Below the pieces are notes generated by a model. The model was not told the DNA's origin. It made no database searches and saw nothing but the letters and a program-made list of their open reading frames with translations. This document shows, piece by piece, positions 1 through 64,000 of a stretch of DNA of 64,000 nucleotides. Made by a program: the position numbers and the translations under genes. Position 1 is the stretch's first letter. Every line of letters begins with the position of its first letter. Source of the DNA: Basidiobolus meristosporus CBS 931.73 (taxonomy: Eukaryota > Basidiobolomycota > Basidiobolomycetes > Basidiobolales > Basidiobolaceae); assembly GCA_002104905.1 (NCBI GenBank), contig MCFE01000038.1:124001-188000 (forward strand), read 5' to 3'.

Positions 1-3000
1 ATTATTCTTAACCCCACGCTGGAGAATCACCACTTGCTCCTTGGCAACCTCGGTGACAACCTGTTGGAGTTCTTGAATCTGCGAGCTAATCCGATCAATC
101 TGTGATGCGAATTCCCTGGGAATGGCGGCGTACACTTCCTTGTTGACTAGTATCTTTTGCTGCTCGAACAGATTCTCCACTCTATCGTCTAGCTTGCGGA
201 GCTCTTCAATGATGCTACCTATGCCCTTGCCATTCTGTTGGGTGTTGCCAATGGATTTACGAAGAAGCTCTTGCTGGCGAACAATCAAAGCGCCAAGCTC
301 CCTTCGAAGGTTGTTCACACCCGCTCCTAACGATTGAATGTGCATATTCTGTGCCTTGATGGCATCCAGAACCCTTTCATCGTTGGCTATCTTATCTTGG
401 CGAACGAGAATTGCGTTTATGGCCTCCCCTAGACCGGTTATTTTGTCATTCAACGCATTTACCTCACCGTGAATGATCTTGTTCTCAGACGTTGACTGGT
501 TCTGGCCACGTTTTTGGTTCTGAATTATGACATTCTGTCGATTGCTAAGAACACGGACTTGTTCATTCATGTTGAACATGAGTTTGCTCAGGGTCTGTAT
601 TTCGTCGACGATCTGTTTGGGGATATGGCTTATTACTTGTGGCCTTGTCAAATCGCCCTGTCGTCTGACGATGTTATTCACCGCACTACTTAGATCGGTA
701 AACCTCTGGATTAAGAGTTCCATTCGCGAATTGTTGCCCGCCTGGTTAGGGCCATTTGCACGCAAGATCTCTGTCTGAACTGTCAGCAGTTTGGTCATCT
801 GAGCGCGGAGTTGTTCTAGTTGTTGGTTCATTTTTTCAATACTTTCCGCTTGCTGCTGTAGTACTTTGACGACATCATCCCGCCGCAAAAGCTCTGACTG
901 CTCAGAAAGAATCTGATTGACTGCGTTCTTGAGAGGACCGAATTCTTGGGCGATGTCGGAGACGTACTTGCTGATGGTGGTAAGGTGACGATCGTCTTTC
1001 CTCTCCAGTTGCAACAGGTTGCTTTGCCCCTGCGATAGCTTGGCAATTAGATTACCCAGAGCTGAAAAGCGGGAATTCAGATTTTCAACTACGGCTAATG
1101 CCTCCCGGGATATCTGTGAGCCAACCTCGGGATTGCCCAGCTGCTTTTGATACCCAATGATCTGGGCGACTATATCACGCAGTGCTCGAAGCTCGCCGTA
1201 TATCGGCCTAAGAACTTTGTTCGTTTCTTCTCCTGAGCCGCCATTAGAGGAATCCAGCTTCGTAAGAATAACCGACTGCTGCTCTACCAGACTGGCGAAG
1301 CGCGAGTTCAGGTCGTTCAGTTTTCGGTCCAAATTGTTGATTTGGCTTGACTGAACTTGCAGTATTTTGACGACTTGGTCGTTATTGAAAATTTTGGCTT
1401 GAGCTGCGAACGTGTCTCTCACAAAGCCCGTGAGGCCATTCAGCTGCTCCGAGAGGGTGTGTATCTCATTGATCAAGCGTTCTGGCACCTTTCTGCTAGA
1501 ATCTCTCGCAATGATTGCCATCTGGCTATTGGAGAACTGGTTCACTGACTGGATCAATTCTCCAAAGCGCGAGTCAAGCTTCCTTAACTCCTCAACAACC
1601 TCTTCAGGAACACGCCCATTCAGTTTAGCATTGAACAGTCTTCCTTGTTGCACAACTAGTTGGTTAATGAAGTTTTGAAGACCAGTAAGCTTCTCAATAA
1701 TGGCGCTATCACGGACCCTATCGCCACTATAACCAACACGTCTAAGCAGCATGGCCTGAATGCGTACGATCTCGTCCACCTTTCTGGCTAGACCCAGTAA
1801 CTCATTGTCAACCTTATCGGTCTTTCTGAGATTCTGCTTCAACAGCTCTGTATGAGTGAGGAGGATCTGTGTTTGTTCTGCATATAGGTTTTTCACATAA
1901 GACCCTAGCTGTCTGATGGAGTCCAGGATATAGCCCGCATTCTTGTTTACCTCCGCAGCGATCGCGCTTCCCTCTTTTTGACGTAAAGCACTTTGCTGTG
2001 CTAAAAGTCGATCCACAGTGTCGCTGAGTTTGGTGATTTTGGCGTTTATCACGGATATAGCAAATGGAACTTTTTGGTTGTATGAATCTTTCCATCTGGT
2101 CTGTAGAATTGCGGTCTGCTGGTTAACCAGTTTAAAGACGATATCACGTAATTCTGCCAACTCATTTGCGGTCTTGTCGAGGGAGGCGGTATTGTGGTTT
2201 TCCTGGCCCATCAAAGCCTGCTGCCCATTTACGAGTTGTTGAACCCGGTTCCCTAAAGTGGTAAGCTTATAGCTTACATTTTTGAAGGTTTGCATTTGCT
2301 GTTCACCAAGTGCACCAATGCGTTTAAGAATCTCGAGCTGCACGACCGAGGTACGGCTTATTCCCTGGTTGAGTTGAATCAGCTCAGCAGTAAGCTTTTC
2401 GAACCGAGAGCCGACTCCATCCGCAAATGCCTTTCCTCCACCAAGTCCAAGGAGGATTCTCTGTTGCTCCGAGAAGATTTGCCCAATAGCGTTGCTAAGC
2501 TTGCTTAGTTCCGCTCGTAATCTCTCCGCTTCTTTGGCTACATCCTCAGAAAAGTCGCCGTGAACATTTCGAGCCAGAGCGTTTTGCTGCTCTAGGATCA
2601 AACGAGCGTTTCTACTGATTTCTTGCAACACTGCAAAGAGACGACCATCGTTAACACCACTTCGTTTGGCGTCGGTGGATTCCTGCTCGTACAATGCTTC
2701 TTGTTGCTTGAGAACCTGATCGATTTTATTGTTCAGCTTCCCAACCTCAAACGAAAGGCTTTGAATTCCCCTGTTTTGTCCGTCGAAGAAACGCACTATT
2801 TCATTGCGGGTGATAAGTTGTGACTGAGATTGAGCCAACTTGCTGACGATATCGAATAGCTGCTCGAATTGCTCATTATAGTTGTGAGCGTCAGTGTTCG
2901 GAGAGGGCTGTCCTTTGTATTGAAGAAGTTGATCTTGCTTCAATAGAAGCACTCGAATGAACTGACCAAGCTGATTCAGGCCTGCTTCTATGTTAGCGAT

Positions 3001-6000
3001 CTCTTGTTTCAACTCGGTTGATAGGCCAGCATTGGATTTGGCAAGAATCAATCTCCTCTGTTCGTCAATCAATTGAGAGACCGCTTTTTCTAATTCAAAC
3101 AGTCGGGCGTTTGTATTGGAGTCACCATTGTGTACCTCATAGTTGACTAGCTTCTGTTGCTGACTAATCAATTTGGTGACATCGGATCCGAGGGCATTCA
3201 GTTTTTGGTTCACAAGTCTAAAATTGTTGTCTTGAGATCTCCAGAGCATGTTTACTGCCTTGAGCAGCCCAGCTTGATATTTGGTTAGGTCGTTCACTGC
3301 CATATTGAGCCTTCCAATTTTGGCATTGATCTGTAGTGCGATTTTCTGTGTATCTTCACTTCGAGAATTGACATTTCGCAACAAAGCGCTTTCCTCCTCA
3401 ACCACGTGCTGAATGGCTTGGTTCAGGAGGAGCAGTCTCCGTGTCATATTCTCAATGTCACCAAGACGTTTGCCTGAGATATTTGACGCCACATAGGCAA
3501 AGAGTTGGTCTTGCCCATCAGTTAGCCTTTGGACTGCCCTGTACAGGCCAGTCAGTGCCCTTATTTGATCGCCGTAATTATGATCTGCGTTACCCCGACC
3601 GGGGTGGCTTTTTTCCCACTCTATCAATCCGTTTATAGAGTTCTGGATTTGGGCTGTCTGCGCACCAAGTCTTTTGATATCTTTGGATTGTGACTCAATC
3701 AAAGAGAAGTACTTCGGTATGTTCAAGAGCACGTTCTGTTGCCTATTGAGGAGCGCCGCAATATCGTTCAGTTGTCCAAATCTCGCCATTATCAAGTCAA
3801 GTCTCTTGTTTGTATCTTGAGCATTAGCAGCGTTCTCTTTGCTAAGATGGCTCAAAATTTCATTCTGTTGGTTGACTAGTCGATCAATAACAAAACTCAG
3901 TTTCGCCACACGTTCGTTCATGTTTGCAACACTTCTCTCCAACCCAGAATCTTGATTCCCGTTGATTTTCAATGATAATAGCTTCTCCTGATCTTGAACC
4001 AATTGATAAACAACAGTGCTGAGCCGCTCCAGCTGTTTATCAGTTTGGAGGTTGCCACGATTATTGCGAACGTATTCGTTGCTGAGAAGATTTCTCTGCT
4101 GCTGGATAAGGGTGCCCATGGCGGTCCTTAGGTTTGCAAGCTGTTGCCCAATCTTGTTTATGTCACCTGAGTAATCCTTCAGCCTTAGAGAGAAATCACC
4201 ACCCAAAATTCGACTTTGTTGCCTTGTAATAAGTGCAAGTACATCATTTAGTCTGTTCAGTTTGCCATGGATCAATTGAACGCTTTGTGCCTCCCCCTGA
4301 TCATTTTTCAGCACTTGTTCTTGCTCGGCACTGATCCTTTCTACTACGTTGTAAATGCGGCTAGACTGCTCTGCCAGCATTTCAATCACTCTTTCGAGGC
4401 CTGCAGGTATTTTCCCGCCAGATCCACGAATTAGCACCCTTTGCTCCTTGATGATTTCCGTAACCGAATAACGTAGCTGGTTGAGCATGGCCTCGAGGTT
4501 ACGGTATTCCTCCGAATCATGGTTAGGGCCGTTTCCGAGAGAGCCGAATCTCTCAGAGATGGCCCGTTGCTGGGTGATCAGGTGATCCATCCTCTGACCT
4601 AAAGAGTTCAACTTGGAATCTAGCACAGCGATTCTGTTATCGTGGCGTGATGGGCTTTCAGGGATTGCTTTTCCACGCAGGAGCTCCTTCTGTTGGTACG
4701 CCAGCAAATTGATTACCTCACCAAGACGTTCTATCTGCATGGATAGTTTCTGGACTTCTTGAGAATTGTACTCCGCGTTAGGCTGGCCTGATTGGGAGCC
4801 AATTTTGCTTGCCAAGATTCGCTGCTCTTGAAGCAGGCGAGTGACAACTGAGCCCAGGTCTGCCAGTTTGTAGTTCACACTTTGGATGTCTCTTCTCACA
4901 CGATCCGAGTTTTTGCCGTTTTCGTATCTACCAAGCAAAACCTGCTGGTCCTGAATAAGTTGATTGACTGTTCTTCGAAGCTGCTCCAGCTTGAGGGTAA
5001 TGTTGTTTCCAAGATTTTTGTCAGCAGCCATATCCACTTTCTGCAACTTGGATTGCTCGTCGAGAAGTTGAATCAGTCTGGTGCCTATCTCCGTAACGTG
5101 ATGGTCCATCTTGGTGATAACGTCTGTTTGCTGCTTAATCCAGTTTTTCTGCGTGGCAAGCATATTTACTACATTCCACAGCCTCTCGAAGTAGCCATTT
5201 AATCTCTTCCAGTGGTCATCCGATAATCCTTCATTCGAGTCTGACAGCTTTATCAACCTTCCCTGTTCGTTTACAAGTCCTCTGATGATCATGCTCAGAT
5301 TGACGATATTTTGGTTTAGATTCCCAATATCGCGGACCAGCTCCTGAGGATAGTTGCCAGCTCTGGGTGGAAGGTAGTAATTGCTTTCCTTGCTAACAAG
5401 CTGCATGATGACCTGCTGTAATTGGCTCAACCGTCTTGCAATATCACCGTACTCCTTACTATCTCGTCCATCAGTGAACCGCTCAAGTAGCTCAGTTTGC
5501 TGGGCAGCCAGCGTTTTCATTCCCTGCTTAACCCCTTCAAGATTTTGGACGACCTTCTCGGAGTCGATGCTGCCTCCGGAGCTTGACCAACCGGTGTTGT
5601 TGATTAGGTTCATTTCCCTCTTGACCAACATATCTAAGGAGTTGCTTGTCTTCCCTAATCTCTGTATCAGCTCTTCAACTGTTCTGATAGATCCGGCATA
5701 GTCAGCGTCTTTATAATCGACTTGTCGGAGCTGTTGAAGCGCAAGCTTTAGGCTTGTAAACAAGCCATCCACTCGTTTGTTAAGGTCTTTCATTTGAGTA
5801 TACTCCCGACTTATGAGTTGCACAGTTTCGGCATGATTCTGCTTTTCCTCCATGGTGCTCTTGTTCAGCCGTTGCTCGATGAAATCCTTGAATTGATCGA
5901 ATTCTTTACGCAGCTGGTAGACCCCTTCATTGTCCTGCAGGGAAGATTTGTCCAAGCGAGAGAGGAAGGAGGATACCTCATTGGAGATTGACGTGATTGA

Positions 6001-7179
6001 CCCCTCCATTCTGCTCAAATTCCCGCGGATCTCTCTCAACTCCTGGCTAGAATTCGAACTGTATGATGGCCTAGTAATATCTTGATTGCTGGAGGAGTAG
6101 CTAGGTAAATTACCAACGGCTCTCAAAAGATCCGTAATTCTTTCATTGATCTCGTTCATGTCTTTGGCGGAACGGACAATGATGCGATTTTGCTGCTGCT
6201 CTATACGGGATTCCTTCGCAGAGACCTGGTTCAAACCCTTTTTGATCTCCGATAATTTTGCGTTGATTGAATCCATCTCGAATAGAGTTTTGGAGGAAGC
6301 CCCTAGCACTCTACTGGTTTGAGATTGGATTTTAGTGTTTTGTTCGGAAACTATCCCGACTGCTCGCGCTAGCTCGGTGATTTTCCTGTTTAATTCATCC
6401 ATCCCTTCTACTACTCCGTCGACATGAGTATTTTGGACGGTGTGGTGCTCTCCTACCCCGCCTTTGGTGGATCTGAGTACTGCTTCAGACAACGCCAAGG
6501 TAAGTTGGTCTAACTTCGCATCTAGTATTTGAAATTCCTTTGATTTCTCTAACTGGGCAGACACGTTGATGTGCGGTCTCTCGACGGCACCCTTCCGAGT
6601 AGTTTGGACATTCGTTGGCAGATCAACTGCCGCTTGTTCGATATACGTATCTCCTCCATCCAAGACAGAGTCAACATATCTCAACTGGCCATCCGGGAAA
6701 AGGGCGACCTGACTACCGGGAGCCACGCTAACAGCACTGGCGAAGTAATTTGATAAAGGATAGTCGCCTATTTCCACAAACGAGGGAAATCCAATTTCCG
6801 ACTCCGCTAATTCGATCCCAAGCTCCTCAATATCATCCCAGGAATCGGCAATGAATTCCAATGGTTGCTCATACACTATGGTGCCAACCAGCTCCTGCTT
6901 CAGACCCAATGGACCGGGATATCCCACGAAGGAGCGATTTCTGAGGGCTGAAGCATGGCTCTTGGTTATCAAAGGGCCTCCAGTCTTCTGGTGAGAAGGC
7001 TTGCTCTTGGGTTGGATTGCCTTGTTTTCGAGGGGGTGATCTTGATCAAGTTCCTTTGATGCACCTGAATCGCCATTTACAGCATGGGCTACGGCCAGCT
7101 GTGAGATTAGGAAAAGATTACGACGAAAATTGGATTTACGAGGAGCATCACTATTGCTGGCTGAGGTTTCGAATAACAT
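1..7179 (-). CDS. Giant secreted coiled-coil repeat protein, partial (C-terminal end beyond the window)
   Basis: The reverse strand appears to be one open frame of 2393 codons from the ATG at 7179 to the window edge; sampled lines along its length showed no in-frame stop. An in-frame TGA lies seven codons upstream, which fixes the start. The N-terminus has a basic stretch, then a hydrophobic segment (about residues 22-33, ending AVAHA), as in a signal peptide. About residues 155-171 hold a block with the core LFPDGQLR. The rest is made of 35-50-residue units of the form LxxLxxxVxxLLxxQxxLL, a heptad pattern with a recurrent Gln in a core position. Longer units start like LITRNEIVRFFDGQN (near 2815-2770) and RRDDVVKVLQQQ (near 885-850). 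Both features are shared with the divergent gene at 8699, so the two are paralogues. Function is unknown. A long extracellular fibre, spore-coat or adhesive protein is inference only. Confidence 0.85.
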   Translation of the reverse strand, partial: MLFETSASNSDAPRKSNFRRNLFLISQLAVAHAVNGDSGASKELDQDHPLENKAIQPKSKPSHQKTGGPLITKSHASALRNRSFVGYPGPLGLKQELVGTIVYEQPLEFIADSWDDIEELGIELAESEIGFPSFVEIGDYPLSNYFASAVSVAPGSQVALFPDGQLRYVDSVLDGGDTYIEQAAVDLPTNVQTTRKGAVERPHINVSAQLEKSKEFQILDAKLDQLTLALSEAVLRSTKGGVGEHHTVQNTHVDGVVEGMDELNRKITELARAVGIVSEQNTKIQSQTSRVLGASSKTLFEMDSINAKLSEIKKGLNQVSAKESRIEQQQNRIIVRSAKDMNEINERITDLLRAVGNLPSYSSSNQDITRPSYSSNSSQELREIRGNLSRMEGSITSISNEVSSFLSRLDKSSLQDNEGVYQLRKEFDQFKDFIEQRLNKSTMEEKQNHAETVQLISREYTQMKDLNKRVDGLFTSLKLALQQLRQVDYKDADYAGSIRTVEELIQRLGKTSNSLDMLVKREMNLINNTGWSSSGGSIDSEKVVQNLEGVKQGMKTLAAQQTELLERFTDGRDSKEYGDIARRLSQLQQVIMQLVSKESNYYLPPRAGNYPQELVRDIGNLNQNIVNLSMIIRGLVNEQGRLIKLSDSNEGLSDDHWKRLNGYFERLWNVVNMLATQKNWIKQQTDVITKMDHHVTEIGTRLIQLLDEQSKLQKVDMAADKNLGNNITLKLEQLRRTVNQLIQDQQVLLGRYENGKNSDRVRRDIQSVNYKLADLGSVVTRLLQEQRILASKIGSQSGQPNAEYNSQEVQKLSMQIERLGEVINLLAYQQKELLRGKAIPESPSRHDNRIAVLDSKLNSLGQRMDHLITQQRAISERFGSLGNGPNHDSEEYRNLEAMLNQLRYSVTEIIKEQRVLIRGSGGKIPAGLERVIEMLAEQSSRIYNVVERISAEQEQVLKNDQGEAQSVQLIHGKLNRLNDVLALITRQQSRILGGDFSLRLKDYSGDINKIGQQLANLRTAMGTLIQQQRNLLSNEYVRNNRGNLQTDKQLERLSTVVYQLVQDQEKLLSLKINGNQDSGLERSVANMNERVAKLSFVIDRLVNQQNEILSHLSKENAANAQDTNKRLDLIMARFGQLNDIAALLNRQQNVLLNIPKYFSLIESQSKDIKRLGAQTAQIQNSINGLIEWEKSHPGRGNADHNYGDQIRALTGLYRAVQRLTDGQDQLFAYVASNISGKRLGDIENMTRRLLLLNQAIQHVVEEESALLRNVNSRSEDTQKIALQINAKIGRLNMAVNDLTKYQAGLLKAVNMLWRSQDNNFRLVNQKLNALGSDVTKLISQQQKLVNYEVHNGDSNTNARLFELEKAVSQLIDEQRRLILAKSNAGLSTELKQEIANIEAGLNQLGQFIRVLLLKQDQLLQYKGQPSPNTDAHNYNEQFEQLFDIVSKLAQSQSQLITRNEIVRFFDGQNRGIQSLSFEVGKLNNKIDQVLKQQEALYEQESTDAKRSGVNDGRLFAVLQEISRNARLILEQQNALARNVHGDFSEDVAKEAERLRAELSKLSNAIGQIFSEQQRILLGLGGGKAFADGVGSRFEKLTAELIQLNQGISRTSVVQLEILKRIGALGEQQMQTFKNVSYKLTTLGNRVQQLVNGQQALMGQENHNTASLDKTANELAELRDIVFKLVNQQTAILQTRWKDSYNQKVPFAISVINAKITKLSDTVDRLLAQQSALRQKEGSAIAAEVNKNAGYILDSIRQLGSYVKNLYAEQTQILLTHTELLKQNLRKTDKVDNELLGLARKVDEIVRIQAMLLRRVGYSGDRVRDSAIIEKLTGLQNFINQLVVQQGRLFNAKLNGRVPEEVVEELRKLDSRFGELIQSVNQFSNSQMAIIARDSSRKVPERLINEIHTLSEQLNGLTGFVRDTFAAQAKIFNNDQVVKILQVQSSQINNLDRKLNDLNSRFASLVEQQSVILTKLDSSNGGSGEETNKVLRPIYGELRALRDIVAQIIGYQKQLGNPEVGSQISREALAVVENLNSRFSALGNLIAKLSQGQSNLLQLERKDDRHLTTISKYVSDIAQEFGPLKNAVNQILSEQSELLRRDDVVKVLQQQAESIEKMNQQLEQLRAQMTKLLTVQTEILRANGPNQAGNNSRMELLIQRFTDLSSAVNNIVRRQGDLTRPQVISHIPKQIVDEIQTLSKLMFNMNEQVRVLSNRQNVIIQNQKRGQNQSTSENKIIHGEVNALNDKITGLGEAINAILVRQDKIANDERVLDAIKAQNMHIQSLGAGVNNLRRELGALIVRQQELLRKSIGNTQQNGKGIGSIIEELRKLDDRVENLFEQQKILVNKEVYAAIPREFASQIDRISSQIQELQQVVTEVAKEQVVILQRGVKNN

Positions 7180-7314
7180 TACTTTGTCACTATCCTTAGC
7201 TCAATAGGAAATTCTAGGAACAGCTGTCGAGTATATTATGCCTGGTTTGGTCGATTAGTTTCTCCAAATGGATGACGAAGAGAAGCGATATTGTATATCG
7301 ATGAGTCAGATATA

Positions 7315-7740
7315 TCAAGTAAAAAGCAGATCCCAAAAATGTGGTGTGTTAGCGGAGAGGAAACCAAGCCTTTCGAGGAACAAAATTTTACGAATTGAAT
7401 GTATGTCAAAATTGATGGCGCCCTTGGAAATGTCGTCTGCAGGGACTTTTATACTGTTAGTGATTTCCGGCAGAATTGCAGCGAATCCATGAAACGGGGT
7501 TACACAATTCACTATGAATGAAACTGTTGAATCGACATTTCTTTGCAGTGTTTTAAGAAGATGCCAATTTTCTCCTATTTGTTCGTGCCGTTTGGCTAGC
7601 GTATCGCTGATTGATACCCCGTTGATCGCACCATCATATGGGCTGGAGGTCGTAACGGAGGGGCTTCGTGCATTTCTCAATTTGAGACTATTAAACAAGC
7701 CCCGGGCAACCCATTGATCGAGTACTTGGGTGCATTTCAT
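7315..7740 (-). CDS. Hypothetical 141-aa ORF between the two giant genes
   Basis: This ATG-to-TGA frame lies on the reverse strand 135 bases upstream of the leftward giant gene. The composition is plausible for a soluble protein: no signal peptide, no membrane segment, mixed helix-forming stretches in the second half. I recognise no domain. It could be a small gene, a relic exon, or a chance frame within the shared promoter region. Nothing but its length supports it. Confidence 0.25.
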   Translation of the reverse strand: MKCTQVLDQWVARGLFNSLKLRNARSPSVTTSSPYDGAINGVSISDTLAKRHEQIGENWHLLKTLQRNVDSTVSFIVNCVTPFHGFAAILPEITNSIKVPADDISKGAINFDIHSIRKILFLERLGFLSANTPHFWDLLFT

Positions 7741-8545
7741 ATCCGCAGACGCGTCATTACAAGGAAAGAACTTTATCTAACCTTCGATATATGAATGTTT
7801 GATGTTGAGCCCAGAGCTGGGATCACCAATGATATGAGGGATCAAGCGGTTCCCCATCGATTGAACGTGGTCCTGTGGAAGGGTGCTCCCGATCGAGGCT
7901 TAAAAAACACATCCAGGTTTAAAAGCTACATGTTGCCAATGGTACCCCATCTGCGATAGTGAGCGCTGTGATTGCTGCATACCCATGCGTTTCTTTAAAC
8001 ATTATGATGGGTTTGAAGAAGTTACGAAACAGCCAGAACGCCCCACTATGTGAGCTAGCACATCCGGCTTGTCTCTTCGGAGCAGCCGCCGTTCTTGCCG
8101 GAGCATGAGGTGATCGGTCTGGATTTCATCCTGAGTGCTCATGAAACTTGGTGGCAGACTAGGCGTTTCCTCACAGAAGCCCCTCACCGGTCCACTGGTA
8201 TGTTTTCCGGTATGTGGTGAAGGCACTTCTTCGTTCGATCGTGCACCAGATATCATGGATCTAGCATACTATGTGAGATTCATGCCATCTTGTGATTCGG
8301 CCAGAGGACTCAACACCAGCCAGCCTCATCAGGGAAAGGCGATCCATATGGAATCAACAATTTGTCAATACTCTCCCCAATTGGTTGACCCAAATCTATG
8401 GTAAAAGGCCTGGTGATGTTGTATTAACAACAAGCATGTTACATGTCGGTGGATTGTTTCCGGAAGAAAATCATGACCGCGTATCTCAAAACCAGAAAAA
8501 GACCGATGCTAATGCAATGAAGACTGTGCATAACCCACCGAACCT
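7741..8545. other. Intergenic space between divergent giant genes
   Basis: Together with the ORF at 7315-7740 this forms the roughly 1.5 kb head-to-head spacer. Short overlapping frames occur on both strands but none looks like a protein. It presumably holds the upstream control sequences for one or both giant genes. Confidence 0.5.
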
Positions 8546-8553
8546 TATAAATA
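8546..8553 (+). promoter_or_regulatory. TATA box of the rightward giant gene
   Basis: A TATAAATA sequence lies about 150 bases before the ATG at 8699. Spacing and sequence fit a fungal core promoter. Confidence 0.5.
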
Positions 8554-8698
8554 TGAAGAGATTCAAAGCGGTGGATACTCCACTTTCCTTACGCAAACGA
8601 ACACAGTGCAAAGTCTCACGTTTGAGTATTTGACATCACAGTTTTGCATTCAATCATCAATTTCATAGACTGTTATAGTATCGAACATTCATCGCACC

Positions 8699-11600
8699 AT
8701 GTTGGCCAATTCCAATAGAACTTATGCTGGGAAGAATCGGCTCATGGCGTTATATCTGTTCAGCCAGCTTGTATGGAGCAGTGCAAGCAACGGAGAGGAT
8801 TTGAGCCCAGTCGTTGATAGCGACACTAGGGAATCTCTTGCTAATCAGAGAAAGCCCATGATTTCTCACGCCACTAGCAATGCCCTTGACAGACATCCAC
8901 AGCATTCCAGATCTTCAGGGCCAGCAAAAAGCTTGGATATTCATACACTAGTGAATGAGCACCCTGCTGAACGCAAATCACCAGGGGCCTCGGGTGAGCA
9001 GATCGTACTCTTTCCTGACAACAAGTTGAGGCTTCTGGGAGGCGCTCAAAACTTGAACGACAAGGAGTTTGGTTTAAACGAGTTAGCCCGTGCTGGTTAT
9101 GGGCCGAAGAAAGATGGTAAGTGGTCGATTGAATAGTGGAGATGAGAACACTCCTAATCCAATGATTTCGATTTAGCTAAGAAGCGATCTGGAACATATG
9201 CTCCAATTCAAAAGAATGTAAAGCAGTCACCGAAAAGCCAGTCACACAAAGAAGAAAGGCTGAATGATAGAATTGACAAGGGAGTCCTTGAACTAGAGCC
9301 GAAGGTACCAGGGCTCTCTCCTCGACAACACTCCCGCGCCAACCATTCGGGGATACCTGGGGAACTCCCCCAAGTAATTCAGGAAGAAGCGGCTGATACC
9401 AAAAAAACTCTAGACCGAATGGGGACCCTTAGAAGCCTTCTCGGAGAATTATCCGCTATTGAGAAAAACACTCGTATCATGAATCAGGAGACACGCCAGT
9501 ATGTTAAGAATACTGCGACAAGGGTGCAGCAAGCCTTTGGCGCTATTGAGAAAGCGCTCAGCCAACAGTCCGAACTTCGTCGACGCCGTCAGGGTGACCC
9601 ATTCGTGGTAGGAACTAATGAAGTTCACGAGATGGATCATAAGATTCAAATGCTTATCGAGGCGATGTCGATTGTATTAAATGAAGTTAAATCCTCATTT
9701 TCTCTTCTTGGCGACTCGACAATGCTTGCTACCTCAACCACTAAGCATATTGACTCGAAGATTGATGATTTATTCACTGTGGTCGGTGCTTTTACCCAAA
9801 AGCAAAGTACCCTGCTTGGGCGTATCACTCAACTCTCGCAATCACAAGAACTGAGCTTTAGAAAAGTCAACCAGCGATTGAACTCTCTTGGGGACGGCAT
9901 CAACCAGCTTATGGCCCGTCAAGGACAACTTTGGAGCAAGTATGGACATGATACTGTGAATAGTTTTGGGTTTACCCAAACCAAACTACAGGAATTGGGG
10001 AAATCAGTCGAAGGGATAGTGAATGAGCAACGGAAGCTTGTGTATTTCTTATCCAAAGGGAATGCTATCAGGTCAACAGGAGTACTGAAAGAGCTTTCGA
10101 AGCTCGACGGGGGAATGAATCAACTGTCGAAATTTGTTCAACGTGTGCTTGAGCATCAAAACAAGTTGTTGTCGTACACATTGAAGGGCAACGACTCGAT
10201 CAAGAAACAAGACAAAAGTCTGCGCATCTTTGGAGAGCAATTAGACAACCTATATAGAATGGTAGATCAGGTGGCAGTAACCCAAAAGCATTTAATCACC
10301 CGCGAAGAAATTATCGATCTGTTCAAGAAGCAAAATGGAGATATTAAAGGCCTGTCCTTAGAACTTGCTGAAATTGGCAATCGAGTCGTTCTACTACTTA
10401 ACCGACAGAAGGATGCGCTGAGGAGTGGCCAAACAAAAAGTAAGGAGTTGAATGAACTAGGCCAGATGCTTTCGCAGGTGGACGGGGGTGTACGCAAGTT
10501 ACTGGTGCAACAGAATATACTGCTGCAAAATGGGCCGAAACTACACAAGGACGTTACGCAAGTCGGAGCATTGCGCGGGCAACTTATGAACCTTAGAAAG
10601 GTTGTCTCCCAAATATCTGAAAGACAGGATCACCTCCTTCAACAACAGCAAGCAGGCACAAAGTATATTCTGGATGATGTTGGCCAGGTGAAAAATAATC
10701 TTTCCAAGCTGAGCCAAGCTGTGGAGAAAATCACACAGCTTCAACTGAACCTCATACAACGTGGTGGTTTAACTCCAGAACAAGCACATGACCTTCAATA
10801 CATCAAGTCCGAGTTGGGAAATCTGGATGGAAAGGTTGCGGTTCTGGTAGAGCAGCAACACGTGCTAGTCAATAAGCTTTCTGCAGGTCCATCAGGTAAC
10901 AAAGGAATCGTCCGAATTGTTCGCACTCTCGATGAACTACGTAAAGCAATATCCCAACTGACGAAGCAGCAAACCTATGTTCTATCCCAAAAACCCGATA
11001 TAGCCGCTAGTCAAAACATTCTAAATGGAGTTTCCCAACTTAACAAGAAACTCTTAAGCCTAGGCAAGGATGTGGATCAATTGTTCGCTTTGCAGAAGAC
11101 TTTGCTTACTCAATCAGCTAAAGACTCGAGTACCATAGTTAAGATAACCGAGAAATTGGATTCGAAAGTTGGACAGCTTGATGCTTATGTAAAGGAGTTG
11201 TTGTTGGAACAGAAGGCCGTTCTACTGGATACTTCGAAGTTGATCAAACAGAATTTGATCCAGAATGATAAGCTCAGTGCAGAAGTGAAGGCTGTGGACA
11301 AAAAGTTGGAAAATCTGGTGCGAATTCAGTTTAACCTACTGAAGCGTATCAATGGCGAGCGTAACCCCAAAGAGACCGTTGCCATTCTTCAGAAGCTAAG
11401 CGAACTCACAAGCCTAACAAACCAGTTGATGGAACAGCAAAAGAAGTTGGCCTACGCTTCTTCTACTGGAAAAGTCTCACAGACGACCCTTCAGCAGTTA
11501 GGCACACTAAACGAGAAATACAACCAGCTAGCAAAAATTATAGACCAAATTTCCTCCAAGCAAAACACTCTGGTTGATGTTTCTAACGATAGCAATGCTA

Positions 11601-14600
11601 CGGGGCACAAACTCGAAGAACAAATTAACGAAGTCAATCATCGTCTGCTAGGCCTTTCAGATTTCATCAAGAAAACATTTAATGAGCAAACGCAAATACT
11701 ACACACACGTGAAATCGCCTCTTTACTTGGGGATCAAAATCAACGTTTAGCTGGTCTTGGTGTTAAACTTGGTGAACTGGGCAACCAATTTGATAAGATG
11801 ATCAACGGGCAAGAGGTCATTGTAAAGAAACTTGGGCAAGTAGCAATAGATGACACGAAGCGGGACCGAGCTATTGCTGTTGAGCTGGGAACCTTACGAG
11901 AAGTTTTAAGAAAGCTAGTTGATTCCCAGAAGCATCTGTTGGGTCCGGAAGTGGTTCATAAAGTTGGGGAGGGCGTGATTAAATCGATCGAAGGCCTAAA
12001 TGATCGCATGATACAGCTTGGCAAGATGATTGGAAGCATTAGGGAGGAACAGAGTGTAATAGTTAGAACACTTGGAGAAGGCACGAGCTACAAGCAGATG
12101 GAAAATCGATTTGACCAATTGCACAAACAATTTTCTCAAATGGCCAAGTGGATAAGGCAAATTGCGAGTGAGCAAGGCAAGCTGTTGCAACGAGACGAAT
12201 TACTCGACATCCTCAAAGTTCAGACGAACGGTATTCATACGATCCAGTCAAACCTTACCAAGTTTAGAAATGATGTCGGCCGTATTGTGGATTTACAGAA
12301 AACTTTGCTTCATGACACTCAGGCTGCCAGCCAAAACGATGCGGCTAGAGATGCCGAGTTGCTTGACAAAATGAACGAGCTCAGGAAATTGACTGAAGGA
12401 TTGATCAACGCTCAACAAGTGATCCTACACTCTGATTTGTATAAGACTATTTCCAAGGACGTGCTCTCACAGGTACATCAGATTAACGCACGTCTGGAGA
12501 AACTAGAGCCTACTACCTTTGACCTACTCAAGCAACAGAAGCAGCTACTGGAACTGAACTCAGTAGAAAAACACAAATCAAGCCAGATCTTGACTGGTGT
12601 TAAAGGAGTATCTACAGGAGTCACACTGCTACTGAACGAGATCAAACAGATTCATGGAGAACAAAAGAGAATAATCAGCCAGAACACAGAAATCAAGTCG
12701 GTATTGGAGAAGCAATTAGGCTATATCAACAGAATCAATGGTCAACTAGCGAAATTCTCCACGCAAACTCTCAACTTCTTGTCCCAACAAGCCAAATTCC
12801 TTGAAAGACTAATCGCCTCCCAGGAGAATGATAAGAGTGGCATCAAGGAAACCTTGGAACGGGTGAAGCAACTCCAAAATGCAGTTACGAGTGTGGTACA
12901 CTGGCAGCATTCTCTCAATATCCCTGAGATCCTAGGCTCCTTACCCAAGACGCTGAGTAATCACATCCGTGATATTTCTGCCAAGATTATTCGCCTAACT
13001 GACAACGTTGCCAGTCTTAGTCAACAACAAAGCATCATTGCCAAAAAGGAGGATGGAGAGTTCGGATCAATTCGCCAAGGCTTAAACGAATTGAATGGAC
13101 GCATGGACAAATTTGGGGATGCCATTGGCAAAATATCAAGCGCACAGAATAAGTTGATACACGACGACGAGATATTGAAATTGCTCAACAATCAGACGCT
13201 TCAAATTCACGGCCTTGGGGTTAACCTAAACTCCATTCGCGCGGAAATCTCCAAATTGATAAGCGATCAGCAACAATTTTTCGTCCAAGGATCAAAGTTC
13301 TTCCAAGGCGATAAGGCTAATCTAGATAGGATGAACGCAACTATAGCGTATGTTCGCAAAGTAATGGATCAGCTCTTCAAGCAGCAACAATTATTTTCCA
13401 ACAGCCAGCTTCTCAACCAGTTCCCTAAACACATAGTCCACGATGTGGAAACCTTGAATGGTGAGATGCATAAATTACAAGAATTTGTGAAGGAACTACG
13501 AAAATTACAAACAGCCACCTTAGAAAACCAAATTAAGAGCACTAAGACCACACAAGTACTGGTGCAAGATGTGGAAGTGTTATCAGGAAGGTTCAACGGA
13601 TTAAGTGACTACGTGAAAAAGATCCTAGAGCTTCAGCAAACAATACTAAGAAACGAAAAAATCGGGCCGATTTTAGAAAAATTCTACGGAAATTTCCAAC
13701 AAATTGAAGGTCGCCTTGCTCAATTAGACAAACTTGTCCGTCATATCTTGGAAAATCAACAGTCACTGATTAATACCGATCAATTCAAGACATTTGCACG
13801 CAGAAATAGCTTGGATGATAAGAAAATGGTTGAAACGCTCAGCAATCTCCACAACACTATCCGAGTCTTGATTGAGCAACAGAAAGACCTTATCAAGCCA
13901 GAGATGTTAAACTCTGTGACTGGGAATCTTCATCATTCCATTCAATCAGTTGGGGAAGAAATCGCCGGATTAAGCGAGAAGATTAATCAAATTCAAGCTG
14001 AGCAAAGTCAGGTCATAAAAGAACAGCACAATCTAAACCTCAACTTCAATGAAGCCGTCAAGGGATTGAACAAGCAGCTGATTGACCTGAACCAACGTGC
14101 TTCTCGACTGTTTGTGCAGCAAAAAGATATATTACAAAATGAGCAAGTTCTAACGGTCATGGCAGAGAAATTAAATGACTTGGCACCGATCAAGAGCAAC
14201 CTCGCTATGGTGAATGAGAAGCTTAACTCTTTACTGAGCCAGCAGAAGGATATTGCTTTGATAGCCCAAAGATCCGGTGGTGAAGGGCCCAAAGATAACA
14301 AGCAAATCCTGGATCGCTTCACTTCATTTAGTCAAATGGTGCGGCATATGATTACCAAGCAAACTACCCTATTGTCAGAGCAAATCATCGAAAAGGCGCC
14401 CAAGAGGTTACTCGGGCAAATCGTAGCATTAAACAGGCAATTCGATCTTCTCAACCTTGGACTTGGGAAGCTATTTGAGGTTCAAAAAAAGATATTAAAC
14501 CCCGGTTACAGTGATGTTTCGAGCAATCGAATCTTGAGCGGATTGGATCTTCTTTCGCAGCATTACTCGACAATATCAAAAACCGCCAAAAATATCGAAA

Positions 14601-16942
14601 AGACACAGAACAATCTGATGAGTCGTGAAGAATTACTAGCCATTCTCCAAAAACAATCTGGTGCCATTCAAAATGTTCACACGAAGGTTGGGCAACTTGA
14701 CGAGAAAGTTGGGGTCTTAATAGGCCAACAACGAGCTCTTTTGGAGTCTATTTCCCAGAAATTTAAGCCGACAAGTGATTCTCATGAGACGTTTGGTGCG
14801 GTCCTGACCCATCTAGAAGGGTTAGAGAAGGGGATTAAATACATCTCCCAAGAACAGCGTAAACTCTCTCAGCTGAATACAGACCAAAGAAACAAAATGG
14901 ACGATAAAATCCTAAACTCAACCCATTCCTTGGATCAAAGAGTGGCACGATTGGCACAGGTTGTTGGTCGCCTATTTGAGAATCAAAGAGCCCTTATTAT
15001 TGCCGAAAAAGACACCAAAACGCCCAAGGGAATATTTGCCGCGGTAGAGAAGTTAAATGCCAATTTGGTACATTTGGATGGTGCAGTTCAATTTCTGGTC
15101 AAGGATGTTCAAAAAGTAGATGCCAGAATTTCTGCCTTATTGCAGCTACCACAAGATATGGAGAATGTTAAAAGCAGGCTAGCACACCTTACTGGTGCAA
15201 CCAAGAGACTAGTTGATCAGCATACTCAGCTGTTTGGCTTCACCAAAGAAGGTATTGACACACTGACGAAGCAGCAAAGGGTTATGGCAAGCAATGTGAA
15301 CAGTAGACTATCGGAAATTACGAAGCTTGTTGATCAGCTTATTCAACAACAAAAACAGATTATGTCGGCAGAACCAAAGAACTCTCCCAAGCATTCGAAG
15401 GCGGTCGCCACTTTGATATCCAAGATATTTAAAATAGAACAAGTGATCGAGTTTCTACTGAACGAGCAGAGAAAGATGTACCAGGCGGATCGCAACGAAC
15501 AAAAGGAGCAATTCAATAATCTAGATCGAAAACTGAATTTATTTGGAGAAGCGTTGAAACAGTTTGTTAATCAACAGCATTCTGTAATGAAAATACTTGG
15601 TGTAGTGGAACGACAAACTGCTGTTGTCAACGATATGAGCAATAAGCTCGGAAATCTCAATAGCATTGTCAGCACACTTGTATCACAACAACAGCAACTC
15701 CTTGTCTATACGAAAGAACATGCTCAGACAGAGAATCCACAGATCGATGGACGCTTAACAGAGCTGAGAGAGACTGTTTCGAAAATTCTTCAACAGCACA
15801 AGATTCTACTTGAACGCGGGTTACAAGAGCTGAGCTCAGGAAGAGATAGGAAACATCGTGAGATCACCGCTCAATTCGACAATCGTTTAAGCCAAGTGGC
15901 TTCTTTGGTTCAGCAACTTGTCCATGAACAAGAAACCGTCTTATCGCAGACCAAGCACCAAAACCAAGATAACCCAAGGATTGTATCGGCCGTCTCTCGT
16001 ATCTCAGGACATATTAATGAGCTTGCTAAGCTGATGACAAGCTTAAATAATGAACAATCCACATTAATTGAGCGTGGCTTTACACACCTTTCCCAGCAGA
16101 ATAATCAGGAATTTAGGCACGTGGATGAAAGGTTGGACCAGATTGGCTCCGCCCTTAAACGACTTGCTGGAGATGAGACTAGCTCGCTTATCAATCGATT
16201 CGAAAATGCCTCACGACAGCAATCACAAGAGAACAAAGCAATGAAATCCCAACTCTACCAAATTACTAGGGTTCTAGAAAGAATCGTCTCCAAGACAGAT
16301 CTGATTTCCCCGGATAATACAGGAGATATTACGGATGTAAGACGCCGTCTAGACTATCTCAATCAAGTTCTGACCAGACTCACGGAAATTCACAACGACC
16401 GAAAACACCTGGCATTAACCGAAGATCAATACCAGAAGGTGAGCTACTTGATGAATATGATCCCTGCCTTAAATGAATCTATCAAACGATTTGACTTGTC
16501 TGGATCCATCCATTCGCCGGAAAGCTTGAAACAACTATCAATAATCAGGGAATCTATTGAGGAGTGTAATAGAGCTATCATTGGTCTTCAAAAGGTTTTG
16601 AATTTGAGTGGTCCTGCAGTAGCATCATTTGTATCGCCTGAAATCAGTACACCCGATGCTGCCGTAAGAGCAGCCAATTCTAGAAGCGATGATCCACAAC
16701 CACCAGTACTAATAAGTCGAGTCGAACTCGCGAACCCTGGACTGGCACCTTACAGGATATTGTCTAACAATGACGACTCTAACGGAGATAAGAGCACCAC
16801 AAATAATGTCTCTGACGGAGAAGTTGTTGAGGAAGACCCTGCCAAGAGTCTTTATGACAATCACTATTTCAACAATGGATACTGGTACCCTAGAAATGAA
16901 GTCTTCAACGAGGTAATTGGCGGTGGTGAACGTTTACTCTAA
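8699..16942 (+). CDS. Giant secreted coiled-coil repeat protein (2727 aa)
   Basis: There are two exons, 8699-9116 and 9177-16942. The intron is GTAAGT...TTTAG, 60 bases, phase 1, and the long frame continues in register across it. Residues about 1-30 give a signal peptide: basic Asn/Arg/Lys start, hydrophobic LMALYLFSQLVW, then SSAS. Residues about 99-115 carry a block with core LFPDNKLR shared with the divergent gene. From about residue 220 to 2600 come some 50 units of 35-50 residues with heptad Leu/Val spacing and a conserved Gln before the last Leu pair. Five longer units begin REE or DDE followed by LLxxQ. Their aligned Gln codons (10331, 11735, 12221, 13193, 14654) are 468, 162, 324 and 487 residues apart, a super-repeat near 162. 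I noticed a single Cys, close to the C-terminus. The tail is acidic and Asn-rich, with no membrane anchor. No described family was recognised. Structural surface fibre is inference. Confidence 0.88.
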
Positions 16943-17374
16943 TGTATGAAACCTAGATCATTTGGTACCTCATTTATAATGCAACGCGAAGTAAACAATT
17001 CAGAATGAATAAAAGAGTTGTTCTGCAAAGAAAAAGAACTTTAAGGAGCAACTCAAGCTATTGGCTATTGAATATCGGCAAGATAATGCGATCTTCAGCA
17101 TACCATCACAAATGTGATTCAAATCAAATCATCATGACTTTGCCCCTGATGTTCCAGATGAATTTCACATAAGCTTCGATTTGACTCACAATCGATCACC
17201 ACGCAGAGGTACAAACAAATATAGAACTGCATGCATTGTAAGTGATAATCCAGCAACCGTAGGCTTAAATATATGAGATGGATTTATTGTATATTGTCTA
17301 ATGCTAACTAGTATGTTACATGGAGTGGCTATTTATACATTAATTGTTGACGTGATGCTGTCTATGATTATGGA
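16943..17374. other. Intergenic, convergent gene ends
   Basis: This 430-base AT-rich stretch lies between the stop of the giant gene and the stop of the arrestin gene, so it holds both 3' ends. I see no RNA gene or ORF of note. Confidence 0.6.
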
Positions 17375-18538
17375 TTAACGAGAACATTGAACATCGTACT
17401 TGACCGGGTACGTTATCATCTCCTGGGCTGGATAGGGTGGGGGATTGTTGTTATTAGTCACCACTGCGTACTCGTAGCATGGCGGATAGTACGAGGGCAA
17501 GTCTTGGAAAAACTCGTCATGTGCAGCTGGGAGGATGCATATGGGCAAGTCGAAAATGAGAAAGTCTGTGATGCTAGTTCTCTCAATCTCAACTTTAACC
17601 TGAAGAGTATGGCGAATGCGAATCAGCTCCGAATGATAGTCTATGTGTACAGACTTCGAATTTGTGGGAATCTGAACATTAATTGTGGTGTCCAGTCTGG
17701 TAGTAGGGGTGAACTTCTCGGAGCAAAGGCGCAGCCAATTGTGGTCCACATTAAATTTGTTGATTTCCGGGATTCGGTTTGTAACGGACTCCTTAAGGAA
17801 ACATACCACCCTTTTGATATGGGCTTGCTCCATCAGCGAAGTTACCTTGATGTTCAGAGGAATCGATTCACCAAAGCCAAAGCACTTCATAGGAACATGT
17901 ACGTCATAGCGGACTTTGTCCTCCCACACATCAGATAAATCAGTGGATTCGTTGATTTCATTACTAGTAGTATATCTCTTGACGACAACCTCCTTCTCAC
18001 AAGTGAGGTTTCTTTGAAGAAAACTCCTCTCCGCAAATGCTTGAAGACAGTACTCGACTTTGCCGCTGTCGATATGAATTGTCTCAGGTAGAGATCCAGG
18101 GAAGGCATATTCAAATATGTAAGCGTATTCACCGGCCGGGAAGAGATGGCCCTCCTTCTTTGGCTCAAGTAGAACCCACTCATGGTCGATCAGCTTTCTT
18201 TTGGCATAGTTGGCAAAAGCCTTGGTCCCATATGCTAAGAACAATCGCGGTTATTATCTATGCATAGTAAGATCCATTTACAAAAACTTACATTCTGTCC
18301 ATGTGGTTTTCGCTCTTCCCTTAAGACACAGTGTCAGGGATCGTAATTTGGTAGGCTCCTTCAAACGCAGTACGACTTTGCCTCTTAGCAAGGCACCAGC
18401 AGATTCGGAAGGAGAACCATTGAAAATCAGTGTATCAGACTCTAATTGAATATCTAGTATGGTAGTTGCATGCATCGTGGGAGAGTGGAGTGTGTTTTCG
18501 CTGTGCGGAAGCAATCTGTATTTATATCCGCTCGACAT
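17375..18538 (-). CDS. Alpha-arrestin (ART-type ubiquitin ligase adaptor)
   Basis: Two exons, 18538-18292 and 18234-17375, are joined by a 57-base intron (GTAAGT...CTTAG, phase 1) and give 368 aa. Exon 1 holds the arrestin N-domain signature: GKVVLRLKEPTKLRSLTL and KGRAKTTW. Exon 2 continues with the H-x-FP-G-EY-Y-FEYAFPG-LP-ET pattern of fungal arrestin_N and then the arrestin_C domain (IPLNIKVTSL). The C-terminal tail carries two PPxY motifs, PPCY and PPPY, the binding sites for WW domains of Rsp5/Nedd4 ligases. Family knowledge: such proteins recruit the ligase to plasma-membrane transporters for ubiquitination and endocytosis. The ATG at 18538 is the first in frame. A later Met at about residue 22 is an alternative. 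Confidence 0.9.
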
Positions 18539-19806
18539 GTCGACTTCCCGGCGAAAATTCTCGATACTATATTTGGAAAAATGATATTTATAAAGTCTCT
18601 ATTATGTTGATTAGCCGAGCTAGACACTTTTTTGTCACCATTGCTCAATGAATTCCACCAAACCAAAAAGCTGGGAGTTTTCATGATGAACTTAAATTAA
18701 ATCTTATTATTTGGAGGGCAAACTCCAAAAGGGTCGATTCCAAATATGTAACATACACTCTAGTAACGAAACTCGCCCCAAAGTTTGATACATCTAATTA
18801 TGTAATGCCAGTCCTGACCATGTGTGAACTGTATTCGCTATCAGGGTAGCCAAATAATACAGCTTCCTCGAATCAAAGATGTCATGCAAATACAAAAGTA
18901 GGGATTGGCTGGTGAGAAAAAAGGCTTTGATGAGCCAATAATCAATGCATACTAGGCTCCGGCCCAATCGCTCTAAGCCCTAGCATCAGGCATTATGATT
19001 TATCCGAAGGACGCTCAGATTCGATAATTGGTGCTAGTATGATACTGTCAGAAAACCAAGTTACAGGCCACGTTGATTCCATGCCGTAGAAGTATCACTC
19101 GGTATATGCAACTAACTGCAATGCGTATTTTCATAGAAGCCATGCGTGCCTTGGGACAGCTTAGAAGATACGGAGGTGTACCAAGCAATCGAAAACGCCA
19201 CTTTCATCCCCGCATACAACTGTGCAAAAGTAGGGTATGCACCCTAGGCTTGCGGTTCTCGACTGCTTACTGAACCACGATTCTAGACGTGATTTTTCCA
19301 AGCGGCTAAATTCATGATGAATGGACTAACATCTATATATGGTGTAGACCATGAACGACATCCGAAAATCACAATCGAGCACTTTGCAATTGTGTCGAAC
19401 AAATTGAACACCATCCATTGACGAGACACAGAATTTCAATATTAATAAGATACATGAGTTGGCTCTATCCAGTGCTCTGTTTACATTCTAGGTGATAGGG
19501 ATAGCGTCATCTAGAGGATTTTTCCCACGTATGATAAATTCATCATTGTCAACGGCTGCCGAAAACGTATCTAGATTTCCCCTCAGCGGCTTTGGGCGAT
19601 GTGCCCCAAATATGGATATAATGGAGAGAGTCAAATAAGGTTATAGCAAATTCGACCGGAAGCGTTTCCGACTATTCCTTCTCTACATAGGTGCTCTAAT
19701 GGAATAGTGGCGAAGCAGCTCATGTGAAACATCCAGGCAGTGGTGCCACTTGGGCCATACCCGCAAACATCTTGACGCCCTAAAACAATCGCGGCACTAG
19801 CATACT
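18539..19806. other. Intergenic stretch
   Basis: It lies upstream of the arrestin gene. Only short frames are present on either strand, none protein-like. The first few hundred bases would contain the arrestin promoter. Confidence 0.5.
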
Positions 19807-19880
19807 TTAAGAACGACCGATTTGGTGCTTGGGGTGCACCCTATTTCTGCGAGATTTTCGTGGGAAATTGAAGGACGTGG

Positions 19881-20168
19881 GTGTCATTCTTCGATCCAGT
19901 GACACATTCCGAATTTGGAGAAGTGATGCGTTCGCCACCCCACACTTTGGACTCCGTATTGACGAGTCCTTCGAATAAGCAACAAATATTGCCGAGCAAC
20001 CATCAGCAAATCCGTGAAAAAATGTTGACATCTATCTGCGCGATGATTGAAAGCTTAGAAAATGAAATCCCATACCCTGTTACTTTCTCAGATCATCGCA
20101 TGGACAACCTCTTCAATATGGATCATCTAGATTGCGATGGTGCAAACCTGTATTCTTGGGTATGGTGA
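19881..20168 (+). CDS. Possible exon or small hypothetical ORF
   Basis: An open frame of about 95 codons begins at a GTG; the first ATG is at codon 16. The translation is hydrophilic, with a Pro/Ser-rich first half and an acidic end (MDHLDCDG). It might be the last exon of a spliced gene, but no upstream partner is convincing. No domain was recognised. Confidence 0.2.
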   Translation: MSFFDPVTHSEFGEVMRSPPHTLDSVLTSPSNKQQILPSNHQQIREKMLTSICAMIESLENEIPYPVTFSDHRMDNLFNMDHLDCDGANLYSWVW

Positions 20169-21581
20169 GGAGCTATTACTCTGAATGAGTTACCAAGCCT
20201 CACCCTGCCCCATCTATAGATCGATATTAATCTAAGCAACCTGTATTTTGTTAATGGTTGATGTAATTAGTCATAGATTTGGCTCACCTTCAGAATATCC
20301 AAGTTATCATTTGTTGGACTTGAAGCCACACACCCTGATAGTGGTATGCTACCTCTGCATCACCATGACAGAAGGAAAATGGAAGGCAAACCAAAATAGC
20401 TGGCAATGACCCTCACTTGGGAGATTGATGGTCAGCTCATCATTTTTGTATCTTCTACAAATGTATTTCCCCTTAACCAATATCAGAGAATAGACTGCCA
20501 ACATTTGAATAGCCCCATTGGCACCTGTGGATACCAATTGTGTATCTGTATTGTAAAATGCATCCTGGGCAATGCACTAAGTCAGTTGGATATTGACACT
20601 AACATCTTTAGAAATTGTGTATACAGACCAAACTCTGAATTTTAAGGCACATCATCACAAGTTATCAGCTACTTGCGTGATTGCTATACAATAACCATCT
20701 TGTAAAGTATATTGATTTCAAGCCAATTTTTACTAGCAAACGTCCTTTTTATCCATAGTATGTCTTTATAATATGTATCTAAGCATGAAATCAAAGTAGA
20801 TGTATTTCTTGAAATAATCCTCAGGCTTGGCTCGTAGACAGTATTTGACATATCTTGGTGCTAAGTATGTGATTAGTACCAGTATTATATTTCATATAAG
20901 CTAATACGATCAAATATCCAACTGTGTGCTCAGAAAATTCTCTACTTATCACCAGTTGCCCAGTTAGTACTTGGTACTCGCCAGATAAGAACATATTAAT
21001 TTACTCATCCAAGGAGTTGCTTTTATTGGTTTTTAGTCATATACCAGTAACAGATTGTCAGACATAGATTTTTTTTCCAAGATTTTCATTGGTGCATCAT
21101 CGGGCTTCTTCGAGCATCATGGTAGATAGAGGTACGTTTTTGGGGCTTGAATGATTGGACAGGATTTGGTCAGGAAACATGCGTACCACTTCAGCAAGGC
21201 AAAATTAAGGGATCCATTCAAAAGGCGCGAATGTTGGGATATTCAAGCATGAAACAACATCACCAATGATCCAATGATAAGAAACGAAAATCTATTGAAC
21301 CACCATAGTATCGGTACATAGGCACAAAGTGTATGAATAAATGCGTTGCATAGGTAGCGTGTTTCATCCCAGAAACATCGTGAGATTTTTGGACTCCACA
21401 ACTTTTCTAATCAACAATCATATAATTTTCTATTCATAGCATGTTTCTTAACTAACTTAAGGTATGAGGCACTGGTGTATTAAAAGGATTTGTGTATCAT
21501 TGCTTTCATAGCTTTTATCATTATAATCATAATTTCCTTGCTCTCTTCCCTCTCTCGAGATATTCCTCTATTACTGTCAAA
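20169..21581. other. Intergenic stretch before squalene synthase
   Basis: AT-rich, with no credible ORF. The last 200-300 bases form the promoter and leader of the squalene synthase gene, with a pyrimidine-rich run just before its ATG. Confidence 0.55.
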
Positions 21582-23426
21582 ATGGGTATACTTGAATCTG
21601 TCTTCCACCCTTCCGAGTTGGTCTCTATTGTGAGGTTCTTTTCTCATGCAACCCGTAAGCCACAGCAATTCCCTCGGCCTACGTTGTTTACCTGCTACGA
21701 TTTCTTGGACCAAACCTCCAGATCGTTTGCCAGCGTTATTAAGGAGCTGGATGACGAGCTTCGTGACGCTGTAAGTATTAGTTTCAAACCTGGCTGAGTG
21801 CCTCTTGTTAATCTTGTATTATGTTTCTTATAGGTTTGCATCTTCTATTTGGTACTTCGTGGTCTTGATACTGTTGGTATGCAGCCTTTTTAAACACCAG
21901 TAGCTATTTAACGAATGCTAACCCTGTGCTTATAGAGGATGATATGTCCATTCCCAACGAGAAGAAGCTTCCATTATTGAGAGCTTTTCATGATATGATC
22001 TACGTGCGTGGTTGGAATTTCACCGAAAGTACGGATATTTTGCAATTTAGCATCCGGGCATTTTAGTAACATTCTGCATCACTTATAGATGGAGAGGACG
22101 AGAAAGACCGCCTGTTGTTGGTCCAGTTTGACACAGTTATCGAAGAATTCTTGTTACTAAAAGAAGAGTAAGTCAGCCATATATTACAGTGACCTAGATA
22201 TACGGCATGCTAATGATATTTGTGTTTCTGAAGGTACCAGCTTGTCATTGCAGATATCACCCGGAGAATGGGTGCTGGCATGGCTGATTTCTGTGACAAG
22301 CGTGTCTCAACAAAGGACGACTATAACCTTTATTGTCATTATGTTGCTGGGTTGGTAGGCGTAGGCTTAAGCAAGCTATTCGCTGCTTCCGGTCTCGAAG
22401 GTAAGTTTGATCCCTGAAGTGGCAAACTTATTAGAAGCTGATGTGAATTGCAATCATTTAGATGAAAGCTTTGCCAACATGGACGAATTGTAAGTAAATG
22501 TGTGTAGTTGCTATGGAGTTCCGAGCTAACCGTATTCCACATTGTTAGGTCGAACTCAATGGGTCTATTCCTTCAGAAAACCAACATCATCCGTGATTTC
22601 TACGAGGATTTGCTAGACGGAAGAACTTTCTGGCCACGCGATATCTATGGTCATTACGTCAAGGACCTTGGCGACCTCATTAAGCCCGAGAACAAAGAGA
22701 AGGTAGAGTTGCATTTTGTGGAATATGACAAATACAACAATGCTAATCTAATCCTCATAGGCATTGGCTTGCCTGAACCATATGTGCTTGGATGCCCTTT
22801 CTCATGTTAATGATTCTTTGGATTACATGTCCCGGATTCGTAATCAAACCATCTTCAATTTCTGTGCTATCCCTCAGGTAGGTTGATTATCACTGTATTT
22901 TTTAGCTTAGACATAGCTGATTAATTGTGATTTTAGGTGATGGCTGTTGCTACGATTGCTGAAGTCTTCAATAACTACAACGTCTTCAGCACGAATGTCA
23001 AGATCAGAAAGGGCTTGGCTATCAGAGTAAGCTTGGCGCATATTCAAATGATAGGTGTCTCCAATATACTAAACATTACATATTCACAGTTAATATACGA
23101 AGCCACCAGTGTTGAAAGCATTCGCAGTATTTTCCTTGAATTTATGTACAAGTTTGTTCTAAAGAACAACCCTAACGACCCCAACTATATCAAGATCAGC
23201 CAAACTTATGGAAAGGTAGTGCCCAAGAGTAATAGCTTCATAACAATCTTTTGTAGACTAATGGTTGACTTATAACCAGGTGTTGCAATACTGTGAAACC
23301 AACCCCAAGTTGAAGGCAGCTGCCAAGAAGACCGACTCTTCCGGGCTTTATCTTCAATATGCACTAGTTATCATTCTTCTTGCCATCATTTATCAATACC
23401 GTCAAACTCAAGAGGAGAGTTCCTAA
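21582..23426 (+). CDS. ERG9: Squalene synthase (farnesyl-diphosphate farnesyltransferase)
   Basis: Eleven exons were traced: 21582-21770, 21834-21876, 21936-22028, 22089-22167, 22234-22400, 22462-22489, 22549-22702, 22761-22877, 22937-23026, 23090-23215 and 23280-23426. They join in frame to 410 aa. The enzyme condenses two farnesyl diphosphates to squalene with NADPH, the first step committed to sterols, on the ER membrane. Signatures in order: [12 protein letters not shown], the Mg-diphosphate motif [30 protein letters not shown], the second acidic motif [19 protein letters not shown] followed by FWP, and [13 protein letters not shown]-terminal hydrophobic helix ([12 protein letters not shown]) is the expected ER tail anchor. 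Length fits the family (yeast Erg9 is slightly longer). Exon 6 is only 28 bases. Confidence 0.97.
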
Positions 23427-24404
23427 TAACGAGTACTGGCGAGCAACTTCCAAATATCCGCCTGATCTACTCGACCATCTTGAATACTTCTACACACAAT
23501 CTACTTTTAGATTTAGATCACGTTTGGTATAGATAACACTAGGTTTAATAGTTTTAAAAGCCGAAAACCAACGGTTTATCTTGGAACTATCCTTCATATC
23601 TCTTTTCCTTGAAGCCTATGGCATTCATTATATCGCTAATTATAAATATCGCCTAGTTTTCAAGGCAACTTCGAGTTATGATACTTAAAAGCTGGGGAGA
23701 GCCAACTTAGTGTTAGCCGCAATATAACTGGCCTGTTTGTCGACACGAGATCAAACGCATAAGTATTAGGTATTAGATTACCTTTTAATAGTCAGCCATG
23801 GTGAAATTTGGTACTGATTGCACCTATTTAGTTGGCGGAAGTGGGAAAATTTCAAACCAGATTTGTAATATAGTATTTATCTAATTTTGTACTGATTTCC
23901 GGACCTCTTGGAACAACAAATTGCCAATGATATACATATCCCATTATCAGTAATTCCAGATAAGCACAATGTGATTTCAGCAACTAATGGTATAGGCTCC
24001 TCGATGAGGACTGTATTACTTGCCAAGGTTTCCGGTTCAGAGGTGAAGAAACGAGGTAAATTAAGGTTGTACTTTCCAGTTTCAGACAGGGTATTCTGCA
24101 ATGGCCGGTCTAGAAGAGCCAGATGAGCGATTTTAATACCTCACAATGGCTGATACTATTGCCGAAGATCACAAATGAATCACTGAGATTTATGTGCACT
24201 GCATCGTCGGGGCCAAATGCATGGATGCTGGAATAGTACAGAGCCCTTGGTCCTTCATTTTTTAAAAAATACTCTAATTTCTCAGCAAATCATGAATTTC
24301 CAGCTGTAAAGCATCTAATGTATTGTTTTATAGCTTATTAATGTGGAACCTAAGTATTCGCAACTTGGTTTATCCTAGAATCCTGCTATTCATATGTGAA
24401 TGTT
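23427..24404. other. Intergenic, AT-rich
   Basis: This contains the 3' end of squalene synthase. Small frames occur near 23880-24120 on both strands with no recognisable product. Confidence 0.5.
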
Positions 24405-25178
24405 GAAACTGTTGTAAATTTCGTAATTACACCTAAATACTCACCTAACTTAGTCACTTAGATCAAATCTTAGAGAATTCTGAGCAAATTCCTTGTTGAG
24501 ATTTACTTGGAATATTTTCACCAAAACATCAGGTACCCAGAACATGAAATTTTGATAAGTTGTCCAAAAAGCCCCAAACGTTGCACACATGCTCTTGGAG
24601 CCTTCCTAAACATATTCTACAAGATTGTCTTGCCAAGAACATGTAAAAATAAAAATACTACTTTTACATTCAATAAATCATTAAGTGAAAAACACATAAT
24701 CTACTTGCTCTCCCAATCACTTCCAATATCTCCAGAACTCTTATAACAGAAGCTTGACATCCTTTGGGAAGAAAAAAAGCATTTATATATTGTACACCAT
24801 GCCTGTATTAAATGCCAAACTTGTTGTAAGAGTCTTGGAGATATTGGAAGTGATTGGGAGAGCAAGTAGATTATGTGTTTTTCACTTAATGATTTATTGA
24901 ATGTAAAAGTAGTATTTTTATTTTTACATGTTCTTGGCAAGACAATCTTGTAGAATATGTTTAGGAAGGCTCCAAGAGCATGTGTGCAACGTTTGGGGCT
25001 TTTTGGACAACTTATCAAAATTTCATGTTCTGGGTACCTGATGTTTTGGTGAAAATACTCAATGAATACTGACCAAATTCCTTGGCGGGATTTACTTGAA
25101 GATATGTAGATAATGATCTAAGTGACTAAGTTAGGTGAATATTTAGATAGAATTACGAATTTTTACTACAAAACTCAG
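24405..25178. repeat. Long inverted repeat (hairpin element)
   Basis: The left arm (about 24405-24760) is matched in reverse complement by the right arm (about 24812-25178), with a central loop of about 51 bases. Roughly 24528-24760 is almost identical to its partner. The outer part is more diverged, with small insertions. Both arms encode the same spurious translation in opposite directions, which confirms the symmetry. The form suggests a foldback or MITE-like non-autonomous element. A transcript would fold into a long double-stranded hairpin. I could not define target-site duplications with confidence. Confidence 0.9.
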
Positions 25179-25489
25179 AGATGCAGAAAGCCACATAACT
25201 TGTAGACTGCTCTGATTATGAAAGTATAGCTGAGGAGAACATAGCTCAAGTATACAGCAGTATATATTTTAGTTTCATAGCAAATCCATATAACCTGGGA
25301 GTGGAGTTGGAGGTTGCAAAAAATATGATGATAACTAGAGGAAAATGTAAGCTGCTGGATTCAAGTAACTAGCATATCCCCTAGTTACTGATGCATTTTA
25401 GCTATAGAGCTTTTCTGTCATATTATTAATGCTTGTTTGCTGAGGATTAGCATCAACTGATGATCATCAATTCTCAGAGTTAAAATACT

Positions 25490-26020
25490 AGAAGTCGCCA
25501 AATTCTGTAAACACATCAGATAGCCCCAAAGCTGCTCACTCCACGCCCTAGAGCCTCCTTTAAGAAATTGGTATGATTATATTTACGAAGATTACAAAAA
25601 ATTCACTTCCATATTCCCATTGTCGCTTCCAACACATTCACAAAGTATAAGGTGTAGTGGTTGCACTGCTCGTTGTAACTATTTAGTATACACCTTAATC
25701 ACTCATATACCTTAAAGTTTTGTTTAGCTTACTGCGACTTTTTGAACTACTTCGGATTTAGTTTGCAAGATATTATCAAATCATTGGAATTGTTGAGGTC
25801 CAGAAAGTGATTCAATTTTTCAAGCTCGTCCAAAAAACTTTAAACTTTGCACACCGCTTACTGAGACCTTCCTTGAAGTACATCCTCATAAAGCTCCCCT
25901 GAAAGTACATACTATTTACTTGGGCTCAATAACTCAAATAGTGAGTGTCATGCAATTCTTCCAACACTGAATCATTACCAATACTCCCTAGAATCTTGCA
26001 AACTTTGTAAGACTTCACTA
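25490..26020 (+). repeat. Two degraded relatives of the hairpin arm
   Basis: Around 25780-26010 the sequence follows the left arm in order, with shared pieces such as GTCCAAAAA, TTGCACAC, GAGACCTTCCTT and CCAATACTCC in matching positions but many substitutions. Around 25510-25640 a second, weaker match includes AGCCCCAAA and AGAGCCTCCTT. These look like old copies of the same repeat family in direct orientation to the left arm. The call rests on eye alignment. Confidence 0.55.
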
Positions 26021-28083
26021 CTGTTGAGGTTAATTAAATATTCTGAAATAGATTACATATCCAGCTTTTTAGTAGTTCAATAATTCTAAACTATCAATCA
26101 ATAGGATGCCAAGGTGTTGAAAAGCAATGTTAACCTCTAGCCACATGTATCACCAATCGTCAGAAATTCATAATAAATAAGATATGTGATTTCTACACAA
26201 TGTGAAAATGCTCAGAAGATTGGAAATATCGATGGTAGTCTAGAGACCACAGACATAATGCGTGTATTTCTATGATCTTTTACATAATGTATTTGTTTAG
26301 CAAATTTATAAAGGATGCGCCTTTTCTCAACTCACTAAACCATTCAATGAAAACCAACCATTGCATACACCAAACCGCTTTGAAACCACAATTTTCTTCC
26401 AAAAGACCACAAGTTCGAATCAAACTCCATGATCTTTTGCTGTATTGAACGTAGCTGAGATGTCGAAGATATTGTATGTAAATATGACATTGATTTTCTG
26501 TAGCCCAAATGTGTCAGAAGCCGCCTGTTAGCAATTTTGTATTTTCCAATCCATCCACAAACCATATATACATCAGGCCATCATATTGGCCAAATGGCGA
26601 TGCTCGAATAGAGTGCCTCCCATTGAACCTCATACAATAACAGTTAGACTTGGCTGGGTAGAGTTTAAATATAAAATCCGATATTCATCGGCTACAATGC
26701 ATGAATATATTTGTATTGGTAGACGTAACTAACATCATCCCCATACATATGTGAATCGATTAGTAATGTCTCATAGTTAAATGTAAGCAAAGGTTCTGTC
26801 ATTCAGCACCTGCGAACATATGATAATCAGCCACTTTCAACCAGTGCAGTTCATTGGAATCATTGCCAAACACGGTGTTTGGCGATAAACAATGTGGTCA
26901 TTTTTAGCCAGGTAGATGCTCAAATAACCTAACCACTTGAAATGCAGTCTTCCGCGAATCATTTGGAAAACCACCACTACCATCTCTATGGCTTCATCAA
27001 ATCAGAATAGGCATTGGGGATTGAGGCATACTTTTGTTCCCTCTTTAGCCATTTGAAGTCAATCATGATATGACATGTTCAACTGATCTTAATGGGAGGA
27101 GTGAAGTGGCTATGGGGTTTTCTCAGTTTTCCCCCGAAATCAGCAACCCCCGCCACACTTTCCTAGGAAAACCATATTTCGGGCTGTATTCAACGATGGA
27201 TTTGTTCCGATTGGTGGAATGTACACCAACACTCGAATTGGCCATTCTTCGATGGAATTCCAAAACTCCCGCTCTATCGAGCTTGGGCATCTCCGAATTG
27301 CCAATTTGGTTGGGCCAAATATGCACTTATTCTCCAACATGGCCGAAAAATCACAATCTTCCTTCCATGATCTTAATCCATGGTACCCGCAATTACCATC
27401 CATCTCATTGGTGGCGCGGTCAAGGCAGTCCAGCAGATCCCCGAAATCATACGTGATTGCCAATCCGGTACTAGAGCCTTATTCCGGACCCTGTCAGGTA
27501 ACCAAATAATCATCCATAATTACTGGTTATGGATCTTGAATGGCCCACGTTTTAAACTAATTAGTGATCTAGATTCATTTGGTTATAGTTGATCCGTCGG
27601 GTGTTCGTGGGCGAGCCAAAGCAAAGCATTCATCGCCATTCGCTGTGGGTGAGTGATTTGCACCGATGGGTTGGTGCGAAGGGATTTATTTTTAACTCAA
27701 AAGATGCAAAAGTAGTTGATGTCTGGTGGAATATGGACTATGTGGTCGCCACCGCCTATATACATTATACGGATAGTACATTGAGAAGTGATTAGATGGA
27801 CAAGAGAATATGGATATGAATTAAGGCAGCAGTCAGAGTTGAACCTAGCAAGACCCAATTCCCGTGCTGTATATCATAAGGGTGTCAAATGATCAATGGT
27901 GCCACCAATATCAATTAAAAATTGGTCGAAATGTGGGTATTCAGACCAGCTCGACTCGCCCATATGGTCTATTAGCCAACACAACGCTCAATTAGTAGGG
28001 TGCTGAGCGTGCGCGTGCATTTACAAAATGTGACCATGGGTGGTGTACCGACTGTCACTTGATAGCTGTCAATATGGATGAGC
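26021..28083. other. Intergenic stretch, ORF-dense part at 27070-27800
   Basis: Between 27070 and 27510 several overlapping frames of 67-128 codons are open on both strands, which means few stop codons rather than a clear gene. I recognise none of the translations. The rest is AT-rich with no feature seen. Confidence 0.45.
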
Positions 28084-28812
28084 TTAACACAGAAGGTCAT
28101 ATACGCTCATTCCAGAAGTACGGGACGAATGATCCTTATTTGTATCCGGGTAACAATACTTGTCGGCGTCTGTCTTAGTGGCATTACCGGTCAGCATTAG
28201 GAGGTTGTTTGCATCCTCAAATATTGGCGATGATGTACCCATGTCTTCTTTCGATTCGAGTTGGCTGCTCAGCACTGGGGTCTCTTTTTTGATATCATTC
28301 GAGGATTCGTCAACCTGGGAGAGTCGGCTTTGAAGTTCGTGGATGTATTCGATCGTGGATTCTAATATGGACAGTTTGTGAAGATTGACCTGGTTTGCAC
28401 AACTTGGTACCAGTGTTTTCAGCTGGAAAATCTTATCATTGATACGTTCACGGCGACGACGCTCTATAGCGGAGTGAGATACTTTGCGGAGGATCTCTTT
28501 TTCTTGACGTTCGTCCGAGATACGCGAGTATGCGCCAGACATCGGGGTTGGCAAAGGGTATGGATATGAAAAAGCCGGGTGTGCAGGTACCATAGGGACC
28601 GCATACTGAGGAACCATTGGTATGTGATGATATTTAGGTAAGATCCGTTCGAAACGACCTGGGACAGTCCCCGGATGATTGGGGACAATTGTTGGTGAAG
28701 TGGAATTGGAGTTGTTGACCGAATGGGACAGTGGTGGTGATGAGGAAGACTTCACATTGGTTGGAGAGTAAGCGTCTTGCGACGAAGGTCTAAGAGAACG
28801 CTGCTTGCCCAT
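28084..28812 (-). CDS. bHLH transcription factor
   Basis: A single exon of 242 codons opens at ATG 28812. Residues about 109-162 form a basic helix-loop-helix domain: basic region VSHSAIERRRRERINDKI, then FQLKTLVPSC, a short loop, and LHKLSILESTIEYIHEL. The His, Glu and Arg at the DNA-contact positions of the basic region (H-x3-E-x3-R) are present, which in this family predicts binding to CACGTG-type E-boxes as a dimer. The N-terminal 100 residues are Ser/Pro-rich and disordered, with a Pro/Tyr-rich stretch at about 60-95. The C-terminal part is acidic and Ser-rich, possibly activating. I cannot assign an orthologue; fungal relatives include Pho4/Cbf1-like and USF-like factors. Confidence 0.9.
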   Translation of the reverse strand: MGKQRSLRPSSQDAYSPTNVKSSSSPPLSHSVNNSNSTSPTIVPNHPGTVPGRFERILPKYHHIPMVPQYAVPMVPAHPAFSYPYPLPTPMSGAYSRISDERQEKEILRKVSHSAIERRRRERINDKIFQLKTLVPSCANQVNLHKLSILESTIEYIHELQSRLSQVDESSNDIKKETPVLSSQLESKEDMGTSSPIFEDANNLLMLTGNATKTDADKYCYPDTNKDHSSRTSGMSVYDLLC

Positions 28813-31800
28813 TGCGCTAAATACTATTTTGTACAGTGAAGGGGTGGATTGTATCTGAAGAATGGAGTGGAAAGTGATTGAATAGAAGGACGAAACGGAG
28901 CATATTATAGCAAAAATCCAACTAGGAAAAAGGGGCTAAATTGTCGATCGCTATCATAAGCATATGAAAGTACTTTTTGAAATAACCGAATTCGCATCCA
29001 CTAGCTTTATTAGATGACATATTTAGAACACGCCTTTCTAAAGGAAAAGTTTGGAGTCAACACTTTCACATGATTGTGAAGAGTTCTATGCATCAGATCT
29101 TAATTTGGGCATCTATAACTACCAGTGCCACAAACCGTGGGGACTTGCTATTATAAAGAGATCCAATTAATTGACTACGATCCTTAGCCTTAGGCTTAGC
29201 CAATCATCATGTGCGCTTGCACCAGTGGGCATTGCTACCATCAATCCCCTTCCATTCCATAAGAATCGGTAATGTGGGTGAACGTAGACCACATCAAGCA
29301 GTAAGCTGCTTTAGGCTTCAAAACAACCTGATGGTTGATCGGTTGCATCATTTTGTATGGGCAAGCCATTGGAAAGATTACGGATGTCTTCTGGCATTGC
29401 CCATGTTAGCATGTGGCAGCAGAGCTTAGCTCATTGAATGTAGAGGCTGTAATGATGTCCATGTGAAAGTGGCTTTGGGTGAAATTCCAATTTGACCACA
29501 GCGCATCAATCTGACTTAATCCAGAACCCGTTTCATCAGTGAAATTGTACCAAAATAGAGTATGGAGATCAGCTAGCGTGATCTGACCTCCATTGATACA
29601 TTTCCTCCATTAAAATAACAATGCATCCGAACATACAAGGGTCGTGTTCGCTCTAAGGTTTTGCCACAACAATATTGGGCATTATCACCTTGGACTCTAC
29701 TAGGCTTATCATTGGAAAGGAGGCTGTACCACGATGTCAATTCATCGATTGCACTCATATGACAATTAGGGCGCTGCGATCTCATTGGATATGGGGCAGA
29801 CATGTGAGAGCACACTACCTAATCGAATTCCTTGAATAACGATTGAACAATAACAATATTGGTCCCATGGAATCACATGAAAACCAGCTCCATGAGCCTA
29901 CGTGACGGTCCAAACCGGTTTTTCCGCGGATTCCTCTCTCACATGTCGATGCAGCAAGTAGCAGCTGTACTCAAAGCTAGATTGATCCGGCATATCGAAT
30001 TCAGGGTCCAGAACACATTGTATGAAAATATTCTCTCGATCAAGCAGTCCTTTTTTTCATGGTACTCTTGTCATCAGTGATAGGAGGCTGGCGACGGTGC
30101 GGAGCATCGGAATCACATGCCAGCAGACAATCTCAATACCCGACTACTTCGTATCTGCTAGTCGATTTAGGAAAGATTGTGTCAGGGGGATTAGTCTAAC
30201 TTACCCAGACAAACGAGCTTTACTGAACAGATAATTTGCTCCACGGAGTAAGCGAAAAAATGAAACCCTAACCTGCTCGATGTTCAGTTTCAAGGTATGA
30301 ATTTTCATATGATTTCATTTGTCACGTACAGTCGTTGGCCCACCTGTTTAATAAATGAAGATACCGTGAGGAGGTTTCGAAGAGTCTCCTTTGGTGCCTG
30401 GTAAAAGCTGGGGTGTTTCAACCAACCCAGCTATTCCCAAAAAATCCGCCAACTTCAGGGACACATCCCATCCACACCAAGCGCTAGAAATCCACTTACT
30501 ACTCACTGCTGATAAGGCATGCCGACGCCAATCAAGTTTCTGAAGCATCTTTCAATCTCCTATTCCAAATAACCTTTACATCGTGTTTTTCATCTTCACA
30601 TGCAACAACCTGGAGCTTGCATTGGGATACAAAATCGATTCGAATTATACCAGCACAGGTTTCAAACGTGACAGTCCAGTGAGCATGATTGGTGGATCTG
30701 ATTTTGAAGGGAGATCTCAGTTGTCTATCTTTGTATCATCCCAATATATAGAGTGATAGGAGATATACGGGATTCATTCATTTGACAATGCGTATTGTCT
30801 ACATGAATGGAAGTACAACTATAGTCAGTAAATACATTTAAGGATATGTCTTCAAGCCAGAGGATAAGTTAGTATTGTTTACATGTGATAGAACGTGGTA
30901 GAGGGCATTTGACAAACAACCTGGTTAGTTGGCAGCTCGTGATGTTTCCAAATCGATCCTTATTAGAACTGTTTACGGAATATTCACCGCAACTGTTATG
31001 TCTAAATACTGATCCATACGACCTAGATCCAAGGATTAGTGAGGACAGAGACTAGAATGGAAACTGATATATATTACCCAACTCCAAGGCTTCATGGTGA
31101 CATGACATTGGTGTCGCCTCGGTAAGAGTGTACTGTCACAACATATAGGTGATCGTGGACGTAAGTGTGCCAAGGGTAAGAAAAGGGGTGGTGGACCTCT
31201 CCTACATGGCCACTGACACATGATAATAAGCAATTTTAAAAATACAATTAGGTGAGAGATTTGTAAAGATATTACAAACTAGTATTACTAGACGGATCAG
31301 AGTGCCTAGAGGTGATGTCCCAAATGCATCTACAGTTGTATACGTTTGGAGCAATATAGTTGGCATCGAAAGCATGTAGCACCTGTACAATGGATGACAG
31401 CCTTTTTGGTATTGTAGCAAAGACCAATTTGTATGATTTTTCAACTCATCAATAATTGCAAGTAGCGAGGAGGTAGCTGTTCATTGCGTAGGTCTGAAAG
31501 ACAACAAATACTACCAATTCTGTTTGAAAAGCGGCAAACAGAATTTCTTGGATTCCCAAAAGCAAACTCACTCATGTTGTGCATTACTAGGTGGGCATCC
31601 TATAGCTTAAATTTTTTATATGCTCTCACAGCAGTTGGTTGATGAGCTTATCTCAATGCCATAAGATCCACGATGCTCACTGGCAACTAAATACAAAGCA
31701 CCAAATAAATTCATTATATCTACTAGAGATGATTGCTAGATACAAAGACACCAAGTATTCAATGAGCAATGGAATATTCATTTCTAAAGGTTTACTAGAT

Positions 31801-32166
31801 TACTCTGATCATTTGACACATGAATAAAATTATGTGGGTTCAAATATCTCTAAATAGGTATGAAAATGTGGCTATTGTGACCTGGATCTCCTGATGGTGA
31901 GGAGGTATGAGCATACAGGGGGGAGTAGCAATGTAACAAATGTTGATTTACAGGAAGCACACATCACTAGTCCAGTACATCGACTCTGATTCCAGCACAG
32001 TTGGTGCTACTGCTGTAAGCGCAATACACTCACTCGAATAACTATGATGAAATTGCAACATCTATAATATTAATTTAACCTCGGGTCCAATGATGCCGAG
32101 GGAGTGTAGAAAGACCTCGTAAACGAATGTGTGCGACGGTTCCATTTTCACTGAATGGTGGTATTA
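28813..32166. other. Long intergenic stretch (3.3 kb)
   Basis: The part next to 28812 is the bHLH promoter side. No frame longer than about 80 codons looks like a protein. I saw no tRNA, repeat array or transposase signature. Confidence 0.5.
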
Positions 32167-33493
32167 TCACAGACGATGTCCCGGCACTGCATAGAATACT
32201 ACCACAATTGCTGCGCTGATAAATAGCGTGTAACCGGTGATTTGGAGCGCTTGAATCATATGCAAATGCCGGATATGCGAGTCTTTGACACGGTTGAAAT
32301 GGAGTAAGCTTTTTTCACTGTATACTATAGTTAGCCAGGTCCGTTTTATCAAGATATGTGCTTTCGCAGAACTGAATCTCCTACCTTATTCCCAGGATTG
32401 TCAAAAGAGGAGAGAATCGTTTTTGGTGTACAATGATGTTCAGTACGCCGATCCAGATTGGTATAAACCCCTAAATAAAAGGTAAGTTCCACACGTTTGC
32501 CCCTAGATTTAAATAATGCTTGGATAGACCTACCCATAAGCGAGTCAGTTTTGGTTGGTGGTCTAGAAAGATGAGAGCAAACTCAATAGAAAAGCCTAGT
32601 ATCAATATAAAAAGACCCAAGACTAGACGACTCATTGCATGCAAGGTAACAATATTGGAATAAGCTCTAGCCCAAATAAACCTAGGGAAAGAGTTATGCG
32701 CCATGTAGTCAAACACAAAGAGCTTGGCTTCGAGAAACACTTCAGGATCGTCACGGTGTTCGCTTTCGATCATTTGGCTTATACGTTGACGTATCATTTG
32801 TGGAAGCACGAGTTCCTTTTCAGCCCCCGACACGATGTATTTGTAGTATATTTTTTCGGCGGACAGTCTTAAATCATCTCGTTGAACCTTCTTATTACCC
32901 ACACTCAATCCCCGGAATTCTGAGTCGATATGCCGTTTTGTATCATACCCATTGGAGTCAGCTAGAGGCTCCAAAGGTTCTGTGCGTGCAATGGGCGTGG
33001 TTTGATCCATGGGATTTAAATTTTGTGTATCCCTGGCTTGACTGGCTCTCTTTTCGGCGCCAGAGCCGCTTATGGTACTGAATCTGAGTTCATCGGATAC
33101 CTCCTTAAGGCTAAGCTTATTGTACGTCCCAGTACCATCCATAGAAGAAAATGAGCGGGAACCATTTTGAGAATTATGTAGGCTGGCAAGCAACTGTTTG
33201 CAATAAAGCTTACACAAATTCTCGTGAGCAACGACGTCCAGCCAGAAATCGAGATTCTCTACTGAAAGAAAAGAATCGCGTAGGAATAGATAGTAGTTGT
33301 ACAAACATACTGGTGGCAAGGTCTTTCTTGAAAGAATTTGCTCAAGGGTTGGAAGCTTAGGGTCGTTCACAACGAATCGAGAGTCTAAGAAATTCCACAA
33401 GATATACTGGTTACCCTCCGATTTGACATGCTCTTGTCCTGTTTTCGCGGAATACTCTCCATATTGTGCTGCTCCTGGAAACTTTTCCGACAT
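32167..33493 (-). CDS. RAX1: RGS-domain membrane protein, Rax1-like
   Basis: Three exons, 33493-32534, 32470-32385 and 32308-32167, join in frame to 395 aa; yeast Rax1 is of similar size. An RGS fold starts at about residue 45 (LPTLEQILSRKTLPPVCLYNYY) with FLSVENLDFWLDVVAHE. A Ser-rich insert splits it, and it resumes with SAEKIYYKYIVSGAEKEL through DPEVFLEAKLFVFDYM, ending FPRFIWARAYSN. Three hydrophobic segments follow: LVLGLFILILGFSIEFALIF in exon 1, one across exon 2, and YTLFISAAIVVVFYAV at the end. Family knowledge: Rax1 with Rax2 marks bud sites at the cell cortex in yeast; the role in a hyphal fungus is inferred as polarity or cortical marking. The domain order supports Rax1 rather than a soluble RGS protein. 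Confidence 0.85.
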
Positions 33494-35517
33494 CTTGGAA
33501 TATGAAACTGTTGATCACGAATGAGTATCACCCTTTGAATTATATTGTCTATAGGTATGTTGCTGTTCCCCTGTCCTTGTGCGGAGGATGTGGTGTTGAT
33601 ATATGATATTGAAGTCTATAAATCGAATAAATTTGGGAACGTGTAGAAGTAATGACTTTGTTGGAGGCTACCCACGTCAATTGGTGAGCGTATTCTAGAC
33701 AAGTTTAGAAAGTCTATTGTAGTAGTACAAGCCAGAATATAGAACGAGGCAATAAAAGATATAAAATGGAGACAGACACGGCTTATGATTAAGAATGAAG
33801 CAGGAATAAAATGATACTAACTGCACGAATAAAATATGCGATCAATGAATGCTATATTGACCTGGTAGCCAGTAAAAGCTCCTGTTTATTATTTACTGCC
33901 TAATTCGAAAGTATGCAAACATCATCCAAGTTGAATAAATGATGAATGTTGTACAGGTCTCCAGCAGCCAAAATCTACATGGTATATCATTGATTCTTTA
34001 TTGACCGATCGATGGACTGATTGGTGAACTATACTTCGTGGTACAATAGAATATCTGGTCGGAAACTTTGCTATTCCAAAACGACCTCAACCAGCGATAT
34101 CACATGGAACCTCGGTCACGTATGTAAATTAAGCAAGATGCGAATTTGGTTCTAGGGTGAATGGATCCAAGCTGCATGATTCTGAATACCGAAGCTCCGA
34201 TCTACATTGTTTGAATATATCCCAGCCCCTCCCAGCACCTTGAGCCAATGAACTCTCATTGACACACACTAATGAGCCATGCCAGGCACTGCAACACATA
34301 CCGAAAATGAAGTGAGGAGCTCAGACAACTGAGGCGAATACAACTAAGGATCAAGATTCAATATGCGTCCCAGATAGAAGATCTATGCAACCTTTACTTA
34401 ATGACCGACGTCGGGTGCATGGGCACTTCTATACGCAATCCTTGAAGTATCTTTGCTTGCAAGCTCTACGTAATAGAAAGGCTTAGATTTCCCCCTCCAG
34501 CGATGCTCTATCATTGCCAATCATTGCCAGGTATGATCCAGACTGGATCCACCAGATATCTTCCAATCTATATGGATGGTCTACCAAATCACCCCAACCA
34601 ATGGAAGAATAGGGATTGTTTACATTATCATTCTGGACAAAGCCCTTACCTCCCATTGAGATTCAAGAAAAATTCTTCCCGACGTTTCTATCGCCTGTAC
34701 GGCCCTTTCAAAACGTAAATTCTGTCATACGCTCTGCTTACGTATTAACCATTCGAATCTGGATTTAGAAACCAAATCCAATCGACTAATATAATCTCCA
34801 TATAGTAAAGATAACGGTATATCCTCTACCAATGGCGTGTCGAGGGAATCTCAGCGACAGATCAAAGATGAGGAATGTGATCGCTTACGCACAAACACTA
34901 GGACACCGACTTGGTCTACTGGATAGCCGGTGTTCTCGTCACTGTGATTGCTCCAAACCGACGGTCCGATGTGGCCGTCCTAAACCAAAACCAGCTGTAG
35001 AGAAGTGAGCCAAATGAAGATAACAATGAATCACAGCCAGCTGGCCGTAACCGGGCATGCGATGCTGGTGGAGAATACAACAATATCGTAAAAAAATTTT
35101 AATGCTATGATGACAACTTGCTCAGGTACTGCACATGTGCCCAGAGGTTGAAATCTAGGCGATTGATTGGTCTACAATGGAAAAATGTCAAGTGATAATT
35201 GGTATCCACTACAGTGATATCACATTGGAATAACGCGTACAAGGATTTCGAATGGATTTTATGATTCACAAAATATGTTGATGGCTGGATATTTATTGAT
35301 TTCGTCATATACGATTAAGCGCATCGGGTTACTTGCGTTGCTGGATTTTGGGGTTCTACCCATAGAAAATGATTATTGGAGTAGTTTTATACCCCATGCA
35401 TTATTGATATTTTTTTGTGGTTCGACCAGGGATACGCTGGATTTCGTCATGGCGCTTATAACGATCGAGTTGACTTTGGATCTCCTCTAAGTCTTTTCCT
35501 ACTCATTGAACATCACT
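33494..35517. other. Intergenic stretch between divergent RAX1-like and actin genes
   Basis: About 2 kb separates the two divergent starts, so it holds both promoters. A pyrimidine-rich leader precedes the actin ATG. No other gene was seen. Confidence 0.6.
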
Positions 35518-36825
<1,308 letters not shown>

Positions 36826-37296
36826 GCGTTTTTTTCTACTTTATAATTTTGTTATGCATGCAAACTTCTTCCAGCACTTGATTTTAATAAGAAATGATTA
36901 AAATCCGATAAAAGGTGGTTTTTAAGTTGATAATTCTCTACCAGACCAAGAGTCGTTTTCCAATAGAATGTATCGAGCGTGCTCATGTGACTGGGGTGAC
37001 CGCAGGTGTCCAGGTGGGGTTTTGGACGAATTCGTAATATAGTGGGAAGAATTAATTTGATTGTATGGTTTGAGAGGTTGCCCAACTAGCATAACCATCA
37101 GCTTTCTTTACTATCGATCCCGATCTCAATGCTGGCTTGAATATTGTGAGACTCTTCGTATCATCATAGTCCTGCATAGGGCAAAGTAATCGAGGGAATG
37201 GTGGTATTTCAACGATGCCTCTGCAAAAACGATGCACCTAAATGGAGGAATGCCATTTACCTCGTGAATATATAGGGACGATTCGTTCCTGGGCCT
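36826..37296. other. Intergenic, actin 3' region and lipase upstream
   Basis: This holds the actin 3' end and the upstream side of the lipase gene. An ATATATAG at about 37266-37273 is only about 25-30 bases before the first lipase ATG. No other feature. Confidence 0.5.
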
Positions 37297-38761
37297 ATGC
37301 TTCATCTCGTAATATTTGCCATGTATGACTACGACGACACTATTCCTGTTGTGCTAGTGGAGGGATTTCTTGGCTTTGCAAGTTCGAAGTATTGGGGTAG
37401 CGGGCTACAAAACTATGGTGCCCGAAGAAGGCGTTTAATATATCTGGATCTGGGTTGCGTATCCTCTCTTCATGACCGTGCCTGCGAGCTGTTTTATCAA
37501 CTTAAAGGTGGAACCGTTGATTATGGCCAAGAACACTCTAGACAATTTGGCCATCAACGGTATGGGAAAACCTACCAAGGTATGGTGCTGGTACGGTGAG
37601 CTGGGTTTAGTCATACCTAACCAATTAATTAGGACTGTATCCGGAATGGAGCTCAGCAAAGCCACTGCATTTCATAGGCCATTCATACGTAAGTGCTGGG
37701 AAATTGCCGGAATATAGTCCAAGCTCACCAACATTGCTTACTCTTTTCCAGGGTGGAAATACCGCATGGTATCTCCAACAATTCCTACATCAAAAGGAAT
37801 TTGAGGGTCATCAAAACACTTGTGCCGATTGGGTTCAAAGTCTGACCACGATTTCCTCGCCTTTACGTGGTACCACCATCACGCATACCATTGGAAGATA
37901 TGAGGATGAGATAGGCGGTGTGCGGGCGTTATCACTAGGCTCGCTTATGTACAGAGCTATCCTGCTTTATGAATGGCTGGATATAACATGGCTTAAAGAG
38001 CATGTCTTTAATTTTAACCTTGATCATTGGCCCTTCACTCCCAACAAGGGCATGTCATGGATGGAGCTAGTAAGACATCTACTGGTTGGTTGTGATTGGG
38101 CAGAGGGAGTAGATAATGCCCCCTATGATCTCACCATCCAACGTATGGAGTCCATCAATAAGACGGCAAAAACCTTTGAATCCACGTATTACCGCTCGTT
38201 CGCCGCATCAATGGTACGGTCAAAAAGCCACTGCACACCAGCACATAACTCACGAATTATTGGTAGACATTCAGGCCGAGCTGGTGCTCCTATCACATTC
38301 CCAAACTGTGCGCAAATGCAGCCCTGATGGTTTCCTCAGCCGTTATTGGAAGATTCAGTTTCAACCACTCGGACATGAATATGATGGGCTGGCGAGAGAA
38401 TGATGGTGTTTGTCCGTTGATTTCACAAGTGCATCCTGGCGAATGTAGGTATGTGATACAAACATCATTTCCTGGAGACAATCGTTTTGCTGAAGTGTTG
38501 TATAGGGTGGGCCATTGCGAACACTCTTCTGGTTTAAACAGGTCCCCCGAATTGCCAATGCCAGGCATATGGAAGGTGAACGAACTCCATGGGTGTAACC
38601 ATTTTAGTATTATCCCAAGTATATACCCCAGTCTGTTGTATATTGAGCTGTTTAAAGAGTATTTTGGATACTTGGATCAGATTGACTACCTCAAGCAAAG
38701 CCTGGGCTTTAGTTCGGCCTCCCAGCACAGCCCTACCACCAAATGTCGTGGTTTCAATTGA
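37297..38761 (+). CDS. Lipase, bacterial family I.5-like (alpha/beta hydrolase)
   Basis: Five exons, 37297-37579, 37633-37688, 37752-38213, 38267-38448 and 38542-38761, give 400 aa. The order matches Geobacillus/Staphylococcus-type lipases: PVVLVEGFLGF, KYWG, SSLHDRACELFYQLKGG, VDYGQEH...GH, nucleophile GHSYGGNTAW (Ser112, formed across the exon 2/3 junction), SLTTISSPLRGTT, LDHW, RENDGVCPL (Asp313) and GCNHF (His348). From memory, the bacterial triad is Ser113/Asp317/His358, with zinc ligands Asp61, His81, His87 and Asp238; candidates here are Asp60, His80, His86 and Asp204. The usual His of the oxyanion HG motif is Glu22. No clear signal peptide is visible. The second Met (37321) could be the start, or an upstream exon may be missing. 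The last intron (93 bases) has no stop and may be retained. Confidence 0.85.
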
Positions 38762-39570
38762 GGTTTTCACTTTTGTAGCAAATACACTTGTAGCTATTTT
38801 CAAGAACTGATGCATAGATCCAAATTTTCCTTGATGCACATTGTTGTAGATATTTGGTCTATTGAAATATCAAATCATCAACAGAATGGGGGTTGTGAAT
38901 TAAGTGAAAATGATATGTGCATGTCTGCTCTGTATTTTCGTGGGCTAAAGTCGGTGCAAGTTGGTAAGCTCAAATTATACCTAATATGCAATGTAGGTAC
39001 ACCACCGTCCTTGATTAAATAACCTGTCGTAAGAGAGATCACTTGACATGTTCCTCAAAGGTATCGTGATTTGAAGTTGAGCCTACCCGAAGACCCAAAG
39101 ATCAATAGATCGTACTCCAGAGGAGGGCTCCTTCAAATACATCAAGTTATGTATAAATATCATGTTTATGCACTATCCACTCTTGAATGTACATTTTCCT
39201 GACATGGCCATAATATAAGGCTGACTTGATGCATTACCTGCTCATATGACCATGGTGACACCAATGTTACCCTTGTGATTTAACTATTTTTTTGATTCAA
39301 ACCGTCGCACAGGACGGTGTCAGTGGGATCTAGGTTTAGAATCCACACGATTGGTTATGCAAATAGGCACTCACGTTATGAAATTGTAGTGACTTTGATG
39401 ATCTTTAATGGTAGGTGTTCAACTATTTGAGCCAAATGGTCTATTTAACTATATATATATGTAGGTTGGAGGTGGGGGAAGCAAAATCTATTTTCCTTAG
39501 TACACTCTGCCTGCCGATAGTGTGAACCTCATATTGCACAATATATTGCTTGTACAAAGTACCACAGCTT
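38762..39570. other. Intergenic stretch
   Basis: About 0.8 kb between the lipase and F-box genes. A short run of alternating TA lies at about 39450-39462. No gene was seen. Confidence 0.5.
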
Positions 39571-41100
39571 ATGCCCGTTCAAATACCTACACCTTGTTTA
39601 AGGCAAATCTTGAGATGGTTGAAGTATGACAAAAACACATGTTCTAGACTTTGCATAGTCAGTAGAGCGTGGTCAGAGGTAGCTACTTTCTATCTTTACC
39701 GCGATCCCTGGGCTTTAATCTTGAGTAGTAGCATGTCGCAAAGCCAGCGCAAAATGAGCATTACAAAGTTGCTTAGAACCTATCTTAGTTGCTTGGACCT
39801 CGATACCTTTGACCCCGAAGAGCTAGACGCTGTTGCTACCATCGATGCGTTGTGTTCACATGTGGGCTATCTAAGTCGTTTCTACCTCTTAGTTCAAGGT
39901 TTTTTCAATCAAATGAATCCGATTTTGGATGATAGAGAGCTTCAACATGCCGTAGAAACCTTTCAATCTGTATATTTCTCAGCATTCAAGCAGCCTATCT
40001 ATAATTATATTGCGTTGGCTCGCAGTTTTGATTTGATCGGCATCCAAGAGTTTCTACGCCTAGCAAAGGCTGACCCATTCCCATTTCTTAGCTTCGAGTA
40101 TACTCTTGAAGAAGTCATGGTTGATCAAAGGCTGACACTGAAGTTATGGAGCGTAGCCAAGAGCGTTTGTGCACAACGTATCACACGCTTGGCTTGGGAT
40201 GCCACAATTCCTGTGAACGACCTATTTGCCGGAGCCCAGAGTTTTCATTCGTTGACACATCTAGAAATACAATGGAAATACGATTCTTCAAATTGTTTCC
40301 TCGACGATCACCTTGATTTCGTGGCTAAGGCGTGCAACAACCTTGCGATACTTCACATTGTTATTGAAAGCAAGCGTAGCATAATCCTTGACAGCGATCT
40401 GGCCAGAGTGATCTGCAGCCAGCGTTCCAGCTCTTTGAGAGAAGTCAAGATCTGCGGACAATGTGATCCTTTGCATGAAACGATAGAATCATTAATTAGG
40501 AAGCACCGTGACAGTCTCTCAACATTCAGGATCCTAAAGAACGATTCGGGTCGGATACCAATTGCTAGAATCTCTTCTTTTCTAAACCTAAGTGTCTTGG
40601 AACTCGTGGATTGTTTCATCAGAGAGCGAGATCTGGAATATATTGCTCAACATGGTGCACCTTTAAGAACAATAATATTGCGTCACTTACGACATATCAC
40701 TTGGTCAAGTATTCGGAAATTAGCCCAGAAAGCTGGCTTAGCCTTGCACGAATTAATCGTCGAGGAAATTGAAGAACACACCATAGACTCGAACACAGTC
40801 CAGGTGATAGCACATCACTGTCAAGATGTTGAACATTTCCAGATCGAGATGATTTGTGTTGATAACAACGATTTAGCTCAGCTTTTACGCAACTGCCATA
40901 AACTGAGGTTTTTGTCATTTGGAGAGTTGTCGAGAAATACGCCAACTGATGGAGATCAACTAGTCCAATTGATTATTGACAACTGTCCTCTACTTAGGTA
41001 TCTCTATGCACCGGAAATGGTTACTACTGAGTCAGCTTTGCAAACTCTGCTGCAGCACCGACAATTAGAGAAGATATCTCTCCCAACTGTTCTTATCTAG
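39571..41100 (+). CDS. F-box protein with leucine-rich repeat-like C-terminus
   Basis: A single exon of 509 codons opens at ATG 39571; the frame is open further upstream but without an ATG. Residues about 4-48 form an F-box-like domain: IPTPCLRQILRWLKYDKNTC, then VSRAWSEVATFYLYRDPW. The rest contains degenerate leucine-rich stretches, for example LTHLEIQWKYDSSN, LAILHIVIES, LRTIILRHLRHITW and LRFLSFGELSR. Family knowledge: such proteins use the F-box to bind Skp1 in SCF ubiquitin ligases, and the repeats to bind substrates. The substrate is unknown. Fungal genomes carry many fast-diverging members, so no orthologue is proposed. Confidence 0.85.
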   Translation: MPVQIPTPCLRQILRWLKYDKNTCSRLCIVSRAWSEVATFYLYRDPWALILSSSMSQSQRKMSITKLLRTYLSCLDLDTFDPEELDAVATIDALCSHVGYLSRFYLLVQGFFNQMNPILDDRELQHAVETFQSVYFSAFKQPIYNYIALARSFDLIGIQEFLRLAKADPFPFLSFEYTLEEVMVDQRLTLKLWSVAKSVCAQRITRLAWDATIPVNDLFAGAQSFHSLTHLEIQWKYDSSNCFLDDHLDFVAKACNNLAILHIVIESKRSIILDSDLARVICSQRSSSLREVKICGQCDPLHETIESLIRKHRDSLSTFRILKNDSGRIPIARISSFLNLSVLELVDCFIRERDLEYIAQHGAPLRTIILRHLRHITWSSIRKLAQKAGLALHELIVEEIEEHTIDSNTVQVIAHHCQDVEHFQIEMICVDNNDLAQLLRNCHKLRFLSFGELSRNTPTDGDQLVQLIIDNCPLLRYLYAPEMVTTESALQTLLQHRQLEKISLPTVLI

Positions 41101-41310
41101 CAATTTATTATGTATATTGAGAGTTGTGTGATAGTAATTTAAAAACATGTACGATTAAACATTGTTAGCATCCCAGCTGCACCTGTAAGTGATGGTTCCG
41201 ATTGAAAAGCTTGTCCAGGATCACTGACAAGTAAACACTGTGTCAGTATACCCATTATGAGGGGGCTGCATAGAATTTTCCTAATGTCTTGTCGATACTC
41301 ATCGTAAATC

Positions 41311-44300
41311 CTATTTCTTCTGAATAATTGCTATCGGGGCAGTTGTTGGTCTGAAAGTATCATGTTACTAAATTGTAAATCCACAAGTAACTGAATCTAA
41401 GACCTTCCATGGGCGCACTGGAATGGGTTGGCACAATAACCTAACGACCTTATCAATCGTTGACACTCCAATTCATTTAGAGCATCGTTGAACATGATGG
41501 CGCCTAAAGAAAAAGGTTGAGCTGAGTAAATCATATGAATTGTCAGTGCAATAATACACTACTGCGACAAGCTTGTGAATTCAAAATTTCAATAAACCCT
41601 TGAGGACAGCCGGTCAAATTCTGCGCCCATGCTTTGCTCAATGAAAATGGTTGTAATCGGACCGCCCAACGATTTTCCTCTAGCCAGTGGATATGCTGTT
41701 TGATCATATTCCGAGTGGTGGTAAAATCGTTGAGACATCTATTAGCAATACATTTGGGTAGTTCTGATACAAAGATTGCACGTGTATTTTCCGTTTGAGG
41801 TTGAATCTTATCGTGTTCATCGACAGGCTTCCATTTAATTCCCCAACGGTGAAAATTCTCTTGAGCTTCTTGCAGGCCGTCGTACTCTTTGGGAGTAAGG
41901 CCAATTTCGATATGAAATGGTAATATTTCCGTCTCAACGATTAACTCGGTCTGACTTATTTTCGTAAATACTTTCTGAAAGAGGCGTTCAAGCTTTATAC
42001 GCTCATCAGCAGCGTGCTGATCAACCAGAAGCAGAAGTTCAGATTGATCAAAACGAATAATTTTACAGAATACGAATTTTCTATAAACTTGAAACATCGC
42101 TTTCATCTTTTGAAAATCTTCGATTTTTAGCTCTATATCACTCTGAGTATTCACTGCTGATGGAATCGGTAATGGAGAATGATGGTGATCTTTAGTCCGG
42201 TACGAGGTCAACGCAGTCTGGTCTGCTGATTGCCCTTGATATTGTGAAACTGAATCTCAACACCGTTATTACTATGCTACTTCTGTAATAGAGACATATT
42301 GCACCTACCACATAATAATTTGTCAAAATAGATTGAAAATATCCCATTTAGTACTTTCAGAAATGGCTTCATAAAACGATATTTTCTATGTAGCATACCT
42401 ACACTTGTGGGATTCATCCGTATTAGCAATCAGTGTCATATAGAGTACTACGAGACAAAAATAAATACGAAATGTCATGCTTTAAATCCGATGGTTTGGT
42501 TGGATATGGCATTTGGTAAATCTCTTGCGGCGCCTGAGTACTACAGCATAAATACTCATGAACATATTTTTGACAGTTGAGGCTTACATATTGCACATCT
42601 TGTCGAGGTATAAGCTTGTATTCAGCCTTCTGAAAAAAACGTGACTGGAATATAGCATTCTACAAATACGTCGTCTAGTATTAGAACGCCTAGTATCAGA
42701 ACAGATCTAACAAATACTTGTCCATCTACATCAGATTCCTTTGTCGATTTGCTTCTAGAGAGACCGTACTCCTTCAAGAAATTGGTAACGAGTTCTGTGA
42801 ACAGCGATCGGATCTCATCCCAATCCTTGTTTGTCATGAATATCATTATCTGCAGCTTTTGTAGATATTAAATATGTGCCTACCTCAAACTCAACTATAG
42901 ACTTCGTGGGGTCAAGGCAGATATCGTATTCACTTGGTGAACAATGTAATTGAAGGGCATACACTGGATACTTTGGAATACATCAGCATCTATTGATTGT
43001 CCTTTTGTTGGGAACATCACGTCTTGCGAAAATATTACCTGACTTCCAAAGTTGCTTGATGCAAAAAGTGAATTAATTGTAGAATGGAGTGAGTTGGCCA
43101 GAATTACTCTTTTGTTCAAGACTTCAAAGGGGCTTTCAGTGGAGATTCTCAATGATATTAGAAAAACCTCTAATCCTACATATATGTTGATGTTTCTGAT
43201 AGTAGTAACATTAATAATAGTCACGATTCTAGTTGCAAGTATTATTACCTGATTTGGATGTCCACAAAGAGATATGAAGCCTTTGATTGCCTTCTCATTT
43301 TTACTCCATTCGACGCGTTGCAACTTTTTGACAAAACGTAACCATCAATCACTACAAGAGAGGCTAAAGTATGCATAGCTTACCTTTGTTCTAATGTTGC
43401 CATAGAATCGTCGTAAACCGACGGCCATTGATCGCTAGGGTAGTTAGCACTAATTACGCCAAAGTTTGTTGAAATACAGACCTTTTCAAGGGTGAGTATC
43501 CTCTGCTGCATACTGTCTCTTACGATAACACTGATCTGTGGGAAAGGAAGAAACAATATTTCTATTGCTCTCTTGATATCATGGATTTTGTGCCTCTTTG
43601 CTTGATAGAATTTCCGACGGACAGGATACTATATGTAAGATTTGTAAGACATCAAGGGCTCAATAGTGATGTGCGTATATGCACAACATTTTGGAATATG
43701 TCACAGAGTGCTGTTGTGGTTCCTACACCGTGTCTTCCAGAGCTTTTGCTAATTCCGGTATATTTAATCGTACCATTCTATCAACGAAGTCGTTAAATAC
43801 ACTGCCGAATCTATAAAATAGAACATACCTTGATTATGCAAGAATATGAATCAAAATAATCCTTATGTAAACTAGATATCTCTATTGTTGCAAATTCGCT
43901 TATACTTGCTAATGCTAATCTGGATATTACTTCGTTATACCAGACATAAAAATGCACTGATGATTTACCTTCGCCCCGAAACCCGAAGGTAGTAATTGCC
44001 TTCAAGTCCTCCAACGATTTACATTTCGATGTAGCTGTTGAGGATTTGTAAATACTCAATTCATCATTTTTCTCTAGATAGCCCTACCATATCTTTGCCC
44101 TAATTTCTTCATATCATCCGGCTGTATGCCAGCCCCGTTATCCTCTACTCGAATATAAAACCTCTCTAAGTCAAGAGTGATTTGTATCTGGTTGGCGTTG
44201 GCATCTAAACCTTGTAAATTTGTATTAGTGTATGCGTAAAACGAAACTTCGTGATAGTGGTACTGTTTTGTAATAGCTCAAGAAGGCATTGCTCAACTGA

Positions 44301-44360
44301 GTTAATGTTGAGGTTTGCACGAAGTTGATGGACCACTTGTTGATCTAATTTACTTATCAT
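41311..44360 (-). CDS. MLH3: DNA mismatch repair / crossover endonuclease MLH3
   Basis: A multi-exon gene. Clear exons are 44360-44264, 44210-44088, 44034-43969, 43914-43829, about 42249-41560, 41503-41404 and 41350-41311; five or more lie between. The N-terminal GHKL ATPase motifs are LLQNSLDANA, EDNGAGI and TFGFRGEALASISE, followed by GVGTTTALCDIFQNYPVRRK, ISLCGHPNQ and SPSEYDICLDPTKSIVEFE. The C-terminal domain has the endonuclease motif DQHAADERIKLE, exactly DQHA-x2-E-x4-E, then NSQACRSS and CAHGRPTTAP, the metal-site motifs. MLH3 pairs with MLH1 as MutL-gamma in mismatch repair and meiotic crossover resolution. Several acceptors appear to be AAG. The join near 43830-43748 needs an 8-base micro-exon or another solution to stay in frame, so the middle structure is approximate. 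Confidence 0.88.
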
Positions 44361-45101
44361 AATGGTAAGAGTAAAAACGTGTTGAAAAAGGCTTATATAT
44401 ACCTTTTTTCTTTCATTATATGCTAATAATTGTGATAAAACCTATATCAGAACATGGCACTTCCTTTTTAACTCGCCTAATCACTGATATGTCGCAAAAC
44501 AGCAAGACCAGTAAAGCTGAAGATTCCTTTGGCATAAAGGGATGTTGGATTTAATCTATTAAATAACCTCCAATTAGCTAGTGAGAGTATGATAACCTTC
44601 ATGAAATCAACATACAGATTCTCGGGCGTATCCTAAATTCCCATCACAATGCTATGGTACACTATGATTTAAGCTATAATTGCCTAATAATCTTTGCTTT
44701 GTTGCTAATCAACATGTGTACATACACGAAAGTATTTTTGAAAACCTATAATCGCAAGTCGAGGTATTTTTAAAGGAGGAATTGAATCCGAAGAAAGTTT
44801 AATTAATTACAGGACATGGTGTCAATATTTAATCAAGGTCAAAACTGGATTCATCAGCGGAAGGGCAGTGTAGAGTCAACTAGTTACAAAATATGGTCGC
44901 AATCCAAGTGAATTAAATAACAGTTAGGGGTGGGTCGCTGAACCACTTTAATACTGCAATAACATGAGATACGCTTGTATATCCACAGCAAATCAGGTCT
45001 GATTATGGGGAGATGCTAGGATGATATGTAGACTAAAAAATTACAAATTTTAGAAGTAAAAACTCAATGCGATGATGGCAACTGCAAAAAATAGCTGGTA
45101 C
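44361..45101. other. Intergenic stretch
   Basis: AT-rich, between the MLH3 start and the stop of the FHA-RING gene. It would hold the MLH3 promoter. No ORF was seen. Confidence 0.6.
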
Positions 45102-46303
45102 TTAATTTTGGCTGACTGATGGCTTTCGACTTCTGAATAGAGAAGTTAGAGCACTTTTAACAGTCTCGCTTTTGCTGCTGGCTGACATGCGCCGGACCAA
45201 ACCACTCCCGCGTGGTGATAATTGACTGGGTGACGTGGGTGTAGATGACAGTGGCATTACTTGATCATCTTCCTCAGGTGAATCCAGAGGATAAGTCTCA
45301 TTGGCGTGATCTACTCTGGTCGTATTGATGACTAGTGGTTGTGTTGAGCTCCCAATTCCAATATCACACAAATCCACATCCGATGAATGTGAGCTATTTC
45401 CATTGCTCTCGTTGGAAGGCAGGTGTTCAGCAGAAGCCATATGAATGAATTCATCGGCCTTAAAAGTCTTGGACAGTGCCATCTCTTGTTCGCATGATGT
45501 GGGAAGTGGGAACGGATCGTCAACGGTAACATCCGCATCTAGGTCGGCGAAGTGGCGGCACAATGGACATAAAAAGCCAGGTTTGGTAGCAACCATGAAG
45601 CGGACACATTTAAAATGGAAAGCGTGGGAACATGGAGCGACAAATAACGCTTGAAGTTGTGAAAGCGGATATAGACAAATACAGCATTCTTCTTTTCTGC
45701 AATTATCGCCTGATTCGCAGTCTACTGTTAGTGACTTTAGGGTTTTTAAGGCGTTCTCCCTATGATCAACGTAATTAATTCGCGTGAAGGTATTTCGTGA
45801 TATTCGACAACGCCTACCTGTATTGCTCGGACATTTTCATTTTTCCATGGTGGTTAAACTCAAACTTCATTCGAACACACCGATACACTTCCTCATATCC
45901 ACCTTGGTAGTCAACACCCAACTGAACGATATCACCATCCTTCAGAAGATAAGGCTTACTCTCGCAACCAGGCGGGCTAAGACGGAGGTTGTTTAAAAAT
46001 GTTCCGGAGGAGGACTTGATATCTCGAATAAAATACTGGGATTTGAAGAATTAATATTGCTGTTTGGGAAAGCGAAGCTTAACTTCATACCTGCCCATTC
46101 GTAGACCACAGCTCTGCATGACATCTGCTTACTACCTTACTCTTAAACGCGATTCTTAGCGGAGAATGCGCTTTCTCGGTAAAACGGCCAATCTTCAGTA
46201 TAGTTCCTTCGGGCACATCGGTCTCAATGATCGGGAAATATAGTGATTTGTTTAGATCCACTATATGTGGGACTATACGGATGTGCGGAATTTGACCTGA
46301 CAT
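45102..46303 (-). CDS. DMA1: FHA-RING E3 ubiquitin ligase, Dma1/Dma2-like
   Basis: Three exons, 46303-46091, 46035-45818 and 45759-45102, join to 362 aa. The FHA domain spans about residues 35-125: LKIGRFTEK, IAFKSKVVSRCHAEL, IRDIKSSSGTFLNN and LKDGDIVQLGVDY, with the phosphothreonine-binding Arg, Ser, Arg and His in place. A RING domain follows at about 169-212: CCICL, CSHAFHFKC, CPLC (C3H2C3 ligands). The 150-residue tail is Ser-rich and disordered, with several SP/TP sites. FHA followed by RING is the layout of S. pombe Dma1 and yeast Dma1/Dma2, which ubiquitinate phosphorylated partners in the spindle checkpoint, septin and septation control. The exon junctions fall inside the FHA domain and just before the RING. 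Confidence 0.92.
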
Positions 46304-48761
46304 AGCTAGGAAAGCAGATTTACGTTCTTGTGTTTTGTTTTATATTCAGCACACGGGGGTGTAGGTGTAGGTGTAGAGTTGATATAAAAGGAATTTATTG
46401 TTAGATACGAGCTTAAAAGGACAGAGTGCTTGCGGTAAATAGGAAATAGGTGATTGGAGAAATCAGCTGAAAAGGACAAAATTTTGGACCAAGTGAAACT
46501 TGTCGTGACCCATGTATTTATATCGGATGCAACACTGGTTTGAAATCTTTTACGTGAGTGTTCCCGAAACGGGTTTTATATGCCACTTCAATACTCTTTT
46601 GGTAGAATACACGAAGTGTCACATGAATTCCAAATAAGATACAATCCTAGCATATAAATGATATCAATTTTTGAAGTTCAGTTATATTTGCGCGGTACAA
46701 ATCTCTTTATTTATATAGGGAATGAATAAGAAGGATCTATATAGTTGGTACAGGTTCGAGATGGATCCAACAAGTTGAGTGTAGAACCTTCGAATAGGTA
46801 CCTTGATTTAACTAACAATGCTATCAATAGACGGCGGTGGCTTGGAAGTTGCTTGTGTGCAATTCAAGACGCTGGCAAGGCTGTTGATCCTGTCGGTTGT
46901 AGCTTAATGTAATCGTTGAAGGCTTGTATTGATCTGTATTTAGATTTAATACTAGCGCAGCAGTGCATCTGTCATCACAAACATAGGAATAAAATAAGGG
47001 GCATTTGTACTATTTATATTCGATATTAATCTAGTAAATTTTCGCAAGTTCGTTTTATTTTCATTTCCCAGGTTACAAAATCGCCGGTTTACGCGGAATT
47101 TGGAACCAGGGTGAGGCAAATTCCTATGCTGGAGCTATACACCATATGTGCTAGAAGAAAGGTGCAACTGTTAATCTGCTCCATCAATATCTGACTAGTT
47201 TGAATTTGGGAAATTACGGAAGTACACAGGTACTTGGATTGCCACAGAGTTGCGCATGGTTGCATCCGTTTTGGCCCTTGATGACTTCCGAAAATACACT
47301 ATCAAATAACCATGAGGCTACCTAAAACCAGACCAATGGGCAATTTACGTTATTTTTTGCCATGTAGAATAAAGCGATATCGAAATTTCTGACTTTTGCC
47401 AATCGAGAACACACTGAGTAGGCCGCTACGGCCACGAAAACATTGACAACTCTTTGGAAGCACTCAGCCCACACCATCAGTAGACCTGCAACGCTATTCT
47501 CCAGGTATTGCTTTATCCCGTAGGATATATAGGCCAAAATGGCAATCAGGCTAAACGTGATACGAAATTTCCGTCTCTAGCTATCCATTCCATGTAGACT
47601 TCTAACACTGAATCAGACTTCTGTTTTCCCATTCCATTGAATGAATAATTTCATTTTGTTTTCCATTTGGTATCAGAGGTTGAGGATCGTTTCTAATTGG
47701 GCCATTGGTCTGAATACTCTAGAATATCGATTCGCCTTGCAAACTCAGCCTCATTTCGTCCTGTAACGTATCAGGGGCCATCACATGACGCAGAGCTGCT
47801 TATCATGAGTATGAGGAGTGCTACACTGGTGGGTGGTAACGGAAATTGTGCAACATATGCATCAACCTAAATAAATGTGATTATTCCCGGCGCAACCAGC
47901 TCGTTAATCGATGTTGCATATCTTTACATCAAATATTTAGCCATCATCCAAATCCGCTTAAATACAAGTATCTTTTGTGCAAGAAGCGAAGATACCGGGC
48001 TCCAACTCCGCCCACTATCACTTGAAAAAGCGCATACATATAGCGCAAAGAGTTCCGTGTATGGTAGCAATACATAAAAGTAGATGTATCTAGGTGCTTT
48101 AGCATTATATCATGCTCAAAGCACTCGATGCATGAATGTTGATTATCTTAATTAGAATTGATAACTCCAATTCTGGAGGCTTTAATTTGACATCACTATT
48201 AGAAATTCGGGGAAGCCTAGGTACATGACATAATGTCCTATTTGCATCTATTATTCCAAATCAGATGTGTAATAGTGAGCGATGATTCTTGCATCAATAT
48301 CCTTCACACAACTATTGATAAAATCCATTAGCGTAGAGCCATGGATGATCAACAATGTCAGAAAATTTACTTGTTGATAAAAACATACATTGCGGCTAGG
48401 TACCATTCACAAACCGGTGTAAGTGACGAGCTGGCTAATCCTTCATACATCCCATACCTCTGCCATCGTTATCCATTGGTTATGCTCATTTAAACCCATC
48501 TTGCCAAATCAAGGTATCGGCATATGCGCTTCCTGATCCCTTTGTAGTAGTAATGGCCATACAAAAATGACAGTAACACATGTACCCGGGTAGTTAATAT
48601 GAATGCTTGTTTCCATAGAACAGTGGACGATCCTATATTACTAATGTTAGGACTCAATTTATGCTACATACGTAAGCAAACGTGTAATGTGATAAATATT
48701 TTATTCTGACTGGCTGGGCTGTAGATTTTTAAAAAACATCTTTACAGAAGCCTACCCACAA
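46304..48761. other. Intergenic stretch (2.4 kb)
   Basis: This separates two divergent genes (FHA-RING and methyltransferase), so both promoters are here. There is a short GGTGTA tandem at about 46365-46376. No ORF looks like a protein. Confidence 0.5.
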
Positions 48762-49727
48762 ATGGCCTCCAGAAGTGACAACCCTTACGAAACCGACGTC
48801 CAAGTCAGTCAATATTGTGACTTTCACTATGGTCCTCCAACCCCTATACGAGAGGTTGAACCCTTTCCTGTTGTAATTGCTCGTATCTGTGAGGCAGTCA
48901 TTCGACGCAGCGATTTTTGGGATAAACAAAGCAATACTTCCAAGGTTGGTCCTTTACGCGCTTTTGACTTGGGATGTGCTGTTGGTCGCTCAACCTTAGA
49001 GCTTGCCAAGACATTTGATCAAGTTGTGGGTGCTGACTACTCGTATAGATTTGTTGAGACTGGGTCAGAGATTGCCAAGAGTGGCAAGGTGAACTTTTCT
49101 GCTCTTGTTGAAGGCTCTATTTTTACCCAACATGAGGTAACCCTCGGTGATAAGCAAGTTCCTCTGACAGGTGAGGATGGCCAAACCCTCACTAAAAGTA
49201 TATTTGGCAGCATACCGTCTACAGAACCAATGGGCCCGGAGGACATTAAAAAGCTGACTGACCGAGTGTCTTTCATGCAACAAGACGCTTGCAAGTTGAC
49301 CACTGAAAAGGAGCTCTATGGTTTTCACTGTGTATTGGCAGCTAACCTTATCGACCGACTGTATGAACCTCAGTTATTTTTGAATTCCATTCAGGAGCGG
49401 ATAGTGCCAGGTGGCTATTTGGTATTGCTTTCTCCTTACACATGGCTTCCTGAATACACACCTGTTGAACATTGGGTTGGCGGGAAAACCGTAAATGGAC
49501 AAGCTGTTATGACCAAGAACGGCTTGAAAGATATCCTTTCACAGTATTTTGAGCTTGTGGAGCTAAGCCCAGTGGACTCTTCGTTTGAAGACTTGAATAC
49601 CTCTACATGCCTTGAGTCGAGGGAAACGAACACGATCACTTCTTTCCATGTTCCGTTTGTTATCCGTGAAACTCATCGTAAATATCAGCATAGTTTCTCA
49701 GAATGCACCATTTGGCGTAAGAAATAA
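48762..49727 (+). CDS. OvoM-like SAM methyltransferase (4-mercaptohistidine N1-methyltransferase family)
   Basis: An intronless gene of 321 aa. It starts NPYETDVQVSQYCDFHYG, then has the SAM-binding motif I DLGCAVGRSTLELA (about residues 69-82) and VVGADYS. VSFMQQDACKL and CVLAANLIDRLYEPQLFL follow, then PGGYLVLLSPYTWLPEYTP with HWVGG, and it ends FVIRETHRKYQHSFSECTIWRK. This chain of motifs is what I know from the C-terminal methyltransferase part of ovothiol synthase OvoA, annotated as putative 4-mercaptohistidine N1-methyltransferase, and from stand-alone bacterial OvoM. The sulfoxide synthase part (DinB plus FGE-sulfatase fold) is not present here or next door. The predicted role is N1-methylation of a thiolated histidine, with the substrate unproven. 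Confidence 0.82.
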   Translation: MASRSDNPYETDVQVSQYCDFHYGPPTPIREVEPFPVVIARICEAVIRRSDFWDKQSNTSKVGPLRAFDLGCAVGRSTLELAKTFDQVVGADYSYRFVETGSEIAKSGKVNFSALVEGSIFTQHEVTLGDKQVPLTGEDGQTLTKSIFGSIPSTEPMGPEDIKKLTDRVSFMQQDACKLTTEKELYGFHCVLAANLIDRLYEPQLFLNSIQERIVPGGYLVLLSPYTWLPEYTPVEHWVGGKTVNGQAVMTKNGLKDILSQYFELVELSPVDSSFEDLNTSTCLESRETNTITSFHVPFVIRETHRKYQHSFSECTIWRKK

Positions 49728-52620
49728 TACTCCCTTGCGGTATTCATTTGATCGTTTCACGCTCAACCTTAGAGGATAATAAGTATTCAATTTACCTCTC
49801 AAATTAAAACTATCAAATAGGCACTTGGCCATTCATTATTTTCATTTTGAAATTTTAATGCCTGAAGGAAATCACGAATACCCTAATCAAATGAGAATAA
49901 CACTTCTATCATGCATTCTACCTATTGGATATCTATACTCCACAAAGAAATTGAATCCTGCTCTTCAAGCATTGAAGTTGTGTAGTTGCCCTGGGAGAGC
50001 GCCTTCGATAAAACTGAGAATTGGCTGAGGGTGACGCAACAATTCACTGATATGCTGCCCAATCGGAGGCACTAGATTACTTCTGGGGTCGATTAATTGG
50101 TAGCAAGATTCATTTCATAACGATCATCGGACTGAGATTAGTCTATGCTCACAATGGCAGTCAGCAAATGACAGGAGGGAAAGGTTCCAGCTGATTTGGA
50201 ATAGGGCAACAATTTAAAGGGCCTTATTTTCCCGCGAATCTCATGAGCTACTGGTGATGTGGGAATTGTTTGTTGCACTGGACTTGTGATGCATCGAAGT
50301 GCTGATGGTGCATTCTCCATACGATGTAGATACTGCCGCTTTCAAGATCCATGACCTGTGCTACTTGCCACAATATTCATGTTGCTGTGAGTAAACACAG
50401 ATATAGTAGATATTTCCCTCTCATTTGAGGTAGATTGTTGGTTCAGAAGTAGTACTACGGAGAAAAGCCTAGAAGGCACATCCGTACCGGTATGCACTGA
50501 AATCCAGCTAATGACATGTTGATTCTGAGTCCTGCTAATGAGGTACTAGACGATACCTTGATCATCAGCGAAGCACTGAAGTGGCGACCTTCGACGACAG
50601 GGATTTCGGGTAGCCTCTACCTCGGGGGTTCAATTCGAAAATCATTAAGGGGTTTGATGCAACTTCCTAGTCCTCCAGAATCAGCTAGAGAAGGTCAATT
50701 CCCACTGTGTGGTACATCGATCATGGCACATCCGCTTTGTATTTGCTCCAACCTACTTTATGAATATATTGATCGATCCAATAGTATGTCAATCAGACCA
50801 ATTCCATGCCAATTTTGTGAGCATTTTTGATTTGTTGGGAGTTGTTTCCAATTCAAACATCCTACTGGAATTGTTGTCGAGGCTACTCAAACCATCAGAT
50901 AATAAGTCCGTGTCATACAACTCGAATAAAATCGCAGCTCAGCAATTCATTCTGAAAAATCGTACTATTCTTGGCTGACAGTATGCACCAAAGGTGTTTG
51001 TCCAAGTCATTGCCGCCATAAAAGGTGTTGAGGTGAGTTGAACGTTGGATCATAGTAATTAACATCCCAATGCTACCTCTAATACAGGTCAGCCAGTGGT
51101 ATGTCATCCTCAAGCTAATCTACACTCCAGGTGTCTCCAGTGATTCGAGTAAATATGGTGACTGACCATGTGGTCAAGTCAAACCCTGGCTTGGATATTC
51201 AGGCTACATCGGATGCCTCATAACACTGCGGTGTCACTAGCATGTTGCTGTGAAGAATACCGGAGTATACGGTGGCGAGCAGAAGATCCAGAGAGGAGCC
51301 TGCCTGGTTAGAAAATGGAGTGGTTGTTGACTGTTCAACAATGTCTGATATGCCTCAAAGCACCATGCCATAATGAGCTCATGGTCAGTTAATCGTATCC
51401 GGTATGGGTGACGGCTGGATGGATCCCTCTGATCCATATAGCGGTCGTTCTGGCCAGCTTGGATCCTGGTGCTTTTCCCATCAAGAGTGGCGGGCAAACC
51501 AAGATTCATGTATGGCTTGGAAACTATCGGATTCTGTGAACGCATAATTTACTACAGCCACATAGACCAGATCCAAGTTGCGATGTAGATACCATAACAA
51601 ATGATCCGAAGTGCATGTCTACACTTCACTTACAAGGTGACCATAGAGACTTTAGATCAGAAGCTATGATTTGATCAGGCATCAATTCTGATTTATCATT
51701 TCATATATGCGCCAATTTCTATTTGGCCGGTATCAGCTGTAGTGCAATCCTACTTGAGGAGGATATGGGAATAGGATCCCCCAAATAATTCATAAAGCGC
51801 TTTACCAAGGATTTATACATTACTGGCCTTTGGGCGTAAATTCTCCAATCACAAGCAATCAAATTTGGCTAAACATCCATCCAGGCTTTGATAGGTTGGG
51901 GCTCCCAATCGGACGGTAATGGTAGAGAGGACTGGTGATTTGTTTATTTTACTGATAGTAAGTGTGTCATGTTAGTGCTCAAAGATCTATGGTGACTAAA
52001 ACCAAGCTGGTCGATGACTCCCAGCTATATTGCCTTTTTTGTACCTGTTCCTTTTAGGTTCATCAAGTAGATGGTCACAAAGCGTTTACGTATATCTCCT
52101 CGATCCCAACCTATGCTCTTCGTCCTGTTTGCCGCCTGGCTATGGCCCGGAATGCAACAGCAGGCAGTAATAGCTTCCTACCGAGGAGTCCGGGCGTTGG
52201 CGACTTGCGCTTTGGTGCCGACCTCAGTAAGCGAAGAACAGCAACATCTCATTTGATGTGGAGCGTTCAGACTCGACCTTCCCATTCAATAGTCACTGCC
52301 TTTGCCATTCCACCCGTACTACTGGCCTAATGATTTGCTGAGAAAAGCAATTCAATTTTTTAATTTTTAATATGTATCAATGGGGTTTCATACCATGATT
52401 GGTTTAGCAGTACGAAGAAAAACAGTAATGGGTGATGTATCCAAAGGTTCAACTGACAAATCGTGTCCATCTACTCTGTTTAGACACCGATCATTGGCCT
52501 GGTAATCAAAGGAACGAAGATCTGCTTGACAAACATTTCTTAGTTTAAATACGAGGGCAGATTATGTACAATCCCTTTGAATAATTCCTTGCCTTCTTAT
52601 CTTTCATTTACTTCGCCACC
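49728..52620. other. Intergenic stretch (2.9 kb)
   Basis: The longest frames here (about 100 codons at 50516-50830 and 51237-51545) have no recognisable domain and no supporting start context. The last 100 bases form the leader of the forkhead gene. Confidence 0.5.
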
Positions 52621-54624
52621 ATGTCTGTGAATGTAGAGGCTGTAGGCTCTTTAGTACGTCCGATCTCCCTAGTAGTCGGCTGGCTTGTTTCTAACACTTT
52701 CATTCCCTTGGATATAGGAAGCGTCTATGGCAGAAACGCTGCTGTCAATGGGGAAAGCACAGCCTCTGGAAGCCGACAAACAGAGCTCACCAACAATCGG
52801 CCAAAATCCCTTGGCCCAGTTGATCGGGTCAGGTGTGGTATACGACTTGATTAAGCCAGAAGTGATAATTGGTCGCCAGAGCATGGATCTTGAAGACAAT
52901 GCAAGCCAAGATTGTATATTGATTGGGGATAAGAGAGTATCACGGAAACATGCCCGGATCACTTACGACTCTAAAACGAAAGACTGGTACCTTTGGGTTC
53001 ATGGTAGAAAAGGGGTTAGTGTGAATGGAAAGCTCTATTTACCTGACAACCAGCAGCCTATACTTCTCAAGTCTGGGTAACTGTATTCATCAGTATAGAT
53101 CAGCTAATAATTTACTAATGCCCATTCCAAAGCTCCAGCGTATCCATTATCTGTTACAACTTTCAGTTTCAAACATCCGTCGACGAAGCGAATCCTAGAG
53201 CTATGAAAGTGCCTACTACGCCACCGAGACGGCTCGAAATAAGTACCGATTTCTACCACAAACCAGTTACACCTGTATCTCCTACTACTCCCAACATGCA
53301 GAAGAACAGCCAAGAAAAGATGCAATATCGTCCTATCGCAATTCGAGATATCCTGTCACCAGATGCATCCCAACGTGGAGGGCCTCTAAAAAATCAGCCT
53401 ACCTTGTACTCCCCCATCACACCATATTCCCCTTTCAGCCCACAGTTGTATAATATACAACCGAACAACATGTACACTACTGAGAATAGAAGGATATCTT
53501 GGAGCCCCATTACAAACACAAGAAGCGCCTTCAATGGATCCACTCCGAATATCACACCCACCAGGAATACCTCAATCCTACCTAAACCCAAAGATTCCGG
53601 CCTCGAAAAAGACACAGAAACAGGATTTGAGTCGAACGGAAAACCACCTGCTTCTCAGGAAGATGGAAAGCCCCCGTACTCCTATGCTCATTTGATTGCC
53701 GAGGCGATCACCTCATCGCTCAACAAGAAAATGACCTTGGCGGGAATATACGACTACATCTCCACCCATTATGACTACTTCAGGAACAGCACTATAGGAT
53801 GGCAGGTTGGTTACAAACATAAAATTGGTTTGCTGGTAACTTTGAAAAACTGACATGCCTATGCCGATGATCCCTAGAATTCGATTCGTCATAATTTGTC
53901 TTTGAATAAGGCTTTTATGAAGGTTCCCAAAGGACCTAACGAGACTGGAAAGGGTATGTTTTGGCAGATAGCACCTGGGTACGAGGAGGCAGTAGATAGC
54001 TCCCTAAAGTCAAATTATCGTGGGTTGAAGTCGCCGAAGGCCAAGATTAAACATTGTGGAGGGCAGTCGCGGAAGGTGAAGACGGACCTTGCACATTCTC
54101 CCACAAAGGTAACTCCTCTGAAGCCAATTGCGCCAACGTTACAAGCCTATTCGAGTCAGAGCCTCGGCAGGTTCGACAAGAAGATAGCTCCTCTGAACTA
54201 CAATGGGTCTAGACGAGTTTCCATTGGGTTTCCAGTAGAATCCCAGTTTTATCTACAAGAGAATGACCCATTCTGCTCAAGACCAAGAAGTAATAGTACC
54301 CCGGATCGCATGAAGCGTCTTATTCCCAAGTACACTGCCGCCCACCCGCTGGGATTGCTCGATCCCCAGAAAATCATGCAAACCATGCCAGTTCAGTACT
54401 ATGGCCTGAAAATGATGTTTTCCCCACCCAATATCCCTTATGAACACCTTTCTCAAGCAGAATCGCACAATCACGAATACGAAGGTAGTGTACATAAGTG
54501 GCCCCAGCTTGTGCCTGCCAAGAAGAATAGAAATTCAAGCAACATGGATCCAATAAGGGCAGTCACAGGCTATGCATCGTCCAACCACAGGGACTCTAGT
54601 AAAGAACAAAATCAACGTTCCTAA
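52621..54624 (+). CDS. FHA-forkhead transcription factor (Fkh1/Fkh2-like)
   Basis: Four exons, 52621-52641, 52718-53076, 53133-53805 and 53878-54624, join to 599 aa. The start lies in a GCCACCATG context, and the first exon has only seven codons. An FHA domain covers about residues 50-140 ([28 protein letters not shown]). The forkhead domain covers about 306-390: [29 protein letters not shown], then [18 protein letters not shown] and [12 protein letters not shown]. An intron splits the domain exactly between GWQ and NSIRHN. Many SP/TP sites lie between the domains and in the C-terminal half, suggesting CDK control. FHA plus forkhead is the layout of yeast Fkh1/Fkh2 and S. pombe Fkh2, which time G2/M gene expression. 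Confidence 0.93.
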
Positions 54625-55314
54625 TGCTTAGGGTTAGGAAGAGTCCTGACATAATGCATCTATGTTTAGGAATCCGGGCAATGCCCGTAAATACCAAGGC
54701 GTTAGCCACTTGTACAGGAAACAACTTGTAGAAAATGAAGTCAACTTTACATTCATACCTTTAATTTATGACTTACCATGGCTATTTCAGACCTCTCAGC
54801 ATCAATTCACTTGCCAGACAGATACAAGGCAGCACTATGCAACAATCCACTCAATAATCAGTCGAGCAGGAAAAATTATACTGATATGAACGCCACTGTG
54901 CGCTAGCGGCCCCTCGTTTGATAAATCGCCGTTGGCATATGGGACGGCGAAGGCAAAGATTAATGGATATTGGTGTCCTCAGAGGACAGATATGTGGTCC
55001 ATGAAAGGGGTCGTGCCAGTTTTTGCTATCTGTTGTGATGCTCCTGGACCATCAATTGCGATTTCGCTGCAGAATAAACTGATATCAATACGAAACAAAC
55101 CAAGTGGCCCCATTCCATGTATGGACACATAGACGATTGTGTAGAGTTATATTATCAAGTTGATAGCTATACATATATATGTCATTGGATAGAAACGATA
55201 GGCAAATATCTGGTATTATGGTACATAAGTTCAGACGTCAAAAAAGCAGGCTATATAGGCTTGAATCAAAAAGTAGGTAAACTAGTGTGCTATGAGGGAT
55301 ATGTAGGTTAAGGT
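54625..55314. other. Intergenic, convergent gene ends
   Basis: This lies between the forkhead stop and the stop of the small orphan gene. Only short AT-rich frames occur. Confidence 0.6.
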
Positions 55315-55572
55315 TCAGAGAACAATCTCACTTCTCTCATCATCTTCATAATGATGCGGAAAAGAGATATAATCTGAAGCGAAAGGATCACAAGATTTAC
55401 GACGGAGTGGAGGGCTTCGTAATATATCGGCCACAGAAAACGGATTCCAAGACTCTTTAGGCACTAGAGTTGCTTGAACATTGACCGTGGTGGTGTGGTT
55501 GGTGGACTGGTGAGATTTTAATGGAACTTTCTTTTGGGGTTTTTGTTGTGGTTCAATTTGAAAACAAGCCAT
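55315..55572 (-). CDS. Small orphan protein (85 aa)
   Basis: A single exon opens at ATG 55572. The protein is hydrophilic, without signal peptide or membrane segment: a Gln/Lys-rich N-terminus, a Thr-rich middle, then ESWNPFSVADILRSPPLRRK and an acidic end. A good TATAAATA box about 100 bases upstream supports a real, possibly inducible gene. No domain was recognised. The RSPP and RRKS stretches could be kinase sites, which is guesswork. Confidence 0.55.
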   Translation of the reverse strand: MACFQIEPQQKPQKKVPLKSHQSTNHTTTVNVQATLVPKESWNPFSVADILRSPPLRRKSCDPFASDYISFPHHYEDDERSEIVL

Positions 55573-55672
55573 CAACAAGGTTAGACTTTATTGGGTTTAT
55601 GAAGAGTTGGGTTAGAGTTAGGCTTTAGGGTGATACGCAATTTAGTGAGATAGCTTCACAGGCCACAGCCCC

Positions 55673-55680
55673 TATTTATA
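55673..55680 (-). promoter_or_regulatory. TATA box of the 85-aa orphan gene
   Basis: On the reverse strand the sequence reads TATAAATA, about 100 bases before ATG 55572. Confidence 0.6.
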
Positions 55681-56246
55681 CCCGGAATTTACAAGCACGT
55701 AGGACCTCTCCAGGAATGCCACATTCTTTGGTAAATGTTGACACAGCTACATCTCGTCATTCACGTGGTTACCCACCCATTATTAGCAGGTATTCGAATG
55801 CTCCTGGATAATACGTTTAGATGGATATATGTAGTTCTAGTGATTATATAATGTGTGCCATTGCGGGTCCGCTAAAAACAGTGCTCTGTAGTACGCTACA
55901 CCATTTCCTGCACTTCATTCAACGATTATAGAATGTTGCAGGGCCTCTCCAATTCGATTGGTGGCTAGTTCCTTATTGAAGCTGACCATTGATCAATCAA
56001 TCTGATCGATCTAGTCATGGGTGTCGCAGTTCGACATCAGATTTAGAAGTCTCTAGGATGTGACAACATGCCCCACATCACCACCACATTGGACTAGTGC
56101 TTGACACCCGCCATGCTATTTAGATATACATTGGCTGTAGTTTATAAACATTTATTACGGACATATATTACAAACTGATCGATCGCAGTTGTATTCTATC
56201 TGAAATGTAAAGCCGAAACCTCACATACGCGCCATGTAGTGGCTCT
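55681..56246. other. Intergenic stretch
   Basis: About 570 bases upstream of the orphan gene and downstream of the UBZ protein gene. No ORF was seen. Confidence 0.55.
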
Positions 56247-58346
56247 CTAAATGGGGGTTTCCCGGTCAAGTACCTTTTGAAAGAAATCGGTAGTAAATGT
56301 AGCATCTGATGGCATATCAGGGCCGCATGCCTGCAGGTTCCACCATTTCAAGTCCCTGTCCTTCTTACGGCCCGAAGGCTTGTGCGTGCTGTTGGATTTT
56401 ACAAGCCATGACTCAGCCTTCAACTGCAGGTACGCGATTGCTTCGACGGGAGGTAAAATTCGAGTAGGGATTCTATCAGCATGCAGGCGTTTTCGCTTTT
56501 GCTTAGGAACGTATACATCCTGATGATCCTGATATAGTGAGGTGGACATGGCAAGAGCATACTGAAGATCTTCATCCGACTCTGGTTTGATTCGGCGGGG
56601 CTTGTGAAGAACAACATTCGGTAAGGGTTGAATCACGACATCCTCCGTAAAGTCTTCATCCGCTTCTAGAAAAGCTACCTGGAATTCGCGAAGTTTTTGC
56701 GCCCTAGATGCTTCTGATACCTGTTCAATGGCTGGAGTAGGACTTTGATTGACCCAGTTCTGCTCCACACCAAGTTGATTCATTTGAATGATTAGCTGAC
56801 TGTAGGTCAACTTTCGCAATTTGGCGCAGCATTTCAAATGAAGCATTCGAGCGTCTAATGTTGTCCATTTGAGAAGCCACGGATTTTGACAGCTTGGACA
56901 ATTCGGGATGCTCATGAGACAATGGATTCCTGTGTTGTACACTTCACTCGTTTTTACTGAGGTGGCATCCGTATTTGTTTCGGTGGATTTTGGCTTGGCA
57001 GGAATAATGTGATGCTTGCTATCTAAGCAGGCATTGATATGTAAGCTTTTGCGATCCTCATTCATAAAGGAAATATTCTCCTGACATATTAAACATCTCT
57101 CTACAGCGTTTGTATCCAACAATACGGTCGAGTCGATGTCGGCCATCTTGGGTTGGACGAGTGCGTGCTGTGTGGATATATCAAGACAGTTATTTACATG
57201 ATCTTCTTTGGCTTGGATGCTTTGAAAGGCAACTAAAGGGCATTGGCAGATAGGGCAGATCTCAATTGCTTGCTCTTGAATACTATGATCATTGGTAGGG
57301 CATGACGGGGCAAGAGCTTTTGCTGACTGAGCTTCTAGAGCAATTGTCGCGGGAATATCATCCATTGCATCTTGGGAAGCGATGTCCTCAGTAGCTCGAA
57401 TGTCATATAATCTCTTGGAGTTTTGGCTGCACAGTTGAGGAGAGCAATGACTGTTCATCGATTCCGAGTCTATTAATGAGCTTGTATCTTCATGAAGTTC
57501 GAGCGTTGTGAGGCTCGCTGTCACTTTTCCTTCTTGGGATGTATCCTTTAACACTTCTAGATCTTGGTTGGTTTGATCGGTCCCTTTCTCGTCGCAACAC
57601 CTTGCAGGCTCACCTAACTCTAAATGGAGCGGTGGTGATGTTTCTTGGCTATTCCGATCCTCCCTCAGAATTTTGATACTTGATGGCGTTACTTCCAATC
57701 GACATTTTGCTTCTTCACCGATGAAAGGCTCTTCCAAAGGAAACGCTTGAGTTGGTGGAATATCCTCCTTTTCTTCAGCTAAGAGTCGAGAAGCCAAAAT
57801 GAATTGGTGCTTTGCAGGGGTTTCGTTTTGACTTAAAAATTGCTCCCATTTAGAACCTCGCTCAATTTTTTCCCGGTCATCTTTGATGGTTTCTATTTCC
57901 TCGGAGATGGGTGGAGTATTTTGGGGTTTCTGTGTCGTTTGGCTTAGCTTGATCTTATTTGTCGACCTGAGTGCCAATCTTCGGGGTTTGAAGGTTGAAA
58001 TTGCCGCAGAGCCAAAGTACTTGGACACTAGTGAAGAGTTTAAACCAGAGTCAGTCTTCGACTCTACAACAGGATCACTGATTATTGGCCTTGCAGTCTG
58101 TTTCGTGCTCGAGGAGGCTGAACACCTATCGGCAGAACCAATTATAGAAAACAAAGAACTTTTTCCCCCAGACTTTCCGTTGGAATTCACTTTGATTGTC
58201 CTTCTTCGACTAGTTCCTAAATACTTTTTGTTTGAGGTGCCCCGTTCAGTCGTTCCATTTGTATTTGGAGAAGCCTTTATGGTACTCTTCTCCTTTGAGG
58301 CAGTCTTTATATTAAGATCACGGAAATCGTCGTCGTCGTCATCCAT
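56247..58346 (-). CDS. UBZ-finger and UIM-like protein, SLX4-like
   Basis: A single exon of 699 aa from ATG 58346; the frame opens slightly further up but without an ATG. An acidic start (MDDDDDDF) is followed by a basic, Ser-rich disordered region. Three zinc fingers of CxxC...HxxxC type lie at about 364-387 (CPICQCPL...HVNNC), 418-440 (CLICQENI...HINAC) and 483-506 (CPSCQNPW...HLKCC), as in Rad18/SLX4-type UBZ4 ubiquitin binders. A UIM-like helix follows at about 590-607 (SDEDLQYALAMSTSL). Near the end is KWWNLQACGPDM, which recalls the segment after the UBZ fingers of SLX4. The BTB, SAP and SLX1-binding parts of SLX4 are absent: the frame stops at 56247. A ubiquitin-directed DNA-repair scaffold is likely. 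Orthology to SLX4 is unproven. Confidence 0.7.
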   Translation of the reverse strand: MDDDDDDFRDLNIKTASKEKSTIKASPNTNGTTERGTSNKKYLGTSRRRTIKVNSNGKSGGKSSLFSIIGSADRCSASSSTKQTARPIISDPVVESKTDSGLNSSLVSKYFGSAAISTFKPRRLALRSTNKIKLSQTTQKPQNTPPISEEIETIKDDREKIERGSKWEQFLSQNETPAKHQFILASRLLAEEKEDIPPTQAFPLEEPFIGEEAKCRLEVTPSSIKILREDRNSQETSPPLHLELGEPARCCDEKGTDQTNQDLEVLKDTSQEGKVTASLTTLELHEDTSSLIDSESMNSHCSPQLCSQNSKRLYDIRATEDIASQDAMDDIPATIALEAQSAKALAPSCPTNDHSIQEQAIEICPICQCPLVAFQSIQAKEDHVNNCLDISTQHALVQPKMADIDSTVLLDTNAVERCLICQENISFMNEDRKSLHINACLDSKHHIIPAKPKSTETNTDATSVKTSEVYNTGIHCLMSIPNCPSCQNPWLLKWTTLDARMLHLKCCAKLRKLTYSQLIIQMNQLGVEQNWVNQSPTPAIEQVSEASRAQKLREFQVAFLEADEDFTEDVVIQPLPNVVLHKPRRIKPESDEDLQYALAMSTSLYQDHQDVYVPKQKRKRLHADRIPTRILPPVEAIAYLQLKAESWLVKSNSTHKPSGRKKDRDLKWWNLQACGPDMPSDATFTTDFFQKVLDRETPI

Positions 58347-58674
58347 AACAAGACATTTCCGGAACACCAGGTATATTGAATAAGCCGTAGTAGGCTGACT
58401 GCAAAAGAGTGTGAAGGGGGAATATCATGTGACTTGATTCGGAACCTGGACTTGATTGGATGCCCATTATTTTGAAAATACTGATTGATTCTCTGGGACT
58501 CAATCTCTAGCAATATTTATTGAGGAGCCACTACGCTCTAGCCGCTCCCTTGGTGCGCGAGGAGAACATCCGATGCAATTATTATTTATTCATAGTCATT
58601 TGGCCCAAGATTAGGAAAACGATACACCAATTAATCCAACACTAGGTGATTCCAGAGCACCAAGAGAATTCACA
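58347..58674. other. Intergenic stretch
   Basis: A 330-base space between the UBZ gene start and the CHAP gene stop. It holds the UBZ gene promoter. Confidence 0.6.
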
Positions 58675-59127
58675 TTAATCGTGATAAATAAATTGGGCTC
58701 CATTGATGTTGAAATCGGCGTAGGTCTTAACATGAGGGCCTTTGTTGAAGTTGAAATTACTAGTGCTCACTGTTCCGTCATCGTTGATTTTTTCTACTAC
58801 AGCGACATGTCCTTGTGATCCGGTGCCTTGGGTAAAGCTTGGTAACACGATGATCGAGGGAACTCTAGGCTCTCTAGAGACCTCCCAACCAGAATGCCTA
58901 CGTGCGTTATTTGCCCACGATTCGGCATTGCCAGCCCATTCGGTGTGATATCCAGTTAGCTGGTAATATCTAGCGTCAGCCCAATCAGTGCATTGCCCAT
59001 TTCCAAAGCGGAACTCCAATGAGTATTCCCGCGCTTTTAGATTCGCGTTATCACGAATTGGTAAAGGATTAACAAAACCAACAAGAAGGACCAGAACAAA
59101 TAGTGTAGTATTCCTAAGGAAAGGCAT
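58675..59127 (-). CDS. Short secreted CHAP-domain protein
   Basis: A single exon of 150 aa from ATG 59127. A signal peptide (MPFLRNTTLFVLVLLVGFVN) is followed directly by a CHAP domain: FGNGQCTDWADARYYQLTG with the nucleophile Cys, GSQGHVAVVEKI with the catalytic His, and VSTSNFNF with the polar third residue. CHAP enzymes are papain-like amidases or endopeptidases that cut peptidoglycan cross-links in bacteria. Secreted copies in a fungus would act on outside bacteria or on an unknown substrate. The domain is closest in wording to the one at 62736 in this window (both have NGQCTDWADARY and GHVAVVEKI), so the two are paralogues. Confidence 0.9.
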   Translation of the reverse strand: MPFLRNTTLFVLVLLVGFVNPLPIRDNANLKAREYSLEFRFGNGQCTDWADARYYQLTGYHTEWAGNAESWANNARRHSGWEVSREPRVPSIIVLPSFTQGTGSQGHVAVVEKINDDGTVSTSNFNFNKGPHVKTYADFNINGAQFIYHD

Positions 59128-59223
59128 TGTGTTGGTGGAAAGCGGGAAATTTGGAGAGATCGAATTGACTTGTACACGATGCCACAGAATTGAATGATTG
59201 AGAAACCTCGGCGTTTCCTCATG

Positions 59224-59231
59224 TTTATATA
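59224..59231 (-). promoter_or_regulatory. TATA box of the short CHAP gene
   Basis: The reverse strand reads TATATAAA about 100 bases before ATG 59127. Confidence 0.55.
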
Positions 59232-60678
59232 GAGGCCATGCACTTCCCTGTTTGTTAGAATGGAGATTACCAGGGGGCATCCAGTATGGATTGCAGATGC
59301 AAAGCGGAGGCTGCTCATGCCAACTGAAAACCCTCGTCTATGGTGAGAACACAAGCCCAAGATGCTAATATTTTATGTGCTGTAATAGAGGAATAGGGAT
59401 TTAACGCAGAGTTAAGTTTCCACTGCGTCCTCCTCTTCCCCTTATTTTGCATTCATCCTGACTCGGTGAAAGTCAATACTCTTGCTGAAGTGCAGAGTTT
59501 ATGCATGGGAGCAATTGGTACCTTAAGCCATATGCAAATTTGAGATTTTTCGGTCGTTTAATTAACATGGAAGCTTTCCGGATTATCACATGCGACATAT
59601 TACTCAATCCGGGCCTAGTAAGGTGTTTGACTGGAGGAGGCGCTGTTAATATCTAGCGTTGCTAAAGCCATATTCAATGTAGTCTCAACCTGGATACCAC
59701 CACAGGAAAAGAAATCAATATATAAAGGGATAGATGATACCCATATGCTTGGTATTCCGGTATAATTTCATTTGAGTACCTGGGGCTGGTAAGAAATGAA
59801 AACTCAAGACGCAATCCTCTACATTTGTAAACATGGCGTTTAGATAGATCCTGAGGGCTCCTTACTTTGAGGATGTATAGACAACCTCCTTACAAGTAAT
59901 ACATCAATTTACATGGTGCCACTATGCAGCGAGATAAATATTTCCTTTACCATTCAGTTGATAGCCTATTCCCAACCAACATGTAACACTTCCGAACTCA
60001 TCTAGCTACAAGTGGTGTATCGGCTTTGTTTTATCCAAGAATATAGGGAAACACTGTTACACTCCACCTTCGGCCAATGTAAAAGGAGTAAGTGTTGCGG
60101 CAATAAACAATTCGGCTTACCCAATATGCTGTACGCCCATAACTAGCCTCGGTCCAACTACAAGGTTTACTATGAAGTTGCTAATCACTGCATATCTCTA
60201 ATGATTCCTCTTGTCTATGGTGTTCGCCTCACTTCTGTTACTTTCCCATCCATTGAAGGGCCAGCGGTATGCAGACTTGTGATGGCTCTGCTTGAATACT
60301 ATCTTCGGATTGCATCTCGTCAATGATGCGATACACTCAACTGCTGTGCGCACTACAAGAATTAATACTTCAATGGGTTTATTTAATGTAGCGAGATGAT
60401 TCGGAGACATCCCCAGGAGTACATAGCCTATTCAAAGTATTCTATTGACCTAGATTAATATATATACGTTATATATGTAAGCAAGCCAAGAACAGAACCC
60501 ACTGTGTTTATCTTCTCACAGTTTGCCGAAGTTGCTGATGGATACATACCAGATCGCCACAGCTTTAACTATGCAAGCATCAAAATTTAACAACAAGGGT
60601 AGGGGAGGTAAGCAGCGTTCTTCAGCTCCGGAGGATTGATGCCCGAATTTTCAAGAGGTGGGAATGGGTTCTAAGTAA
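59232..60678. other. Intergenic stretch
   Basis: About 1.4 kb upstream of the CHAP gene and downstream of the Myb gene. Only short frames; nothing recognised. Confidence 0.5.
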
Positions 60679-61332
60679 TTACAATGAATTGCCCTGCTGG
60701 GCCTTTTGTTTCTGTCCATTCTTCCACTCGGCTGCCTCGGTCTTTAAAGCTAGCCACCTGTTTTGACAACACTCGGGGGTTTTGCCTTTTACCAATTTAG
60801 AAACCTCCTCCCAATTATCAAACCCGATGCTTTGTATCGCGTTGAGAAGAGTGTCATCTAATTTATGTGTCCACACATTCCAACGAGGGTCTGTTCGCAA
60901 TCCTTGCAAGTACTTGGACTTCAGCTGTGCGCAAGAGCGGGTTTGGAAACCTTCTTTTTGGATGACGGTCCACACGAAACCGTGTTTTAGAACCAGTTTG
61001 TGAAGTAGTTTTTCGTCATCTTCAGTCCATACTTGTGAAGCAGCATATCCCTTGGATTTCATTAACCGTTGTAAGTTTATCTCCGGTTTCAATTTGACCA
61101 GGTAGTGGTAGCGTAGAGTTTGAAGCTGGCGACCAGGAAAACTTCTGGCGATGTAGGACCACTTCTCGCCATATTCATCAACAAGCCGAATCAACCGCTC
61201 GTTCTCCTCTGGTGTCCAATTTAAGATTCGTAGCGTCGAAGTAGTGGAGAATTGGTTTGACCTAGATCTCGTTAAAGCATAGCGAGCAAGTGGGTTGAGT
61301 TTACAAGTCAGGCGGGATTTTAACCAAGACAT
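60679..61332 (-). CDS. Three-repeat Myb/SANT-like protein with mitochondrial-type leader
   Basis: A single exon of 217 aa from ATG 61332. Residues 1-35 are rich in Arg, Lys, Ser, Thr and Leu and lack acidic residues (MSWLKSRLTCKLNPLARYAL onward), the composition of a mitochondrial targeting peptide. Three SANT/Myb repeats follow: about 37-85 (NWTPEENERLIRLV...KWSYIA), 98-145 (VWTEDDEKLLHKLV...VWTVI) and 150-200 (VWTHKLDDTLLNAI...NWEEV...CCQNRWLAL), each with the spaced aromatic residues of the fold. Myb repeats bind DNA. The leader suggests a mitochondrial, perhaps nucleoid, location, which is inference. A nuclear Myb factor with a basic N-terminus is the alternative. Confidence 0.85.
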   Translation of the reverse strand: MSWLKSRLTCKLNPLARYALTRSRSNQFSTTSTLRILNWTPEENERLIRLVDEYGEKWSYIARSFPGRQLQTLRYHYLVKLKPEINLQRLMKSKGYAASQVWTEDDEKLLHKLVLKHGFVWTVIQKEGFQTRSCAQLKSKYLQGLRTDPRWNVWTHKLDDTLLNAIQSIGFDNWEEVSKLVKGKTPECCQNRWLALKTEAAEWKNGQKQKAQQGNSL

Positions 61333-62638
61333 GCTCAGTTAGATTTTATGGCTCCCTGCGAAGGATATTTGAGAAGGACGCAGAAGAAACTCCAATAAAG
61401 GTATCGGAAATCGAAGATCACAGATCAATTTGCTACATCATCATTTGTATGAGTGATATTTCGTAACTAAGCCTAATCCCCATCCTAACCAACATGATTA
61501 GCGTTTCAATAGGTCTATTTAACGAAGGATCATGGATTGGACTGCGTTATTTTGGCTATACAACTTGCTCTCCTGCGACCATCTTGAGACAACCATATTG
61601 GCGGACAACTAAATATTTGCTCAGTATCGGTACCTGAGAATTGGGGAAATTTGCCAACACATTTGAGATATGAATGGCCGAATCAGAGGTTTGAGGGTGC
61701 AACACTTAGCTTTGGCCAGCGTATCACTCAGCCGACGGTGTAGGCCATTCTTGGCATGCTGGTACCATGACTTTTCCTGTCCGAGTTAGATAACACCGCG
61801 AAGGACTACATATGGCCCAGGTGAAGATAAAGGTACAGGTACAGGTGGGAGTACTCTGCCAATGGCTGGACGCGAATGACATCTGAATAACATCAACTCC
61901 AATCCAGTGATTCATTCGGATATGACCAGTAATTGATTAGATGAACAGGTCTTGGTTCGTAAGGTGATACTGAAACTCCTTGATCTCTGTTTGTAACTCA
62001 ATGGTTCGCCCTCCTGATTTAGGACATCAACCGCGAGGGGTTTATGCTCGTTGACGGATTGAATTCAAAGGGTGGAAGGAGCCAGGATTGGATTTAATTT
62101 CAAGACTGGCTCTCAATCGCGGCACCAGTTGAACTTGCAGCACACCCGTGGTACGGATATTCAATACTTCATTGAATTGATTTGATTGTAGTAATTAAGG
62201 TTCCTGCGCACGGGTAATATTAGCCCAACGGGATTCTAATCATATGCCCCATACTCCGATTGAGATGATCGGGATCTCCGTGGAAATGATTCAATCAATT
62301 TGAGCGCAATATGGAGGTCAGGCCCCAAAGGGCAGTTGAGAGATTCTGATTGATTGCAATGATGCTCTGGTCCAGTCAAGGATGCCATGATGTATTACCA
62401 GTTTAGTGGTTTCGAAAGATTCCTTTGAAATTTGGGAAATGCAAATGATTGTTCGAAACGAGGGTCTTCAGCTGCAAGCTAATATCGAAATCCCAGGCCG
62501 TGATTTGACAATCGCGGAATCTTCGTACGAGAAAAAGATCCCACACCAAGAGAATGAAGGGCTCAACAATACGGGTAACGCTCCTGAAAAGGAAGCTTCC
62601 GATGTCGCTCAGTGGCACTATGTTCTTCATTGAACTGC
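61333..62638. other. Intergenic stretch between divergent Myb and CHAP genes
   Basis: About 1.3 kb. A 75-codon frame at 62406-62633 is open on both strands and looks accidental. A short ACAGGT tandem lies near 61836-61848. Confidence 0.5.
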
Positions 62639-62645
62639 TATAAAA
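62639..62645 (+). promoter_or_regulatory. TATA box of the long CHAP gene
   Basis: TATAAAA lies about 95 bases before ATG 62736, the same spacing as in the other CHAP gene. Confidence 0.55.
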
Positions 62646-62735
62646 TCCCCAGGTCGATGAATCACTACTGTATATTCCGATCTCCCTTGATCATCCCGCT
62701 CGTTAAGAAACTTTCAGGAAAAGTTGTCCCTTAAA

Positions 62736-63707
62736 ATGCATTATTTCTCTCGGTATCTCGTAGTGGCTCTTTGCCTTGGCCTTGCTGTGCAAGCCACCCC
62801 AGTAATGGTAAGCGCCAGCGTCGACGCTAGGTCTTTCCATCCTGAGGCCGCAGGTAGCCCAGGTATTTTTCGCCGCGATAGGCATTCTAGTGGTCATGGA
62901 AGAGGTGGTCGAGGAGACTCTGGTCACAGCATGAAGTCGAGTGATGGTCAGAGCTATGGCGATACGCCTGGCCATAGAATGAAATCAAGTGATGGCCAGA
63001 GTTATGGCAATACATCTGGTTATGGCCATCGTTCTAGGCCCAGCAAGTATGGCGGTGACATGGGCCGTTCTCATGACGTTGGTAAACACAGAAAGCATAA
63101 GGGGAAAAAAGGTCACTCGGACGATGGTGGATACGATGGTGGATACGATGGTGGATACGATGGCGGATACGATAGTGGCAATAGCGATTCAAGTGATGAT
63201 GGCCAGGATGATAATGGTGATTCGTATGGTAACTCTGATTCGGGAGACGACACTGACTCCGGTAACACCAGCACACCCACAGATAGCACCGGCGATCAAA
63301 CCACAAGTGGTAGCACCCAGAATAGCACCGATACTAGCACGAGTGCAGGCACAGGAAAGCTTGAATTCCGCTTCCATAATGGTCAATGTACTGATTGGGC
63401 AGATGCTCGCTATGCTCAACTCACTGGACACCATATCAGCTGGTCTGGAGACGCCCGGACTTGGGCAAGTAAGGCACGAAGTGCCAAAGGATGGACGGTC
63501 TCAGCTACCCCTAAGCAGCCTAGTATCATCGTCTTACAGCCAGGGGTTCAAGGTGCTGGCGGTCCAGGTCACGTTGCGGTGGTAGAGAAAATACTTTCCT
63601 CAACCACGGTCTCGACCAGCAACTACAATTTCAACGGCGGACCATATATCAAGAAAACCGCCACCTTCAAGACAGGAAATGGAGTTGACTTCCTCTGGTA
63701 TGGCTAG
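62736..63707 (+). CDS. Secreted CHAP-domain protein with long low-complexity linker
   Basis: A single exon of 323 aa from ATG 62736; the frame opens 12 bases earlier at a TTG, which is not a likely start. A signal peptide (MHYFSRYLVVALCLGLAVQA) is followed by a possible dibasic Kex2 site (FRRDR). Next come two 16-residue repeats around MKSSDGQSYG, a His/Lys/Gly-rich stretch, four DGGY repeats, and a Ser/Thr/Asp-rich linker likely to be O-glycosylated. The C-terminal 115 residues are a CHAP domain: FHNGQCTDWADARYAQLTG with the catalytic Cys, GGPGHVAVVEKI with the His, and VSTSNYNFNGG. It is paralogous to the short CHAP gene at 58675. A secreted peptidase or amidase, possibly anti-bacterial, is inferred from the domain only. 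Confidence 0.92.
   Translation: MHYFSRYLVVALCLGLAVQATPVMVSASVDARSFHPEAAGSPGIFRRDRHSSGHGRGGRGDSGHSMKSSDGQSYGDTPGHRMKSSDGQSYGNTSGYGHRSRPSKYGGDMGRSHDVGKHRKHKGKKGHSDDGGYDGGYDGGYDGGYDSGNSDSSDDGQDDNGDSYGNSDSGDDTDSGNTSTPTDSTGDQTTSGSTQNSTDTSTSAGTGKLEFRFHNGQCTDWADARYAQLTGHHISWSGDARTWASKARSAKGWTVSATPKQPSIIVLQPGVQGAGGPGHVAVVEKILSSTTVSTSNYNFNGGPYIKKTATFKTGNGVDFLWYG
63127..63174 (+). repeat. 12-base tandem repeat inside the CHAP gene
   Basis: Four near-identical 12-base units encode DGGY in tandem; the last copy has one changed base. Unit length is a multiple of three, so expansion or loss keeps the frame. Confidence 0.85.
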
Positions 63708-64000
63708 GATGCTTAGAACCCCTCGGTTTCCGCCCTGGATATATATGAAATTTGCTGATATGAATTGATCAAACATTCCAAATCAACTCGGACACTGGCA
63801 GTCTAATTTTGCCTTGGTTAATGGAATTGGTGCAGAAATAATAAAACTCCATCACTGAAACTAATACTTCAGTTGCCAGGCCCGTTGAATATAACAGACC
63901 AAAAGAAATGCATACCGGATCCATAGTACCGTACAAAAGATTACAAGATGTTGATGGTAACCAGACGGCTGTGGGACTGAGTTATTGTCAATGAGGCAAT
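63708..64000. other. 3' flank of the CHAP gene
   Basis: No feature seen up to the window edge. Confidence 0.5.

Follow-up and report, generated by a model that had tools for sequence, protein, structure and literature searches.

We describe here a head-to-head pair of very long genes, A and B, in a stretch of 64,000 nucleotides (the window) from Basidiobolus meristosporus CBS 931.73. An earlier reading made from the letters of the window (the sequence-only reading) had proposed two frames of at least 2393 and 2727 codons diverging from a spacer of about 1.5 kb, and this layout holds, with gene A on the minus strand, gene B on the plus strand and the spacer taken from start codon to start codon (Table 1). 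Gene A runs off the edge of the window, and its frame continues uninterrupted for a further 1,190 codons to position C624:120428 of the contig, giving a product of 3,583 aa; a protein search identifies database protein P0005 as the gene A locus. The public model of A cuts out a 51-nt GT-AG stretch as an intron and with it most of the signal-like segment, which is retained in five other public models (P0001-P0004 and P0006), and from these sequences we consider the stretch probably coding. Gene B, with its short intron, encodes 2,727 aa, equal in length to the public model K493DRAFT_334011 (P0001). The proteins are almost free of cysteine, as had been noted, with none in the whole of A, one in B and zero to three in each of the seven family members. 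Codon usage is ordinary (CAI 0.41-0.45) and resembles that of six other window genes (0.39-0.45); seven kinesin stretches give 0.48-0.53, and an actin exon, which itself belongs to the CAI reference set, gives 0.78. There is thus no sign of very high expression, and a high-expression codon bias was rejected. RNA-seq data for CBS 931.73 are available (PMC7466969). No RNA genes were found in the window by ARAGORN or at Rfam gathering scores.

Table 1. Features of the A/B gene pair, in window coordinates.
Feature	Position	Strand	Remarks
Gene A	1..7179	-	single open frame; ATG at 7179; 2,393 codons inside window, open to edge
A repeat rod, window part	1..6417	-	from A residue 255; rod end is residue 3338, outside window
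A residues 1985-2314, two four-unit blocks	238..1227	-	AlphaFold mean pLDDT 67.4, pTM 0.47
A motif QVALFPDGQLR	6679..6711	-	alignment
A hydrophobic, uncharged N-terminal segment, residues 21-36	7072..7119	-	signal-peptide-like; aligned in 7/7 family members
51-nt GT-AG stretch	7089..7139	-	intron in public model of A
Spacer, ATG to ATG	7180..8698	.	1,519 bp
Gene B exon 1	8699..9116	+	ATG 8699; carries signal-like segment and LFPD motif
B hydrophobic N-terminal segment, residues 15-32	8741..8794	+	follows basic residues
B motif QIVLFPDNKLR	8999..9031	+	alignment
Gene B intron	9117..9176	+	60 bp, GTAAGT...TTTAG
Gene B exon 2	9177..16942	+	open frame
B repeat rod, residues 244-2559	9488..16435	+	56 recognised units of ~41 residues
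B residues 1031-1356, two four-unit blocks	11849..12826	+	AlphaFold mean pLDDT 73.9, pTM 0.50
Sole Cys of B, residue 2603	16565..16567	+	kept in 3/3 B-type proteins reaching that far
B acidic C-terminal tail	16583..16939	+	net -8, pI 4.4
GYWYPxN motif in B tail, shared	16877-16897	+	alignment

Both proteins start with a hydrophobic stretch preceded by basic residues, so that the signal-peptide-like beginnings reported earlier are present in each, and these N-termini resemble signal peptides. In all seven members the N-terminal hydrophobic 12-mer lies within the top 0.12% or better of the protein's own 12-mers and is preceded by a net charge of +2 to +4, and the segment begins after 14-21 residues. 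The hydrophobicity is moderate, with best 12-mer values of 1.48-1.97, and a segment of the rod scores higher in four of the seven proteins. From these features A and B are probably exported. Glycosylation as a sign of secretion is unsupported: N-glycosylation sequons fall below composition expectation in 7/7 members, and their conservation is no better than that of control motifs pooled. The short common N-terminal block seen earlier takes the form of the motif QxxLFPDxxLR, invariant in all six aligned members.

The greater part of each protein is a rod of repeating units of about 41 residues, with L, I or V at the a and d positions of a heptad core that spans four heptads, and with Gln at unit position 27 in approximately 84% of 392 units. 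Inside the window we recognise 48 units of A and 56 of B, close to the earlier estimate of about 50, and complete A has 70. The unit model, which was fitted on the very proteins it scored, assigns A a score of 1,809 (1 +/- 3 in 20 shuffles) and B one of 1,451 (1 +/- 1 in 20 shuffles). The 162-residue period previously described is real and corresponds to a block of four units, with unit-to-unit similarity maxima at lags 4, 8 and 12 in all six proteins, but the smallest unit is the one of about 41 residues. Among the four long members the rods are 3,084 and 3,114 residues in the A types and 3,234 and 3,244 in the B types, equivalent to 19.0, 19.2, 20.0 and 20.0 times 162; these figures of 19 and 20 blocks are length ratios rather than direct counts, the recognised units numbering 70, 71, 75 and 75. 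The sole rod indel of at least 30 residues is one of 164 residues, found in all four A/B comparisons, and the largest within a type measure 17 residues (A) and 23 residues (B). This near-constant length is unlike the expectation for repeats that are free to vary in number. The tails beyond the rods are oppositely charged, being basic in A (net +13) and in its orthologue (net +12), each with pI about 10, and acidic in the B types (net -8, -11 and -14; pI 4.4-4.5); a fast-evolving copy, A2, lacks the basic tail and has a net charge of -10 there. Both A and B2 have acidic N-terminal regions, and charge complementarity is confined to the tails.

A and B are paralogues, as had been proposed, collinear along their length at 27% identity. 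A and its orthologue are 27-32% identical to the B types and A2 is 25-26% identical to them, and P0006 of B. ranarum matches A at 56% across 3,498 aligned residues. When the B. meristosporus genome was searched with the part of A inside the window and with the N-terminus of B2, just two loci matched, each of them a head-to-head pair; at the second (C389), B2 starts at 57,023 on the minus strand and A2 at 58,078 on the plus strand, separated by 1,054 bp. The flanking genes are collinear between the two pairs, indicating a duplicated segment, and the spacers have no significant DNA similarity to each other (best E 0.15). The suggested origin of A and B by inverted duplication fits, but such an event is older than the segmental duplication, itself placed by the tree ahead of the divergence of two Basidiobolus species. 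The shortening of the copies is reciprocal: the window locus (C624) has a long A (3,583) and a short B (2,727), and the second has a long B2 (3,645) and a short A2 (2,794). Branch lengths follow suit, at 0.79-0.87 for A2 against 0.38-0.41 for A and 0.54-0.62 for B against 0.24-0.30 for B2, and A changes at roughly double the rate of its B. ranarum relative (0.18-0.20); that species has an additional B-type copy, P0004. The genome thus retains a long, more slowly evolving A at one locus and a long, more slowly evolving B at the other, which is what a joint requirement for the two products in trans would predict; the pattern is a single case in one genome.

The proteins belong to no family that Pfam recognises, in agreement with the sequence-only reading. 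The search covered P0001, P0003, P0006 and those parts of A and B that lie inside the window, with the C-terminal third of A represented through P0006 only, and gave no family above cut-off; the best sub-threshold match, in P0006, was to Baculo_PEP_C (E 0.007, 16.9 bits where 38 are required). The PDB gave no sequence match to the window part of A, and a six-member profile gave one, to sc-apCC-6 (9r1o, E 0.0025), an antiparallel coiled coil that is by its name a synthetic design, unlike the natural A and B, and whose similar heptad spacing is a likeness of pattern rather than of descent. Among the matches listed in protein searches that scored about 8,000 candidates each, relatives came only from Basidiobolus; the A query listed no B-type proteins, the profile search missed P0003, P0001 and P0004, and A2, never among the matches listed, may be absent from the protein database. 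Viral and prokaryotic origins were rejected after two short peptide patterns per collection gave 49 pattern matches in a viral collection and 64 in a genome collection, with no confirmed relatives in either. We found no description of these proteins in the titles and abstract openings listed from the open-licence literature.

Comparison with characterised proteins brings out partial likenesses. Spectrin and talin are bundle-chain proteins, and IncA is a protein of the Chlamydia inclusion membrane; A and B differ from such four-helix bundles in having no Pfam match above cut-off and a best Foldseek E of 0.065 with the B model (nothing at E <=0.001), and IncA has no evident functional link to them. 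A parallel by description is the aculeate silk of honeybees, in which the different fibroin chains F1-F4 co-assemble into a helical coiled-coil material with a helical core and unstructured flanks, made in silk glands and spun out (PMC12284834). The likeness is that of several different chains forming one helical material, which for A and B is putative. Bee silk chains have an alanine-rich core of about 210 residues and form an antiparallel heterotetramer, whereas A and B are fungal, their rods of about 3,100-3,240 residues being built of four-unit blocks with a conserved Gln and a core of Leu, Ile and Val. An alanine-rich core of the bee kind is absent: the rods of the four long members measure 3,084-3,244 residues, and Ala makes up 5.4% of A and 5.0% of B. 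The Kex2-processed repeat proteins (KEPs) of fungi, which combine an export signal with tandem repeats, are most numerous in this very strain, with 43 KEPs, more than half of them duplicated or of the same types (PMC7329392). A and B share the tandem repeats and begin with a segment that resembles such a signal, but the number of KR/RR sites does not exceed expectation in any of the seven members (e.g. 25 in A against 33.3 expected). Such sites number 9-21 within 45-75 units in six proteins, leaving most units without any; they occur throughout the unit, somewhat more often at positions 25-34 in the two A types. The repeats are not separated by Kex2 sites, and a KEP reading was rejected.

We propose, with a probability of roughly 0.45, that A and B are the obligate subunits of a giant, Cys-poor, probably exported helical structural protein of Basidiobolus. 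The N-terminal hydrophobic segment would probably direct both chains into the secretory pathway. An intact chain would be a rod measuring some 19 block lengths in A and 20 in B, with four units per block, each unit mainly one predicted helix with a heptad core and a near-constant core-position Gln, and with short breaks between helices. A and B would act as obligate partners, with their oppositely charged tails (A basic, B acidic) probably joining or ordering the chains, and would form a long-lived material outside the cell or at its surface, for example wall, spore coat or adhesive. Joint action of A and B is made more likely by the second locus, the reciprocal shortening and the oppositely charged tails, and paralogy, reciprocal retention and tail charge suggest that the different chains may pair. 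A bolder and quite improbable extension is a vernier, in which 19- and 20-block rods with oppositely charged tails lie side by side and the one-block mismatch determines how long, or how staggered, a giant extracellular fibre becomes; block numbers would be held constant as a ruler, and partial loss of the rod in one copy of each gene after duplication would be tolerated just as long as the genome still has both A and B in intact form. If the proposed A:B partnership is correct, a fungus has a natural helical building material of two components, with very long chains, strict repetition at two levels and block numbers that hardly vary. Such a system would offer a test case for length maintenance in very long repeat proteins and for the way obligate partners outlast a segmental duplication. 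It would also supply materials research with Cys-free helical modules and provide a candidate for the spore and wall chemistry of Basidiobolus, an early-diverging gut fungus.

As to the fold, low-confidence AlphaFold models, made for one segment each of A and B, predict one helix per unit, broken between units, and are compatible with four-helix bundles as well as with a coiled-coil fibre; their structure-match Z scores are of the size that helical models commonly give when they have no clear match. An unlikely but substantial alternative, compatible with the A:B structural pair and a rival on fold alone, is an extended coiled-coil fibre, A:B or homo-oligomeric, in line with the long fibres of the sequence-only reading, in which units pair side by side between chains, Gln layers set the register, A and B run parallel and the length would be about 0.46-0.48 micrometre if fully helical. 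The classical a/d core with four heptads per unit favours it, as do rods that are collinear and almost without large indels. Just one of the two blocks in each model is bundle-like, and over the first ~125 residues the matches are to long-helix proteins, TBK1 and BAR domains among them; single-chain AlphaFold is moreover prone to bend isolated stretches of coiled coil back onto themselves.

The structural-pair reading also has to be weighed against rather doubtful placement inside the cell, where A and B would be giant scaffolds organising the septum, spindle pole or similar, their N-terminal segment being no working signal peptide or serving mitochondrial or other targeting. Long Leu/Gln-rich helical proteins are mostly intracellular, and the hydrophobic segment is just moderate and starts after more than a dozen residues; against this, the basic-then-hydrophobic start is retained in every member, and zero to three Cys in up to 3,730 residues is, as general background, unusual for a cytosolic protein of such size. 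A motor, kinetochore or golgin match, which the sequence-only reading had named as contrary evidence, did not appear above cut-off in Pfam, nor did any other domain, and these identities were rejected. Fungi commonly have surface-directed repeat proteins, and A and B could be ordinary tandem-repeat adhesins that evolve by repeat expansion and act singly at the cell surface; we regard this as very unlikely, as rod length is near-constant in four members over two species and two paralogues, and the combined Ser and Thr content is not high (11.9% of A, 12.7% of B). A GPI-anchored adhesin was rejected: A ends FEKISQGY and B ends GGGERLL, neither with a hydrophobic anchor signal, and the three strongest 19-residue hydrophobic stretches of each lie away from the C-terminal end. 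The shortened, fast-evolving A2 and B might hint at decaying or meaningless long frames, a reading that has hardly any probability overall and is effectively excluded for the four long members; the seven proteins (2,264-3,730 residues) remain alignable at 25-66% pairwise identity, and four read from DNA without an internal stop.

The divergent giant genes A and B are best read as encoding an exported, obligate two-chain structural material: the two products would leave the cell, pair obligately and together build that material, with export, pairing and place being what we infer from sequence. This reading draws on the paralogy of the two proteins, their blocks, their near-constant length, the duplicated pairs, reciprocal shortening and a contrast in charge, all of which are observed.

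A simple model of the repeat unit was fitted to six proteins, namely A, its B. ranarum orthologue P0006, B, the second B. meristosporus B-type protein B2, and the B. ranarum B-type proteins P0002 and P0004, and recognizes 392 units in total (70, 71, 56, 75, 75, and 45 respectively), with scores of 1,273–2,048 compared to means of at most 3 for shuffled sequences. The unit is about 41 residues long with hydrophobic positions at 6, 9, 13, 16, 20, 23, 30, and 31, Gln at position 27 in about 84% of the 392 units, and a variable stretch at positions ~34 to 41. Similarity between units is highest at lags of 4, 8, and 12 in all six proteins (means of 19.3–33.1, versus 6.7–17.3 at the remaining lags), and the units are therefore arranged in a ~162-residue block of four unit types. 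The order of types is kept in 352 of 353 adjacent steps, although the assignment rule favors that same order and the figure is not independent evidence. Only 37 of the 353 steps have a unit spacing divisible by seven, and in 80 the remainder is four.

The rods of the four long members, taken from first to last recognized unit, span 3,084 (A), 3,114 (P0006), 3,234 (B2), and 3,244 (P0002) residues, corresponding to 19.0, 19.2, 20.0, and 20.0 times 162; these block figures are length ratios, as no unit was recognized in parts of the rod, most of which lie in its N-terminal third. In each of the four A/B comparisons only one rod indel reaches 30 residues; its length is 164 residues, approximately one block (B2 residues 2109–2272, the exact position being set by the aligner). 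The largest rod indel is 17 residues within the A types and 23 between B2 and P0002. The extra block shares no more than 37 of 164 residues with any of the six best other stretches of B2; judged by its sequence, it did not arise by recent copying of a neighbor.

At the N-terminus, an uncharged hydrophobic segment preceded by a net charge of +2 to +4 is aligned in all seven members, each with S-Q-L within it, and is plausibly a signal peptide of moderate strength. In the public A model, 51 nt overlapping the codons of the conserved LISQL peptide are excised as an intron, and because the five other public models retain the peptide, this intron is probably erroneous. CTAAT and AG signals do lie in the 51-nt stretch, reflecting either coding coincidence or a splice form without the export segment. 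A QxxLFPDxxLR motif is invariant in six of six members and found in A2 (the second A-type gene) as well. The C-terminal motif G[YF]WYPxNxxF is present in A, P0006, B, and P0002; B2 has the version DYWYPxNxxF, and A2 ends in GYWYLKAI. The tails are basic in A (+13) and P0006 (+12) and acidic in B (-8), B2 (-11), and P0002 (-14), as well as in A2 (-10). B has one Cys and A none, and a Cys near the C-terminal end of the rod is common to all three B-type proteins reaching there, whereas A and P0006 have Tyr at the matching site, which makes a B–B disulphide possible.

The window corresponds to C624:124001-188000 in an assembly that comprises 89.0 Mb in 1,311 contigs. The start codons of A and B are 1,519 bp apart, 1,190 of the 3,583 codons of A lie outside the window, and K493DRAFT_334011 of Basidiobolus meristosporus CBS 931.73 matches gene B with 100% identity across a 2,507-residue query, which identifies the source of the window. 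When searched against its own genome, the window part of A matches only two loci, on contigs C624 (holding A and B) and C389 (holding A2 and B2), and the first 250 residues of B2 hit these four genes alone even with E allowed up to 1; these searches score best candidates only, so that there are at least four giant genes. B2 and A2 are separated by a 1,054 bp spacer. The flanking genes are collinear on both sides of the giant pairs, in inverted orientation, and therefore a whole segment was duplicated with the head-to-head pair already inside it. Among nine rows of flanking ORF stretches (at least 140 aligned residues, E of 1e-20 or better), eight have 57.7–95.8% identity, and the ninth, at 37.3%, reads antisense to another of these stretches. 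A and A2 are 41% identical, and B and B2 49%. The segment suggests large-scale duplication in Basidiobolus; for B. ranarum, an earlier study proposes gene or genome duplication on the basis of elongation-factor copy number (PMC3281927).

Features of the window and of the second locus
Feature	Location	Strand	Description
Gene A	window, start 7179, runs past window edge	minus	single open frame, 3,583 codons
51-nt intron of public A model	window:7089-7139	minus	
Gene B	window, start 8699	plus	60-bp intron 9117-9176; product 2,727 residues
Arrestin-like gene	window:17375-18244	minus	directly downstream of B
Actin exon	window:36007-36825	plus	long; PF00022, E 4.4e-107
706-aa ORF	window:56247-58367	minus	Cys/His pairs
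CHAP ORF	window:62724-63707	plus	C-terminal CHAP domain
B2 (P0003)	C389, from 57,023	minus	
A2	C389, from 58,078	plus	2,794 aa
Collinear duplicated segment	C624:107653-157514 vs C389:32293-85997		identity in stretches of flanking genes reaches 96%

Maximum-likelihood trees built from gap-free alignment columns (1,062 for seven sequences, 2,234 for six) group P0006 with A2 rather than A, with support of 94 and 100, and on this reading of the sequences the duplication would predate the split of B. meristosporus and B. ranarum. B groups with P0004 (support 94) in the seven-sequence tree only, and P0002 is unsettled, having different partners in the two trees (63 and 65). Since the duplication A2 (branch 0.79–0.87) and B (0.54–0.62) have evolved fastest, relative to A (0.38–0.41), B2 (0.24–0.30), and the still slower B. 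ranarum copies (0.11–0.20). The same two are shortened, chiefly in the first third of the rod, counted from its N-terminal end: A2 is without stretches of 373 and 215 residues present in A, and 16 more further on, and B is missing stretches of 457, 58, 120, 115, 34, and 17 residues relative to B2. The long A type and long B type of B. meristosporus are thus at separate loci, the outcome expected from selection for a functional A together with a functional B in trans, although as a single case this reciprocal shortening is suggestive rather than proof.

Protein searches with B, with A, and with a profile, each scoring about 8,000 candidates, matched only Basidiobolus proteins; as known relatives were demonstrably missed, this is no proof of absence elsewhere. 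The B query matched B itself, P0002, P0004, and P0003, the A query matched P0005 (a nameless entry for its own locus) and P0006, and the profile added no further relatives among its ~8,000 candidates. P0002 and P0006 carry the tags K7432_000010 and K7432_000011, the longest contig for each being 92,976 bases, and therefore A and B types are neighbors by tag in B. ranarum. P0004 (2,264 aa) is on a 12.8-kb contig and its final residues diverge from the family; it is probably truncated by the contig end, or its model is faulty. Pattern scans of viral contigs and a prokaryote genome collection gave no confirmed relative, Pfam no match above cut-off, and the PDB, by sequence, none except one designed protein. 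Codon usage gives no indication of very high expression of the giant genes, and sequons leave glycosylation unsupported.

The nearest working analogue is honeybee silk, in which four coiled-coil chains form a heterotetramer (PMC12284834), although core composition and length place A and B outside that family. Large helical-repeat structural proteins are a kind already known, and we found no description of these ones in open-licence titles and abstract starts; new to us are the pairing of the genes, a repeat with two levels (41/162), and rod lengths that stay close to 19 and 20 blocks.

Other genes in the window include the actin exon and the arrestin-like gene, a 73% identical counterpart of which adjoins the C389 pair. 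The Cys/His pairs of the 706-aa ORF resemble small zinc fingers, and Pfam gave no match to it at E 0.001. The CHAP ORF has a signal-peptide-like start and a low-complexity linker rich in Gly, Ser, Asp, and His, and may be of bacterial origin, as CHAP domains are typical of peptidoglycan hydrolases.
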